Below, piece by piece: positions 1 to 64,000 of a DNA stretch of 64,000 bases. Positions within the stretch are counted from its first letter, which is position 1. Each line of letters starts with the position of its first letter. The DNA is from Fibrobacteria bacterium. GTDB taxonomy: Bacteria > Fibrobacterota > Fibrobacteria > UBA11236. A model generated the notes under the pieces. The model had not been told where the DNA came from, did no database searches, and worked only from the letters and a program-made list of their open reading frames with translations. Where the stretch lies: positions 1-64,000 of the forward strand of contig JADGQO010000135.1 in NCBI GenBank assembly GCA_017881725.1, given 5' to 3'. The translations under genes and the position numbers were made by a program.

Positions 1-381
1 GCCTCCGCCTTTGATCTGGCTTGCGACTTGATCGATTCGGACTATCCCCCCGCGAAATGGAACATCTATGCGTTCCATTTTTCCGACGGCGAGGATTGGG
101 ATCCCGCCAAGACCATGCAAAGCGTGACACGCCTGATGGAAAAGGGCCCCAACATGGTCGGCTACGGGGAAATCCGCACCGAGGTAGCTTACGGCCAGCA
201 ATTGATGCGCAACTTCGAAGAGACTTTCAGCCTGGAGCGCTACACGTCCTACCGCGATTCCGATTTCGAATATTACCTGGGACAACGCGCGGATTTGCCC
301 CTGGCGGGCGTCATCTTGAAAAACAAAGGCCATGTGTACCCGGCCCTGAAGGTCTTCTTCTCCAAGGAGAAAAAGATATGA
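1..381 (+). CDS. DUF444 (YeaH/YhbH-like) protein, C-terminal part, truncated by window start
   Basis: Open from base 1; ...NMVGYGEIRTEVAYGQQLMRNFEETFSLERYTSYRDSDFEYYLGQRADLPLAGVI; directly upstream of spoVR as in known DUF444-SpoVR operons. Confidence 0.75.
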   Translation, partial: ASAFDLACDLIDSDYPPAKWNIYAFHFSDGEDWDPAKTMQSVTRLMEKGPNMVGYGEIRTEVAYGQQLMRNFEETFSLERYTSYRDSDFEYYLGQRADLPLAGVILKNKGHVYPALKVFFSKEKKI

Positions 382-1901
382 GCCGGGAACAGGACGATAT
401 GAAGCGTCTCGTGCGGGCAGACGCGCATATCCAGAAAATCGTGGCCGAGTTTGGTTTGGATTGTTTCCCGCAGGAATTCGACGTGATCCCGGCGCAGAAA
501 ATGCTCGAGATCATGTCCTACAATCTTCCCGTCAATTATTCCCATTGGTCGTTCGGCCGTGACTACGAAAAGCAACGGACCCAATACGAATATAGTGGAG
601 GCATCCCTTACGAAGTGGTGCTCAACTCGAACCCTTCGCGCGCCTTCCTGATGCGCACCAATCCCTATCCCATCCAGGTGCTCGTCATGGCGCATGTATA
701 CGGTCATAACGATTTCATGAAGAACAACATTTATTTCGGCGGTACGCGCCGCGACATGTTGACTTCGGCGAGCGAGGCTGCGGGCCGTTTGCGCAAGTAC
801 GAGGAAGATTACGGCATCGACGAAGTAGAGCGCCTCATTGACGCGGCCCAAGCCATCCAATTGCATATCGATTCGGATCTGTTTCCCAAATCCTCGGACC
901 CGGACGCAGACGCACCGAAGCCCAGGAATCCCAACGCCAAGCCGGCTCCCTTTTCCGATATGTTTGATTTTGAAGCCAAGTTGAATGCTAAAAGCTTCGA
1001 GGAAAAACGGGAGGATGCCCGCAAGGCCAAGAAAAAAATTCCGGCCGAGCCGGACGCGGACGTGATGGGTTTCATCATGCGGCATTCTCCGCGCGGTTTC
1101 GAGGAATGGGAGCTGGATATTCTGAGTGTCATCCGCGAGCAATCGAAATATTTCTCCCCCCAGCGTAAGACCAAGGTCATGAACGAGGGTTGGGCCTCTT
1201 TTTGGCATATGCGCATCATGTCCCGACTTTTCCAGGATGGTTTCCTGACGCCCGAAGAGCATGGGTTCTACAACCTTTACAACGCCCGTGTGTTGGCCTC
1301 AAATCCCATCGGGCTGAATCCCTACCTTTTGGGAGTCAAGGCCTTCCAGAACATCGAGAAACGTTATGACGCGGGCCAGTTTGGGCCGGAGTGGGAACGT
1401 TCCGAATCCCCGGATAAATGGAATCTAGATGTGAAGGCCGGCAAGGGTCTGGAAAAAATTTTCGAAGTGCGCCGCACGCATATGGATTGGTTCTTTCTCG
1501 ACGAGTTTTTGAACCGCCAAATTGTGGAGGATGCTGAACTGTACATCTACGGATCCAAGCAGCAAGGCAATGTCGAGGAGTTCACCGTCGAGGAAACGAA
1601 TTGGCGGACCATCAAGGATTTGGTTGTCCGGTCTTTCGCGCATTCCGGCATTCCCCTCATCAAGGTCAATGACGGGGATTATGGCGGCAAGCGGGAACTG
1701 TATTTGCGCCATCATTATGACGGCCTGACTTTGGAGGAAGAATACGCGCGGCAAACCTTGCGGCACGTTTATACCCTCTGGGACCGGCCCGTGCACCTGG
1801 AAACCGTCGAGGTGGAAGGCAATTCGGAAACCCGCATTCAATTGACCTACGATGGCAAAGGTTTTTCCAAAATCAACCTGGGCAGTTTCGTCCAGGAATA
1901 G
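378..1901 (+). CDS. spoVR: SpoVR family protein
   Basis: ATG at 378 overlaps the upstream stop; HVYGHNDFMKNN, MNEGWASFWH, ASNPIGLNPYLLG motifs typical of SpoVR. Confidence 0.93.
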   Translation: MSREQDDMKRLVRADAHIQKIVAEFGLDCFPQEFDVIPAQKMLEIMSYNLPVNYSHWSFGRDYEKQRTQYEYSGGIPYEVVLNSNPSRAFLMRTNPYPIQVLVMAHVYGHNDFMKNNIYFGGTRRDMLTSASEAAGRLRKYEEDYGIDEVERLIDAAQAIQLHIDSDLFPKSSDPDADAPKPRNPNAKPAPFSDMFDFEAKLNAKSFEEKREDARKAKKKIPAEPDADVMGFIMRHSPRGFEEWELDILSVIREQSKYFSPQRKTKVMNEGWASFWHMRIMSRLFQDGFLTPEEHGFYNLYNARVLASNPIGLNPYLLGVKAFQNIEKRYDAGQFGPEWERSESPDKWNLDVKAGKGLEKIFEVRRTHMDWFFLDEFLNRQIVEDAELYIYGSKQQGNVEEFTVEETNWRTIKDLVVRSFAHSGIPLIKVNDGDYGGKRELYLRHHYDGLTLEEEYARQTLRHVYTLWDRPVHLETVEVEGNSETRIQLTYDGKGFSKINLGSFVQE

Positions 1902-2052
1902 TCTTGAGCTGGCCTTCCGCCTGGAGGACTAAACGCGATTCGGCAGCCCCCGCAGGCGATTTTTGCCCTCTTGACCATGGGCCTTGCGAGCCAGGAATTT
2001 CTACTACATTTTCGGCGACGACAGCGTTGTTCCTGTTCGCCGCCGGAGACCC

Positions 2053-3060
2053 ATGGACAGACAGCCCAAACCCGAATTCTTCCATATCCTCAGGACCCAA
2101 CAATTCGATCGCGCCATCCTCGATGAGCTTTGCGATTTGACCACCGCAATCCGGAAATTCGCCAAGACGCGCGAAGGCCTGAATTACCTGCGCGGCCTGC
2201 TCGCGCATAAGCGGGCCATGCTCTACTTCACCCAGCCGTCTACGCGGACTTTTTTGTCCTTCAACAACGCTTGCCAAATTTTGGGTATACAAACCAGCGA
2301 AATCCGCGATGCCTCGACGTCCTCCGAAGTCAAGGGCGAGAGCCTGTTGGACAGTTTGCGGACGTTTTCCTCCTATGTCGACGTGGTGGTGATGCGCACC
2401 AAGGAAGAAGGCTTGGCGGAATCGGCTGCGGAGCTTTTCGATCATATCAAAAGACGGGTGCCCATCGTCAACGCCGGCAGCGGCCGCGATCAACATCCGA
2501 CCCAGGCGCTTCTCGATATTTATACCCTGGAACGCTCCTTCAAGGAAATGGGCGGCATCGATGGGAAGACCATCGGCATGATGGGCGATTTAAGGCGCGG
2601 TCGGACGGTCCGCTCGTTGTGCTACCTCATGAAGAATTATCGTAATATGCGCCTCGTCTTCATCGCGCCGGAACAATTCCAGATGGAGGACGACATCAAA
2701 ATCCATCTCCAGCATCACGGGGTGGAATTCCACGAAACCAAGGATTTGAATTCTGCGTTACCCGAGCTTGACGCCATCTACATCACGCGCATCCAGGATG
2801 AGTACGACAAATCCGGAGAGTCCAAAGGCGTGGACTTAGGCAAGTTCAAATTCGGAACCGAACATTTGAAGATGATGAAACCCCATGGCGTCATCATGCA
2901 TCCGCTCCCGCGCCGTGAAGAAATCCACACCGACGTGGACATCGACCCTCGGGCTAAATATTGGCGTCAGGAACGGAACGGAATGTGGATGCGCGTCGCG
3001 ATTTTCGTCAAGCAGTTCAAAATGGATCACTTGATCATGCATGGGCATTTGTTGGATTGA
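2053..3060 (+). CDS. pyrB: aspartate carbamoyltransferase catalytic subunit
   Basis: STRTFLSF carbamoyl-phosphate motif, HPTQALLDIYTL, HPLPRREEI; start chosen at MDRQPKPEF. Confidence 0.9.
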   Translation: MDRQPKPEFFHILRTQQFDRAILDELCDLTTAIRKFAKTREGLNYLRGLLAHKRAMLYFTQPSTRTFLSFNNACQILGIQTSEIRDASTSSEVKGESLLDSLRTFSSYVDVVVMRTKEEGLAESAAELFDHIKRRVPIVNAGSGRDQHPTQALLDIYTLERSFKEMGGIDGKTIGMMGDLRRGRTVRSLCYLMKNYRNMRLVFIAPEQFQMEDDIKIHLQHHGVEFHETKDLNSALPELDAIYITRIQDEYDKSGESKGVDLGKFKFGTEHLKMMKPHGVIMHPLPRREEIHTDVDIDPRAKYWRQERNGMWMRVAIFVKQFKMDHLIMHGHLLD

Positions 3061-3333
3061 TTTTCTGAACTGGGCTTTCCGTCGCCGGCCATGATACCGA
3101 ATTGGAGGTCATTTCTTGACCGGGTGCGGACAGGCAATGATCCACGCTCTCTGCGGACTCGGTTGATTTCCTGATCCTGCCATTAACTGAACGATAACTC
3201 CTGATTCCTTGGAAAATATGCTTAGCGCTGTCACTGGAACGCGCTTTGCTTACGTCTAACGTGATACCCGGATGAATGGCTCACATGCCACGAATTGGGG
3301 TGTGGTACGTGCGACACAAAAATAGGGAGTGCT

Positions 3334-5631
3334 ATGCAACCGATCGAAAAAAAATGGCCCATTATTCGCCGCACGGGGGCATTCCTGGTAACTGGAATCT
3401 GCCTGATGCATTCTCCCGTACGAAGCCAGGTCTCCTGGCAAACCACACATACCAGCATTGCAGGCGGATATAATTCCGGGGCTTGCCAATTAGACCGGGG
3501 AAGTTTGACCGTCAAGGTTCACCAGGCGTATTTGGAGGTTGAGGAGGATGCCGAGATTTCCCCGGTGGGAACCGTAACGACCGGTAATGACCCAAAGACC
3601 TTGGAGTTGGTTGGAAATTTCACCATGCCCTCGGGCGCGACCATAACTGGTGGAATTCTGTGGGACGGAGATAAAATCTTACAGGGTAGGCTTCTCGATC
3701 GCCACGCTGCGGATAGCCTCTACGATACGTTAGTCAACAGGAATTCGACGCCCCCGACGGTTCGCCCAAGGGACCCCTTGATTCTGGAATCGGTGGGAAC
3801 GGATGCTTACCGCTTTCGCATTTATCCCGCCGAGCCCGGCCATAGCCGCCACTTACGGCTGAGCTATCAATTGGCTCCGGTCATCGGAACGGAAGGCCTG
3901 GAAATCCGACTGCGAACGGCGATCGCAACGCTTTTTGACGGCAGCCGTCAAGTCCCGGTCACGCTCCAGGCGACACCGGGAACCGATTCTATCATTCTCT
4001 CGACAGGCCAGGACATCCGTACGCGCATGTCTTTGCCACGCACGCGTCTGATGAACATTTCCGACCTGGGACCCGGCGGTACAACTTGGGATTATTATGG
4101 CGGATACGTCCAGCTTCCCGGCACGCGCATTCTTGCGATCAACCCGCTTCGGCAAGTGATGGTCAAGACCAGTTTTCCCTCGGGCAATCTCGCTGGAAAT
4201 TATCTGAACCTGTACACTACGGTAACGGATGAGGTGCTGAAAGGACTGCATCAACGCGTCGAAGTGGTGGTCTATTGGAAATGGCATAATCCAAACCTGT
4301 GGATAACCCATCAACCCTATGGCGATCAAATCGAATATTCGGCTTACGAAGCACAGGCTCAGGCCCAAGCCATTGGGGCTTTGTACGACATGTTGGGCGG
4401 TCCCGGTACGAAAATCGGACTCCTTCACGACGACTCCAAATTGAAGCCGCATATCTTTTCGGTGGCGTCTAAAGGTGATGGCGATTACCAACTGGCCAAG
4501 GATTATTTGGCGCAAATGCAATCGGGCTATGTTCTTGATTTCGTGCGTGGCTTCAAAGCGCTGCCTCCCAAAACGCTCCCGCCAGCGACGAAGGATATTT
4601 CGGCGTCCAAGGATAATTTCCTCGCCAACCTCAAGTTGATTAAAACCATTTACTCCCCCGAGACGAATACGATACGGCATCTTTTGATGGTATCTACCGG
4701 CCCGGAATACGTAACCGATGACTTCCCCATGAACGCCTCCTTTGATTCTCTTTTCGCGGATCATCCCGTTTCCATTTCCGGGGTAGCCGGCACGAGCTTC
4801 AATCAGGCCGGGTTTGACTTTTGGGCCGCGCGTCGCGCGAATGCTTACAAAGGCTTGACCACGCCCACGCCCTTCGGCGATTTGCCCGGCCTGCCGGCAT
4901 TGAACCTGAACGTGATAGTCAAGAACGCATCCAAATCATATGATTTCAGTATCGCATGCTCCGGCGGTCTCGATTTGGCCTGCGGAAGCTTAACCTTCCA
5001 TGGTAAGTCCGACGCGGTGTGGAATGATACGCTCAAGTGGGAAGCCTATGATAAGGACGGTAAACTACTGGCCCAAACCCAATCCGTATCCAAAATCGTA
5101 GGTAACGCCCAAGATACTGCGGTCGCCTTATTGTGGGCCGGTTCCGCATCCCCCTTTTCGGAAAAGAAGGAATTACCCCTCGGCCCTACTTTCGGCTTCG
5201 TCGATGCCTGGTCCAGCATGCTGGCCATGTCCAAGGATTCCCTCGCGAACGCCAAAGCTTATGCGGACTCCGGAGTGCCGCACCTGGCAGGCGCGAATCT
5301 AAAGGACATCCTGCTTAACTACACCAACGATGCCGCTTCCAATCCCGGCAGCGGAATCAGCACGGAATCCCTCGGACGGCTGAGCGATCCTTCGGCGTGG
5401 CAGGTGGAACGCTTTCACGGGCGTTTCGCACAAATACGCATCCCGGGTCTGCTTGCCGGAGTTACCGTTACCGTGGAGGTGTTCGACCTCATGGGCAAAC
5501 GCGTGGGAGCATGGACTTCACGGTCCCAGTCGGGAACTTTGAGCTGGGACGTGGGAGACCTACCCGCAGGACTCTATCTGTTAAAATTGAAAGTCGGAAA
5601 TATCCAGGCCGTGAAGCGGGTGGCTTGGTAA
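3334..5631 (+). CDS. secreted VIT-domain protein with C-terminal sorting/FlgD-like beta domain
   Basis: Signal peptide from 3334; VIT-like region (LEVEEDAEISPVG...GRLLDRHAADSLYDTLV...); C-term VTVEVFDLMGKRVGAW...LSWDVGDLPAGLYLLKLKVG. Confidence 0.75.
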   Translation: MQPIEKKWPIIRRTGAFLVTGICLMHSPVRSQVSWQTTHTSIAGGYNSGACQLDRGSLTVKVHQAYLEVEEDAEISPVGTVTTGNDPKTLELVGNFTMPSGATITGGILWDGDKILQGRLLDRHAADSLYDTLVNRNSTPPTVRPRDPLILESVGTDAYRFRIYPAEPGHSRHLRLSYQLAPVIGTEGLEIRLRTAIATLFDGSRQVPVTLQATPGTDSIILSTGQDIRTRMSLPRTRLMNISDLGPGGTTWDYYGGYVQLPGTRILAINPLRQVMVKTSFPSGNLAGNYLNLYTTVTDEVLKGLHQRVEVVVYWKWHNPNLWITHQPYGDQIEYSAYEAQAQAQAIGALYDMLGGPGTKIGLLHDDSKLKPHIFSVASKGDGDYQLAKDYLAQMQSGYVLDFVRGFKALPPKTLPPATKDISASKDNFLANLKLIKTIYSPETNTIRHLLMVSTGPEYVTDDFPMNASFDSLFADHPVSISGVAGTSFNQAGFDFWAARRANAYKGLTTPTPFGDLPGLPALNLNVIVKNASKSYDFSIACSGGLDLACGSLTFHGKSDAVWNDTLKWEAYDKDGKLLAQTQSVSKIVGNAQDTAVALLWAGSASPFSEKKELPLGPTFGFVDAWSSMLAMSKDSLANAKAYADSGVPHLAGANLKDILLNYTNDAASNPGSGISTESLGRLSDPSAWQVERFHGRFAQIRIPGLLAGVTVTVEVFDLMGKRVGAWTSRSQSGTLSWDVGDLPAGLYLLKLKVGNIQAVKRVAW

Positions 5632-5696
5632 AGGGGCACATTTGGTTTCAGGACGCTTCAGGAATTAAATCGTTCCGGTAGGACGATCGCGTTCGA

Positions 5697-6704
5697 TTAA
5701 TGCGCTAACGCCAGGTACCAGGCCAATGCGTAAAGGCTGAAGGTACAAACTGCCAAGGTTACTTGCGGCCAATCCGCACGTAGCCTTTTTTTTGCATTGT
5801 CGATTGGGTGGCTGCCTAGGTGTTTCGAAGCGGTGGAAAGATTAGGTTGAGGATTTCCGGGTTTCTGATTTTTAAAGAAACTCGCCACCGCGCCCACCAG
5901 GGCTCCGCAGCCGAAGCCGAAAAAATGGGCCTTCACGTCCACGCCTTCTCCAATCCCCACTAGAACAGCCAAAAAAAAGGCCGAAAGCAACGGCGTTAAA
6001 GTTCGCAGGTTTTTTTCCTGAGGTCGTGGTCGAGTCAGGGTTTCCGTGGCAGCCAATAACCCTAAGACCGAGAATACTACGGTGGAAAAGCCCAGAGAAT
6101 AGTGTCTCGGGCCCGATGCAAATGCGACCAAATAATTCGCCGCCCCGGCGGCCAAAGTGGAAAGGAACATGATGGTTCCAATTCCCATTTTATGATTCAA
6201 TAAATTGATGATGAAATAGCCTGAAACCAAATTGCTCAGCAGGTGCTCATCATCGGCATGCAAGGTCGTGGCCGTCAGGGCCCGCCACCATTCGCCCGAT
6301 CGCATGAGGGCTGCGTCGGCCAACCCTTTTTCGTGCAACCAATTGGCCCAAGGTTGCCAGCCCACCCAGAAATATATGCCGGCGGGAAGCGCCAGGAAAA
6401 TCAAGGGACTTAATCGCAAACCCAAAGGTTCAGCATTCAGCGGCTTGTCTGCATAGCCGCGGTTTTCGGTCAGGTACAACTGCAATTGCGATTCCGCCAC
6501 CGTGGTTGCGTCCGCCTCAACCGAAAGGACGTAGGCTTCGCCATCAAATTCGAACCAGTGCCGAATCCCTTGCGAGGCCAGCAATAACGAATATTCCAGG
6601 ACTTCTTCCTTGCGGCGGCTTTGCACCAAGATATGTCGATGGGAATCGGAAGCCTTTGTGCTCGGGTCGGACCCGTCATCGTCAGGTAAGGGAAGTTCAG
6701 CCAT
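5697..6704 (-). CDS. rhomboid family intramembrane serine protease
   Basis: Start MAELPLP; HLLSN (HxxxN), GFSTVVFSVLG (GxSx serine), KAHFFGFGCGALVG (TM6 His); multiple TMs. Confidence 0.85.
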   Translation of the reverse strand: MAELPLPDDDGSDPSTKASDSHRHILVQSRRKEEVLEYSLLLASQGIRHWFEFDGEAYVLSVEADATTVAESQLQLYLTENRGYADKPLNAEPLGLRLSPLIFLALPAGIYFWVGWQPWANWLHEKGLADAALMRSGEWWRALTATTLHADDEHLLSNLVSGYFIINLLNHKMGIGTIMFLSTLAAGAANYLVAFASGPRHYSLGFSTVVFSVLGLLAATETLTRPRPQEKNLRTLTPLLSAFFLAVLVGIGEGVDVKAHFFGFGCGALVGAVASFFKNQKPGNPQPNLSTASKHLGSHPIDNAKKRLRADWPQVTLAVCTFSLYALAWYLALAH

Positions 6705-6712
6705 GGTTGGGC

Positions 6713-7480
6713 TCAGTGAACGCTTCGATTGTACGCCACGCAATCCGTGTAGCGGACCTGTTTTCCTCCGAAAATATCCAGCGCGCTGCCGATCGACAAA
6801 TCCAGCGCACCGGCACTGGCCGAACGAAGTTTTGCTAAGTCCGCGACGTCGCGCGATCCACCCGCATAGGTCGTGGGCAACGGAGTGATGCGAGCGAGTT
6901 CGGCGACCAGTTCCCAATCCATGCCTTCGCATTTCCCTTCCACGTCGGCGGCATGAATCAGGAATTCATCGCAATATTCGGCCAAGTGTCCCAAGAGAGA
7001 TGCTTCGATACGGACTGGGGTGACGGTTTGCCAGCGATTGGTGGCGACAAACCAACCATCGCCTCGGCGCCGACAGCTCAGGTCCACGATCAAATGTCGT
7101 TTGCCGACTTGTTTCGAAATGGATTTCAACCGGTCCAGGCTCAACGTTTCATTTGGGAATAGCCACGAGGTGACGATGACATGGCTGGCGCCGGCGTCCA
7201 AAAAAGGTTTGGCATTGTTGTCGGAAAGCCCGCCACCGATTTGCAATCCGCCGGGGAAGGCCTTCAAGGCCGCAAGCGCCTCAATTTCATTGCCGGCACC
7301 GAGCATGATGACATGCCCTCCCTTGAGACCGTCCTTGCGGTACATTTCCGCGAACCATGCGGCCTCATGCTCCGATACGAAATTGGTTTTCAGATCTCCT
7401 CCGGAGTCCGTCAACGTGCCTCCGACGATTTGCTTTACGCGTCCTTGATGGAGATCGATGCACGGGCGGAAGATGGTCAT
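6713..7480 (-). CDS. hisA: phosphoribosylformimino-5-aminoimidazole carboxamide ribotide isomerase, eukaryotic (HIS6)-type
   Basis: MTIFRPCIDLHQGRVKQIVGGTL ... GGLQIGGGLSDNNA ... YAGGSRDVADL. Confidence 0.85.
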   Translation of the reverse strand: MTIFRPCIDLHQGRVKQIVGGTLTDSGGDLKTNFVSEHEAAWFAEMYRKDGLKGGHVIMLGAGNEIEALAALKAFPGGLQIGGGLSDNNAKPFLDAGASHVIVTSWLFPNETLSLDRLKSISKQVGKRHLIVDLSCRRRGDGWFVATNRWQTVTPVRIEASLLGHLAEYCDEFLIHAADVEGKCEGMDWELVAELARITPLPTTYAGGSRDVADLAKLRSASAGALDLSIGSALDIFGGKQVRYTDCVAYNRSVH

Positions 7481-7577
7481 ATTAGGATCCTGGTTGGTTG
7501 AATATTAGTTTGAACTTTCTAAGTTGCAAAACCGAAATTCGGCGCTATCATTGCTAGGTACTTTTAATAAGGCATGC

Positions 7578-8624
7578 ATGGGTACCCTCAGGAAACTGAA
7601 TTGGATGCGAGTTCTGACGGTCACGGCCCATGCCGCTTGGCTGACCGTGCGCGGGCTATGGCTCACCCTTTGGACCATTTATCAAATCGCCTTGGGAGTG
7701 GCCTTGATCGGTCTGGTATGGGGCGTATTGCGGGTGGGCGAATATTTTTCAATTTGGGATATTCGCGATTTGCGGCGGGAAAATCCCAAAACCACGGCCT
7801 TTATTGATTCGGAACGCGGCCGCCTCTCGGACAGTTTACGGACCAAAGGCATTATTCCTAAGCCTGATTCCTTGATCTCCTGGGCTTGGATCCCTTTAGA
7901 CTCTATCCCTAAATCCATCCAGGAAATCACCCTCATCGCCGAGGACGCCAAATTTTTTGAACACCAGGGATTTGATTTGGAGCAAATCGAATACGCTATC
8001 GTCGCGAACCATCAAAGCGGGAAAAAGGCGCGTGGCGCCAGCACCATCACCCAGCAATTGGCAAAAAATCTCTACCTGTCCAAGGACAAAGAGATGAGCC
8101 GGAAATTGCGGGAAGCCGTGATAACCCTCGCGCTGGAACATTACCTGACCAAGGAGCGGATTCTGGAGCTGTACCTTAATGTGGCGCAATTCGATGAGGG
8201 TGTGTTCGGACTGCGGACCGCGTCCAGGCATTATCTCAACAAGGAGCCGACGCAACTCACCCAGGACGAGGCTATTAATTTGATTTGCCTGTTGCCTAGC
8301 CCGTCGAAATGGAATTTCAAACGGCCGAACAGCGCCTACCTCCAACATAAACGCCTGGTTCAGAAAAACTTTGCTTTGTTTAAGGGCATGGCCTTGGATG
8401 AGGATTCCACATCCTTCGGTTGGCAAAACCAGGTATTCACGAAATTAGCGGAGCAACTGACCGATGACCGATGGAAAGGTTTACGAACCAAGGCCATGCA
8501 GCCGACATCGGACGACAGCTTGAACACGGATGCCGATCGGGGCCAAAACTCCGATAGCCCCAATGGAAATCCCGCTTCGAATGGAAAAGTCCCTCATCAT
8601 TCGACCAGACTTCGGACGTTCTAA
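7578..8624 (+). CDS. mtgA: monofunctional biosynthetic peptidoglycan transglycosylase (GT51)
   Basis: EDAKFFEHQGFD, GASTITQQLAKNLYL, RKLREAVITLALE, KERILELYLN; N-terminal TM. Confidence 0.9.
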   Translation: MGTLRKLNWMRVLTVTAHAAWLTVRGLWLTLWTIYQIALGVALIGLVWGVLRVGEYFSIWDIRDLRRENPKTTAFIDSERGRLSDSLRTKGIIPKPDSLISWAWIPLDSIPKSIQEITLIAEDAKFFEHQGFDLEQIEYAIVANHQSGKKARGASTITQQLAKNLYLSKDKEMSRKLREAVITLALEHYLTKERILELYLNVAQFDEGVFGLRTASRHYLNKEPTQLTQDEAINLICLLPSPSKWNFKRPNSAYLQHKRLVQKNFALFKGMALDEDSTSFGWQNQVFTKLAEQLTDDRWKGLRTKAMQPTSDDSLNTDADRGQNSDSPNGNPASNGKVPHHSTRLRTF

Positions 8625-8630
8625 AGTCGG

Positions 8631-9929
8631 CTAAGAGGCCAGATACTCTGTGATTGCCGAGCGAAGTTTTTGGTAGACCCAAAGATTTTTTTCGGGATTT
8701 TCTTCCAGCAAGGTGACGCGGAATCCCATTAGGTCCGAGCAAAAGGAAGAAATCGGTACCACGCAAATTCCGGTCGCGGCCAGGACATAGTACACGAAGC
8801 GTTTATCCAAATTCACCGACTGAACCATCGACTCTACCAAAGTCCGGGCATCGGGATTCGCGACGTGCAATTTTTGCGTGGAATTCAACACGCCTTTTTT
8901 GAACAAGATGGTCGTGTAGAAGGCGCCGAACGTCTTGTTCACAAGCAACCCTGGCACGTCCTTCAAAGTTTCGTAAACCACGTCCCCGCGCTTTTGAATA
9001 GCCAGATTCAAGGCTTCGCGATGTTTGGGAAATTCCGGGTGCGACAATATCGGGGGTATGGCCATCTGAGGCAGGGTGGTGGAACACACTTCCATCATCT
9101 TCGAGTCTTCAATGGCCTTGACCAACCTTCCAAATTCAGGATCGCGTTTGGTGTTGTAAAATTCGAGCCAGCCGCACCGTGAACCCGGCCAGGGCAATTC
9201 CTTGGATATGCCCTTCATGGCGATGCCGCATACGTCGCCGATGACTTGGGCGAGGGGAATGGCCTTCACGCCATTATAGGTGATGTTGGTATAAATCTCA
9301 TCCGCGACGATGAAGAGGTCGTATTCTTTCGCGATGGATACGATTTCACGCAAGTACCATTCCGGGTACACCATGCCCGTGGGATTGTCGGGATTGATGA
9401 TCAAAATGCCGACGATACTGGGATTGTATTTGACCTTGTTCCGCAACTCTTCCATATCCGGATACCAGTGGTTTTCCGGAATGAGTCGGTAGGTGATGGG
9501 AGGCTGGCTGGCGTGCCCGCCCTCCGCGGAGCTATGCGTGGAGTATCCCGGAGACGGTCCCAACACGCGCGCGCCGGGATCGAGATATTGGTAGACCTTG
9601 GAGATGGCATCGCCCAAGCCATTACAAAACAAAATATCCTCGGCGGTAATTTGCGTGCCGCCCAAATCGTTATTTCGCTTAGCCAGGAACTGTCGCGTTT
9701 CCGGGACGCCCTTGGTTTGGCAATACCCGTAGCTCAAGGAGTCTTGCGCCAAGCCGGCGACAATGTCTTTCATCCACTGGGGAATGGGAGTTCCCTTTTG
9801 CACCGGATCGCCGATGTTTTCCCAAAAGATTTCTAGGCCCATCTTTTGGAAGAGGTGGGCCTTTTTCACAATTTCCCGGATTTCGTAGACCAATTCGCCG
9901 GCGCCGGCGTGCAGTACAGGACGTCTCAT
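8631..9929 (-). CDS. class I/II PLP-dependent aminotransferase
   Basis: NPDNPTGMVYP, VADEIYTNITYNG, SKELPWPGSRCGW (PLP lysine region). Confidence 0.88.
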   Translation of the reverse strand: MRRPVLHAGAGELVYEIREIVKKAHLFQKMGLEIFWENIGDPVQKGTPIPQWMKDIVAGLAQDSLSYGYCQTKGVPETRQFLAKRNNDLGGTQITAEDILFCNGLGDAISKVYQYLDPGARVLGPSPGYSTHSSAEGGHASQPPITYRLIPENHWYPDMEELRNKVKYNPSIVGILIINPDNPTGMVYPEWYLREIVSIAKEYDLFIVADEIYTNITYNGVKAIPLAQVIGDVCGIAMKGISKELPWPGSRCGWLEFYNTKRDPEFGRLVKAIEDSKMMEVCSTTLPQMAIPPILSHPEFPKHREALNLAIQKRGDVVYETLKDVPGLLVNKTFGAFYTTILFKKGVLNSTQKLHVANPDARTLVESMVQSVNLDKRFVYYVLAATGICVVPISSFCSDLMGFRVTLLEENPEKNLWVYQKLRSAITEYLAS

Positions 9930-10097
9930 ATAGGCAAGATATAGAAATTTACCCATCCGTGAGAAAGACCGCGTCGGGCGCTGGGCGTGGCGTGGGTGGT
10001 GAAAATTGATTGGGACCGGCACGGGTCCATCCTGCGAATCGCCCGCAAAGATGGCCCGGCTTAGGCGGGCCCGGCGTAGGCGGGCCTTGCCGTAATT

Positions 10098-11276
10098 TTA
10101 GCGGCGGCGCATCTGGTTCGGGATGGGGCTGTAAGACCGGGGAAAGCGCGTCTCGGAGTCGAACAGGTTTTTCTTCAGGTTATCGGAATCCCAATATACC
10201 GTGGAGAGATTCGTGCCACTGAAGTCGCAGGCCGTGATGAAGGCGTTGTCGAAGCGGGCATTGGAAAGATCCGCACCGGTGAAATCGCAGTTGAAGAGCT
10301 GGACGCCGGAAAAATCGGCGAACTTGAGGTCCGCGCCGGAAAAATCGGCCTTGATGATTTTTTCCGCCGAAAACTTTCCGTGCTCGAGTTTTACACCATG
10401 AAAATTGGTCTTTTCCATGGTTTTAACGTCTATAACCACTGAGTTGAGCGACGAGCCGGAAAAATTCACGTCGTCCAGATCCAAGTGATAGAAAGAGGTG
10501 TTGTTAAAGGAGCAGCGTTCGAACGAGGCGCCCCCCAATTTGGTAAATTGGAATTCGGCTTTGTCGAATTTGCAATCCTGGAAAGTCGAGCCTTTGAGAT
10601 TCGTTTCCACCAAGGCGATGGACTGCAGATTGCTGTTTGAGAAATGCAAATGATCCAGGTCCGCTCCGGTAAGATTGGATTCGGCCAAATTGATCCCCGT
10701 CACCGTTGCGCCGCTGAAGTCCGCGCCTTCGAACTTCACGGCGTTGAAGACCGCGTTCGTCAAATCCGACTTCGAAAAGTCACTTTGTTCCAGGCTATTG
10801 TTTTTGAAATTTGCGCCCGTAAGGATCGCTTTCTCAAAACTGATTTTTTCGGAGAACTTCGCCTCAACGAAATTGGCCTTGGCCAAGGAGGCGCCTGCAA
10901 AGTTTGATTCCAACAACACTGCGCTCTGAAAATTCGCTCCGTCCAATCTGGCGCGCTTGAAAGTGCTGTTGCGCAGGTCGGAATTCCGGAAATCCGATTG
11001 CGGAAAGTCCGTTTCGGAAAAGTTGGCTTCGGAAACTTGCATGGAGGAAAAATTCACGCTTTTCCCATGGGAACCTTCAAAATTGGGTTTGGAGCCGATC
11101 GTTTGGTTGAATCGAGCATTCTCCAGCGTGCAACCCTTGAATTGCGCATCGGTAATATCCCTGCTGCTAAAGGAGCGTCCGGTGAGGTCGTCCCCTTTGT
11201 GGTTTTCCGCCGCGAGAGCCTTCCCCGATAAAGCGGCGATTCCGATTAGCAGACACAGGGAGTTAATGCTGCGCAT
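10098..11276 (-). CDS. exported pentapeptide-repeat protein
   Basis: Signal peptide MRSINSLCLLIGIAALSGKALA followed by long A(N/D)LxX/F-type pentapeptide repeats. Confidence 0.85.
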   Translation of the reverse strand: MRSINSLCLLIGIAALSGKALAAENHKGDDLTGRSFSSRDITDAQFKGCTLENARFNQTIGSKPNFEGSHGKSVNFSSMQVSEANFSETDFPQSDFRNSDLRNSTFKRARLDGANFQSAVLLESNFAGASLAKANFVEAKFSEKISFEKAILTGANFKNNSLEQSDFSKSDLTNAVFNAVKFEGADFSGATVTGINLAESNLTGADLDHLHFSNSNLQSIALVETNLKGSTFQDCKFDKAEFQFTKLGGASFERCSFNNTSFYHLDLDDVNFSGSSLNSVVIDVKTMEKTNFHGVKLEHGKFSAEKIIKADFSGADLKFADFSGVQLFNCDFTGADLSNARFDNAFITACDFSGTNLSTVYWDSDNLKKNLFDSETRFPRSYSPIPNQMRRR

Positions 11277-11548
11277 AGTCCTTCTTTCAAAATAGGCGGA
11301 GACGAATGCATACATTCGCCTCCATTGTTGAGGCAGGCGTCCGACCTGCCGCGAGCCGAAAATGTAAAATTTTTCCCAGGAATTTCGTCCTTTGGAGAGC
11401 CGTTCCTCAATTTGCAAACGTCAGCCCGGCAGCCTGGTGAACACGGAGGAGCGCCAAGCCGGTTTAAATTTAATGCTAAATTGAATTTCCGCCATGGAAC
11501 CCTTACAAAGATTTTCCAACCGCTTTTCCATCCGTTCCCGTTAAGCGC

Positions 11549-12679
11549 ATGGCGTCCAAATCTTCGCCGGAATATTCCACCTCGCGCGTCCGCTTGGAGG
11601 TGCATCTCGATGCCGTGCGGCGAAATTTCGCCCAAATCCAAAAAACCGTAAAACCGGCGCAGGTGATGGCGGTATTGAAAGCCAACGCCTACGGACTTGG
11701 CGCCGTCTCCCTTTCCGACACTTTAGTGGCCGCCGGAGCGGACCGCCTGGGCGTAGCGGAACTCAAAGAAGCGTCTCAATTAGTGCGTCGCCACCGGGTT
11801 CCGGTTCAAATCATCGGTGGATTACTCGAAACCGAGATACCCGAATGCGTGCGTTTAGGCATCATTTGTCCTGCTCCGGACCTGGCTACGGCCAAAGCCC
11901 TATCTGCAGAAGGTTTACGCCGCCGGAAAAAGGTCAAAATCCATATTAAAGTCGACACCGGTATGGGGCGCTTGGGAATCCCGCACATGCAGGCCCTGGC
12001 GGAGATTCGCAAGATCGCCGCGTTACCCGGGTTGATACTTGAGGGCATTTACTCGCACTTTCCCAATGCCAATAATCCGGCCCATCACAAATCGAAAACC
12101 CAAATCGAACTTTTTCAGGGATTGTTGGCGGAGTTGTCCGCCGAGGGAATCGAGTTTCCCTTGGTCCATATGGCGAATTCGGATGGGATCAACAATTTTT
12201 CCTCGGCGTATTTCAACCTGGTGCGCACGGGGATTAATCTTTACGGCGTATTTGATTTGGGCGGTCTTAGGACCTACAAACTGACTCCCAGTCTGGCCCT
12301 GAAAACCACGCTATTGGCCAAACGAAAGCTGCCCGCGGGATTCACCATCGGTTATGGATGCACGCATACCTTGTTTAAGGATACTTGGGTCGGGACCGTG
12401 CCGGCCGGGTATGCCGACGGCGTTCCCTTGGCGGCCAGCAATTCCGGGCAAGTGTTGATTCGCGGAAAAGCCGCGCCCATCATCGGGAGAATATCCATGG
12501 ACTACCTCACCGTCGATTTGAATCAATGCCCATCGGCCAAGGTTGGCGACGAGGTGGTTTTGGTCGGTAAAAGCGGCAACCGTGAAATCACCATCGAGGA
12601 TTGGGCCCGGGTAAAACAGACCCATCCTTATGAAATCATTTGTTCCTTGGGGAATCGGGTGGAACGCATCTATCGATAG
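11549..12679 (+). CDS. alr: alanine racemase
   Basis: AVLKANAYGLGAV (PLP lysine), KVDTGMGRLGI, GRISMDYLTVDL. Confidence 0.93.
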   Translation: MASKSSPEYSTSRVRLEVHLDAVRRNFAQIQKTVKPAQVMAVLKANAYGLGAVSLSDTLVAAGADRLGVAELKEASQLVRRHRVPVQIIGGLLETEIPECVRLGIICPAPDLATAKALSAEGLRRRKKVKIHIKVDTGMGRLGIPHMQALAEIRKIAALPGLILEGIYSHFPNANNPAHHKSKTQIELFQGLLAELSAEGIEFPLVHMANSDGINNFSSAYFNLVRTGINLYGVFDLGGLRTYKLTPSLALKTTLLAKRKLPAGFTIGYGCTHTLFKDTWVGTVPAGYADGVPLAASNSGQVLIRGKAAPIIGRISMDYLTVDLNQCPSAKVGDEVVLVGKSGNREITIEDWARVKQTHPYEIICSLGNRVERIYR

Positions 12680-12710
12680 TGGTAAAATGGCCCCGGGAGG
12701 GCCCTGCGCC

Positions 12711-13220
12711 ATGTCCAATTTTCACGCCAATACAAATCGAGTCCGACCCGTAAATCGGGCAACCTTTGGCCTCATACTCGTTTTCTCAATAGTGTTGTTC
12801 AATCTTGCTTCCTGCGATTCGGTGAATATATCCGGGACTCCTACGACAACGCCGGTCGATTCGAGCGGTACGGCAACGTTGAGTATTTCCAATCGGATTG
12901 CGATTGATCCAGGAACATTGACCTTTTATTTATTCCCGGGGATTTCCGTCGATTTCACCAATGCGGCTAACGCGACCAAACTAGGCGATGTCGATGTGGG
13001 GGCGACGGTGGCTTTCACCGTAAAGACCGGCGCATGGAAACTGGCCTATGCGAACAAAGCCCAAGTTCTGGTTCCTATGCGGGACGAAGCAAGTGGCGGC
13101 CAGGAGTGGCTGCAATCGACGTTTAAGAAGGACGGGATTTACACTGTGATCCTCGGCACCGACGGCAACCGTGATATTTGGACGACGAACTACACGACCA
13201 ATCCGCCCATGTCGCCCTGA
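12711..13220 (+). CDS. hypothetical lipoprotein
   Basis: Hydrophobic N-term with lipobox-like NLASC; no family recognised. Confidence 0.6.
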   Translation: MSNFHANTNRVRPVNRATFGLILVFSIVLFNLASCDSVNISGTPTTTPVDSSGTATLSISNRIAIDPGTLTFYLFPGISVDFTNAANATKLGDVDVGATVAFTVKTGAWKLAYANKAQVLVPMRDEASGGQEWLQSTFKKDGIYTVILGTDGNRDIWTTNYTTNPPMSP

Positions 13221-13254
13221 CGGCGAGTCCGCGTTAGCGGCTCACGCCTGACCT

Positions 13255-14112
13255 TCATTTCCAAGACAGAATTTGCACCTTGAACATTGTATCCAAGGTT
13301 ACCGTCGTATCGATGGTCGTTTTGTAGGAGACGGTTTTAGTCGTATCCGTAACGGTTTTGTACGTGACGGTCTTGGTTATTTTCGGCTTGTACAAATCGC
13401 AGGTGCCGTCGGTGGTGACATAATCGCCGTGATGGCTGATATGCGTCGACACGGAAGACCTGTCCACGGTAATGACATTCGCTTTGGTTAAATCGCCTCC
13501 AGGCAAATGGCAAATATCGGCTCTGCGCACTCCTGACGCCAGCCATGCGGCGTATGCCGAGGTTTTATCCAAGTCGGGCATGGCGGAGGGGGACATGATG
13601 GTGGTTGTGCTGGTGGTTTCCGGCACGGTGTGGCTTCCGAAGGTTGTGGTAGTGATGGTGTCAACGTGCAATATCGTGGCCAGGGTGGAGTCGATGTATT
13701 TCTTTAGCCGCAGACGGGCCTGCACCGATTGGGTTCCCTTACCGACAACGGCTGTGGAGGTCAAATCCACGGTGTCCGCGATGGCCCCAGGCGCCACCAT
13801 GGAAATCTTGCTTGTGTAAGCGCCTTCTCCCAATCCTTTGTTATCGAAGGAAACATAATCATGCATGGCGGAGTTGATGCGGAGTGATCGATTCCCGATG
13901 GCGGCGATATTGTCCTCGACGCCCGCTTCGGCGATTTGTTGGGCCTCGATTTTAGACTTTTCCGAGCTGATGAATTTGGCGCCGGTTTTGGCCTTATAAT
14001 AAAGCGAGCCTTGCACCAGGGCCATGACCAAGCCCAACGTCGCTACGACCACGAGCAACCCGCCGCCGGCTTGTTCCGCGAATTTCGAATCCCGTAAGCT
14101 TGAGTTTTCCAT
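13255..14112 (-). CDS. PilX-like pilus/secretion accessory protein with Cys/His-rich insert
   Basis: N-term GGGLLVVVATLGLVMALVQG, EAQQIAEAGVEDNIAAI; insert ICHLPGG...ISHHGDYVTTDGTC; paralog of next gene. Confidence 0.6.
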   Translation of the reverse strand: MENSSLRDSKFAEQAGGGLLVVVATLGLVMALVQGSLYYKAKTGAKFISSEKSKIEAQQIAEAGVEDNIAAIGNRSLRINSAMHDYVSFDNKGLGEGAYTSKISMVAPGAIADTVDLTSTAVVGKGTQSVQARLRLKKYIDSTLATILHVDTITTTTFGSHTVPETTSTTTIMSPSAMPDLDKTSAYAAWLASGVRRADICHLPGGDLTKANVITVDRSSVSTHISHHGDYVTTDGTCDLYKPKITKTVTYKTVTDTTKTVSYKTTIDTTVTLDTMFKVQILSWK

Positions 14113-14155
14113 AATGCCCTCTCTCAGAAATTTGGAACCTTATTCGCCCGCCGGT

Positions 14156-15010
14156 TTATTTCCAGGACAGGATTTGCACCTTGAACAGGGTGTCGATGGA
14201 AACCGTCGTGTCATAGATGGATTTGTCCACAATCGAAAGCGTGGTGTCCTTTACCGATTTAGGCATCAAAGTGATCGTGATGAATGGCTTGTACAAATCG
14301 CAAGTGCCGTCCGTAGTCACATAATCGCCATGATGGTCGAAATGCGTATCGATGGAGGGTTTGGACACGCTGACGACATCGGCTTTGCTGATATCCAAGG
14401 AAGGAACATGGCAAATGTCGCACTTCTTCTCCGCTGATCCCATGCAGGCCGCATAAGCAGGCGTCGAATTGAGCGGCGGCATGGTTTCCGGGTCCTTGAC
14501 CTTGACGGTTTTCGTCGTGTCCACGACCGCATGGGTTCCTATGACCGCGGTAGTTTCCGGGATCAAGGTCACCCGCGGCGTAATGACGGTGTCGATGTAT
14601 TTCTTCAACCGTAGCCGGGCCTGCACGGATTGGTTGGAATTACCGACCGATCCGGTGGAAACAAGATCAACCGTGTCGGCGATGGGGCCGGAAGCCACCA
14701 TGCTGACCTTGCTGTTGAACGCGCCCGATCCCACCGCTTTTCCCGCAGCGGTCGTATAATCGTGCATGCTGGAGGTTATCGTCAGCCTGCGGTTGCCGAT
14801 GGCGGCGATATTGTCCTCCACGCCGGCTTCGGCCACCTGTTGCGCCAGCACCTTGCCTTTTTCCGAGGTGATGAATTTCGCCCCGGTTTTCGACTTGTAA
14901 TACATGGTTCCCTGGACTAACGCCATGACCAATCCCAGCGTGGTCACGACCATGAGCAGGCCGCCGCCGGCCTCCTTGTTTTGATTCGGAAAGCGGTTTG
15001 GTGTTTTCAT
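14156..15010 (-). CDS. PilX-like pilus/secretion accessory protein with Cys/His-rich insert (paralog)
   Basis: Same architecture as 13255..14112; ICHVPSL...FDHHGDYVTTDGTC; 4-bp overlap with upstream gene. Confidence 0.6.
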   Translation of the reverse strand: MKTPNRFPNQNKEAGGGLLMVVTTLGLVMALVQGTMYYKSKTGAKFITSEKGKVLAQQVAEAGVEDNIAAIGNRRLTITSSMHDYTTAAGKAVGSGAFNSKVSMVASGPIADTVDLVSTGSVGNSNQSVQARLRLKKYIDTVITPRVTLIPETTAVIGTHAVVDTTKTVKVKDPETMPPLNSTPAYAACMGSAEKKCDICHVPSLDISKADVVSVSKPSIDTHFDHHGDYVTTDGTCDLYKPFITITLMPKSVKDTTLSIVDKSIYDTTVSIDTLFKVQILSWK

Positions 15011-15774
15011 TGCGTATTCCTCGGGATGGCGGTGGATGAAAAGACAATCGCGTTCAAGGCCCCGTCAGTGGCGGGGTAGATACCGGTGAAGGAATATTCC
15101 ACGGTGCGCACATTCGCAAGCACCTCGGTGGAGGCGCCGTGATCGTCACGGAAGGACACTTGGAAATTGCGGATGTTCCGGGAAAGGATGCCGGGCACGC
15201 CGTTGATCTCGCGGATGAATTGGGTGGAATCCTGATTGGTATAGTAACGCTCCCGGCTGCAGGGATAGGCCAAGGAATTGGAATCCGGATAATCGAAATT
15301 GAAGGCCGAATCCACGCGGACCTTGCCGCCTTCAACGCCCGTGATCCTCCGTACCTCCCCCGTGGTGCCGGAACCGACGGCGATATATTTTACGCCGGAG
15401 AAAATGGAAATATCGAAAACGTCCACGCTATGATCGCCGTGGGACAATTTGGAATTGAGCGCCGTTCTCGCGTCGATAACATTCGTATACAGCGTCAACG
15501 TATCGCTTCCCACCGCGTCATCCTTGGCGAGATTCGCCGCACGATGCAGGCCACTACCGGCCAACGTGATATCGCGTTGCAATTTTTTCGAAGACAGCGT
15601 GATTTCGTTCCGCAAATCGATTTTTTTGCCCAGGCGATATCCCTGATCCGTATGCGTGAGCCACAATCGGTAGCCCGCGCCTAAAACGATGGCGCTGACG
15701 ACGACAGTGACCAGCATTTCCACCAGCGAAAAGCCGGCTTCTGGAGTGCGTATTTTCAAAACATGTTTTTTCAT
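15007..15774 (-). CDS. prepilin-type N-terminal cleavage/methylation protein (PilW-like)
   Basis: EAGFSLVEMLVTVVVSAIVLGAGYRLW; 4-bp overlaps on both sides. Confidence 0.82.
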   Translation of the reverse strand: MKKHVLKIRTPEAGFSLVEMLVTVVVSAIVLGAGYRLWLTHTDQGYRLGKKIDLRNEITLSSKKLQRDITLAGSGLHRAANLAKDDAVGSDTLTLYTNVIDARTALNSKLSHGDHSVDVFDISIFSGVKYIAVGSGTTGEVRRITGVEGGKVRVDSAFNFDYPDSNSLAYPCSRERYYTNQDSTQFIREINGVPGILSRNIRNFQVSFRDDHGASTEVLANVRTVEYSFTGIYPATDGALNAIVFSSTAIPRNTQ

Positions 15775-16172
15775 GGCGTGGGTTCCCGGTATTTATCGTC
15801 GCTTTTCAAAGTCGAGAAACTAACGGAGTGGACGGCGGTGAGCGGCCAAGTTACGGTCATGCCCAGCTCTTTCAGGCCGTTTAAAGTGCCGTCGGGGTTT
15901 CGCAGCGCGGAAATATACCAGGACCGGATATACCGATCGGAAACCGTATCGGATCCGGATGCCAAATCCGCGTAAGACGTCACCTTCAGGGAATCCATTT
16001 TCAATTTCCCGTAATTGATTCCCTTCATCAAATCATTTCCGGCAACGCCCATTTTGTTCTGATTGGACATGAAATAAAATCCGGACAGGGTTAGGATTCC
16101 GATGACCACGGCGGCCACCAGGATTTCGATCAGGCCGAACCCCGATTCATTTGTAGGTCTCGAAGGTATCAT
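15771..16172 (-). CDS. prepilin-type protein (PilV/GspI-like)
   Basis: ESGFGLIEILVAAVVIGILTLSGFYF. Confidence 0.8.
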   Translation of the reverse strand: MIPSRPTNESGFGLIEILVAAVVIGILTLSGFYFMSNQNKMGVAGNDLMKGINYGKLKMDSLKVTSYADLASGSDTVSDRYIRSWYISALRNPDGTLNGLKELGMTVTWPLTAVHSVSFSTLKSDDKYREPTP

Positions 16173-16690
16173 GGTTTCCCGCCGATTTTCCGGACCGGCA
16201 AATACCGATCAATGATGAAATGCGTCCGCACATCGACTCTTGGCAGTAACTGCGCCAATTCCATGGCGGCCTGGCGACCGTTTATGACGACGTTTTTCGG
16301 GACATCGAATTTTTGTTTCAAAAGCTTGAAATCATACATGGCGTAGGTCCAGTAAAGGGCTTGATCATTGACGTCCAAAGTTTTTGCGGGCGCGCTCAAA
16401 GTGGGCGCGTGAAGTTTTACAACAGGTTTCGAGGCTTCGTGCCGATATTCGAGATAGGCCGTATTGGCTACCAACAGAATTCCGGCCATAGCAAGCTTCC
16501 AACCCCAACCCAAGGCTTCCTTTTGCGTCCTGACCCGGATCGCTTCCTCGCGGATAATGTGCTTTTCGGAAGGACGCGCCAGTTTTCCCCGCATTTTTTC
16601 CATGAACGCTTTTTGCGCCGCATCGTTCTGCATCAGGGCCAACCCGGGATCGCGCCTTAGCGGCAGGGCATTGTTGGAGGTTTTTTTCAT
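16169..16690 (-). CDS. hypothetical single-TM protein of the prepilin operon
   Basis: One TM; shares DxxDQALYWTYAxYD block with 18438..18950. Confidence 0.6.
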   Translation of the reverse strand: MKKTSNNALPLRRDPGLALMQNDAAQKAFMEKMRGKLARPSEKHIIREEAIRVRTQKEALGWGWKLAMAGILLVANTAYLEYRHEASKPVVKLHAPTLSAPAKTLDVNDQALYWTYAMYDFKLLKQKFDVPKNVVINGRQAAMELAQLLPRVDVRTHFIIDRYLPVRKIGGKP

Positions 16691-16702
16691 CGATATTCCG
16701 CC

Positions 16703-18055
16703 TTATCGTGCGCTCGCCAAATCGCCGGGAACGGCTTCCCAGGTAATGACTTTAAGTTTCAATTCCATGCCGCTCATCGCCGTTAGAAATTTATCCGATG
16801 CCTGACCGCTTTCCCTACCTGTGAAAAAGCCGATTCCGGTAATGTCCGAGCTGTCCTCCGCGAGAGGGTGAGCCCGTACCGTGTTGGTCGCCGATTTCGG
16901 ATTGAGCTGGAACCAATGAGCCGCGTCCACCGCATACAGGAGTCCGTTGGGATGGCCGGCGATGAGCGGGTTCTTGCCCAAGCCGGGCAATTTGGAGATG
17001 AAAATAATGGAATCAAAATGCGTTCCGTACCGGTTAGGGAATGATTCCAACTGCCAGAGCTCGGGCACTTTGCCTTCCCGCAGGGCAAAGAGTTTTCCCT
17101 CTGGACCCGCCGCCAAGCTTCGGATTTTAAAGGGCTCGGAAGGGATCAATCCCCGCGGCACAAGTTCGGAAACCAAGGTGGCCGCGCCGCTCTCCACATT
17201 CAATGCGTAGACTTTGCGCGACATCCAACTTGCGGCCAGAAGGACGGCGCTCGGCGCGCCGCGATCGGAGAATGTCAAAGAACGGATTTCATCCTCGCCG
17301 ATGCTGGAAATGCCGGTAGAACCGATCCGCATTGCATGGACCGGAGTCGCGGGATTCGCGTCGAGTTCGGATCCCGGAATTCTGTATAAATCACACGGAC
17401 TCCCGGGCTTGGAGTTCACGAAATAAATGGATCCGTCGATGGCCATGGCTAGGCCGATGGGATGAATTGGATCGGAATGGGAGGATACCAAAATGCCTTC
17501 AGGGTGAATCCACGAGAGGCCCGCGGCCTTTTCCGATAAGGACTGGAAATACAAGGCCGAAGGGGTTCCGCGGAAAACCCAGGCCGATAACCGGGGAGTT
17601 TCGAAGGGAATAGTCGCTGGAGTTTTAACCACGGCCATTTGGGCGCGGATGGATTGCGAGGAGGCGCCCACTCGTCCGGTCGACAAGACCTCGACTATTC
17701 CCGGCTGTGTGGAGCGGGTCCGAATGCGGGTTGAATAGCTTCCCCGTCCTAAACCGGAGTTGGTGTACGCCAAGGTATCGCCGTCGGCGCCCAGGAGGAT
17801 TGCGTTGCGCCCAATGTCGGCTACAGCCGCCGCGACGCCCGCCTCCGCGAGGCATTGGGCCGAATACGCGGTTCGGCTTGCTCCATGGAATTTTTCGGAC
17901 GAGTGCGATCGGAACATCATCGGTACTTGGAGCAAAACCAGGCCGACGGTCGCCATGATGACGCCGGGCAATACGGTGGCTCCGCGCGTATTTTTCCCCA
18001 GGCGTTCCCGAACCGCGGAGGAAAAAATGTTCCATCCAAAAATATTGCGCCTCAT
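16703..18055 (-). CDS. large PilX-like protein with extended C-terminal region
   Basis: N-term GATVLPGVIMATVGLVLLQ, AQCLAEAGVAAAVADIG; RVGASSQSIRAQMAV and C-term LKLKVITWE match the smaller PilX-like paralogs. Confidence 0.6.
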   Translation of the reverse strand: MRRNIFGWNIFSSAVRERLGKNTRGATVLPGVIMATVGLVLLQVPMMFRSHSSEKFHGASRTAYSAQCLAEAGVAAAVADIGRNAILLGADGDTLAYTNSGLGRGSYSTRIRTRSTQPGIVEVLSTGRVGASSQSIRAQMAVVKTPATIPFETPRLSAWVFRGTPSALYFQSLSEKAAGLSWIHPEGILVSSHSDPIHPIGLAMAIDGSIYFVNSKPGSPCDLYRIPGSELDANPATPVHAMRIGSTGISSIGEDEIRSLTFSDRGAPSAVLLAASWMSRKVYALNVESGAATLVSELVPRGLIPSEPFKIRSLAAGPEGKLFALREGKVPELWQLESFPNRYGTHFDSIIFISKLPGLGKNPLIAGHPNGLLYAVDAAHWFQLNPKSATNTVRAHPLAEDSSDITGIGFFTGRESGQASDKFLTAMSGMELKLKVITWEAVPGDLASAR

Positions 18056-18441
18056 GGCCGCACCTTGAACCGGGAGTCCGCGATATAGGTGTTAAACGCG
18101 ACCGTGTGACCGGCGGTCAATGGCCAGGACACGAGCAACTCCACCGATTTGCGCGCTGCCGTCAAATTCGTGGACACGTACCAGCGTCGGATGAAATAGG
18201 CCTCCAGCGTGTCGCAGCCCGAGGTTAGGCGCGTGTAGGGCAGGGAATGCAGGGAGTCCATTTTCGATCGCGCGATTTCGGCCACGCGTTCGGCGTCATT
18301 TCCGATGGGCGCCTGGACTCCATACGCCATAAGCAGGCATAAGGTGGAAGTCCCCACTAATGCAAATAGGGCGGCGCAGAGAGCCGCTTGGCTGCGCGTG
18401 AATATCCCGGAGGCGCCATGTCGAGGATGCGCGGGGATCAT
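18052..18441 (-). CDS. divergent prepilin-like protein lacking the (G)FxLIE motif
   Basis: SKMDSL...YTRLTSGCDTLEAYFIRRWYVS...LLVSWPLTAGHTVAFNT aligns with 15771..16172. Confidence 0.6.
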   Translation of the reverse strand: MIPAHPRHGASGIFTRSQAALCAALFALVGTSTLCLLMAYGVQAPIGNDAERVAEIARSKMDSLHSLPYTRLTSGCDTLEAYFIRRWYVSTNLTAARKSVELLVSWPLTAGHTVAFNTYIADSRFKVRP

Positions 18442-18950
18442 GGCTTGCTCCGCGGAACCGATGGAAATGCGACCGGAGCATACCGGGATATTTCTCCAAG
18501 CGTGGCCAACGAAACGGAATTCAATAAACCGTCCAGGTTACGCCGGGCGCGCGCCGCGTCAATGGCGTAATATCCGCGGAGACCGAACCGCGATCTGAGT
18601 TTGGCGACGTCATAAAGAGCGTAGGTCCAATACAATGCCTGATCATCGTTGTCCAGTGCCGCTCCGGGAATGGGTAAGGCGGGAACCCCTTCATACCCAA
18701 AGCTCGCCAGCAGCCGGTCGCGATTGGCGAACATCATTCCCGCGAACGAAAAAATGAGAATTGACAAGGTTATCCTGAGACCCAAAGCGGCCTGCGCGCG
18801 CGCACGGGTTTCCCGCTTACGGACCGGCGCGGAAGCATTGCGAGGCCCGATGCCGGGGATTAACGCGTGGCGCATTCGCGCGAACATATCTTCCGCGTGC
18901 TGATTCGCTTGAATCAGGGAAAGCCCCCGGTCTTTCGGCTGCTTTTCCAT
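18438..18950 (-). CDS. hypothetical single-TM protein, paralog of 16169..16690
   Basis: DNDDQALYWTYALYDVAKLRSRFG versus DVNDQALYWTYAMYDFKLLKQKFD. Confidence 0.6.
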   Translation of the reverse strand: MEKQPKDRGLSLIQANQHAEDMFARMRHALIPGIGPRNASAPVRKRETRARAQAALGLRITLSILIFSFAGMMFANRDRLLASFGYEGVPALPIPGAALDNDDQALYWTYALYDVAKLRSRFGLRGYYAIDAARARRNLDGLLNSVSLATLGEISRYAPVAFPSVPRSKP

Positions 18951-19681
18951 TGAACCTTTCGCTCTGCAAACCTTACGTCATACCCATTTCCACCCTTTCA
19001 TTATAGGGGCAAACCCGGAGGTCTTCCAATTTTTGTGGGGTCAAATCTTAGGGAAGTTTGCGCAGTTAAGGCGTGGAGATTGGGTTCTTAACTCGATATT
19101 TTGGCAATCCCCAAAAATGGTTCGAGGAAGGTTAAGGAATGGGCGCTTCAGCAGGGTAACGTCGCGGCTACCAGTCGGGGGGAATCAGAATGTCACGTAG
19201 GGGGGATGAAGCGCGGGGGAGGCGGTCCAGGCAGGGTCGGTTTAACCAGTACCTCGTTAAATATAATGGCGTCTAAGCAGAGGGACGCGTTTGGCCGCGT
19301 TGTCGTACTGCCAGCAAATCTTCCTGCTGATTCGCTGGGGCTCATACTTGTCTTCTTCTCCGGAGGATTCGCGGAGGCTCGCCGAGCCGGCGGGGTTTTC
19401 AGATGAGGTAACATTTGTGTTACCCTGGGATCGGGCCTTCAGCTTATGCCGCAGTAGGCTGAGAATGAACTCATCCCGATCAGCTTGTCCGCGGTCGGCG
19501 GTGCCATTGAGCCTTTCGACCGGAGCCGCGCCGCTGACTAAGGGTCGATTCTCCGGTAACGGCAGATCCAGATCAAAGCGCGACTTCATGAACAAAATGT
19601 ACTAGCGAAAATATTCCTGCGAGCCGGGATTCTCCCTACAGGGGTTGGGTTGTTTGGAGCGTTTGGGGGCTTCGTTAAGAT

Positions 19682-20152
19682 CTAAGTTTCCCCCAACTTT
19701 AAGATTATCGCAAATTCCTCCGGTTGCACCGGCTGAATGGAGAGGCGCATTCCACGGCGAATGACCACCATGTTTTCCAAACCCGGGGTCTCGCGCAATT
19801 CCTTTAAGGTGACGAACCGTTTGAATTCACGCAGGAATTTCACGTCCACCATGACCCAGGGATTTTTATCCGGCGAGGCTTTCCGATCATGGTATTTGGA
19901 TTTCGGGTCCAGAGCGGTAGGATCGGACTGCGCCGCGACCGCGATGGAGGCCGTACCCGCGATTCCGGCGGGATCGCAACTGGAATGGTAAAAGAGCACC
20001 TCGTCGCCTACCGACATTCCGTCGCGCATGAAATTCCGGGCCTGGTAATTCCTTACGCCGTCCCAGTGTTCCTTTTTGCCCGGACGCTTTTGCAAATCCT
20101 GAAAGGAAAAAACATCGGGTTCGGTTTTCATCAGCCAGTAGCGCTTGGTCAT
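19682..20152 (-). CDS. EVE domain-containing protein
   Basis: MTKRYWLMKTEPDVFSFQDL...HWDGVRNYQARNFMRDGMSVGDEVLFYHSS. Confidence 0.92.
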   Translation of the reverse strand: MTKRYWLMKTEPDVFSFQDLQKRPGKKEHWDGVRNYQARNFMRDGMSVGDEVLFYHSSCDPAGIAGTASIAVAAQSDPTALDPKSKYHDRKASPDKNPWVMVDVKFLREFKRFVTLKELRETPGLENMVVIRRGMRLSIQPVQPEEFAIILKLGET

Positions 20153-20281
20153 TTTCACCTCCACCTGCCGGAAAGAAACACGATAATAACAAAATCCTGA
20201 AACGGACAAGCGACGCGTTGTCTTTGGAGCGGTCCCCTCCGTAGTCCCTTTTAGGTTAACCTGAAGTACATTTATCGGCCT

Positions 20282-22186
20282 ATGCAAAGTGGATATGATG
20301 TCGTGGTAATCGGAGGCGGCCATGCCGGTATCGAGGCGGCGCATGCGTCCGCGCGGATGGGCATGCGGACGGCTTTGATGTCCATGGATTCGCGCGCAGT
20401 AGGGCGGATGTCCTGCAACCCGGCCATCGGCGGCGTAGCCAAGGGGCAATTGGTTCGCGACCTGGACGCCCTCGGAGGCGTCATGGGCGTCGTGGCGGAC
20501 ATCGCGGGCATCCAGTTCCGGATGCTTAATCTTTCCAAAGGTCCGGCCGTCTGGGGTCCGCGTGCCCAAATGGACATGGAACTTTACGCGGATACCATCC
20601 AGGGCATCCTGCGCGCGACTCCGGGATTGGATATCGGAGACGGTGAGCTTCTCGACTTCCGTCGGCTCCCGGACGGCAGCTTCGATCTCGATTTCGGACC
20701 GCACGGAAAAATGCAATCCCGCGCGCTGATCATCACCTCGGGAACTTTTCTGGGCGCGGTAATGTATACGGGCTTGAACGCTACCCATGGGGGACGAATC
20801 GGCGAGAACGCGGCCAACGATTTGTCCGATACGCTTCGCAATATGGGCGTGGCGACTCGACGGCTAAAAACCGGCACGCCCGCGCGGTTGGCTGCGGATA
20901 CCATCGATTATACGGCCGTCGAGGTTCAGCACGGGGACGCGGAACCCTACCCGTTTTCCTTCCGCACGGAAAAGCCTTTGCGCAACAGCGCGACGTGTTG
21001 GATAACCCATACCAGCGAGGCTACCCACGCCATTTTGCGAACGGGTTTTGATCGCAGCCCGATGTTCACGGGAACCATTAAGGGAATCGGCCCACGGTAT
21101 TGCCCTTCCATCGAAGACAAAATTTGCCGCTTCGCGGACAAGGATTCCCACCATCTTTTCCTTGAACCCGAAGGCTTGAACAACAACCGCATTTACGTCA
21201 ACGGTTTTTCGTCGAGCCTGCCCGCCGACATCCAGGACGCGGCCCTCCGCACTATTCCCGGTTTGGCCCATTGCCGGGTCCTGCGCTATGGCTATGCCGT
21301 CGAATACGACTCCGTGGATGCGACCCAATTGCATCCGACTTACGCCTGCAAGGAATTTCCTGGATTGTATTTCGCCGGCCAGGTGAACGGGACGTCAGGT
21401 TATGAAGAGGCTGCGGCCCAGGGGTTAATGGCCGGTATCAACGCGGCGCTCGCGATTCGGGGCGATGCCCCGTTTTTGCTGGGTCGCAGCGAGTCGTATA
21501 TTGGTGTGCTCACCGACGATTTGGTTTCCCTCGATCTCGAGGAGCCCTATCGCATGTTCACGAGTCGCGCGGAATTCCGGCTCCATCTTCGGCAAGATAA
21601 CGCCGAAGAAAGATTGCTTGTTAAGGGTCATGCCTTGGGCATGGTGCCGCCGGAAACGTTTGATCGCTACCAAGCCTGGCGGAAACGGTTGGATGGCGTC
21701 CGGCAGAACCTGGAGACGAGCAAGGTTTTCGGCCCGGAGATCGATTCCTTTCTCGCCGCTTGCGGGTCGGCCCCTTTAGCGGAACCGTCTTCCGCGTTGT
21801 CGTTGCTGCGTCGTCCCGATGTCGGACTGCCCGGATTACTAGGCGTTATGGGAATTCAGACGGACCTTTTGGAAAGGGAGTTGCTTGTTCTCGAAGCCGC
21901 CGAGCGTTATCGTGGATTCTGGGATCGTCAATTGAAGGAAATCGAAAGAAACAAAAAATTGGAAGGCTTAAGGATCCCCGCAAACTTTGACTATGCGTCC
22001 GCGCACGCGCTCTCGACGGAAGCGCGCCAGAAATTGGCGCGGAAACGGCCGCTGACGGTGGGATTGGCGCAACGTATCTCCGGCGTTACCCCGGCAGACA
22101 TATCCGGATTGATATTCCATATTAACCAAAGGAATTCACTCTCAACGTCTGGCATTCCGGCCGATTCCATCGGCGCCGCGCAATAA
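20282..22186 (+). CDS. mnmG: tRNA uridine-5-carboxymethylaminomethyl(34) synthesis enzyme MnmG (GidA)
   Basis: DVVVIGGGHAGIEAAHASARMG, SCNPAIGGVAKGQLVRDLDALGG, TSGYEEAAAQGLMAGINAAL. Confidence 0.96.
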   Translation: MQSGYDVVVIGGGHAGIEAAHASARMGMRTALMSMDSRAVGRMSCNPAIGGVAKGQLVRDLDALGGVMGVVADIAGIQFRMLNLSKGPAVWGPRAQMDMELYADTIQGILRATPGLDIGDGELLDFRRLPDGSFDLDFGPHGKMQSRALIITSGTFLGAVMYTGLNATHGGRIGENAANDLSDTLRNMGVATRRLKTGTPARLAADTIDYTAVEVQHGDAEPYPFSFRTEKPLRNSATCWITHTSEATHAILRTGFDRSPMFTGTIKGIGPRYCPSIEDKICRFADKDSHHLFLEPEGLNNNRIYVNGFSSSLPADIQDAALRTIPGLAHCRVLRYGYAVEYDSVDATQLHPTYACKEFPGLYFAGQVNGTSGYEEAAAQGLMAGINAALAIRGDAPFLLGRSESYIGVLTDDLVSLDLEEPYRMFTSRAEFRLHLRQDNAEERLLVKGHALGMVPPETFDRYQAWRKRLDGVRQNLETSKVFGPEIDSFLAACGSAPLAEPSSALSLLRRPDVGLPGLLGVMGIQTDLLERELLVLEAAERYRGFWDRQLKEIERNKKLEGLRIPANFDYASAHALSTEARQKLARKRPLTVGLAQRISGVTPADISGLIFHINQRNSLSTSGIPADSIGAAQ

Positions 22187-22209
22187 AAAAAGGCCTCTCA
22201 CGAGGCCTT
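22184..22209 (-). terminator. intrinsic terminator for the minus-strand gene 22253..24499
   Basis: Minus strand AAGGCCTC-GTGA-GAGGCCTT followed by T run; perfect 8-bp stem. Confidence 0.8.
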
Positions 22210-22252
22210 GAATTGTCCAATGTACCGTACTGTGGGTCTTGAAGATTAACGG

Positions 22253-24499
22253 CTAAGGGCTGCCGTTCAAAGAATTTATTTCCACGACGGTAGCCGCCAC
22301 CGGACCTGGCGCCATGGCCAACTTTTCCATGCGAGGCGTTGACGCAGTTTGCGTGTCCCAATTGGCCGGCGCAAGGCGGAAGGCGCCTTGTTCTCCCTCC
22401 GTGATGCCGTGCATTCTTTCAATGCGCACCGGATTTTTCCGAAGCAGGCCTTGGATGCGCTTGGTCTGGAGATTTTCCTTCACGGAAGTAAAGAAAAAAC
22501 GTTCCATCAAGCGGCTCAGTTTCCATTCCGTGCTGTCCAAATTCACGTAATGTTGAAAGCCTTTCATGCCCCCGACATTCAAACGCTTTTGCTCCGTGTC
22601 CAGTTCCCAAGGATGGAAATAAACCATGGCTGGCAGCCCGCGCTGGTTCTTCTGTTCGATATACCTGTCCGTGACGCGGTACGGGTATAGGCGCAAATAT
22701 CCGCCTCCGGAAATGGGAAACAATTTGTTTCCCAATCCCAAGGTCGACAAGGGAATTTCCGTCAGGTGATTTCCGTTCTGGAATTGCATCACATGGGGAA
22801 GCCGATTGGGGTATCTGGATATCCCGTAACGCTCCCGCTTGATGGGAAAGACACTGGAATCGTATTCAATCCCGTACTTGGCCAAGATTTCCAAGGCCCA
22901 GAGCGTGGATTCGACGATGGTAAAGTTCGAAGCGCGATGCCCAATGATTTTTTGGGGCGTCAGTTTTCCCAAGGCAACGAGGGATTTTTCCAAATCCTCT
23001 TCGAATTGGTTTGGGGTCATGTTCGTCAGCAGATTGTGATAATATCCGTGCGTTCCGATTTCGTGGCCTTCCGCGTCGATCATGCGCACGACATCGGGAA
23101 AGTGATCTGCCACCCAACCCAGGACGAAGAAGGTGGCCTTGGTATCGTGGGCCTTGAACAGGTCCAGGATTTTCCGTACGTTCGCCGCCACGCGGGTCGG
23201 TTGTAAATGCCAGGTGCTCGGCGGGACTTGCTCTTTCAGGTTGTAAGCATGGAACCAACATTCTACGTCCACGGTCATGAAATTCTTGACCGTGTCCTGA
23301 GGGCGATGCAAATCCACAACCTTATCCATGTGGATTTCTTTGAGCATTTTCTGAACGCGCGGACTGGAATTTTTGATGGCCACTCGGCCGCCGGTCAACT
23401 TGACGCGCTGCACCAGGTTAATCAGGAAACCCAGATCCTCCAAATCGAAATTCTCATCGGGACTCACCTGGACATCCAAAGATTTTTTCGGATTGATGTC
23501 CATTTCTTTCAGCTTGCGGCTTAATTCGTACGGGCTTCTTCCCACCAGAACGATGGAGCGTTTAGTCTGATGTAAATGGACCAAGGACTTAACCTCGGTC
23601 GGCTCCTTGGCCGGATCCGGTTTGTCGGGCGCATAGGCGCGGAAATTCAACAGCTTGGCCCGGCGTAGTCCCGCCAAATCCCGCGTTTCACCCTCAAATT
23701 CCGGCTTGATGAACAAATACAGAATGGTATTGACTCCCACCCACAGTTCCATGCGGGCCCAGGTCAACAAATTGCACGTTGCGGAACGGTAGGAAAAGTC
23801 ATAATGCACTTTTCGGACCACGCTGTCCATGCCATCGTCATAACCCAGAACGATTTGAGCCAAGCCGGTAAGACCGGGTTTTATCCATAAGGTTCGGTCG
23901 AGGTAGTGGGGGATGGATTTTGAATATTGTAAAGTAAAATAGGGACGTTCCGGCCGAGGTCCGATGAGGCTCATGTCCCCGCGCAGGATGTTAACGAATT
24001 GGGGAAGTTCGTCTATATGCAGGGCCCGCAGCCATTTCCCGATTTTAGTGACGCGCGGGTCCAAGCCCTTCTTGGCCAATTGCGGTCCCAGGCTTTCGGC
24101 GTCAATGCGCATGGTCCGATATTTCAAAATGGTAAAGATTTCGCCGCCATAATCCACCTGGCGGTTGGATAGAATGAACGCTCCGGTTCCCCCGGCGATG
24201 TTTTCATTTTTTTTGGTGCGAAAAATCTGATACGGGCTGGAGCGACGATTGATTCCAATCCGTTGTTGGGAGTACAGAACCGGCCCGCGGGACTCGATTT
24301 TAATCAGCAATGCGACGAAGGGATAGGTGAACACGAAAAAAAGCGTTCCCAACCAACCGGTAATCAAATCCACCAGTCTTTTGGCAACCAAGACCGCCAA
24401 GGACGGTTTCATGATATTCTCCCTGGGAAGGCGATAACCAAACCGCCGTTCAATTTCGTAAACGATAAGATAGGCACCCGAAGACAGGGACGTCAACAC
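22253..24499 (-). CDS. bacterial sugar transferase - STAS-like - polysaccharide deacetylase (XrtA-type) fusion
   Basis: N: KRLVDLITG...GPVLYSQQRIG...KYRTMR...DELPQFVNILRGDMSLIGPRPE; middle: DLEDLGFLINLVQRVKLTGGRVAIKNSSPRVQKML; C: NFMTVDVECWFHAY...ATFFVLGWVADHFPDVVRMIDAEGHEIGTHGYYH; start could be internal (24415). Confidence 0.85.
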   Translation of the reverse strand: MLTSLSSGAYLIVYEIERRFGYRLPRENIMKPSLAVLVAKRLVDLITGWLGTLFFVFTYPFVALLIKIESRGPVLYSQQRIGINRRSSPYQIFRTKKNENIAGGTGAFILSNRQVDYGGEIFTILKYRTMRIDAESLGPQLAKKGLDPRVTKIGKWLRALHIDELPQFVNILRGDMSLIGPRPERPYFTLQYSKSIPHYLDRTLWIKPGLTGLAQIVLGYDDGMDSVVRKVHYDFSYRSATCNLLTWARMELWVGVNTILYLFIKPEFEGETRDLAGLRRAKLLNFRAYAPDKPDPAKEPTEVKSLVHLHQTKRSIVLVGRSPYELSRKLKEMDINPKKSLDVQVSPDENFDLEDLGFLINLVQRVKLTGGRVAIKNSSPRVQKMLKEIHMDKVVDLHRPQDTVKNFMTVDVECWFHAYNLKEQVPPSTWHLQPTRVAANVRKILDLFKAHDTKATFFVLGWVADHFPDVVRMIDAEGHEIGTHGYYHNLLTNMTPNQFEEDLEKSLVALGKLTPQKIIGHRASNFTIVESTLWALEILAKYGIEYDSSVFPIKRERYGISRYPNRLPHVMQFQNGNHLTEIPLSTLGLGNKLFPISGGGYLRLYPYRVTDRYIEQKNQRGLPAMVYFHPWELDTEQKRLNVGGMKGFQHYVNLDSTEWKLSRLMERFFFTSVKENLQTKRIQGLLRKNPVRIERMHGITEGEQGAFRLAPANWDTQTASTPRMEKLAMAPGPVAATVVEINSLNGSP

Positions 24500-24679
24500 A
24501 ATGTTGGGAAAATGGACTACCGAAGGTAGTTTGCTACATCGGTTTTATAGATGCTTGAACCACCGTTGCTTAGAAAATTCAACCGACTGAAGAAATCGTT
24601 CGTGAACTAGGGGTTTTATACTTTCCTCTTTAATATTTTGACCTCGTAAAAGTATGCTTGCTTACGAAGGAAAAACCGC

Positions 24680-27202
24680 TTGACGGACAGGCCGAAATTG
24701 GCAAAAAGCATTAAGCCGCTATGGTTTTCCACGGTCTCGATTCTGCTTGGACCATTTGCGTTATGGTACATGCTCGCCGCCAAGCTTCACCGAAGAAAAA
24801 TCGGCGACCACTATTTCCGGTCCCTGATCCTTTTGACCCTGGCGTTTTTCGGATACAACGGAGCGTTGTTCTTTTTCCCGGTTCATTGGAGCCTGTTGCT
24901 CGGTGTTCACCTAGCCGCTTGCTTGGCTACCGCCTGGTTGGTGAATTCCGGTTCCGGGTCCCGGTTGTTTCCGCTCGGGTTGGAGCCATCGGATAAACCT
25001 GTGTCCTTGGGCGAAGCGGTTTTGGCCTCCTCCATGGGATTATTTCCCTGGGTATATATCCTTGCCCTGATTCGCAATATTGGTGAGTTGGAAAACTTTT
25101 CCATCCATTTACCCAGCGACGTTTACACCGGCGGATTGCGGTGGATGGCCTATTCGACCCCCTTGGTCTTAGCCATGGGTTGGGCTGCTTGGAAAACGCG
25201 TGTCCGGCCGACGCTTCGATCCCTGCTTTATTTCTATGCCTCCATTTTGGTCGTGCTCGCGTGGATAATGGTTTGGGAAAAAACGGATCAATTTCTGCTG
25301 CAAATTATTGACGTGAATCGGGAGCCGATATTGTTCGGTTATGCGCTGGAGAATCATTACCGTTCCTGGGTCAAAGGATTTTTTTACGGAAGCGCATTCA
25401 TTTTCGGAACGGGCTATCTGGCGCGGGCCGCGCGAACCCATGTATTCCTGAAACGCGCCCTGTTTCTAGGCGTACCTTCCATCTTGTTGTATGCCAACAT
25501 GCTTTTCGTGCTGGGAGATTGGAATTTTTACCTCTCCGGCTTGCGCGAACATTTTTTCGAGGAGCATCAATACGCATTTTACCGTGCGGTCGCAAAGGCC
25601 GAACTGTCAAGGACTCCGCGCGCATACCGCGTTCCGGAAATTATCGATGGTTTGGCCGAGCTGGAATATCAGGAAGGCGGAATAGCCGAAGCAAAAAAAC
25701 TGTTCGGTTATGAACGCGAAGCCTGTTTGCATCATCCCTACTACGCGCGGTATTTGCAGCGTTCCGAAAAGGCCTTGGCGCATTTGGAAAAACCCGCGGG
25801 TTCGGTCGTTAAATCGGAAATTCAACTGGAAGTGCCCGTTATTAAGCCGGCGTCCTTCCTCGACCAGGATTGGTATGCCCTGCTGAGCGCGGTCGCGTTT
25901 TTACGGGCCGACTGGACCGATTTGGAATTGCGTAAAAGGCTGCTTGACCTGTCGGGCTCCATCCAATTACGCTTGCCGAAATTGGGCAATGTTCCGGAAT
26001 TGGTCGCCGTTTTACGTCAACTGGATATACCCGCAGCAGCCTGCTTTTTGACCGAGGCGCGCATCCGAGCCGCGCTCGGCGCGCATAAAGTGCCTTTCCT
26101 AAGCCTGAACGGGCGTTGGGTTCCCATAACAGGTTACGATGCGGGCCGGGATGGGTTTTATTATTACGCCTACCCGGCGACGTCCAAGCATGATTGGTTT
26201 CGCAATGAAGACACCGATTTGTTTTATCACCATGCCGGGGGGGCCTTCGGAGACGCATCGGAAAAAGCGCGCGCCCGGATTTACCGGTATAGTCTTCAGA
26301 AATTCCTCCCGGCGGATGAGCTTTCGGAACAAATCATCAATATCGGCGGAGTCGGATTGATTCTGGGCGATACCTCGGCAGCGTCTCCGGCGGAAAGGCG
26401 GGCGGCATTTTTGTTTGAGCAAGGCGATACCTTTTACCAAGAACATGAAAACTATCCGGCGGCGGCCGAATGTTATCGGCAAGCGGCTAAGTTGTTTCCC
26501 TGTGACCAGGCGTTCGCGCGCATATTATACCTGAAGCGCCGGTATTTCGAATTCGCCTCCGATACGCGGGATTACCAGAACCTGTTCCGGGATGATCCGC
26601 CGAAGTGGATGGCCAACTTGGGCCCCGATCCAAAAAACGAGAAAGGTGTCGTGGAAAGGATTATGGCGGGAAAATTAGGTACCTACTTGATGTTGAATTG
26701 GTACGCATCGCCTTTGCCCGATTCTTCGGCTGAGTCCAAATCCATGATGGATACGGCCGTCGCGCTGTTCACGGCCTTGCGAAACAAAGACCCTGGCGAT
26801 CCGACGTACGCAGACTCCCTGGCGACCCTGTATTATCGAAAAGGGGAACTGAAAAAAAGCGAGGAGATCTTCACCTCCTTGATGGGGCTGTACCCATTCG
26901 GAAACGAATCCGTCGCCTTTCGGTTGGCCTGGGTCAAATTACGTTTGGGAAAATTATCCGACATCCCGAATTTGCTGGCCCAGTGTGAAGGCTTTTCCGT
27001 CGAGGCGAAATACCTGACCATGCAGGCCGCAGTGGCCATCCAACGGGGCCACTGGCGTTCGGCTCGTTCCGCCCTGGATCGCAGCCTGAAGTTGGACAAG
27101 TCGATAGGGGAGACCCACGCCTTGATGGCGGAATACTACCGACATAAAGGCGACCCGATAGCGGCGCAATTGCACCTGCATTGGCAAAGGCGGAGTTCAT
27201 AG
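24680..27202 (+). CDS. polytopic membrane protein with degenerate C39-like domain and C-terminal TPRs
   Basis: TTG start with GAAGGA upstream; ~8 TMs; paralogous layout to 27203..29557 but lacking the Cys/His of the C39-like domain. Confidence 0.65.
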   Translation: MTDRPKLAKSIKPLWFSTVSILLGPFALWYMLAAKLHRRKIGDHYFRSLILLTLAFFGYNGALFFFPVHWSLLLGVHLAACLATAWLVNSGSGSRLFPLGLEPSDKPVSLGEAVLASSMGLFPWVYILALIRNIGELENFSIHLPSDVYTGGLRWMAYSTPLVLAMGWAAWKTRVRPTLRSLLYFYASILVVLAWIMVWEKTDQFLLQIIDVNREPILFGYALENHYRSWVKGFFYGSAFIFGTGYLARAARTHVFLKRALFLGVPSILLYANMLFVLGDWNFYLSGLREHFFEEHQYAFYRAVAKAELSRTPRAYRVPEIIDGLAELEYQEGGIAEAKKLFGYEREACLHHPYYARYLQRSEKALAHLEKPAGSVVKSEIQLEVPVIKPASFLDQDWYALLSAVAFLRADWTDLELRKRLLDLSGSIQLRLPKLGNVPELVAVLRQLDIPAAACFLTEARIRAALGAHKVPFLSLNGRWVPITGYDAGRDGFYYYAYPATSKHDWFRNEDTDLFYHHAGGAFGDASEKARARIYRYSLQKFLPADELSEQIINIGGVGLILGDTSAASPAERRAAFLFEQGDTFYQEHENYPAAAECYRQAAKLFPCDQAFARILYLKRRYFEFASDTRDYQNLFRDDPPKWMANLGPDPKNEKGVVERIMAGKLGTYLMLNWYASPLPDSSAESKSMMDTAVALFTALRNKDPGDPTYADSLATLYYRKGELKKSEEIFTSLMGLYPFGNESVAFRLAWVKLRLGKLSDIPNLLAQCEGFSVEAKYLTMQAAVAIQRGHWRSARSALDRSLKLDKSIGETHALMAEYYRHKGDPIAAQLHLHWQRRSS

Positions 27203-29557
27203 ATGTCCCCGTCTCCACGCCGCGAAACGACCTTGATCGATCAGCCGGGTATTCCCGGATTTGTGTACGTCCTGCTCCTGGTGGGAGGGCCATGGCCCCT
27301 GCTGCCTTACCTGCAACGCGCGCCTTCGCGGCTTCTGCGCGTGATTCTCGCGCTCGCCTCCTTCGCCCCTTTCGCTTTGATCGCCGCGCTCCCGGGAAAT
27401 TGGCTGCTTGTGGCCATCTGCCTCGGCGCTTGGAACCTGCTGTGGAGCGTGGGAATCATGGCTTTGGTTCCGTTGGAGCGGGGCGCACCCTCGGCCCTGC
27501 CTCCTAGCCGCAGGATCCGTCTTGCCATCGCCTTGACCGCGGCCGGGCTTCCCGCAGCAGTCCTTTTGGCAAGCATGGAACAGTGGCTGTCCGATTTTTT
27601 ATGGAGCAGTTATTATCCGGTAAACGCCTCAGTCGATACGATTTCCGCCGACTTGGGAATGGTTTGGATGAATTTCACTCTCCTGCTGTTTTTCTCAACC
27701 TTGTACGCCTCCAGGTACGGGGATGCTTGGAACTTGCCCGCGTTGTCGCGGTTGTTGCTTTTGGTTACCGGGGCGCATGTTGTCGTCAACCAGTTGCAAA
27801 TGGTCCTGGTGACCATTCCCCTGTGGCAGGTGGAAGAGCTTAAAATTTTCCCGCCTTGGCTGGACCATACCCGGCAAGCCGTTTTCTTCATCATGTGGTT
27901 CGCCGCCATTCCCATCTTGGTTCACCAATGCCACCATCGCTGGAAAACCAAACGCAGCGTCTGGCGCCATTACGCGCTTGGGTTGGTATCCCTGGGATTG
28001 GCCATGGCCGCCTGGACCGTAACCACGGGGTTACCGATCAATTACGCCTTGCTGATTGGGCAGCAGTACGAGAAGTCGGGCACGCCGCATAAGGCCATTC
28101 CCTGGTATTCCCGGGCGTTGTCCTGGAGCCGCTCGGACAACCTGAAATCCTATTTACAGTTCCGCGTGGCCCTGCTGCACCGTAAAAACGGGGACTTGGA
28201 GGAGGCCAAAGAAGCGTTCATCCGGGTGCTGGTGAAGTATTATCACGATTCCCGACTGTTGCTGGAAGCCCATGAATTCCGGGATAAATTGGAAAAAAAT
28301 CATGGGGCCAAGCTGAAGCGAGTCGTGATACCCGGCATCGAAGCGCGCACCGAATACAAGAGCGCCTATTGTGTTCCCAACTCCTTGGGATTGGTTTTGA
28401 ACTATTGGGGCGACCGCACCGGCGCCAAACGCATCGGCGCCGAAATCACCCAATTGGATAAAGGCAGCCTGATTACCGACGAGGTTTTCTTTTCGGAGTC
28501 CCGGGGATTTTCCAGCCTGGTTTTGCCCTTGCGAAGCCTGAAGGATATTTTCGCATTGATCGACAACGGCATCCCGGTATTGGCTTTTATTCCCGGCCAT
28601 GTCATCGCCGTTTTCGGGTATGACCAGGTGTTGCAGACCCTGGTGACTTACGACGTGAATACCTATGACATTTGGGATGACGAAAGGTGGACCGAGTTCG
28701 GCCAGGATTGGAGCCACATGTACAATACCATCGGCGTGGTGGTGCCCAAGGAGAAGGTTCCCTTGCTGAAAAAACTGCTGGGCGGAAATATCGACGTCCA
28801 GAACGAGGCGTACCTGCAATATTTAATGGCCCGTTCGAATGAAGACGACGAGGATCGAAAGGCCTTGCATTTGGGGCGCTCGGCCGGGCACGGATTCTTT
28901 TTCGCCGATTGGGAATACGAAAATTTGATCGGCAAACGCCCCTTGCCGGCCGTAAGTGATACGGTAATCGGCGACTTCCTCCTAGGCCACGATGTCTATG
29001 AAAGCCAAATCCTGGAATATTTACAAAGCCTTTCCCAAAGGTCCGATTTTCCACGGGCCATCGCTTTCATCGAACGGTATCGGAAGGAAAACCGGCTATC
29101 CATCGGCATGGCAACGTTGTTGGCCGGGTTCTACAACCAAATGGGCGACTCGGAAAAGGCCGGCGACGTATTGATGGGATCCATTGATTTCGATGAGCAG
29201 CAGGCCGTCACCTTGGAATTCTTGTTACAACAGGATTATATCCAGAGCGATGCGGAAACCGCCCGACGCATCAGCCTCAAATTATTGGAGTCCGAGGAAA
29301 AAATTCCTGGGTCGGCCGCGACGTTGGCGTTCGCCACCTGGCGGAAAAATACCGTGGTGGATTTTCGCAACATCGATGAAGCTCTAGCCATCATGGAAGG
29401 TTATTTGACGAAGTGGAACCCATACGACAAACAAGCCATCCACGAACTGTTGGAGGCCTTCAAGTTGAAGAAGTTCCGGACCGACGACGAATTCAACCAG
29501 CGCAATTGGGAAAAGAAAATCAAGATTTATAAAAACCGCTTGGATGCCTTGACATGA
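27203..29557 (+). CDS. polytopic membrane protein with C39-like cysteine peptidase domain and TPRs
   Basis: SAYCVPNSLGLVLNYWGDRTG (Cys), PGHVIAVFGYD (His), VTYDVNTYD; helical TPR-like flanks. Confidence 0.7.
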   Translation: MSPSPRRETTLIDQPGIPGFVYVLLLVGGPWPLLPYLQRAPSRLLRVILALASFAPFALIAALPGNWLLVAICLGAWNLLWSVGIMALVPLERGAPSALPPSRRIRLAIALTAAGLPAAVLLASMEQWLSDFLWSSYYPVNASVDTISADLGMVWMNFTLLLFFSTLYASRYGDAWNLPALSRLLLLVTGAHVVVNQLQMVLVTIPLWQVEELKIFPPWLDHTRQAVFFIMWFAAIPILVHQCHHRWKTKRSVWRHYALGLVSLGLAMAAWTVTTGLPINYALLIGQQYEKSGTPHKAIPWYSRALSWSRSDNLKSYLQFRVALLHRKNGDLEEAKEAFIRVLVKYYHDSRLLLEAHEFRDKLEKNHGAKLKRVVIPGIEARTEYKSAYCVPNSLGLVLNYWGDRTGAKRIGAEITQLDKGSLITDEVFFSESRGFSSLVLPLRSLKDIFALIDNGIPVLAFIPGHVIAVFGYDQVLQTLVTYDVNTYDIWDDERWTEFGQDWSHMYNTIGVVVPKEKVPLLKKLLGGNIDVQNEAYLQYLMARSNEDDEDRKALHLGRSAGHGFFFADWEYENLIGKRPLPAVSDTVIGDFLLGHDVYESQILEYLQSLSQRSDFPRAIAFIERYRKENRLSIGMATLLAGFYNQMGDSEKAGDVLMGSIDFDEQQAVTLEFLLQQDYIQSDAETARRISLKLLESEEKIPGSAATLAFATWRKNTVVDFRNIDEALAIMEGYLTKWNPYDKQAIHELLEAFKLKKFRTDDEFNQRNWEKKIKIYKNRLDALT

Positions 29558-30255
29558 ACGGTTCGCAGGGTCGTTGGGCTCATCCCTTACAAGGCGCGCG
29601 ACGGGCATGGAAGAGCATCTTTTGGATATGCTCGGCCGCCGGGGTCGTCCTCTGGCTTGCCGCATGCGCCGACTCCGCTCCGCCACCCGTGGAGGATCCC
29701 GCAGCCAAGCAAGCGTTGGAACAGACCTTCCTGCATTTCCGTGAAAAGATTCAAGCAGGCCAGGGAGACTCCCTGCCCAAATACTTGTCCCAAGCTACCC
29801 TAAATTGGCTGGATGATATGCGTCGGGCTTCCCGTACGGAAGCGCCGCAATACCTCCAACAAAGGCCATTTTTTGAGATCCTGTGTATTCTCGCGCTGCG
29901 AATCCAGCGGAGGATCGAACCGACGTTCGACGACCGGCCTCCATCGTTATTGAAGAAGTTGGTCATCGACAATTATCCCGTCCGAAAAACCATCTTGAAA
30001 TCGGATATGGCGTCGCCGGTCCTATTCGGAGAGACGGCGGAAATGGGCTTGCGGGAAGCGCCTAACGTGCCCGTATTCCGTTTCAGCCGTGAACACGGGG
30101 AGTGGAAGTTTCATTTGCATGAATCTCTCCCGCTGATTCTCCGTGGGGCGGAATCTCTAGCTAGGCAAAGGAAGTCCACGCCTTACGATCAAGCGGTCCT
30201 GGTTTTGGAGCAATTCGGCGGGCAACGGGTCCTGCCTGAGGATACGATTCGTTGA
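29554..30255 (+). CDS. hypothetical lipoprotein of the C39/TPR operon
   Basis: ATGA overlap with upstream gene; lipobox LAAC. Confidence 0.65.
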   Translation: MNGSQGRWAHPLQGARRAWKSIFWICSAAGVVLWLAACADSAPPPVEDPAAKQALEQTFLHFREKIQAGQGDSLPKYLSQATLNWLDDMRRASRTEAPQYLQQRPFFEILCILALRIQRRIEPTFDDRPPSLLKKLVIDNYPVRKTILKSDMASPVLFGETAEMGLREAPNVPVFRFSREHGEWKFHLHESLPLILRGAESLARQRKSTPYDQAVLVLEQFGGQRVLPEDTIR

Positions 30256-30353
30256 CGAGGCGCTTGCTTTCAGCCTATCAGTAACCTTATACTGGAAACG
30301 GTTTCTGGAGCGGTCCATGGCCGAGAGAAAAGGGATCGCCTATATTATTCGCC

Positions 30354-30656
30354 ATGATAGATGAATCGTCCCATCCCGAATCGATTAACACTCCGAACGC
30401 TTCCGTGCCTGCCCAGGATTTCTCCGAGTTTCAGGGGAAAAGTAAATGGGCTGAATTAAGTTGGTACCTGGTCGTATTCGGATTCATCGCCATAGCCGTG
30501 GCGGGCCTGTGCATATACCTGCAACGGATCGCCTACCGGGACTTCACCATGAACTCGGTGCTGTTAGGGCGCTATTTCCTCATGGCGGGCATCACCATGT
30601 ACTTGGCCGGCCGCGGCATCGCCTATTACCAACGGCTCAAAAAAAAGAAAAAATGA
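30354..30656 (+). CDS. small two-TM protein
   Basis: Two hydrophobic segments, immediately upstream of the ABC genes. Confidence 0.5.
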   Translation: MIDESSHPESINTPNASVPAQDFSEFQGKSKWAELSWYLVVFGFIAIAVAGLCIYLQRIAYRDFTMNSVLLGRYFLMAGITMYLAGRGIAYYQRLKKKKK

Positions 30657-30666
30657 TCGGACGCCT

Positions 30667-31575
30667 ATGATAGAAGTCAGCGATCTTCGCAAAACCTATC
30701 ATATCGGTTTTTGGCGCAAACCGGTTCAGGCCGTCAAAGGCGTCAGCCTCCATGTGCGTCCCGGCGAATTATACGGATTCATCGGTCCGAACGGAGCGGG
30801 CAAGTCGACGACCATCAAAATCCTCCTAGGCCTTTTGTCCGCCGACTCCGGGACGGCGCGGCTCATGGGGAAACCTGCGGGTTACCCCGCCAGCCGCGAA
30901 CACGTGGGGTTCCTTCCCGAGCAGCCCTACTTTTACGATTACCTGACCGGACGGGAATTCCTCGCCTTTTACGGAAGGCTGGCGCGTATCGCCTGGCGCG
31001 ACCTAAGCGGTCGGGTCGGGGAAGTGAGCGAATTGGTGGGGCTGAAACCGGACGCGCTGGGCCGTAAGCTCCGGACGTATAGCAAGGGGATGTTGCAACG
31101 CATCGGATTGGCGCAGGCGCTGCTCGGCAAGCCCCGCTTGGTGATTCTGGATGAACCGATGTCCGGCCTTGATCCGTTGGGACGCCGCGACGTCCGCAAC
31201 ATCCTGAAGGGCCTGCATGCCGACGGAATCACGGTATTTTATTCCAGCCATGTCTTGAGCGACGTCGAGGCCATTTGCACTCGGCTGGCCATGGTGGTGG
31301 ACGGGGAGGTCCGGCGCGAAGGCACCGTTTCGGATGTTTTGTCGGGGGGCAAGGAAAGCTTCCATGTGGTCCTGACAGGCCCCGTCGATTTCTCAAGGCT
31401 TCCGGAAAAGTTAGGCAGCGTCCTCGACGCGCGCACCATCGTTTGTCCCGACGCCGAAGCTAAACGGGAATGCCTGCAATGGGCTTTGCAGCAAAATCTC
31501 GAAATCGAAGCCGTGGCGCGCGCGCGTCATTCGCTGGAGGACGTTCTCGCCCAAGAGGTGGCCAAACACGCATGA
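30667..31575 (+). CDS. ABC transporter ATP-binding protein
   Basis: GPNGAGKSTTIKILLG (Walker A), YSKGMLQRIGLAQALL (signature), LVILDEPMSGLDP (Walker B). Confidence 0.95.
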   Translation: MIEVSDLRKTYHIGFWRKPVQAVKGVSLHVRPGELYGFIGPNGAGKSTTIKILLGLLSADSGTARLMGKPAGYPASREHVGFLPEQPYFYDYLTGREFLAFYGRLARIAWRDLSGRVGEVSELVGLKPDALGRKLRTYSKGMLQRIGLAQALLGKPRLVILDEPMSGLDPLGRRDVRNILKGLHADGITVFYSSHVLSDVEAICTRLAMVVDGEVRREGTVSDVLSGGKESFHVVLTGPVDFSRLPEKLGSVLDARTIVCPDAEAKRECLQWALQQNLEIEAVARARHSLEDVLAQEVAKHA

Positions 31576-32375
31576 ACTTCATTCTGGTAATCGCCTATAA
31601 CGCCTTTCGGGAAACCGTGCGCGATAAAATCCTGTACAACCTGGTTTTCTTTACCATCGGATTGATCCTGTTTTCCTTGCTCCTCGGACAATGGTCCGTA
31701 TTCGCGGAGGAAAACGTGATCAAGGATTTCGCCTTGGCCGTCATGTCGCTCAGCGGGTTGATGATGTCCGTGTTCGTGGGCATCGGACTGATTCAAAAGG
31801 AAATCCAGCGGAAAACCATTCTCACCTTGCTGGCGAAGCCGCTTCCGCGCTGGCATTTCATCGTCGGCAAGTATCTCGGCCTGTTGTTGGTATTGGCATT
31901 GAATCTCGGCATCATGACCTTGGTTTTTTTTCTCGTCCTGATCAGCATCGGGGTTCGTCCGCAGCCTAATCTCCTCCTCGCGATTTACCTGGTGTACTTG
32001 GAAATGGCGGTGATCACGGCCGTGGCGCTGCTGTTTTCGGCGTTCTCCACGCCCATGTTGAGCGCGCTGTTTACGCTCGGCGTTTATGTGGCCGGGCACT
32101 TGGCCGGCGATATCCTGAATCATCTCAGCTTCATCCATCGATTCGGAGCCCGGCTTCCCGGAACCCCGGTCATCAGCGTTTGGCAAGAACGGATTATCCG
32201 TGGAGTTTATTACGTGATTCCCAACCTGGAAAATTTCAATATCCGCGGGCGCGTGGTTTACAACCTGCCGCTTGGTCACCACTATGTTTTGAACACGTCT
32301 TTGTACGGGGCGGCCTTTATCCTGATGTATCTGATTATCGCGTCGCTATGGTTTTCCAAACGGGATTTTATTTAG
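31572..32375 (+). CDS. ABC-2 type transporter permease
   Basis: ATGA overlap with ATPase gene; MNFILVIAYNAFRETVRDKILYN and 6 TMs. Confidence 0.85.
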   Translation: MNFILVIAYNAFRETVRDKILYNLVFFTIGLILFSLLLGQWSVFAEENVIKDFALAVMSLSGLMMSVFVGIGLIQKEIQRKTILTLLAKPLPRWHFIVGKYLGLLLVLALNLGIMTLVFFLVLISIGVRPQPNLLLAIYLVYLEMAVITAVALLFSAFSTPMLSALFTLGVYVAGHLAGDILNHLSFIHRFGARLPGTPVISVWQERIIRGVYYVIPNLENFNIRGRVVYNLPLGHHYVLNTSLYGAAFILMYLIIASLWFSKRDFI

Positions 32376-32926
32376 GGCTGGCCGAATAATCCACCCAGGT
32401 AAAATGTTTCCAGGGCGGTGTGGATGGCTCCTTCCGACGTCAGCTTGCTGGAATACAGGGAGAAGCTTTCGATCAACTGGGGTTCCACGGAAAAAAGGGA
32501 TTGCGCCACGACATACTCGCCAATCCAGTCCGGCCGACAGGATTTCACTTTGGCCAAGGTAACGTGGGGATGAAACTTCCTTTCGTCCCGCCCAAAGCCT
32601 GAATGGCTTAACGCCGCCTCGACGGAATGCCGCAAGCTTTGCAGTTGTGGATTGGCCGAAACGCCGGCCCACAATACCTCCGGATTTCCGCGCAAAGGGA
32701 AAACGCCGACGCCTTGTAGTCCCAAAAAAAATGCCCGTCCATCCACACCACGCAGGCAATCTTGCAATAGGTGCATCCGATCCTCGGGCACCTCGCCGAA
32801 AAACCGTAGGGTCAAGTGGTACTCGTCAAACTCCTGCCAATCCGCTCCCGGAATTCCCTGGGAAATATCCGCCAGGCGATCTTTAATGGTTTCCGGCAGA
32901 TCCAACGCCAAAAACAATCTAGGCAT
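32372..32926 (-). CDS. thpR: RNA 2',3'-cyclic phosphodiesterase (2H family)
   Basis: RLFLALDLPE; HLTLRFFGEV and HPHVTLAKVK (two HxT motifs). Confidence 0.92.
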   Translation of the reverse strand: MPRLFLALDLPETIKDRLADISQGIPGADWQEFDEYHLTLRFFGEVPEDRMHLLQDCLRGVDGRAFFLGLQGVGVFPLRGNPEVLWAGVSANPQLQSLRHSVEAALSHSGFGRDERKFHPHVTLAKVKSCRPDWIGEYVVAQSLFSVEPQLIESFSLYSSKLTSEGAIHTALETFYLGGLFGQP

Positions 32927-33239
32927 CGCGACTTTCGTTTTCGATCCAATCGAGATAGGGCGGGGTCCCTCCCACCAACGGCCAATAAACGATGCAGGGG
33001 CAGTCATAACTATGCATGGCCTTGACCCTCGCCGTCACGGCGTCCAACCGTTCCGCGGTGGTTTTGATCCATAGCACAGCCTCGCGTGCGGATTCTACCT
33101 TGCCTTGCCAGCGATAAATCGATTCCATGCCGTCCACGATATTTACGCAGGCGGCCAACCGGTTTTCCACCAAGTTACGGCCGATGGCCTCGGCTTCCAG
33201 GCGATTCGCGGTGGTGACGTACACAATGATTGCCGACAT
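32919..33239 (-). CDS. cutA: divalent-cation tolerance protein CutA
   Basis: VYVTTANRLEAEAIGRNLVENRLAACVNIV...SIYRWQGKVE...YDCPCIVYWPL. Confidence 0.95.
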   Translation of the reverse strand: MSAIIVYVTTANRLEAEAIGRNLVENRLAACVNIVDGMESIYRWQGKVESAREAVLWIKTTAERLDAVTARVKAMHSYDCPCIVYWPLVGGTPPYLDWIENESRDA

Positions 33240-33333
33240 TTGTACAGGTAAATTACCAAGAGATGCATTACTCTAAAAGGGTATTCAACCGGGCCACGTT
33301 AACCCTGTTTTGGTATGATATAGTCCAGACTGC

Positions 33334-35778
33334 ATGAAATCCCAGATACGTTCCCCATTTAGCGGCCGATGGCCGTTCGTCATTTTTTGGTTCCTTACCT
33401 TAGTTACGGTTTCGGCGCGTGGCTTCGTGGTATTAAATACTTCGGATGAGTTAGGTGACACGGGGAAATCGGTTGCTGCGGATACCGCGAAAAAAACAAC
33501 GCGTGAAGGGCATGTCGGAGCGGGCTTCCGCGATACCGTAAAACAATTCCCTGCGGCTCCGACTGATGCTTTACCCAAACCGGCCGGCCTCCCGCATTAT
33601 GCCAACGTCCTCTATCTCGACGCGGACAATAAATTGGTCTACGCATACATCGGCGTATTCAAGGCGCTGGAGCAATACGGATTGGTTCCGGATTTGGTCT
33701 GGGCCCAGTCCAAGGCGTTGGGCGTAGCCGCGGCGTGGGCGCTGGGATACGATGCCCGCGCCATGGAAAAACGATTCACCGAACCGCCGTTGGAATATTA
33801 CCTGACCCCCATGTCGCATCGGGAACGTCCGGACGACCGGGCTTATCTTCCCGGCTACCCGTCACCGTTGCAATGGGATATCGCGCTTGATCCGCAAAGC
33901 CTGCAAAGCGCCGAAAAATTTTGGTCCAACCTAACCGATCCCGAGGCGGGAGAATATCTCCATCTCTCCTGGCTTATTGCCCGCCTTACCCACGATGGCC
34001 CTGCCGGTCCGGTGTCCGACCTGGCCCAGACTCCCAGGCCATTGGCCGCCCAGATAGTGGACTTAAACACCAACCAAACCGGGGTCATGGTGAACGGAAG
34101 CCTGCAAAATATTCTGAAGGGCTCCCTTTTGCCCGTTGGGGTTGTGCGCGGGCGGACATCCCTATGGCCCTACGCCTCGGGCGCGCTGGCGTGGAAAGCC
34201 GGATATACAAAAGACAAACTGCCTTTTACTTTCGATCGATTGATTTTGGTCCAAGCTGGTCGACGATTACGTCCGGCAAACTTGGATCCCACGCCTCCGG
34301 ATTGGCGAGATTCATTGAACGGGTCCCTGCATGGCGGGGAAGAGGATTTTCGATCCCAATCCCAGGCAATACGAATTCAATTGGAGCCGGACGGGGATTT
34401 TGATCCGAATGAAAGCGATCCGATGCGATGGATTGACCTAGGGTATTTATCCGCGTTGCGTTCCATGGATGTTTTGAAAAGCGCGCTTTCCAAGGCCAAA
34501 CCGACACGATTACCCGGCTCGGGGCCTTCCTCACCGATTCCGAAAGATCCGTTGGGATTGAATCGCGTTTCCGTCAATCCGCTGGCCTCGGGAGGCAGGC
34601 AATTGTTGCTTGATTTGATTAAATCCCAGGAGGATGCTCAGAACGCGGAAGACTCTACGGCGGGCAAAGCCATATCGGCCTTGGTCCGCTCGGGATTTTA
34701 TTCCGATTTGGATGTGGAATGGTCCAGAATTCCCGGCGATGATAAGGCCAGCCTGGTTTTCGACGCGAAGGAAAAATCCCAGATTCGTTTCCAATCCGGT
34801 TGGAATCTGGCTTATGCGGGTGAATCGATCAATGACAGGCCGCCGGAGATTTACGGCGGAGTCGATTGGCAGGAGCCCTTTTACATACCCTTCCAAGGAC
34901 AGGCCGGGTTGCTGCTGGGCGGCCATCGTCCGGGTTACCAAATACGGGGATTGATCGAACCACGCTATCCCGTGCACCTGGAATTGGGCGTATCGGAGAC
35001 CTACTGGAAAATCCATTATCCGGAGGCCATTGCGCCGGCCGTGGCGCTGGGTGCGCCCTCCAGTCCTTTCGACATGACGCGCAGCCTTTCCGAGGTGTTC
35101 CTCAAAATTTTCCTTACGCCGGATTTCTTTTTGCGGACCTCAATCCAGAAACACGCCATGAATTATCCTGGAAGCGCGCAGACGGAAGACGGCGACTTTT
35201 TATCAACCGATTTCCAGGAGATCGGATTTTTGGGGCTCGGGGAGCCCGATGGCGGCCTAAGGTACCCGAATTCCGTAATGATGTGCTACCGCAACCTGAA
35301 TCGCGTAAACCTGTTTGGCCCGGTAAAATTTTCCACTTCGAGCTTAGAGTCGCGCGTCGCGATGTCCTGGCGGGATTTCCATATTACCGACCAATATTAT
35401 TGGTCCACCAAAAATACCGACGGCCTCAGCGGCTACGACTTTTTTGAAATCGGGCACGTGCCGGCGTTTTCCTTCCAGGATGAATTTTTCATGATCGAAT
35501 TGAATTCCCTCAACTATCAGGATCTTCAGATCGACTACCGGCCCAGATTCGGCAAGGCCGGCCTCCGACTCATGGCCGGGGCTTATAAAAATTACGGTCC
35601 GTTCCTATCCACTGAACAACGTGCCCGACCTTTGCGCGGCCATTGGGAGGCCCAGGCGGGTTATACCACTCCGCTCGGGGATTTACGCGCCGGGGCGGCC
35701 GGCATAGTGGGCGAAACGCCGTTTTATTTCGTCAAGTTAGGGGCCGATCTCAAGCTGGGATTCGGCGAGGCGCAATAG
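33334..35778 (+). CDS. patatin-like (catalytically degenerate) outer-membrane protein, type Vd (PlpD)-like architecture
   Basis: YIGVFKALEQYGLVPDLVWAQSKALGVAAAWALGYDA patatin-like block; POTRA-like segment; BamA/surface-antigen-like C-terminus. Confidence 0.7.
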   Translation: MKSQIRSPFSGRWPFVIFWFLTLVTVSARGFVVLNTSDELGDTGKSVAADTAKKTTREGHVGAGFRDTVKQFPAAPTDALPKPAGLPHYANVLYLDADNKLVYAYIGVFKALEQYGLVPDLVWAQSKALGVAAAWALGYDARAMEKRFTEPPLEYYLTPMSHRERPDDRAYLPGYPSPLQWDIALDPQSLQSAEKFWSNLTDPEAGEYLHLSWLIARLTHDGPAGPVSDLAQTPRPLAAQIVDLNTNQTGVMVNGSLQNILKGSLLPVGVVRGRTSLWPYASGALAWKAGYTKDKLPFTFDRLILVQAGRRLRPANLDPTPPDWRDSLNGSLHGGEEDFRSQSQAIRIQLEPDGDFDPNESDPMRWIDLGYLSALRSMDVLKSALSKAKPTRLPGSGPSSPIPKDPLGLNRVSVNPLASGGRQLLLDLIKSQEDAQNAEDSTAGKAISALVRSGFYSDLDVEWSRIPGDDKASLVFDAKEKSQIRFQSGWNLAYAGESINDRPPEIYGGVDWQEPFYIPFQGQAGLLLGGHRPGYQIRGLIEPRYPVHLELGVSETYWKIHYPEAIAPAVALGAPSSPFDMTRSLSEVFLKIFLTPDFFLRTSIQKHAMNYPGSAQTEDGDFLSTDFQEIGFLGLGEPDGGLRYPNSVMMCYRNLNRVNLFGPVKFSTSSLESRVAMSWRDFHITDQYYWSTKNTDGLSGYDFFEIGHVPAFSFQDEFFMIELNSLNYQDLQIDYRPRFGKAGLRLMAGAYKNYGPFLSTEQRARPLRGHWEAQAGYTTPLGDLRAGAAGIVGETPFYFVKLGADLKLGFGEAQ

Positions 35779-35796
35779 TCTTCCTTGTGCACCCTG

Positions 35797-36735
35797 TTAA
35801 CCACCGATCTCATTCATCGGCTGCAAAATGCGCGGGAGCCTACCCGCAGGTTTCATGGCCATCACCGCCGCCAATATTTCCGGATAGTCCAAGGGATCCC
35901 GCCCCCGCAAATCCAAGCCCGCTTCGGAAAACAGGCAAGCCCGCAATTTTCCGAGGGCCGTCAACCTCAATCGCGAGCACGCGCCGCAAAATGGCTGCGA
36001 TTCCGATGCGATGAATCCCAGGCGGCCGCCCTTTCCGGTTTTATAGACGAACGCGGTGGCATCGATGCTGGTTTCCTCGCGCTCCATCGAAGTCAATTCG
36101 AGAAGGGACGCAATCATTTCTTCCGCCGCGACGAATCGCTCGGCATGGTCGGCCACCGCCGGTCCCACCCGCATCATTTCCAAAAACCGCACCTCGACGC
36201 CTTCATCCTCCGCAAAAGCCAGGAAGCCCCCCAACTCGCCGTCGTTGAACCCGCGCATGATGACGGCATTTACTTTAACCGAAAAACCCATGGCCCTTGC
36301 CCGGCGGATGGAGGCGATGACTTTCCCGAAAAGATTCCTGCGGGTAATGCGCGCGAAAGTTTCCGGATTCAAGCTATCCAGGCTGATGTTGAGGTGAATG
36401 CAACCCAGATCCCAAAGCAAGGGCAGTTTTTCGTTCAATAAAATTCCATTTGTCGTTATCCCGAATTTTTTCCATGGGACACCAGCCAGCTTGGCGATAA
36501 TGGCGTCGAATTCCGGCCGAAGCGTGGGCTCTCCGCCCGTTACGCGGATTTCGTCCACTCCAAACAGGAATAAAGTTTGGCATATTCCTTCAATCTCCTG
36601 CGGCGATAAGAGATTGGCGTGCGGCTGGAATTGTGCGTTTTCCGGCATGCAGTACCTACAGCGTAAATTGCAGGAATCGGTTAATTGGACGCGCAATTTG
36701 TGAATGCGCCGCCCATGTGAATCCAATAATCCCAT
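35797..36735 (-). CDS. moaA: GTP 3',8-cyclase MoaA
   Basis: DSCNLRCRYCMPE, RVTGGEPTLR, C-terminal CGACSRLRLTALGKLRACLF...and terminal GG. Confidence 0.95.
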   Translation of the reverse strand: MGLLDSHGRRIHKLRVQLTDSCNLRCRYCMPENAQFQPHANLLSPQEIEGICQTLFLFGVDEIRVTGGEPTLRPEFDAIIAKLAGVPWKKFGITTNGILLNEKLPLLWDLGCIHLNISLDSLNPETFARITRRNLFGKVIASIRRARAMGFSVKVNAVIMRGFNDGELGGFLAFAEDEGVEVRFLEMMRVGPAVADHAERFVAAEEMIASLLELTSMEREETSIDATAFVYKTGKGGRLGFIASESQPFCGACSRLRLTALGKLRACLFSEAGLDLRGRDPLDYPEILAAVMAMKPAGRLPRILQPMNEIGG

Positions 36736-37211
36736 ATTTCCAATGTAACTTTCGGAGGGCGCCTCAATAATCCAGGTCAGACGAATCGTTCAATTGGGAC
36801 TTCAGATTTTGTCTTGTTAGGGCCTATCCGCAAACCATTTTAAGAAGTAATCAGGATCATTGGATTGCTAGGGCATTGCCCGGTTTAATTCTATCAAATG
36901 GATACTTGATTTTTCTTTGACCTCCGGATAACCCCGGAAAACAGGGATTTCCAGGAGGTTCGTTGTGAAATATCCGCTGATTTTTTTTGTAATTACTACT
37001 GTTATTTATAACTACTTAAATTAAATTTCACTCCGAAATTCTTCTTTGGCTGGATTTGCAGGTTGAAGCGGGAACCGGGGATAACCGGAAAAGTTTCCGA
37101 TTTGTAATTGTGGGATCTTCCCTTTTTATTCCAGGCTGAGTTAGGACCGCGCCGAAATACGTTTCGGGAAAGCGGTAAAATCGGTTTATTGGCTTTGATT
37201 CTAGGAAAACT

Positions 37212-37955
37212 ATGAACACTCTACTGATAAAAGAAAAACCCGATCTGCTCTTTAACAATCCTCTGAAGCAGAAGGTGTATGTATTCCTTAAAAACAATCC
37301 TGGAAAAGATTACGAAACCTTTCAGGTCCTGACCGGAGACGCCGTGGTTTCTCGCCAACATTTCAACGAAGTTGAGCAAGCCATTAAGTCTCGGGAAGAG
37401 CGAGAAAAGCCACGCGGCACGGTAAAAGAACTCTCGTCACTCTTTTTGAGCAATCCAACCGAAAAACCCAAATTGGAACACTTGTTCCGCCAGAATCCCG
37501 AAGCAAAGGATGCGATTTTGAAAAAGACCGATAAGAAAAAAATGAATGAGCGCGCCAAGCAATACATCAAGGAGCATCCCGAATGCACCTATGACGAGCT
37601 CGTTCAGGCCTTGGCATTCAAGGAATTGTCCAAACCGCATTTTTTCAGTATGAAAACCCAACTCCGCAAAAAGGGCCTGATTTCCTCCGATAGCCGTGCA
37701 CGACGGGGACGCAAGCCTGGCAGCACGAACGCCGTAATCGCTAAAAAGGAAATCAAACCGATGAGCGCCTCGCCCATTAAAACGATTGAAATCCTGGAGT
37801 CCATCGACGCTTCGGAATTCAGCGACGAAGTCCGCGACCATTATAAAACCGGCGTGCTCCCGCTTTTAAAAAAGCTCCTCCCCAACGGCGAATTTCTCCA
37901 AATGGTTTTCATTTCGGATCCGGCAACCATCGAATTGCGCCGCATCGTGCGCTGA
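37212..37955 (+). CDS. hypothetical nucleic-acid-binding protein with repeated helical units and AT-hook-like motif
   Basis: Two similar ~45-aa helical segments (QKVYVFLKNNPGKDYETFQ... / ERAKQYIKEHPECTYDELVQ...) plus RARRGRKPGS. Confidence 0.55.
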   Translation: MNTLLIKEKPDLLFNNPLKQKVYVFLKNNPGKDYETFQVLTGDAVVSRQHFNEVEQAIKSREEREKPRGTVKELSSLFLSNPTEKPKLEHLFRQNPEAKDAILKKTDKKKMNERAKQYIKEHPECTYDELVQALAFKELSKPHFFSMKTQLRKKGLISSDSRARRGRKPGSTNAVIAKKEIKPMSASPIKTIEILESIDASEFSDEVRDHYKTGVLPLLKKLLPNGEFLQMVFISDPATIELRRIVR

Positions 37956-37984
37956 AGCGAGCTCTAAAGCGTTTTAGAGTTGCG

Positions 37985-38024
37985 AAGGCCCTTCCCATCT
38001 CCCATCTGGGGGGCCTTTTTATTT
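37985..38024 (+). terminator. putative intrinsic terminator
   Basis: AAGGCCC ... GGGCCTT followed by TTTATTTT downstream of 37955. Confidence 0.65.
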
Positions 38025-38837
38025 TCCGGGGAAAAATGATTCGTGAATGGGTCCAAAGGGGCTCTGGCACTCCGGCTTTCCATGATTCATCCAATAAAAA
38101 CCCACCGTAGCGGAATGGGACATATCCGGACGCTTGAAGATTCGCAGCGTGGGGAAAGTCTTTTTCATTTCCGCGCAAACGTCGTTATATGCTTCCAATC
38201 CCGTATCCAATTCCGTTCCGTGTATGCTTCCACCGCGCCCCTGCGACAGCATGCGGTAAAGGTGCCAGGCATGCACGCTTTGGTATCGCTGATGATACTC
38301 ATTTAAGAACTCACCCAGTTCCTTAAGTCCGGCACGGTTCACTTTGGTGATGACCGTTGATACCGTCACCTGCCTGCCCGCCGCGCCCAACTGCTGCAAT
38401 CGATCCAGGATCACGTCCTGATGTCCTCCCTTGCTGATGCGCATGGCATTATGGATTGGGGCGGACAGGGATTCTAAAGGCAAAATGAAACGATCAATGG
38501 CACGACTCCCAATATGGTCCGATTTCAACCCGATTCCGTTGGTGCCGATTTGCACGGTGAAATTCAGGTCCTTGGCAAAACGCGCCACAGCCAAGATATC
38601 ATGGGGCCAGCTTAAGGGTTCACCGCCCCCGAAGATTACGTTGTTTACGCCCAAGGCCTGGAGTCCGGTCAAAATCCGGCGCACTTCCGCTTCCGTCAAA
38701 ACTTGGAATCCGTCCTGGGTAATGCAAAAGGTACAGGCCATATTGCAGTGGGGCTGAAGAAAAAGGACGGCTATCTGAGGTTGGATGCTCCCGGCCAGAG
38801 TTAGTTCGGATGGATTTGAGTCGGAAGTAATAGTCAT
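38019..38837 (-). CDS. radical SAM protein, function unassigned
   Basis: HCNMACTFC (CxxxCxxC), VIFGGGEPLSWP. Confidence 0.88.
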   Translation of the reverse strand: MTITSDSNPSELTLAGSIQPQIAVLFLQPHCNMACTFCITQDGFQVLTEAEVRRILTGLQALGVNNVIFGGGEPLSWPHDILAVARFAKDLNFTVQIGTNGIGLKSDHIGSRAIDRFILPLESLSAPIHNAMRISKGGHQDVILDRLQQLGAAGRQVTVSTVITKVNRAGLKELGEFLNEYHQRYQSVHAWHLYRMLSQGRGGSIHGTELDTGLEAYNDVCAEMKKTFPTLRIFKRPDMSHSATVGFYWMNHGKPECQSPFGPIHESFFPGK

Positions 38838-38953
38838 GACGGATAATGGAATTATACCCCAAAATAATCCGCAATGTTCATGTAGCTTGCAGGTTTTACC
38901 CTGGAATCAGCGAGCGATATCCGGAACGCTTCTGCGAAAGTTACCGGCGAGGC

Positions 38954-39829
38954 CTATGCCGGAACGGCTATCCCTTTGATCATCGTCTCAAGACTTTGCG
39001 ATAGGGGTGTAACCGGCCTTCCCAGTAACTTTTCCAAATCCCCGCTGTCCACGTCCAAGGCGCCATCACGAATCCCACGTTGGATTCCGGCAACGAATCC
39101 AACCATGGGTTTAGCCATTCCGGATTGTGAAAGGGCCTCAATAAAGACATTTTCCGCGACACTTTGAACAGGTACGTTTTTTCCTAAAACCTGGGAAAGT
39201 ATCGCTCCCAGACCCGCATAGGAGAGTGGCGGACCGGATAATTCATAGGTCTGATTATGATGGGAATCTCCATCCGACACAGCATTGGCTGCGGCGACGG
39301 CATAATCAGATCGCAATGCCCACCCGACTCGGCCCTCCCCGGCGCAAGTGACGATCGCTGCGCCATTGACCGCGCCCTCAATGGTTTTAAGTTCATTTTC
39401 CAAATACCAATTATTGCGCAAAATACAGTAATGGATTCCACTGGATTTGATGGCCGCCTCCGTGACGCGATGAACTTCGCCAAGTGAGATTGAAGTGGTG
39501 TCGGCCTTTGCAATGCTCGTGTAGGCGATGAATTTAACCTTTGCTTGCTTCGCCGCCTGGACGGCCGCCAAGTGTTGGCGAATGCGGGTAGCGTTATCGC
39601 CCATAGTGGAAATCAAAAGCATTCGATCTGCGCCCTTGAAGGCATGTTCCAGGGTATGGCTGAAATCAAAATCCCCGTGCCGCACGTCCACGCCTTTTTT
39701 CTTCAACCCTTCGGCCCGCTTCGGATTGGAAACGCTGGCGATCAAGTGCTTTGCGGGCACATGCTCCAGCAAGCGTTCTATGACCTTGGAGCCTAATTGA
39801 CCCGTGGCGCCCGTGACTAAAATCTTCAT
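38954..39829 (-). CDS. NmrA/QorB-like NAD(P)H-binding oxidoreductase
   Basis: MKILVTGATGQLGSKVIERLL; YTSIAKAD; LRNNWYLEN. Confidence 0.88.
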   Translation of the reverse strand: MKILVTGATGQLGSKVIERLLEHVPAKHLIASVSNPKRAEGLKKKGVDVRHGDFDFSHTLEHAFKGADRMLLISTMGDNATRIRQHLAAVQAAKQAKVKFIAYTSIAKADTTSISLGEVHRVTEAAIKSSGIHYCILRNNWYLENELKTIEGAVNGAAIVTCAGEGRVGWALRSDYAVAAANAVSDGDSHHNQTYELSGPPLSYAGLGAILSQVLGKNVPVQSVAENVFIEALSQSGMAKPMVGFVAGIQRGIRDGALDVDSGDLEKLLGRPVTPLSQSLETMIKGIAVPA

Positions 39830-40056
39830 GCACAAACTCCTTGAGGATGTTTTCGATGAAAATGCGTGCCGGGGATTGAATCGATCGGCAGCTTGTCAAG
39901 ATACGTACTGAACACCGTCGACAACCGAATTTTGCCAAGACGACCTTAAACAGAGGCGAGGATCAACGAATGGCAACCAGCCTGGGATCGACGTCTGAAC
40001 GAGCGGAGGAAGGGGTGGCTTCACATCGCGTCGGAGCTGCTGAGAGTCCGAGGGGA

Positions 40057-40086
40057 AATAAAAAAGCTCCCCGTTACAGGGAGCTT
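40057..40086 (-). terminator. intrinsic terminator downstream of the tRNA-Gly fragment
   Basis: Minus strand AAGCTCCC-TGTAACG-GGGAGCTT followed by T run. Confidence 0.75.
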
Positions 40087-40110
40087 GATTACCGCCGAAG
40101 CGGTGGAAAT

Positions 40111-40158
40111 TGGAGCGGGTTAAGAGACTCGAACCCTCGACCTTCTCCTTGGCAAGGA
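40111..40158 (-). pseudogene. tRNA-Gly(GCC) 3' half (anticodon loop to CCA); 5' half absent
   Basis: Minus strand TCCTTGCCAAGGAGAAGGTCGAGGGTTCGAGTCTCTTAACCCGCTCCA. Confidence 0.75.
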
Positions 40159-40430
40159 CAAACCCAGATTCATGATCCGAGCTAGATAAGCCCATTTTTG
40201 CTTAAATTTGGAAAAATTTAACGGTTTGCCCTTTTGGGTGGAGCCGTTAAATCCCTCGTAATACACGCTGATACACCCCAGGTGCGGACACGTGTGCGGA
40301 CACTTCGAAACATCAACCGGGTGCCTTGGGCAGGTGCAAGGTTGAGTAAAAGGCCCCCCATTTCCTATGAGGGTACACTTAGGATTTTGCCAGTACATGA
40401 AGATCTCGCACGGCAGCGATAAAAGTTAAG
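40154..40430 (+). repeat. ~270 bp imperfect direct repeat, copy 1
   Basis: aaggacaa(a/t)cccagattca(t/a)gatccgagctagataagcccatttttgcttaaatttggaaaaa... shared with 46243..46503. Confidence 0.92.
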
Positions 40431-40476
40431 GGCTCCTAACCCAAAGGTCTCAGGTTCAAATCCTGACCCCGCTACC
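40430..40476 (+). pseudogene. tRNA-Arg(CCT) 3' half (anticodon loop to CCA); 5' half absent
   Basis: GGGCTCCTAACCCAAAGGTCTCAGGTTCAAATCCTGACCCCGCTACCA; no matching 5' half upstream. Confidence 0.7.
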
Positions 40477-40479
40477 AGA

Positions 40480-40696
40480 GGCGCAGCGGGGATCTTTTGC
40501 GCGATAAAGATAGGCTCCGCCCCGTCCGGTTGCCCCTCCTGAATCGACTAAGGGTCTGTAATGAAATAACTTGACTATTTATGATGTAAAAAAGCTCCGC
40601 TGTTACTGATTTGGATGAAACCATAATCAAGTTATTTCGTGACGAGCTCTAATTTCCAGAGACACACGGCATCTCCGGCAATATCAAGGGTTTAAA
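40480..40696 (+). repeat. ~115 bp repeat, copy A, interrupted by a MITE
   Basis: cgcagcggggatcttttgcgcgata...gaatcgacta | MITE | aatttccagagacacacggcatctccggcaatatcaagggtttaaa matches 42838..42952. Confidence 0.88.
40552..40649. mobile_element. 98 bp MITE-like element with TIRs and TAA target duplication
   Basis: GGGTCTGTAATGAAATAACTTGA ... revcomp GAGCTCGTCACGAAATAACTTGA; flanked by TAA/TAA; empty site visible in copy B. Confidence 0.8.
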
Positions 40697-40726
40697 GTGG
40701 AACTTATAAAGCCCAGAGCATTGCCT

Positions 40727-41419
40727 TTAGGCGGTCGTCGTGGTCGTATCCGTTGTACCGGACGTTGCCGTGGGTGTCGGATTCAACAACGGATCCATGC
40801 TCGCATCGTACACGATCACGGGGTTGCTTTCCGATGGGACCGTGTCGGTCGTCGTGGTCGTACTCGTGGATCCGGCGGCATCCGTGGCTCCGCTTGTGGT
40901 AGTTGGTTCGCTTGTTGTAGTCGTTGTGCTGCTTGTACCAGTGGTCGACGATTGCGGTACAAGGGAATAGCCTGAGAGTTTAGGCATGGCTGGGTCAGTT
41001 TCCCCGCCCGTAGATGTCTGCGGTGCGTTTGCCGCCGCTTGCGCGCCCACCGCCGCGGCGGAACTGGCTGCCGAAGGTGCCTGTGTCGGTATCGGATTCA
41101 GGTAGTCCTTTTGTGAGTTGTCTATTCCAAGTGAAATGTCGGCCAGTTCAAAGGCTGTACGACTGCCGCTCAGATAACCCATGCTTTGCCTACCGATTGC
41201 CGTGTACAAGTCGGAGTTTACGCCGAACCCAAAGCCAGAAGTCTGCTGCAGGGAAGAAATCAGCATGGTGTCGACTGAAGTTTGCGCTTGGATATTCGGC
41301 GCCAACCCCGGAATGCCCTGTGAGGCTGCGGAGCCCGAAGCGGGGCCCGCGGCCGGATTTGATGTGTCGTTTGAATAAGAAGGCGGCAAGGACGGAAACC
41401 CAAAACTTGATATGCTCAT
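40727..41419 (-). CDS. Ser/Thr/Ala-rich low-complexity hypothetical protein
   Basis: Long ORF with TTTTTTSEPTTTSGATDAAGSTSTTTTTD tracts. Confidence 0.5.
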   Translation of the reverse strand: MSISSFGFPSLPPSYSNDTSNPAAGPASGSAASQGIPGLAPNIQAQTSVDTMLISSLQQTSGFGFGVNSDLYTAIGRQSMGYLSGSRTAFELADISLGIDNSQKDYLNPIPTQAPSAASSAAAVGAQAAANAPQTSTGGETDPAMPKLSGYSLVPQSSTTGTSSTTTTTSEPTTTSGATDAAGSTSTTTTTDTVPSESNPVIVYDASMDPLLNPTPTATSGTTDTTTTTA

Positions 41420-41630
41420 GATTTACCCCTTACTCACAGTTATCGGCATAAAGGGAGGGCACTTTAAGATGCACTTTAACTTTGGGGAACTTTGATGGCC
41501 AATCGGCCGATTGGATTGGAATTTGCGGCTCGGCGGCCGAAGAAAAAAGCTAAGGCATTGCCTTGCCGTTGAGAATATGGAACTTGCGCAGCCGCCGCAA
41601 GGTCTCGGCGCTGAAGGATGTCATCGGCAC

Positions 41631-42113
41631 TCAGATGTGCCGCTTCTTGAACCGCGAGGCCTTGCGGCGCAGGCGCAAGCCGGGCTTGGTTTGGCAAACA
41701 TAGGCGACGATGCGTTCGCGCGTGTTCAACAAGGCGTCGTATACCAATTGTTCGGCCAGATTGCGGAAGTCGAATTCATCCGCGGGCAATTCGAAAATGT
41801 TTTCCACCGGCCGCGGCGGGAACAATAGGCTCAGTCCGCCGTACTCCGATTCCGATATTCCGGGGCCGATGAGTTTGGCCAGCGGATCGGTGGCGTAAAA
41901 AGTGAGCGTGCTTTCCTCTTCATGCTCCGCGTCGAAAATCATCACGACCGTGTCCGCCTGGCCGCGGGCGGGCGGGATCTCGCGGACATGGATTTCCCCC
42001 GTGGCCCAATGGCGCAGGGTCTCGCGCATGTCGATGCCGTCTTTCAAAGACGAGGTCAATTTTTCCGTGCGCGCGAAGGCTTGCACGTCGAGCTCCCGCG
42101 AGCGCCGCCGCAC
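41631..42113 (-). pseudogene. 5'-truncated gene of unknown function
   Basis: In-frame protein-like C-terminal 160 aa (RETLRHWATGEIHVREIPPARGQADTVVMIFDAEHEEESTLTFY...); N-terminus replaced by IS66-like sequence. Confidence 0.4.
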
Positions 42114-42169
42114 ATGTCGACGGGCGCGTCGCACAGATATATCGAAACCATGGACGGAAACCCGATCAT
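42113..42169 (-). mobile_element. IS66 OrfB (TnpB) N-terminal remnant
   Basis: MIGFPSMVSIYLCDAPVDM resembles the IS66 OrfB start (...VxxYLxxxPVDMRK...); preceded by overlapping stop (gaATGA). Confidence 0.4.
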
Positions 42170-42377
42170 TCTTTGGGAACCGAAATTTCCGGAAACAAGG
42201 CGGCCAAATGCTCCGGGGGCCGCAGCGGTTTCCTCCTCTTCCACGGAGCGTACACCCATCACGTCCGAGATGTGACCTCCATCTCCTCTCGCAACATCTC
42301 CAGAGCCGTGGCTGCGTCCAAGGCCCATGGCGCAACCCCTGGCAGCGGGACACGCAAACCGAGCGCCCCTTCACGGC

Positions 42378-42812
42378 CACGCCTATGCCCGCAGCGAACC
42401 CGAAAAGACCGCGCTCTACCAGGTCTTCCACCGGCACTTGCCCGGCTTCGAGAGGATGTGGACGGACTCGGATTCGGGAAACTGCCTGCCCAAGCATGTA
42501 ACCCAGGAGTTACAGCAGTTCCTCACCTGCGGCATCCTCTCGCACGGGTTCGCGCAAATGTACTGCGACGCTTGCCGCAAAAGACATCTCGTGGCCTTCA
42601 GTTGCAAAGGCCGGGGGTTTCTGCCCAAGCTGCATGGGGCGGCAGATGAACGATGGGGCGGCGAACCTGGTGGGTCATGTCCTGCCCGAACAGATTCCCA
42701 TCCGGCAATGGGTCTTGATCTTGCCATATCCTTTGCGTCACCTACTGGCATTCGACGCCCGGCATTTGGGTCAAGTGTTGCGGCTTTTCAAGGCACCATT
42801 AATATTCTGAAC
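42378..42812 (+). pseudogene. IS91-family transposase N-terminal remnant, frameshifted
   Basis: KTALYQVFHRHLPGFERMW...LPKHVTQELQQFLTCGILSHGFAQMYCDACRKRHLVAFSCKGRG, then +1 frame GFCPSCMGRQMNDGAANLVGHVLPEQIPIRQWVLILPYPLRHLLAFDARHLGQVLRLF. Confidence 0.75.
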
Positions 42813-42837
42813 GGGGCTTGCGAGCAGGGCTATTGAG

Positions 42838-42952
42838 ACGCAGCGGGGTTCTTTTGCGTGATATAGGTTGGCTCCGCCCCATCCGGTTGCCCCTCTTGAA
42901 TCGACCAATCTCCAGAGGCATACGGCATCTCCGGCAATATCAAGGGTTTAAA
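42838..42952 (+). repeat. ~115 bp repeat, copy B (no MITE)
   Basis: cgcagcggggttcttttgcgtgata...gaatcgaccaatctccagaggcatacggcatctccggcaatatcaagggtttaaa. Confidence 0.88.
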
Positions 42953-43044
42953 TTCCGGGCCTGATCGCAGGGAAAATTTCCCCGTCAAATTGACATAATA
43001 AAGGTTGTCGTTTCCCGGTCATAACCGTGAATTAATTTTGAAAA

Positions 43045-43091
43045 GCTCTACATCTTGTGAGTATGATTTGGAAATACACAATATGTAGATG
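43045..43091 (+). promoter_or_regulatory. tandem NrdR-box-like pair upstream of nrdD
   Basis: GCTCTACATCTTGTGA (43045-43060) and ACACAATATGTAGATG (43076-43091), centre-to-centre 31 bp. Confidence 0.5.
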
Positions 43092-43098
43092 TGCCCCC

Positions 43099-45129
43099 AT
43101 GGAACGTCCAAATCCAGCTCATCCCAATTCCGTGACCAAAAGGGATGGCTCCCCGGTTCCTTTCGACATTGAAAAGATCATTTCCGCCATTCAGCGCGCC
43201 GGCCTGGCCACGGGAGAATACGGTTCCGATGAGGCCCGCTTGCTGGGCGCCCAGGTGCTGAAAATCCTCTCACACAAATATGGAGGCAGGCCGCTGCCCA
43301 TAGAGGAGATCCAGGATGTGGTGGAGCATGTCCTCATCGCCGTCAACCATTTGGACACGGCCCGGGCCTACATCGTATACCGGGATTCCCGGCGCAAGCT
43401 GCGGCAGGATCGCAAGACCCTGGTGGATGTGGCGTCCTCCGTGAATGAATATCTAGACCGCCAGGATTGGCGCGTGAACGCGAACGCCAACCAGGGCTAT
43501 TCCCTGGGCGGCTTGATCCTCAACGTCTCGGGCAAGGTGATCGCCAACTATTGGCTCAACCACGTCTACCCTCCGGAGGCGGGTCTGGCGCATCGCGAGG
43601 GAGATCTGCACATCCACGATCTGGACATGCTGGCCGGGTACTGCGCGGGCTGGTCCCTGCGTGTCCTGCTGAACGAAGGGTTGAACGGCGTTGCCGGCAA
43701 GGTGGAGTCCGCTCCGGCCAAGCATATGTCCAGCGCGGTGGGGCAGATCGTCAATTTCCTGGGCACGCTGCAAAACGAATGGGCCGGCGCCCAGGCTTTC
43801 AGCTCCTTCGATACCTACCTCGCACCGTACATCCGCAACGACAAGATGACCTATGAAGAGGTCCGCCAATGTATTCAGGAGCTGATCTACAACCTCAATG
43901 TCCCGTCCCGTTGGGGAACCCAGACGCCTTTCACTAACCTGACTTTCGATTGGACCTGCCCGGGGGACTTGCGGGAACAGAAACCCGGAATCGCGGGGGA
44001 GGAGATGCCCTTCACCTACGGCGATTTGGTGGTGGAGATGGGCATGATCAATCGCGCCTATATCGAGGTGATGACGGTGGGAGACGCAAAAGGCCGGGTC
44101 TTCACCTTCCCGATTCCCACCTATAACATCACGCCCGATTTCGACTGGGACCATCCGAACGCCCAATTGCTGTTCGAGATGACGGCCAAATACGGGCTGC
44201 CCTACTTCCAGAACTTCGTCAATTCGGAACTCAAGCCGAACATGATCCGCTCCATGTGCTGCCGGCTGCAACTGGATCTGCGCGAGCTTCTCAAAAGGGG
44301 AAACGGGCTTTTCGGTTCCGCCGAGCAAACCGGTTCCTTGGGAGTCGTCACCTTGAATTGCGCCCGGCTGGGTTTTAAGTATGCCGGGAATGAGGCGGCT
44401 CTGTTGGCTCAAACCGACGACCTCCTGGAAATCGCCCGGAACAGTCTGGAGATTAAACGGAAAGTCATCCAACGCCACATGGATGCGGGCTTGTTCCCAT
44501 ATACCAAACGCTATCTGGGAACCCTCAAGAATCATTTTTCGACAATCGGCGTGAATGGCATTAATGAGATGATCCGGAATTTCACCGGGAACGAACACGA
44601 CATCACCACGCTCTGGGGCCATGATTTTGCCGTCCGATTCCTGGACCATGTGCGCGCCCGTATCCTGTCCTATCAAAATCAGACCGGGAGCATGTTCAAT
44701 CTGGAGGCCACCCCGGCCGAAGGCACCACCTACCGATTCGCAAAGGAAGATCGGAAACGGTTCCCGGGCATATTGCAGGCCGGGACCGAGACCATGCCTT
44801 ATTACACCAACTCATCCCAGTTACCGGTGGGCTTTACGGACGACCCTTTCGAGGCCCTGGAAAGACAGGATGATTTGCAAAGGAAGTACACGGGCGGCAC
44901 AGTCCTCCACCTGTACATGAACGAGCGCCTGTCGGGTGCCGAGGCCTGCAAACAACTGGTGCGCAAGGCCCTTCAGCGTTTCCGGCTGCCTTATATTACG
45001 GTCACGCCGACCTTTTCCATTTGTCCCAAGCACGGCTATTTGACAGGTGAACACAAGTTCTGTCCCCATTGCGACGATGATCTATTGGAGTCGAAAAGAA
45101 AAACTCAGGTGATCGCGGAATTGATTTGA
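43099..45129 (+). CDS. nrdD: class III (anaerobic) ribonucleoside-triphosphate reductase, large body lacking the glycyl-radical C-terminus
   Basis: ATP-cone N-term (VTKRDGSPVPFDIEKI), MIRSMCCRLQLDLREL, TPTFSICPKHGYLTGEHKFCPHC; stops before the RVxGY motif. Confidence 0.93.
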   Translation: MERPNPAHPNSVTKRDGSPVPFDIEKIISAIQRAGLATGEYGSDEARLLGAQVLKILSHKYGGRPLPIEEIQDVVEHVLIAVNHLDTARAYIVYRDSRRKLRQDRKTLVDVASSVNEYLDRQDWRVNANANQGYSLGGLILNVSGKVIANYWLNHVYPPEAGLAHREGDLHIHDLDMLAGYCAGWSLRVLLNEGLNGVAGKVESAPAKHMSSAVGQIVNFLGTLQNEWAGAQAFSSFDTYLAPYIRNDKMTYEEVRQCIQELIYNLNVPSRWGTQTPFTNLTFDWTCPGDLREQKPGIAGEEMPFTYGDLVVEMGMINRAYIEVMTVGDAKGRVFTFPIPTYNITPDFDWDHPNAQLLFEMTAKYGLPYFQNFVNSELKPNMIRSMCCRLQLDLRELLKRGNGLFGSAEQTGSLGVVTLNCARLGFKYAGNEAALLAQTDDLLEIARNSLEIKRKVIQRHMDAGLFPYTKRYLGTLKNHFSTIGVNGINEMIRNFTGNEHDITTLWGHDFAVRFLDHVRARILSYQNQTGSMFNLEATPAEGTTYRFAKEDRKRFPGILQAGTETMPYYTNSSQLPVGFTDDPFEALERQDDLQRKYTGGTVLHLYMNERLSGAEACKQLVRKALQRFRLPYITVTPTFSICPKHGYLTGEHKFCPHCDDDLLESKRKTQVIAELI

Positions 45130-45164
45130 GAAGGTCGGATTGAAAACCACACAAGGAGATGCAT

Positions 45165-45347
45165 ATGGAAAAGAGCGTCATGACCCTGGAGCGGGAAGCT
45201 ATAGTTTTGAAGGATGAGGAGCGTCAGGCTTGCGAGGTTTGGACCCGGGTGATGGGATACCATCGCCCCGTGTCCTCCTTCAATATCGGCAAGCAGGGTG
45301 AGGTGAGCGAGCGGAAATATTTTCTGGAAGTCTGCCCAAAGCGGTGA
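45165..45347 (+). CDS. stand-alone glycyl-radical domain of class III RNR
   Basis: AAGGAG SD 6 nt before ATG; CEVWTRVMGYHRPVSSFNIGKQGEVSERKYF equals the NrdD glycyl-radical motif. Confidence 0.85.
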   Translation: MEKSVMTLEREAIVLKDEERQACEVWTRVMGYHRPVSSFNIGKQGEVSERKYFLEVCPKR

Positions 45348-45359
45348 TGGCGATCTGAT

Positions 45360-46052
45360 ATGCGCTTGCAGGTGGGCGGCGTGGTTCCCTTCTCTACCGT
45401 TGATTTTCCCGGCAAGTTATCGGCCGTGGTATTTTGCCAGGGATGTCCGTGGAGATGTGATTATTGTCACAACCCCCACCTACTTCCCTTTTCCGAAAGT
45501 AATGCCGACGGGTGGGGGCCGGTCAAGGATTTTCTGGAAAGGCGCCGCAGTCTTTTGGATGCGGTCGTGTTCAGCGGCGGGGAGCCGACGGCGCAAAGAG
45601 ATCTACTTCCCTGCTTGTTCGAGGCGGGGGCCATGGGCTTCAAGATTGGGCTGCATACCGGCGGAGCCAATCCCGAGCGCCTCGAAGCGGCATTGCCGTT
45701 GATTGATTGGATTGGCCTGGATATCAAGGCCCCGTTTTCCGATTACCACTGCATAACGGGAGTTGTCGGCAGTGGCAACAGGGCTCGGGCCAGCCTCGAC
45801 CTGATTCTGGAAAGCCAGGTCGCTTTCGAATGCAGGACCACCATGCATCCGCATCTTTTATCTTTCGAGGATGTTTTCCAACTGGGGGCCAGTCTTGCCG
45901 ATCTGGGGGTGCGCCACTATGCCGTGCAGGAATTCCGCGCCTCGGGCTGCGAGAAATCATCGCTCACCGGCTTAACTCGGAAAGGTCCGCCCGATGGTTG
46001 GATGGAAGAGATGAACACCTTGTTCGAAGACTTTACTTACAGGCCCGCTTAA
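45360..46052 (+). CDS. nrdG: anaerobic ribonucleoside-triphosphate reductase activating protein
   Basis: VDFPGKLSAVVFCQGCPWRCDYCHNPHL; FSGGEPTAQ. Confidence 0.92.
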   Translation: MRLQVGGVVPFSTVDFPGKLSAVVFCQGCPWRCDYCHNPHLLPFSESNADGWGPVKDFLERRRSLLDAVVFSGGEPTAQRDLLPCLFEAGAMGFKIGLHTGGANPERLEAALPLIDWIGLDIKAPFSDYHCITGVVGSGNRARASLDLILESQVAFECRTTMHPHLLSFEDVFQLGASLADLGVRHYAVQEFRASGCEKSSLTGLTRKGPPDGWMEEMNTLFEDFTYRPA

Positions 46053-46242
46053 GGGAGCCGCGGATTCATTTTGCGCCTCACTTGGTATTTCAATTCATTC
46101 AGCCCGCAAAATCGAACCGACGTATCCCCGCATTTTCTGGTGAAGGTGCTGGTTACGTCCTGGGATACCATGGCGTTCCCTCCTTGGCTGCGGCCTGTTC
46201 GCTCGCTCTTTAGCCTCGCGGGGACTTTTTCAACCCCCTAAT

Positions 46243-46503
46243 AAGGACAATCCCAGATTCAAGATCCGAGCTAGATAAGCCCATTTTTGCTTAAATTTGG
46301 AAAAACTTAACGGTCTCCCCTTTTGGGTGGAGCCGATAAATCCCTCGTAATACACGCTGATACACCCCAGGTGCGGACACTTCGGAACATCAACCGGGTG
46401 TCTTGGGCTGGCGCAGGGTTGAGTAAAAGAACCCCCATTTCCTAGGAGGGTATACATAGGATTTTGCCAGTACATGGAGCGATCACCCGTCAGCGATAGA
46501 AGT
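46243..46503 (+). repeat. ~270 bp imperfect direct repeat, copy 2
   Basis: Near-identical to 40154..40430; lacks one gtgcggacac unit. Confidence 0.92.
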
Positions 46504-46622
46504 TTAGGTCTATCTTAAATCACTTTCCTCTCCGTACCTCCCATGAAAGAATCGGAACCGGACCGGAATTTGCGATGTATGGATAAGGGCTGAAGAAGAA
46601 TAAAAGAGCGGGGGATCACTGA

Positions 46623-47954
46623 ATGCAATTGAACGACCGCTGGCCCACTTTTTTTCGTCGATTCCTCGAATTGGAATCCTCATCCGGTATTATTCTCATT
46701 GCCGCTCTGGTATCCGCTATCGCTTGGGCCAATTCACCCTGGTCGGAAACCTATTTCCACCTTCGCGATCTGCATCTGGGCTTCACCTTAGGTCATTCCG
46801 GATTCGCGTACCCGCTCCTCGATTGGATCAACGATGGATTGATGACTTTGTTCTTCTTCGTGGTCGGTTTGGAAATCAAACGAGAAATGATCGCCGGAGA
46901 ACTATCGAGTCTCACGCGCGCGGCTTTTCCCATGTTGGCGGCGTTGGGCGGAATGCTCGTACCCGCGTTGATTTACACGGCGTTCAACCATGGAACCGGC
47001 AACGCCGGCGGATGGGGAATTCCCATGGCCACGGATATCCCTTTCGCCTTGGGCGTCCTGGCCTTGTTGGGGAACCGTGTTCCGAACTCCTTAAAAGTAT
47101 TTCTCATGGCTCTGGCCATCATCGACGATTTGGGTTCGATACTCGTGATCGCGATTTTTTATTCGCATGGGATCCACTTCGAGTCATTGGCGGCAGCCGC
47201 CGGGGTATTGGCGCTTCTCATGGCTCTGGGCCGCATGGGAATTCGTCGGCCTCTCGTCTACGGGTTCCTGGGCATCATCGTTTGGTATTTCGTGGTCCGC
47301 TCAGGCGTGCACGGCACCATTGCCGGCGTGTTGGTGGCCCTCACCGTTCCCGCCACCACCCACATCCAGGAGAAATCCTTTTCGGCCTTATGCCGTTCCA
47401 TTCTCGGAAAATTCGATCAGGCCAATGATAGGGAGGACACTCCCATCCTGAACCCGGTTCGTTTGGATGCTGTCCTGGAATTGGAAGCCACCTGCGAAGC
47501 CGTCGAGCCGCCCTTGCAAAGATTGGAGGGGCGGCTGCATCCCTGGACCAGCTATTTCATTTTGCCTTTATTCGCTTTGGCAAATGCCGGCGTGCCGATT
47601 GACGGGGCCTTGCTGCATTCGCTCGGGGGCCGCGTGAGCATCGGCATCCTATTGGGCTTGGTGTTGGGGAAGCCCATCGGGATTTTCCTGGCCTGTTGGG
47701 CTGCTTTGATACTGGGCTCCCCGCCTTTAACGGGCGGCGTACGATTGAAGCATTTGCTGGGGGCCGGTATGCTGGGCGGGATTGGATTCACCATGTCGAT
47801 TTTCATTTCCGGACTGGCTTTCCAATCGCAGGATGTTTTGGCGGCGGCGAAGCTCAGTATTTTCCTGGCCTCGTTCCTGGCGGGGACGGCGGGATGGATT
47901 TTTTTACGCATGGCCTTAGGTCATGATAAGCAGGAAAGCCATGAGAAGGTATAA
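46623..47954 (+). CDS. nhaA: Na+/H+ antiporter NhaA
   Basis: FLELESSSGIILIAALVSAIAWANSPW; MATDIPFALGVLALLGNRVP; AIIDDLGSILVIAIFYS. Confidence 0.96.
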   Translation: MQLNDRWPTFFRRFLELESSSGIILIAALVSAIAWANSPWSETYFHLRDLHLGFTLGHSGFAYPLLDWINDGLMTLFFFVVGLEIKREMIAGELSSLTRAAFPMLAALGGMLVPALIYTAFNHGTGNAGGWGIPMATDIPFALGVLALLGNRVPNSLKVFLMALAIIDDLGSILVIAIFYSHGIHFESLAAAAGVLALLMALGRMGIRRPLVYGFLGIIVWYFVVRSGVHGTIAGVLVALTVPATTHIQEKSFSALCRSILGKFDQANDREDTPILNPVRLDAVLELEATCEAVEPPLQRLEGRLHPWTSYFILPLFALANAGVPIDGALLHSLGGRVSIGILLGLVLGKPIGIFLACWAALILGSPPLTGGVRLKHLLGAGMLGGIGFTMSIFISGLAFQSQDVLAAAKLSIFLASFLAGTAGWIFLRMALGHDKQESHEKV

Positions 47955-48397
47955 GGATGCAACGGATCATCCGTAAAACGAGGTTGATGCGCTGGGGGAC
48001 GGGTTTACTCTGGGTGTGCCTGGATGCGGTCGGCGGTCACTCGCGCGTTCTCATTCATGTGGCTTTAGATCATTTTTCTATTTGAAAATTCAAGTTCAAG
48101 CCGAAGGACAATACCGTCTATCTTTTCCGTTCCTAAGAGGGCATGAGTGAAGCGTTTTAACCCGTAGGCAATCCGGCCTTTCCTTTGCATTCGGTTTCTG
48201 TTACTGCTCCGAACCGGTTATCTGGCTGCACCTTGGAAGGGAGCCCTCTTATTTTACAAACCCGATCATTGGAAATCTTTTTTGCAGGCGATTTGGAAAA
48301 AATGAGGATGCCTGGCGAAAGGCATGATCAATGATCGAATGTGTTTGCGGCCCATTTTTGCTATTGCCAATGGCGGCACCAGACCCGCGTTTTGAAA

Positions 48398-48826
48398 TTA
48401 CTTCCAATACTTTTTCAGCCCGGATAAATCCAGGGAAATGGAGTCGATCGCTAATTTAACCTTATTGATGGCGGAGGAGAATTCAGGTTCGGCCAAGGAA
48501 TCCAGATCGACGATGCGGGTGTGGATGTTTCCAATTTTAGAATCTACGGCGTCCAGAGTGGGTTTGATTTTCTTCCGGGTCTTGTTCCCCAGCTTGGCAG
48601 CCTGCTTCTTGGCGCTGTCGATGCGGGCCACCACATGCTGATCCAAGGCGTGGATTTCCTTTAACGAACTCTTTTTGTGATCGGCGTGCTGAGCTGATTT
48701 TAGTGAGTCGAAATTGACTTTGGGGGTAACTTCAACCGTTTTGGCTTTATGCTTTTCGCAGCCCAGAATGGCGAAAAAGACGAATGAGGCGAGACCTATT
48801 CCCATCATCCTGATTAACTTGTTCAT
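48398..48826 (-). CDS. hypothetical lipoprotein
   Basis: Signal with ILGC lipobox; helical C-terminus. Confidence 0.6.
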   Translation of the reverse strand: MNKLIRMMGIGLASFVFFAILGCEKHKAKTVEVTPKVNFDSLKSAQHADHKKSSLKEIHALDQHVVARIDSAKKQAAKLGNKTRKKIKPTLDAVDSKIGNIHTRIVDLDSLAEPEFSSAINKVKLAIDSISLDLSGLKKYWK

Positions 48827-48936
48827 GGTTAGCTCCCTTGGTGATTCGATGAATAAAGACTTGGCCGGGAAGAAAGGATGGGTTGCGCCGCCAAACAGCC
48901 TTTAGGAAAAAAGGGGAACGCCCCGGCCCTTAATTT

Positions 48937-48953
48937 AGTTCGTATAACTTACT
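48937..48953. promoter_or_regulatory. MarR-type operator candidate 1
   Basis: AGTTCG-TATAA-CTTACT. Confidence 0.5.
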
Positions 48954-48963
48954 TAAATACCTA

Positions 48964-49734
48964 TCTGGAACAAACGGATTCGGCGCGGATCGGCAAACAA
49001 TACCCCGTCTAGCCCATCAGTGGTTTTCACGCCTTCCATCTCGGCGGCGCCGGCCTGGATCATGTGGGCGCCGGGATATTGTTTGCGGTCCACTTTTCCG
49101 GATCCGGATAGCGTGCCACGGCATCGCCGTTCCGATTGGTCACGGAGATGATCGAGCCCGCCGGTAGTTGGGATTTCTCCGCCAACGTATTCAACCAGTT
49201 CAACCCCATCGCGGCAACCAGAATCCTGGCTGAATCACTACCGATGCCGGGAAGGGGGAGTCCCAAGTTGATCGAGGCTTCCGGTCCCAAGACGCCGTTG
49301 AAATCGAACCCGATGGTAAACGTTTTTTTCCTTGGGATGACATGAAACCAATCGAATTTGGACAAATTGGTTTTCAGCTTCAATGGAAAGGCGGAACACA
49401 CAAGGGAGCCGTCGCGATGGGCGACCACCAGGATCGAGTAGACCGAAGGCGAACTGATAAGCCCGGAGAGGGTTTTATCCATGTCAGCGCGCGATGCGGG
49501 CTGCGTGCCGATAATGGCCGCTGTTGCATGTAAAAAAATTTCGCCTTCGGAAATGTCCCGTTCCAGGTTGCTGGCCAGGAATCGACTTAACCGAAGCGCA
49601 TTGTTCCGGACTTCCTCCTCGTCCTGGCGTTTCCGCTCGGAGGCGGAATAGATAATGAGGGCAATCGCCGGATTGACAGCCATGAGAACGATCAACAGGA
49701 TCCGCACCCTGATGCGAGTGAATAAATCAATCAT
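48964..49734 (-). pseudogene. dCache-type sensor N-terminal remnant, frameshifted near 49084
   Basis: MIDLFTRIRVRILLIVLMAVNPAIALIIYSASERKRQ...PDPEKW then alternate frame DRKQYPGAHMIQAGAAEMEGVKTTDGLDGVLF; no kinase/output domain. Confidence 0.55.
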
Positions 49735-50082
49735 TTTTTGGATTGTGGTGCGGGGTTTGCTGTTGGCATCCAGGGCTTAAATATGTTCTTTCCATTCTCT
49801 ACCCAAGGAATAAGTTGCGGGAAGCCGGAGCCACGCTTGGGATTTTGTTGGGCCGGGATTCATTGATTCATTCAGGATTGCCAATTTTACTTTTTCGCCG
49901 ACATGCTACCTATGCGTCTGCGCATATGACCATCACCAATTCGATCTATGAAGGTTTGTATCCCGGTAGAACCTCGGTTTCCAACAAGGTAAACCGGAGG
50001 TGATTGGAAACTTGGATTAGCTCGATGTGGGCGACCTTTCCGGGCCTGACTGGAAAGTCACCCCTTACCCAAATCTAATTAT

Positions 50083-50099
50083 AGTATGCATTACGAACT
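50083..50099. promoter_or_regulatory. MarR-type operator candidate 2
   Basis: AGTATG-CATTA-CGAACT. Confidence 0.5.
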
Positions 50100-50294
50100 A
50101 ATACGTCTCCTTTTTGAAAGCGTTGAATTAAACAGGTTGAGTTTTGAATACCAGTGATCGGCAGCAAATATCTAAAAGTGATTCCAAATTGCAGTGGAAA
50201 GAGCAGAAAGGCCCACAAATCCGGATTACGCCCGCGGACATTTAGGCGATGGTCGGGAATCCGGACCGATAAGATCTGGAGGATATCTGATTCT

Positions 50295-50825
50295 TTATTT
50301 TGCGCGCTTGCGCTTGGGACCGGTGGAGCCTTGCGACTCCGCGTGGCTTTCGGAAGCGTAGAACTTCCCATCCAAAATGGCTTTTTCCAATTCCGCCTTC
50401 ATCAAGGCCAGGGCATTGGGAAAGTGACCGGCAAGGTTGGCAGGAAGCCCGGACAGGGCGCGTTGGTTCAGGTCCGCAATCACCTTTTTGATTTTCGGCA
50501 AAGCCTGCTCGGCCTTGGGGGTCAATTCCAGGAAGTATTTCCGGCCGTCCGCTGCGCTGGGCGAACGACGGATGAAGCCCGCCCGATTCAATTTGTTGAC
50601 GATGCCGGCCAGGGTCACCTTATCCAATTCGAAAAGATCGGCCAGGTCCTGCTGGGACAATTGCGTATCGCTTTCACCGATGGTCACGAGCATGAAATAA
50701 TGGCGTTTAATTCCCAGATAGCCGAGATAGGCCGTGAGCGCATCCGTATATTTTTTGGAAACCTTGTAAAGCTGGAGCCATAACGGAAGCTCGGAAGCGA
50801 TGGGTATTTTGGCTTTCATCTTCAA
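50295..50825 (-). CDS. MarR family transcriptional regulator
   Basis: LSQQDLADLFELDKVTLAGIVNKLNRAGFIRRSPSAADGRKYFLELTPKAEQ (winged HTH). Confidence 0.92.
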   Translation of the reverse strand: MKMKAKIPIASELPLWLQLYKVSKKYTDALTAYLGYLGIKRHYFMLVTIGESDTQLSQQDLADLFELDKVTLAGIVNKLNRAGFIRRSPSAADGRKYFLELTPKAEQALPKIKKVIADLNQRALSGLPANLAGHFPNALALMKAELEKAILDGKFYASESHAESQGSTGPKRKRAK

Positions 50826-50946
50826 AAAATAGCATACAATCGTTTCCTTGTGCCGAAAAGGGTATTCAAGCGCTGTTCCTCTGGTTTTTTTGACGTTTAG
50901 GAAAGGTGGGGAGGGACTGGTCCCGGCCGAATCCGTTTGGTATATT

Positions 50947-50963
50947 AGTTCGGTATACGAACC
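50947..50963. promoter_or_regulatory. MarR-type operator candidate 3 in the marR / histidine-kinase divergent region
   Basis: AGTTCG-GTATA-CGAACC. Confidence 0.6.
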
Positions 50964-50983
50964 TTAACAGATTTTCTGGGGTC

Positions 50984-52830
50984 ATGAATCCAATGCCGGA
51001 ATCACCAAGAATCCAACCAAGACTGGTCTTGGGACGGATCGCGTCGGTTCTGTCCGGTGGAGTCAAAGTCGGCCGAAGGGTCTTAAACTCAAAATCCGTC
51101 CTGCAATTCTGGCGATATGTTTCCGTTGGGGCGATTTACATTGCGGCCTACCTCCTATTGGATAAGTTATCCATGAGCCTCAAGGCCACCTCCGGTTTGA
51201 GCCTTAAATACCTTCCAGAGAGGCTCAGTCTCGCTTTACTGATGGGTTATGGATTTTCATTCGCGCCCCTCCTGCTGATCAGGCCTTTTCTTAGCGGGCT
51301 GTGGATCTATCCACTCCAAGCCGGAGTCCCGGTCTTATTCCTTTTGGGGACCGTCTCGGCTTGCGTATACGGGGTGGCTGCGACGCTTCTGAAAATCCGC
51401 TTCCGGGTTGATCTGAAGAATCCAGGAGTACAAGATCTTGCCCGGTTTACCGGCGTGATCCTAGCGGCATCACTTTTGACTTCTTGCGCGACGGTCTGGA
51501 TCCTGTCCGATTTGGGATATGCCCCTTTGCCGGATTTGACGGTGAGAATTTTCCGCCTTTGGATGGGGGACGCATTGGGCATTGTCACCTTGACGCCGTT
51601 TTTGCTGGTCAATGTATTGCCCAGGCTGAAAGGCTTGCTGTCCCCGGTATTTGAACCACCAGGTAACACAGGTGTAACGTCACAGACGGGTTACAATAAC
51701 CCGAATCCCCTTCCTCAAATGGAAGTTGGCCTGAAAACCGCCACGGCACCGCGTTGGAACAACTTGGCGGAAATGGCGGTCCAGGGTTTGGGAATCGCAT
51801 CAGCCTCCGCCCTGGTTTTTTCTCCTTGGATCGGCCAAGCCTTTCATCATTACTATTTTTGCTTCATACCCATCATCTGGATCGCCTTACGCCGGGGATT
51901 GCCGGGCGCCTCGCTCGGGGTATTGGCGGTGAATGCGGGAATCCTAATCGCCATCAGTGAATGGGAAACGAGCCTGAGGGAAACCTTCGATCTCCAACTT
52001 TTCATTCTCACCATCACATTGACGAGCCTATTCCTGGGAGCCTCCGTTTCCGAGCGGGAGCGCGTCCAAATGGCCTTGAGGGAAAGCGAAAGACGATTGC
52101 TTCGGACCCAGAAATTGGACCTGATGGATCGTATGTCGGGAGGAATCACCCATCACTTCAATAATCTTTTTACCGCAATAAGCGGATACAGCGAGCTTCT
52201 CTTGAATATGGCCAGTGAGGAGGGCCGGGATCAGAGGGGTTTACATGAGATAAGGAATGCCAGCGAGCGCGCGGCTGAATTAACGGCCGCAATTTCAACA
52301 TTTAGTCGGGGAAAATTCATCGAAATGGTTCCTCTAGATTTAAACGTATTCCTTCAAGATATGGAAGCGCCGCTTCAGCAAATAGCCGGAAGCAAAATCC
52401 GCATTGTGGTAAATCGGGCCATGCAGCCGTGTTGGATCCAGGGCGATTACAAACAATTGCAATACGCATTACAGCACTTGGTTATTAATGCTTGCGAAGC
52501 GATGCCCGCCGGCGGAGAGGCCTTGTAACAAGTCGGAGCATCCCAATTGAAAAGCGCCTGCTGGTGGTGAATGGCTGGGCGGAACCAGGGGAGTATTCTG
52601 GGCTCACCATCAGCGATACGGGTCGGGGCATGATCGAATCCGTCCAGACGCAGATATTCGAACCTTTTTTCACCACGAAGTCGGCACAGTCCTCCGGATT
52701 GGGTATGACAGCCGTATACTGCGCGGCGGAGCAAATGAAAGCCAGGATCCACTTTATCAGCCGGGCCGGTGAAGGGACGACGTTCTCGTTGTTGTTTCCA
52801 ATCCACAATAAGTTGAATCCAAGCCTCGGG
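50984..52830 (+). pseudogene. MASE1-domain sensor histidine kinase, single-base frameshift at ~52526
   Basis: MASE1-like TMs; GGITHHFNNLFTAISGYSELL (HisKA); HLVINACEAMPAGGEAL| then other frame VTSRSIPIEKRLLV...TISDTGRGMIESVQTQIFEPFFTTKSAQSSGLGM. Confidence 0.75.
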
Positions 52831-52930
52831 TCATCGAAGCCTGTCGGTAAAAGGAATTTGAACCCTGGTTGGAAAGGTAAGGTTCGTCCTATCCAACCTT
52901 TCATCACAGAACCAAAATTCGGAGGTCCCC

Positions 52931-53452
52931 ATGAAAACAGTTAGTCTAATCACCGCAACCGTTTCCGTATTCTTGTTTGCCTGCGCCCAGAAGCCCAAGC
53001 TCGCCGCCAAGCCGGAATCGGCGCCCATGCCGAAAACGGCGCTGGCGGCCAACCCGGTCATGACGGACCGATCGGCGGATTTGGAAAATGCCAGGTTGAA
53101 AATCCAGAGCCTTATTGCGGAAGCGTTCCGACCCGTGTATTTCCCATTCGATAAATATGATCTTTCACAGAAATCCCGGGACCTACTTTCCCAGGCAGGC
53201 GATCTCATGAAGCGTGAGCCTTCCATTAAGGTCACCATCGAGGGCAATACCGACGAGCGCGGCACGGAGGACTACAACTTGGCACTGGGCCAGCGGCGCG
53301 CCGCCGTCGTAAAGGAATACTTGGCCAGTTACGGGATCGGAATTCCCCGCTTGAATCTGATCAGTTATGGCGCGGAGAAACCCGTGCAGCACGGGCATGA
53401 CGAGCAGTCCTGGGCTTTGAACAGGCGGGACGAATTCAAAGTGACGTTCTGA
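52931..53452 (+). CDS. OmpA/Pal-like peptidoglycan-associated lipoprotein
   Basis: Lipobox FLFAC; YFPFDKYDLS...IEGNTDERGTEDYNLALGQRRAAVVKEYL. Confidence 0.9.
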   Translation: MKTVSLITATVSVFLFACAQKPKLAAKPESAPMPKTALAANPVMTDRSADLENARLKIQSLIAEAFRPVYFPFDKYDLSQKSRDLLSQAGDLMKREPSIKVTIEGNTDERGTEDYNLALGQRRAAVVKEYLASYGIGIPRLNLISYGAEKPVQHGHDEQSWALNRRDEFKVTF

Positions 53453-53483
53453 ACCGTTTTGGCGAAAGCCGAAGGAGGGTAAA

Positions 53484-54152
53484 ATGAAATTTTTGGCCGT
53501 CGGATGGATAAGTACAGCGGTTTTCTTTTCGGCCTGTTCCAATGGGCCATTGCATTTTTCCGATCCCAATACGGAAAGGTTGGATGCCTTGACAGCCTTA
53601 ACCGTTGCGCTTTCCAAGCGGGATTTCAAGGCTGCATCGTCCCTGATGGATCCGGTCGATTTAAAAAAGATGTCGGACGAAAGCGGCGGAATCCAATTGC
53701 AATACCAGGATCGGTTGCGCGCCATGCGCATGACCACATTGATGAACAATCCGCTCATCAACGTTGAGAAAGGAAAGGTTCGCGGGGTGTTCGACATACT
53801 GCCTGTCTTGAACCAGGGCATTGCGAAATCGGTGGGAAACAACGCCGATGCAGACACTGCGGAGGCGGAATACACGTTGCGATCCTACAAGACGACTTTG
53901 ACTCCGGATGATCCCGCCTTGAAAAAGACGGCTGAGGCGTTTTTCAAATCCATACGAAACCGGAATTGGTCACAGGCCATGAGCTTCGTAAATCAGGAGG
54001 AGCGGCCGGATTTCATCGCGAACAATGGCCAGGTGCGCGAGGACGCGCGCCGGCGTTTGGCGGAAATCGATACCAGTTCTTGGGATGCGATGACACTTGA
54101 GAACGGCAAATTAACGGGCGTGGTTTTGCTTCTCCCTGATCAAGCCAATTAG
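53484..54152 (+). CDS. hypothetical lipoprotein
   Basis: Lipobox FFSAC; no family recognised. Confidence 0.6.
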   Translation: MKFLAVGWISTAVFFSACSNGPLHFSDPNTERLDALTALTVALSKRDFKAASSLMDPVDLKKMSDESGGIQLQYQDRLRAMRMTTLMNNPLINVEKGKVRGVFDILPVLNQGIAKSVGNNADADTAEAEYTLRSYKTTLTPDDPALKKTAEAFFKSIRNRNWSQAMSFVNQEERPDFIANNGQVREDARRRLAEIDTSSWDAMTLENGKLTGVVLLLPDQAN

Positions 54153-55927
54153 CCGGATTCGGATTTCTGGGTCAGATCGTGGTATTGCGCCATGATGTCG
54201 TGCAGGCGGATCATGCCGCGCACCCGGCCCTCTTCATTTAATACCGGTAGGTGGGTGGCTCCGGATTCCAGGAAAACCGTCAAGGCCTGGTGCAGATCCA
54301 TTTCCGGTTCCAGGAAAAACTCTTCCGACATCAGATCGCCGACCAGCAGAAGATTCTCCGCTTGCGATTCGGCCACGGCCAGATGTAGGCTGGCGGTGGA
54401 CACCAAGCCCACGAATTCGTTTTGTTCCCCGACAACGGGAAAAACATCCCATTCCGAATACCGGACGGAGGCTAAGGCGTCGGTCAACTTCCAATCCGAG
54501 TGGAGGGTGGGTACATTTGCGCTTTCCCGGAAAATGGACTTCAACGTGACTTGCCTCAGCACATCGACCTTCATGGCATGCTCATGGACGGGGGAGGAAA
54601 ATTTATTGTGCCGCTGGCTGGCGTACAATGTCCATTTGCGCGACAAGGCGAGATGCAAGGTCGAGGCGATGAGCAAGGGAGGCAACAATCCGTAATTACC
54701 CGTGATCTCGCAGACCATGATAAGGCCTGCCAGCGGTGCTTTGGCGGCACCTGCGAAGAATGCACCCATGCCGACCAGCACATAGGATCCGGGAGTAGTG
54801 ACCAAGGCCGGGTGCAAGTGATGCAATCCGAAACCCACCGCGCCGCCCAACATGCCGCCGATGAAAAGGGAGGGGCCGAACACGCCGCCCGAGCCGCCGG
54901 AACCAATCGTGAGGCAGGTCGCGATGATTTTTGCGGCCGCGATGAAGAGCAAGGAGTGAAAGGCGATGGAGCCGGAAACCGCATCCGAAAGGTAAGACCA
55001 ATTCGTACCTGCGGCCTGGGGGCATAGGTAGGCCAATATGCCGACCAGCAATCCGCCCACGGCGGGCTTCAGGTAGTTTTTCATCTTGAGCCCGCCGAAA
55101 AAAGCCTGAACCTTTTGGAAGAGGCGGACGAACGCCCAAGAAAATGGCACGCAAACCAGTCCAACCAAGGCGAAGTTCGCTAACTCCGTAACGCTGGCAA
55201 ACGGAAGCATCGGGAAATGCAAGTAGGTGGTATGCTGATGGGTGATTAAGGAGAAGCACGCGAACGCGACGACGGATGCGACCGTGAAAGGCAGGAAGCC
55301 TTGCGATTCGAAATCTTCCTTATAGACGATTTCGGCGGCGGTGAGCGCTCCGCCCAGGGGCGCATGGAAAATGGCGCCTAAGCCGGCCGCTGTACCCGTA
55401 AGTAGAAGAATGCGCCGTCCGCGATCGGGTAATCGGAACAAACGCCCGACGAGGGAGCCCAGCGCCCCACCCATCTGGGCGGTCGGCCCTTCATATCCCG
55501 CGCTGCCGCCACTTCCCAAGGTGATAATGGAGGCGAAAAATTTCACGATGGCAGTCCGCATCGGAATATGGCCGCCGCGATTGTGGAAAGCATCGATGAG
55601 TGCATCCGTACCGGTTCCGGCGGCATCGGGAGCCAAAGTGAAAACCAGGATGCCGGATAATAGGCCGCCTACCGCAGGCACCAGGAAGAAGAGGTAATGG
55701 GGAAGCACATGCGCATGGTTCGCGGCGAAGGGAAAACCAGCGAAACGCAGGAGCACCATGTCCTGCACGAATTCCAGGGTGCGTTTAAAGAGGGCCGCTG
55801 TCGTTCCGCCCAGCATGCCCAGCAAAACCGCGAATCCCAACATTCCGCCGGTGCGATGCCAATATTGTTGCAAGAGGAGGAACTTCAGGCGCTCGGGCGG
55901 GATCAATTTCATGAGCACGGTATGCAA
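54149..55927 (-). CDS. ClC family chloride channel/transporter with C-terminal CBS domains
   Basis: GSGGSAGYEGPTAQMGG, GSGGSGGVFGPSLFIGGMLGG; CBS-like C-terminus. Confidence 0.95.
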   Translation of the reverse strand: MHTVLMKLIPPERLKFLLLQQYWHRTGGMLGFAVLLGMLGGTTAALFKRTLEFVQDMVLLRFAGFPFAANHAHVLPHYLFFLVPAVGGLLSGILVFTLAPDAAGTGTDALIDAFHNRGGHIPMRTAIVKFFASIITLGSGGSAGYEGPTAQMGGALGSLVGRLFRLPDRGRRILLLTGTAAGLGAIFHAPLGGALTAAEIVYKEDFESQGFLPFTVASVVAFACFSLITHQHTTYLHFPMLPFASVTELANFALVGLVCVPFSWAFVRLFQKVQAFFGGLKMKNYLKPAVGGLLVGILAYLCPQAAGTNWSYLSDAVSGSIAFHSLLFIAAAKIIATCLTIGSGGSGGVFGPSLFIGGMLGGAVGFGLHHLHPALVTTPGSYVLVGMGAFFAGAAKAPLAGLIMVCEITGNYGLLPPLLIASTLHLALSRKWTLYASQRHNKFSSPVHEHAMKVDVLRQVTLKSIFRESANVPTLHSDWKLTDALASVRYSEWDVFPVVGEQNEFVGLVSTASLHLAVAESQAENLLLVGDLMSEEFFLEPEMDLHQALTVFLESGATHLPVLNEEGRVRGMIRLHDIMAQYHDLTQKSESG

Positions 55928-55995
55928 AGATCCTTAAATAGGGATCGAGAGTTGGAAAAGGGCGTTGCCAGGGAGCAAGTCTGAACCTTTAATAT

Positions 55996-56012
55996 AGTAT
56001 AACTACCGAACC
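55996..56012. promoter_or_regulatory. MarR-type operator candidate 4 upstream of clc
   Basis: AGTATA-ACTAC-CGAACC. Confidence 0.5.
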
Positions 56013-56109
56013 TAATGCTTTTCCCTCTACGATCTCACCGATGATTTATGGTCAAATAACTCTCAATATGAAGTTTTTTCAGTGACGGCAAGCAGCGCAC
56101 GTTACATAT

Positions 56110-56126
56110 AGTACGTATAACGTACT
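56110..56126. promoter_or_regulatory. MarR-type operator candidate 5 upstream of clc
   Basis: AGTACG-TATAA-CGTACT, perfect arms (extends to TAGTACGT-ATA-ACGTACTA). Confidence 0.65.
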
Positions 56127-56188
56127 AATAGGGGTTCCTCCCTCAGGAATCGCGGCTGTCGAGAGCGACCGTGGATCGGAGCCGATGG

Positions 56189-57097
56189 TCAGCCTGCGGT
56201 TCCTGTTCCCTTCGTTTTTCGGTTTTGGATTTCCCGTTTCCACATCAGGCCCAGGAGCAGGATCAACCCGGCTAGGACCACATAACCGCCGCCGCGCATC
56301 GAGTTCTGCGCGAAGAGCACGTACCCCTTGGCGTTGGGATCATAATGGTAGCAGAACAAAGTCAATTTCTCGCCGATGGATAAGGCCTTGCAGTCCTTGG
56401 CTTCCAACAGGGCCAAGCGTAAATCCTTGGGCGGATAATCCACGCCGTAAAGGTAACGGCAGATTTTGCCATCCGGTGACAAGGCGAAAATGGCGGCCGC
56501 ATGGGAAAAGTCATCCGTGGCCGCATTGTAGTGAAAGTTGAATCCGATGGCCTTGGCAACTCGGGAGATCACTTTTTCTTTGCCCGTGAGGAAATGCCAA
56601 CCCGCCGCAGCTTCCGGCTTACCCAGCGCCTCGATATGGGTTTTCTTCTTGGCCAGCGCTTGGGCGGGTCCTTCCTTGGGATCCATGCTCACCGTCACGA
56701 CTTCGAATTCCACGCCCGGCGTCCAGGCCATTTTTTTTATGCCTTCCACCATGCCCGCCAGGACCAGGTTGCACAGCATGGGACAGCGATAATAGGCGAA
56801 GTTGAAAAGGACGGGCTTTCCGAGCTGGAAATATTCCGACAGGGCCGTTTCCCGGCCGTTTTCGTCCAGGAATTTCGCGTCCAAGGGGATTTTGGATTCC
56901 AGGTGCTCCTCGATTCCCACGTCGACCAGCGCGGGCGGCAAGGAAGCTTCCGCGGGCGCGCCCGTATCCGACTCCGCTCCAGCTTGGGAATGGGCCGGCA
57001 GGGAGGAAAGGACTACGGCTGCGAGAATTACGTTTAAAATGGATTTTGTACCGGGGACGCGAAAGGAAATTTTTGGGGAAGCGGGAAAAAAGCTCAT
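56189..57097 (-). CDS. SCO1/SenC family protein
   Basis: FNFAYYRCPMLCNLVLAGM (CxxxC), DDFSHAAAIFALSPDGKI; N-terminal signal and C-terminal TM. Confidence 0.88.
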   Translation of the reverse strand: MSFFPASPKISFRVPGTKSILNVILAAVVLSSLPAHSQAGAESDTGAPAEASLPPALVDVGIEEHLESKIPLDAKFLDENGRETALSEYFQLGKPVLFNFAYYRCPMLCNLVLAGMVEGIKKMAWTPGVEFEVVTVSMDPKEGPAQALAKKKTHIEALGKPEAAAGWHFLTGKEKVISRVAKAIGFNFHYNAATDDFSHAAAIFALSPDGKICRYLYGVDYPPKDLRLALLEAKDCKALSIGEKLTLFCYHYDPNAKGYVLFAQNSMRGGGYVVLAGLILLLGLMWKREIQNRKTKGTGTAG

Positions 57098-57227
57098 TGG
57101 TTAAGTATACGAACGGAATGTATTTGTGCCAACCGGCATGGATTCATTCCGAATGATCGTTTCCAGGTTTCGTAAAACCAGGAAACATGTGTCCATAATC
57201 TTGGATGAACAATCCGCCCGTCACGCA

Positions 57228-57615
57228 CTACTGCACGGGTACGGAAGCCAACACCGCGGCGGCCAATCCCTTGGGGGACATAACCGACCTCGGTGAGGCG
57301 TCGCTCCGAGACGTGGAATGGGGCATGACCCAACGGACGATGGGCATTGCGCAAAAGGAAAACGAGGGCCGTGAGGCCGACCGCCAGGGCGATATGCGTG
57401 AAAACGGGTCCGACTTCCCCGAAATGTTCCGGAAAAACCAGCTTGAACACCGGCCCGATTCCGATTCCAATCACGATGAGAAGCAACACGTCCGGGATGC
57501 GGATGGCGCGTAGGCGCATCAGTAAGAGGGACCGGACGAATCTGAATAGGACCACGAACAGGTGGGCAAGGAAGACCAACAATCCTACTATGGCGATGGC
57601 GATATCGATCTTCAT
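57228..57615 (-). pseudogene. internally deleted and frameshifted CPA-type cation/proton antiporter remnant
   Basis: IRIPDVLLLIVIGIGIGPV...VFTHIALAV joined to C-terminal-type ALVFLLRNAHRPL...HVSERRLTEV / MSPKGLAAAVLASVPVQ in another frame. Confidence 0.6.
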
Positions 57616-57746
57616 GGTGTTCGGGAAGCTAGATAGTTTCGAGGCGCCGACTGGAAACGTCTTGGGTAATTCCAGGCGGATATTCAATGTCCATCCGGTT
57701 TTTTCAAGCCGGTAGTGGCGGGATAAAATGAAATTTGGATATTTAA

Positions 57747-57763
57747 AGTACGTAATGCGTACT
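57747..57763. promoter_or_regulatory. MarR-type operator candidate 6
   Basis: AGTACG-TAATG-CGTACT, perfect 6-bp arms. Confidence 0.65.
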
Positions 57764-57802
57764 AAATGGATGGGTTGGACGAGTCGCGGAAGGGTGCTGG
57801 GT

Positions 57803-58546
57803 ATGTGGAAATTTGTTACGGCGGGGATACCCATTTTTCTGTTTGTGAGCTGCGCCGGTAACCGGGCATGCCGGGATAATTTGATCGACATGCGGAAGTC
57901 GCAGCGGCAAATGGTTATGCGGGACGAAGCCTTGTCGCGGGAAAATTCCATCCTGGCGGAAGAAAAGTCGGATTTGGAAAAGGATGTTGCCGCTTTGCGC
58001 GACGATTTGGAACGTGAGCGTAAACGGGGTACGGCCGATCGCGCGTCCCATAAGGCCTATGAACGTTCCACTCAGCAGCGTTTAACGGGATTGGAAGACT
58101 CGCTGGAAGATTTGCGCGATGAGATGGCGGAAGGAATGGATTCCCTGCGCCAGTCCGGAGAAGCGCGCGTCGATTCCTTGAAGAAGCGCGCGACGGAATC
58201 GGAGGCCGGACTACGCAAGGAGTTTTCGGAATCGGTTCACGACGCGGGAAAACGCCAGGAACAACTCCACCGCCTGCAATCCCAATATGACCGTGATCGG
58301 TACGCTTGGGATCGGATGAAGGATGAACTGTTCCAGAGATTGGCGTCGCTTGATCGGCAATTAGCGCGCGTCCATACCCTTGGGGATTCAATCAATACGG
58401 ATCATGGGTCGCGTCATCCCAAAGGAAACGCTTCGCAAGGAAACACTTCCGCCCCTCCCATAATGGATACCCTTCGTTCCAGCCGTGATTCCCTTCGCGG
58501 TTCGGATTCAACGCATGCCTGGAGCCGGAAATCCACGCGGCCATGA
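57803..58546 (+). CDS. coiled-coil lipoprotein, hypothetical
   Basis: Signal with FVSC lipobox; long heptad-rich charged region. Confidence 0.6.
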   Translation: MWKFVTAGIPIFLFVSCAGNRACRDNLIDMRKSQRQMVMRDEALSRENSILAEEKSDLEKDVAALRDDLERERKRGTADRASHKAYERSTQQRLTGLEDSLEDLRDEMAEGMDSLRQSGEARVDSLKKRATESEAGLRKEFSESVHDAGKRQEQLHRLQSQYDRDRYAWDRMKDELFQRLASLDRQLARVHTLGDSINTDHGSRHPKGNASQGNTSAPPIMDTLRSSRDSLRGSDSTHAWSRKSTRP

Positions 58547-60786
58547 ACTCCAGATTTCATTTCCTTACAACCGCAATCCTTCCCGCTGGAGCGTTGGCGC
58601 TCACGGTACTCGTCGTCCATGCCCAGAAACCTGTTCCGGATAGCTTGGAAATCCTTTTCACTTGGGAAGCACGCGGTCAAATCCCAATTCTGGATCCAAA
58701 AGAATCGGAGTCCGGTTCGGATACTTCGCTGCTTCTGAGCCGTTGGAGCCGCATCGCCGAAATGAACGAAACGGATAGCGCCCTAGTTCTCGATTGCGGT
58801 AATACTTTTTTCCCCGGCACACTGTCCCGATTCAGTTTCGGAACGGCCATGAACGAGATTTTGGATCAAGCCGGGGTGGCCGCCAAGCGCGTAACCTCCC
58901 GAGATTTTTTAATGGGCCGTGAAGTCCTGGAAAATTTGGGTCGAAAGGGTAAGGCCGCCTTCCTGGCGGGCAATTTGGCGGATGACCATGGCAAGCCGCT
59001 CTTCCCCGGTTCCATGCGGTTTAAACGATTCGGTTTGAGTATCGAAATCTATTCACTACTCGATCCCAAGGGAACGGAAGCCGCATCGCTGCGCCTAAAA
59101 GGATTTTCGCTAACCGATCCGGTGGTTGCCTTGCAAAAGCAATTGGCGAATTCCGATCCATCGCGACCCGCTTTGCGGATTTGCCTGGTGACCCAATCCC
59201 TCCTGGACCACTATCCCGGTCTGGTGCAAGTGCCGGGAATCCGGATATTCGCCGTGGGTACCGCGCCGGGGCGGTCGGAACGGATTGAAACCCTGCGCAA
59301 CGGGGCGCAAATCCTTTTCGTCCCGGTTTTTACCGAAGGGGTTGGGACCTTGCGCATTCCCATCGATAGGGTAAAAGGCGCGGCTGTTCCTTTCGATGGC
59401 TTTACTTATTCCGTGGATACCGTCGTCGCGCCGATCCGGGGACGGGTACGTTCGGATAAAATATTCCAGATCGTCCGGCATTGGTCCGGACTTTATAGTC
59501 GAGATAACGGAGCCTTGGTGCGGGATATGTCGGAAGGGCTTACCTCCGATCCCTTGCACGCGGTAGCGGGTTTGCTGAGGGAACGTACAGGCAGCGAAGT
59601 CGCTTGTCTAGATCCGACCCAAATCGGCGAAACCGGTTTGCCCAAAAAGATCATGGCAGCGGATTTGGAACGGCTAATTCTCTTCGCATCGGATCTCTAC
59701 ACGCTTAAACTCACCGGCGCGGAGTTGAAGGATTTATCCCGGTCCCAGGGCGTTACCTGTGTGGGCATGGGCGCGGGCGGCCGCGTGGAGGGACGGGTTA
59801 TCGGCGATGAGGAGATTTTTTCCGTGGTGGCTCCGGAGGCGGTGGTCCAAGCGCAGTATCCCGACGCGCTGGGAAACGAAGGCGAACATGGTGCGGAATT
59901 ATGGAACGAATCCATGATCGAGGCCATGAAGGCGCAATTGTCCACCCGATCGGATTCAGGTTGGGATTTTTCCGGATTGGATCGGCGCTGGCGGGTCGCC
60001 GGTGAAATAATATTGGAAGGATCGCGACGCGATGATTTCGTAGGCAACCGCGATAGCGTCAAATCCATCCCCTCGGCCGTGGGCGAAAAGTACTCCGCCT
60101 GGGACGGAGCCTTCCATGCACCCATGAAACTCTATAACCGCAGTAATAGTTTCGATTTCAATCCGGAGGCCGAATATTCGCGCGCTAACGGTCAGGTGGG
60201 TGAAAATTTCCTGGGACTGCGGCTGGATTACAGCTATGGTCGGCAGCCCTTGCTCCGGCCTTACACGTCCTTGGAATACCAATCTTATCTGGGCCTGGTG
60301 CCGGGGGAAGCACGGCCTGCGCGCCTGCAAGCGTCGGCGGGAGCGAAAGTTTCCTGGGCGGAATGGATTTTCAGTCTCGGCGCGGTGAGCGGGAAAACCT
60401 TGATTTCCCTTGATCCCAATCCCTTTGCCCCGGCCTATCAGGTGTTCGCGGTGGACACGGCGGTGTGGGATCGCGGCGTTGAATTCATCGTGACCGGCAG
60501 CAGCAATTTGGGGGAAATATTCCACCGGCATTGGCCAGGCCGCATGAAGGATGCGGAGCTGGATTTGAACCTGGACTGGAATAATTTCCTGGGAGCTTCG
60601 CATGAAGGCGGACATGTGGAGTCCCGTTTACGCATGGATCTTTCGGCCGTTTTGCTGCCGTCCCTGCACGTCAATTTCGGTTGGCGCATGTTGTACGCCT
60701 ATCTCTTCAGACCGGGTTCCTCGATTTATAATCTTGAGCCGTCGGTTTCTTTTTCCCTGGGCTATCATTTCAAGGCGTCGTCATGA
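58543..60786 (+). CDS. UshA/5'-nucleotidase-like protein with degenerate metal site fused to predicted outer-membrane barrel
   Basis: ILFTWEARGQI...ALVLDCGNTFFPG...VTSRDFLMGREVLENLG aligned to UshA blocks; C-terminal ~230 aa alternating beta pattern. Confidence 0.65.
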   Translation: MNSRFHFLTTAILPAGALALTVLVVHAQKPVPDSLEILFTWEARGQIPILDPKESESGSDTSLLLSRWSRIAEMNETDSALVLDCGNTFFPGTLSRFSFGTAMNEILDQAGVAAKRVTSRDFLMGREVLENLGRKGKAAFLAGNLADDHGKPLFPGSMRFKRFGLSIEIYSLLDPKGTEAASLRLKGFSLTDPVVALQKQLANSDPSRPALRICLVTQSLLDHYPGLVQVPGIRIFAVGTAPGRSERIETLRNGAQILFVPVFTEGVGTLRIPIDRVKGAAVPFDGFTYSVDTVVAPIRGRVRSDKIFQIVRHWSGLYSRDNGALVRDMSEGLTSDPLHAVAGLLRERTGSEVACLDPTQIGETGLPKKIMAADLERLILFASDLYTLKLTGAELKDLSRSQGVTCVGMGAGGRVEGRVIGDEEIFSVVAPEAVVQAQYPDALGNEGEHGAELWNESMIEAMKAQLSTRSDSGWDFSGLDRRWRVAGEIILEGSRRDDFVGNRDSVKSIPSAVGEKYSAWDGAFHAPMKLYNRSNSFDFNPEAEYSRANGQVGENFLGLRLDYSYGRQPLLRPYTSLEYQSYLGLVPGEARPARLQASAGAKVSWAEWIFSLGAVSGKTLISLDPNPFAPAYQVFAVDTAVWDRGVEFIVTGSSNLGEIFHRHWPGRMKDAELDLNLDWNNFLGASHEGGHVESRLRMDLSAVLLPSLHVNFGWRMLYAYLFRPGSSIYNLEPSVSFSLGYHFKASS

Positions 60787-60861
60787 ATAGGTCACTAGTT
60801 TTACAGATCAAAGCCTTTGCAAGCCCGTGCAATTGCCTCGCGAAGTTATCAAGTTCTGCTC

Positions 60862-61422
60862 CTAGATTTCCAAACCTTTCGACGGCGAGTGATGTTTGAT
60901 TTCTTCTAACTGAACTTGCCTGGCATCCAATCGGGTTCTTAATCCCTGTCCGGGATAGGCTTCGGGTTGGCGGGGCAGTAAATCATCCAGCGTTGTGGAT
61001 TTTCCTACCGGAAGGGTTCCGCCCAAGGCCACCAATACATTCCGCATGTGGAGGTCCGCTTCATGGGCGATGGAATCCAATTCCGGATTGCCTGCTATCG
61101 CAGACAATGCACTGGGATTTTGCATTGATACCATAATCCCTTCCGATTCCGTTCTCCCCTGAATTACCACATTGCAGGGTAGGAACAAACCTGCATGCGG
61201 GAAAGCGCCCAAGGAGCTATGAGCCAAGCCCGGATTGCATACTCCGAGTATCAGGTAATTACGAAAGGTGACATTCAATTTTTCTTTCAGCGTGGCCTGC
61301 ATGTCGATTTCTGTGAGTACGCCAAAACCTTCTTTGGACAATGCTTGAACGACTTTTTCCTTCGCTTCCGCGAAGGTTGTGTTTTTCAAGGTGCAGAAAT
61401 ATGCATAAGATTCCGATTCCAT
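60862..61422 (-). CDS. DUF302 domain protein
   Basis: FAEAKEKVVQALSKEGFGVLTEIDMQATLKEKL...YLILGVCNPGLAHSSL...LPCNVVIQ. Confidence 0.9.
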   Translation of the reverse strand: MESESYAYFCTLKNTTFAEAKEKVVQALSKEGFGVLTEIDMQATLKEKLNVTFRNYLILGVCNPGLAHSSLGAFPHAGLFLPCNVVIQGRTESEGIMVSMQNPSALSAIAGNPELDSIAHEADLHMRNVLVALGGTLPVGKSTTLDDLLPRQPEAYPGQGLRTRLDARQVQLEEIKHHSPSKGLEI

Positions 61423-61675
61423 TTCCGGCCTCTTTCTTCATCCGAGTCTGTTTTCTTCAAATACATTTTGAACCGACGATAACAAAAACAAGTTCTATAA
61501 ATTTTATTGCGATTAACATATTTTCTAATACTGCCGAATTATCCGTTTCTAATCCCATTGAATAGTCTCTTGTTGGGATACTGTTCTTACCCCATTTTGA
61601 GAATTCCGCAATATTTCTTGTATGAACAGCCGGAACTGTTGAGCTTATTCAGAGAACAGATACGGAAGGAAAAAT

Positions 61676-62347
61676 ATGGCCTACACTCTACCTGCATTAC
61701 CTTTTTCGACCGGCGATCTGGAACCGTTTTATGATCGTGCCACATTGGAACTCCATCATGGAAAACACCACGCGGGATATGTCGATAACCTGAACCGGGC
61801 GTTGGCGGATTATCCAATTATAGCCGAACAGACCGTGGAAGAATTGCTTACGAATCTCCAGTCCGTTCCCGCTGAAATCCGCACCGCGGTCACGAATAAC
61901 GGCGGAGGACATGCCAATCACAGTTTGTTCTGGCGTACCATGGGACCCGCGAAGGAAACGCTTCCGACCGGCGATTTGGATCGTGCCTTGAATTCATCAT
62001 TCGGGGACATTGCCAAATTCAAAAAATTATTCGCGAACGCAGCGAGTCAATTGTTCGGAGCCGGATGGACTTGGCTGTACGTAGAAGCGGCCGGCCGGCT
62101 GGGCATCGGGACCACCCAGAACCAGGACAGCTTATTGGAAAAAAATCAGAAACCCATTTTGGCATTGGATTTATGGGAGCATGCCTACTACCTGAAGTTT
62201 CATAATCGTCGGGCCGACTGGATTGATGCCTGGTGGAACATCGTGGATTGGGCGGAAGTCGGTCGACTGCACGTCCGTATCATGGAAGGCGAGTCGTTGC
62301 ATGAAATTTACCAGTCCGATAAATCACACGAATTAAAGGACAAGTAA
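61676..62347 (+). CDS. Fe/Mn superoxide dismutase
   Basis: LELHHGKHHAGYVDNLN; GGGHANHSLFW; ALDLWEHAYYLKFHNRRADWIDAWWN. Confidence 0.96.
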   Translation: MAYTLPALPFSTGDLEPFYDRATLELHHGKHHAGYVDNLNRALADYPIIAEQTVEELLTNLQSVPAEIRTAVTNNGGGHANHSLFWRTMGPAKETLPTGDLDRALNSSFGDIAKFKKLFANAASQLFGAGWTWLYVEAAGRLGIGTTQNQDSLLEKNQKPILALDLWEHAYYLKFHNRRADWIDAWWNIVDWAEVGRLHVRIMEGESLHEIYQSDKSHELKDK

Positions 62348-62350
62348 TCC

Positions 62351-62863
62351 ATGAATCAGAATAATTCCATCGTGGCGGTATACGGAACGCATAACGGCGC
62401 CGAAGCGGGGATTGATGAGTTGAAAAAATCCGGTTTCGATATCAAGAAGCTGTCCATCATAGGACGCGATTATCATACCGATGAGCACGTTGTCGGATAT
62501 TACAATACGGGCGATCGCATGAAGGCATGGGGCAAGGTCGGCGCCTTTTGGGGCGGACTGTGGGGCCTGCTGTTCGGATCTGCTTTTTTTTGGATTCCCG
62601 GATTGGGCCCGTTGCTCGTGGCCGGGCCTTTGGCGGGTTGGATCGTCGCGGGGCTGGAAGGCGCCGTGGTCATGGCCGGATTGAACGCCATTGGCGCGGC
62701 CTTGTATGGATTGGGAATCCCCAAGGACAGCATAGTGCGCTATGAAACCGCGATAAAAACTGGAAAGTACGTAGTGATCGCCCACGGATCAGCGGATGAG
62801 TCCAGGCATGCCAAGGAAATCCTCTCGCATACTGCCGTGGAAACCTTGGAACATCATGCTTGA
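62351..62863 (+). CDS. general-stress-like membrane protein with glycine-rich hydrophobic core
   Basis: VAVYGTHNGAEAGIDELKKSGFDIKKLSIIGRD...GAFWGGLWGLLFGSAFFWIPGLGPLLVAGPLAG. Confidence 0.7.
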   Translation: MNQNNSIVAVYGTHNGAEAGIDELKKSGFDIKKLSIIGRDYHTDEHVVGYYNTGDRMKAWGKVGAFWGGLWGLLFGSAFFWIPGLGPLLVAGPLAGWIVAGLEGAVVMAGLNAIGAALYGLGIPKDSIVRYETAIKTGKYVVIAHGSADESRHAKEILSHTAVETLEHHA

Positions 62864-62884
62864 GCGTCCGGGGAAAAATAAGCG

Positions 62885-64000
62885 GTGAAAGTCCATTCGG
62901 ATTATGCAATCGGTGTCGTGGGAATGGGGGTCATGGGAAGAAATCTGCTTCTCAATTTCGCGGACCACGGTTTTTCCGCAGCGGGCTATGACAAGGATCA
63001 AGCGCAGGTAAACGCTTTGGTGAGGGCGTCGGATGGGAAGAACTCCTATGCCACCTGTGACTTGGCTGAATTCATAGGTAGGCTTCAGAATCCCCGAAAT
63101 ATCATCTTGCTGGTCCCGGCCGGGAAAGTAGTGGATTCCGTAATCGCGGAGTTACTACCGTATCTGGCGGCCGACGATCTTATAATCGATTCCGGGAACT
63201 CCTATTACAAGGATACGGATATACGGTCTAGTGAGTTGAAAGCCAAGAGAATCCATTTCCTGGGTATGGGTATTTCCGGCGGCGAGGAAGGCGCGCGACA
63301 CGGTCCAAGCCTTATGCCTGGAGGCCCGCAAGCCGTGTATGAACGCGTCCGACCCGCGCTTGAAGCCGTAGCCGCCAAAGTCAACGGGGTTCCTTGCGTC
63401 ACCTGGCTGGGCCCGGGTTCGGCGGGGCATTTCGTGAAAATGGTCCACAATGGAATGGAATACGGCCTCATGCAATTGCTGACGGAGGCGTATGATCTGA
63501 TGAAGCGCGGTCTGGGGATGGACGATGATGAAATGGGCTCCGTGTTCAAGGAGTGGAATACAGAGGAGTTGAACGGCTATTTGATGGAGATCACGGGAAA
63601 CATTTTTTCCAAACGGGATCGGGAAACGGGCAAGCGTCTGATCGATGAAATCCTGGACGTGGCTAGGCAGAAAGGGACGGGCATGTGGACGTCGCAAAGC
63701 GCGATGGAACTACACGTGCCGGTGCCGACCATCGACATCGCGGTGGCCATGCGGGACCTGTCGGTATTTGAAGCCGAAAGGACGCAAGCGAGCGCGTTAT
63801 ATCCGGACCCGGATTCTCGGATTACGGTAGATCGGGATAACTTTCCTCGCGCAATTGAAAGGGGCGGTCTTCGCCGCGTTCGTCATTACCTATGCGCAAG
63901 GCATGGCTTTGTTGTCCGTCGTTTCAAGAAGTTATGGTTACAACCTCAAGCTGGAATCCATCGCCCGCATTTGGCGCGGCGGATGCATCATCCGGGCCGC
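62885..64000 (+). pseudogene. gnd: 6-phosphogluconate dehydrogenase, frameshifted at ~63842 and truncated by window end
   Basis: GTG start; IGVVGMGVMGRNLLLNFADHGF, GISGGEEGARHGPSLMPGG, FVKMVHNGMEYGLMQL; then +1 frame FLAQLKGAVFAAFVITYAQGMALL...IARIWRGGCIIRA. Confidence 0.9.

Follow-up and report, generated by a model that had tools for sequence, protein, structure and literature searches.

Palindromes dispersed around a marR gene in a Fibrobacteria genome: candidate operators of a small local regulon

Among the regulators of the MarR family, MexR and SlyA offer the closest described systems. Operator PII of MexR, TTTTAGTTGACCTTATCAACCTTG, has GTTGA half-sites in inverted orientation, 5 bp apart; those of SlyA are separated by 2 bp (PMC9892617). 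In SlyA, the base contacts are made by Ser62, Val64 and Arg65 (PMC4737184). Six palindromes with 6-bp half-sites and a 5-bp gap lie within a 9-kb block of the window, i.e., the whole 64-kb stretch of Fibrobacteria DNA that was analysed. Compared with PII by sequence, they have the gap of 5 bp and the outer letters (AGTT/AACY) of a MexR-type operator.

Palindromes and genes of the block

All six palindromes described in an earlier note on this DNA are present where they had been placed, far above chance. They are listed as putative operators, together with a weak copy at the start of sco:

Operator 1, 48937..48953: AGTTCG-TATAA-CTTACT, 110 bp 5′ of the lipoprotein ORF 48398-48826 (-)
Operator 2, 50083..50099: AGTATG-CATTA-CGAACT, in the interval from the marR stop to the Cache-type sensor gene
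Operator 3, 50947..50963: AGTTCG-GTATA-CGAACC, in the divergent marR / MASE1-kinase intergene
Operator 4, 55996..56012: AGTATA-ACTAC-CGAACC, about 81 bp upstream of the clc ATG (55915, -)
Operator 5, 56110..56126: AGTACG-TATAA-CGTACT, the second copy upstream of clc
Operator 6, 57747..57763: AGTACG-TAATG-CGTACT, 5′ of the coiled-coil lipoprotein gene
Weak operator, 57099..57115: GGTTAA-GTATA-CGAACG, abutting the sco ATG (57097, -)

The genes of the block are as follows:

48398..48826 (-): small lipoprotein without a Pfam family, proposed target of operator 1
49060..49734 (-): sensor protein, shorter than its dCache-HAMP orthologue in the congener G003 (47% identity to G003:C38:27428-28573)
50295..50825 (-), ATG 50819: marR-family regulator (Pfam MarR, 1.2e-9; PDB matches to MarR/SlyA; homologues in G003 and G001)
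50906..52528 (+): N-terminal part of a MASE1 histidine kinase, with the ATPase part in a different frame (52492-52944)
53484..54152 (+): DUF lipoprotein, the G003 orthologue of which (37%) is transcribed away from the sensor gene and has the sites in common with it
54149..55927 (-): clc, a ClC chloride channel/transporter with a CBS domain (Pfam Voltage_CLC, 1.9e-90; G003 orthologue 77%)
56189..57097 (-): sco, a Sco1/SenC-like protein by Pfam, the G003 orthologue of which adjoins clc
57803..58546 (+): ORF of a coiled-coil lipoprotein, proposed target of operator 6

Operator 3 is nearer to the start of the MASE1 kinase (21 bp to the ATG at 50984) than to that of marR (about 128 bp), and operator 2 is a distant 348 bp from the sensor ATG. 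The MASE1 kinase gene (50906-52944) is broken by a stop at 52528, representing either a pseudogene or an assembly error; an orthologue was sought, and none could be separated from other histidine kinases. Operator 6 lies 39 bp 5′ of the coiled-coil lipoprotein ATG at 57803, or 6 bp 5′ of an alternative ATG at 57770. Beside it is a divergent short TM ORF, and the neighbour that had been taken for a CPA remnant gave no Pfam match.

The consensus proposed earlier, AGTwCG-N5-CGwACT, is fitted exactly by only two of the six copies (56110 and 57747), with three others carrying one mismatch and the copy at 55996 carrying three. A chance or dispersed-repeat origin, by which these would be mobile or duplicated palindromes or products of A/T-rich intergenic DNA, draws on the fact that the bare consensus with up to three mismatches is not enriched in the 64-kb window (51 matches, 47.6 expected). 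Against this reading, all six palindromes have A/T-only flanks of 2–4 bp on both sides, and a symmetrised matrix that includes these flanks gave them scores of 20–34 bits, compared to 10.6 for the next position in the window. With a 5-bp flank in the matrix, 30 Markov shuffles, each of 64 kb, reached 17.1 at most, and in leave-one-out tests five of the six scored above anything in 2 Mb of Markov sequence. The 60-bp flanks are at most 37% identical among sites, so that the copies did not arise from one duplicated segment.

The weak copy at sco scores 13.9 bits by leave-one-out, with about three such matches per Mb expected by chance, and is therefore weak by itself. It overlaps a sigma70-like −10 sequence (TATACT), promoter-like matches there occurring at chance frequency only. 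What gives weight to the earlier mention of a partial copy at this place is a site at the matching position in G003, described below.

RNA hairpins, acting as attenuators or processing sites, could also produce inverted repeats, and two of the sites do fold into moderately stable structures (−7 to −8 kcal/mol). The folding of several sites from both species was, however, no better than that of shuffles, and an Rfam search gave no match. Some sites lie in intervals between divergent genes, and the weak arms of the copy at 55996 retain the outer letters while losing the pairing. An RNA function in place of a DNA operator is thus very improbable.

Distribution in the genome and in congeners

The assembly containing the window (G000; 5.2 Mb in 235 contigs, 90% complete) has five matches to TTAGTWCG-N5-CGWACTAA with up to two mismatches, four of them in the block. 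With the relaxed pattern WWRGTWNR-N5-YNWACYWW there are ten, of which six fall in the block, three lie within genes (C47, C226 and C231) and one is intergenic (C104:9428). The motif is enriched at the promoters of the proposed targets relative to the genome; the equal frequency genome-wide or inside genes that the earlier note had set against its own proposal was not seen when this search was run.

The intergenic copy outside the block, ATAGTAGGACAACCGAACTAA (locus G000:C104:6428-12448, 3001-3021), is in the interval between a narK-like transporter gene and a nitrite/sulfite-reductase gene. The narK orthologues of three congeners (G002, G003 and G005) were searched and had no site, so this copy is not conserved; it may be a chance match or a recent trans target.

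In five congeners (G001 to G005), the near-consensus motif with the CG core was absent at up to two mismatches. G003 has instead palindromes of the identical 6-5-6 geometry and outer letters, with AA/TT in the core where those of the window have CG, a variant that was recognised post hoc on reading the sco and clc intergenes of G003. Two lie upstream of sco (GGTTAA-TACTA-TAAACT and AGTAAA-TTGAA-TTAACT), of which the second (C73:27042) touches the sco ATG, the same position as the weak operator at 57099 in the window. Another, CGTTAA-CCAGG-TTAACT, is in the sco-clc intergene, about 70–90 bp 5′ of clc. When the whole genome of G003 was searched with a pattern made from the sco and clc sites, a further perfect match (TTAGTTAATTTATTTAACTAT) was found at C38:27314, flanked by the genes orthologous to the sensor (47%) and the DUF lipoprotein (37%) of the window, with a second site at C38:27399. 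As the pattern had been derived elsewhere, the C38 site is an out-of-sample confirmation. G003 thus carries two sites at sco, one at clc and two at the sensor/DUF pair, and its relaxed pattern matches genome-wide at six places, four at these promoters and two inside genes. The G003 sensor orthologue is a 381-aa dCache-HAMP protein, and the ORF after it is receiver-like and matches no Pfam family.

The other four congeners (G001, G002, G004 and G005) lack a clc orthologue at the threshold applied, and have one or two scattered relaxed matches each. Other sco genes of the genus and phylum are without a site, indicating that the sites belong with the clc-linked sco.

The sites are present and nearly confined to the block, and they are conserved at the orthologous promoters of a congener. 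As the sister species keeps them at the same genes, a real small regulon is indicated, and the local regulon put forward in the earlier note is strongly supported by the near-confinement of the motif together with the congener sites. Conservation at the G003 promoters contradicts the chance or dispersed-repeat reading, which, being opposed also by the matrix scores, the unrelated flanks and the genome-wide near-confinement, retains a probability close to nil.

The candidate regulator

The marR product is a cysteine-free, winged HTH protein, scoring 38.3 bits with PF01047 (cut-off 24.6) and 37.0 bits with PF12802 (cut-off 27). It matched 71 PDB sequences, those of MarR/SlyA type on top, and in a scan of contigs it was found at a single locus, with Fibrobacteres MAG RYN_348 as the sole named relative. 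The earlier description of MarR as the only regulator of the block agrees with the scan of this and the surrounding ORFs (36-64 kb), which found no other HTH protein. A palindromic, operator-like site (50947-50963) lies in its own, divergent promoter region, and both genomes with the sites also have a marR gene.

More distant support comes from the phylum. Across 168 genomes, near-consensus matches were mostly scattered and single, at about the control rate. In G123, the motif is about 20 bp 5′ of an unrelated MarR gene, directly after TTGACT-17-TATATT; the sole orthologue that the phylum yielded for this gene (G122, 52%) has TTGACA-17-TATATT at the same place, followed by GGTTCGATATACGAAAT (GGTTCG-ATATA-CGAAAT). 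Operator 3 resembles these two sites, which look like a classical autoregulatory operator and show that MarR-family genes of the phylum carry the motif.

The linkage of marR to a site is not repeated in relatives. The surroundings of marR orthologues and paralogues (in G003 and G001, and at G000:C82 and C15) were searched and no site was found, and in G003 the gene is on a different contig from sco-clc. At that locus (C38, about 8243-10800), a gene for a cysteine-rich DUF326 protein precedes marR, a pyruvate-oxidase-like ORF follows it, and nhaA is transcribed divergently from it; the window shares this nhaA-marR neighbourhood.

Control by MarR, as the earlier note proposed, accordingly has on its side the sole HTH protein of the block, the site in its intergene, the G122/G123 promoters and the MexR-like geometry, and against it the site-less marR genes of G003 and G001. 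A regulator encoded elsewhere (TetR, ArsR or another HTH family) might bind the sites instead, with MarR a bystander or mere target, and the G003 sites without an adjoining regulator gene are in keeping with this. So is a TetR gene in G004 (G004:C4:41000-47000, 2666), where a loosely similar palindrome with like outer letters, TTAGTTTACACTGTTAACCAT, overlaps the gene start, ending at the start codon; geometry alone, therefore, does not exclude TetR. A similar palindrome follows 660 bp on, and the two are a probable TetR operator pair. In G003, an A/T-rich palindrome, AACGTATATTAAATATATTAA, lies in the interval that separates a TetR gene from an ORF running the opposite way (G003:C19:2577-4818). 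Yet the relaxed matches outside the cluster in G000 and G003 (five intragenic, one in the narK/nitrite-reductase interval) include none beside a regulator gene, and in G122 and G123 the same motif stands at two MarR-gene promoters. A regulator from elsewhere is on balance unlikely, and the binder of the palindromes is most probably the MarR protein.

At the positions equivalent to the SlyA base contacts, alignments give T71/A73/G74 for the window MarR (TTG start = residue 1), T/V/N for that of G003, and S/V/G for that of G001, a genome with no known sites. Two of the three contact positions thus differ between the window and G003 proteins, where the operator core also differs, which is suggestive only.

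Proposed mechanism and comparison with known systems

Taking these observations together, we consider it quite probable that a single dimeric regulator uses the palindromes as operators. It would most likely be MarR (50295-50819, -), working like MexR as an autoregulated repressor that a ligand releases. MarR binding, repression and a small-molecule signal are all inferred here. This one regulator would act on the units of the lipoprotein, the Cache-type sensor, marR/MASE1 kinase, sco, clc and the coiled-coil lipoprotein. Each MarR subunit would insert its recognition helix into one AGTwCG half-site, the half-sites being spaced by one helical turn in A/T-rich DNA that overlaps or flanks the promoter. 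The dimer would repress these promoters, including its own, and at sco the −10-like TATACT would fall inside the operator. As the MarR protein is free of cysteine, OhrR-like thiol oxidation seems unlikely, and a ligand would be the likelier signal. The earlier label of an ion or envelope-stress regulon derives solely from how the target genes are annotated; these (ClC with CBS, Sco, the Cache/HAMP sensor, lipoproteins and the MASE1 kinase) would fit ion or envelope homeostasis.

A bolder reading, possible but doubtful, is that of a genus-specific MarR regulon that joins a ClC transporter, a Sco protein and envelope sensors, and whose operator core and base-contact residues of the recognition helix changed together between sister species, the core going from CG to AA. 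If true, regulator and operators would have co-evolved in nature at many sites simultaneously. The locus offers a testable candidate regulator-operator pair in a phylum where regulation has been scarcely studied, and a small natural experiment on the change of a MarR operator across several sites between species. It also links a ClC/Sco module with a Cache sensor and with lipoproteins that lack annotation.

The MarR genes of G122 and G123, from another family of the same phylum, have the same class of operator sequence at their own promoters; their proteins are only 18% identical to the window MarR and their gene neighbourhood is different. With the SlyA/MarR family (PF01047, PF12802), the window MarR shares, by profile, the fold and the placement of the recognition helix. 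It differs from SlyA in that the half-site gap is 5 bp rather than 2 bp, and in that Arg65 corresponds to Gly74. The likeness to the mexR-mexAB-oprM system of Pseudomonas aeruginosa (sites PI/PII) includes a dimeric, MarR-family wHTH regulator with sites in its own intergene, and PII has the same 5-bp gap, A/T-rich flanks, and outer letters as in AGTTCG-N5-CGAACC. The core is GA in MexR and CG or AA here, the two proteins are merely distantly related, and where MexR controls an efflux pump, the proposed targets here are a ClC transporter, Sco, lipoproteins and kinases.
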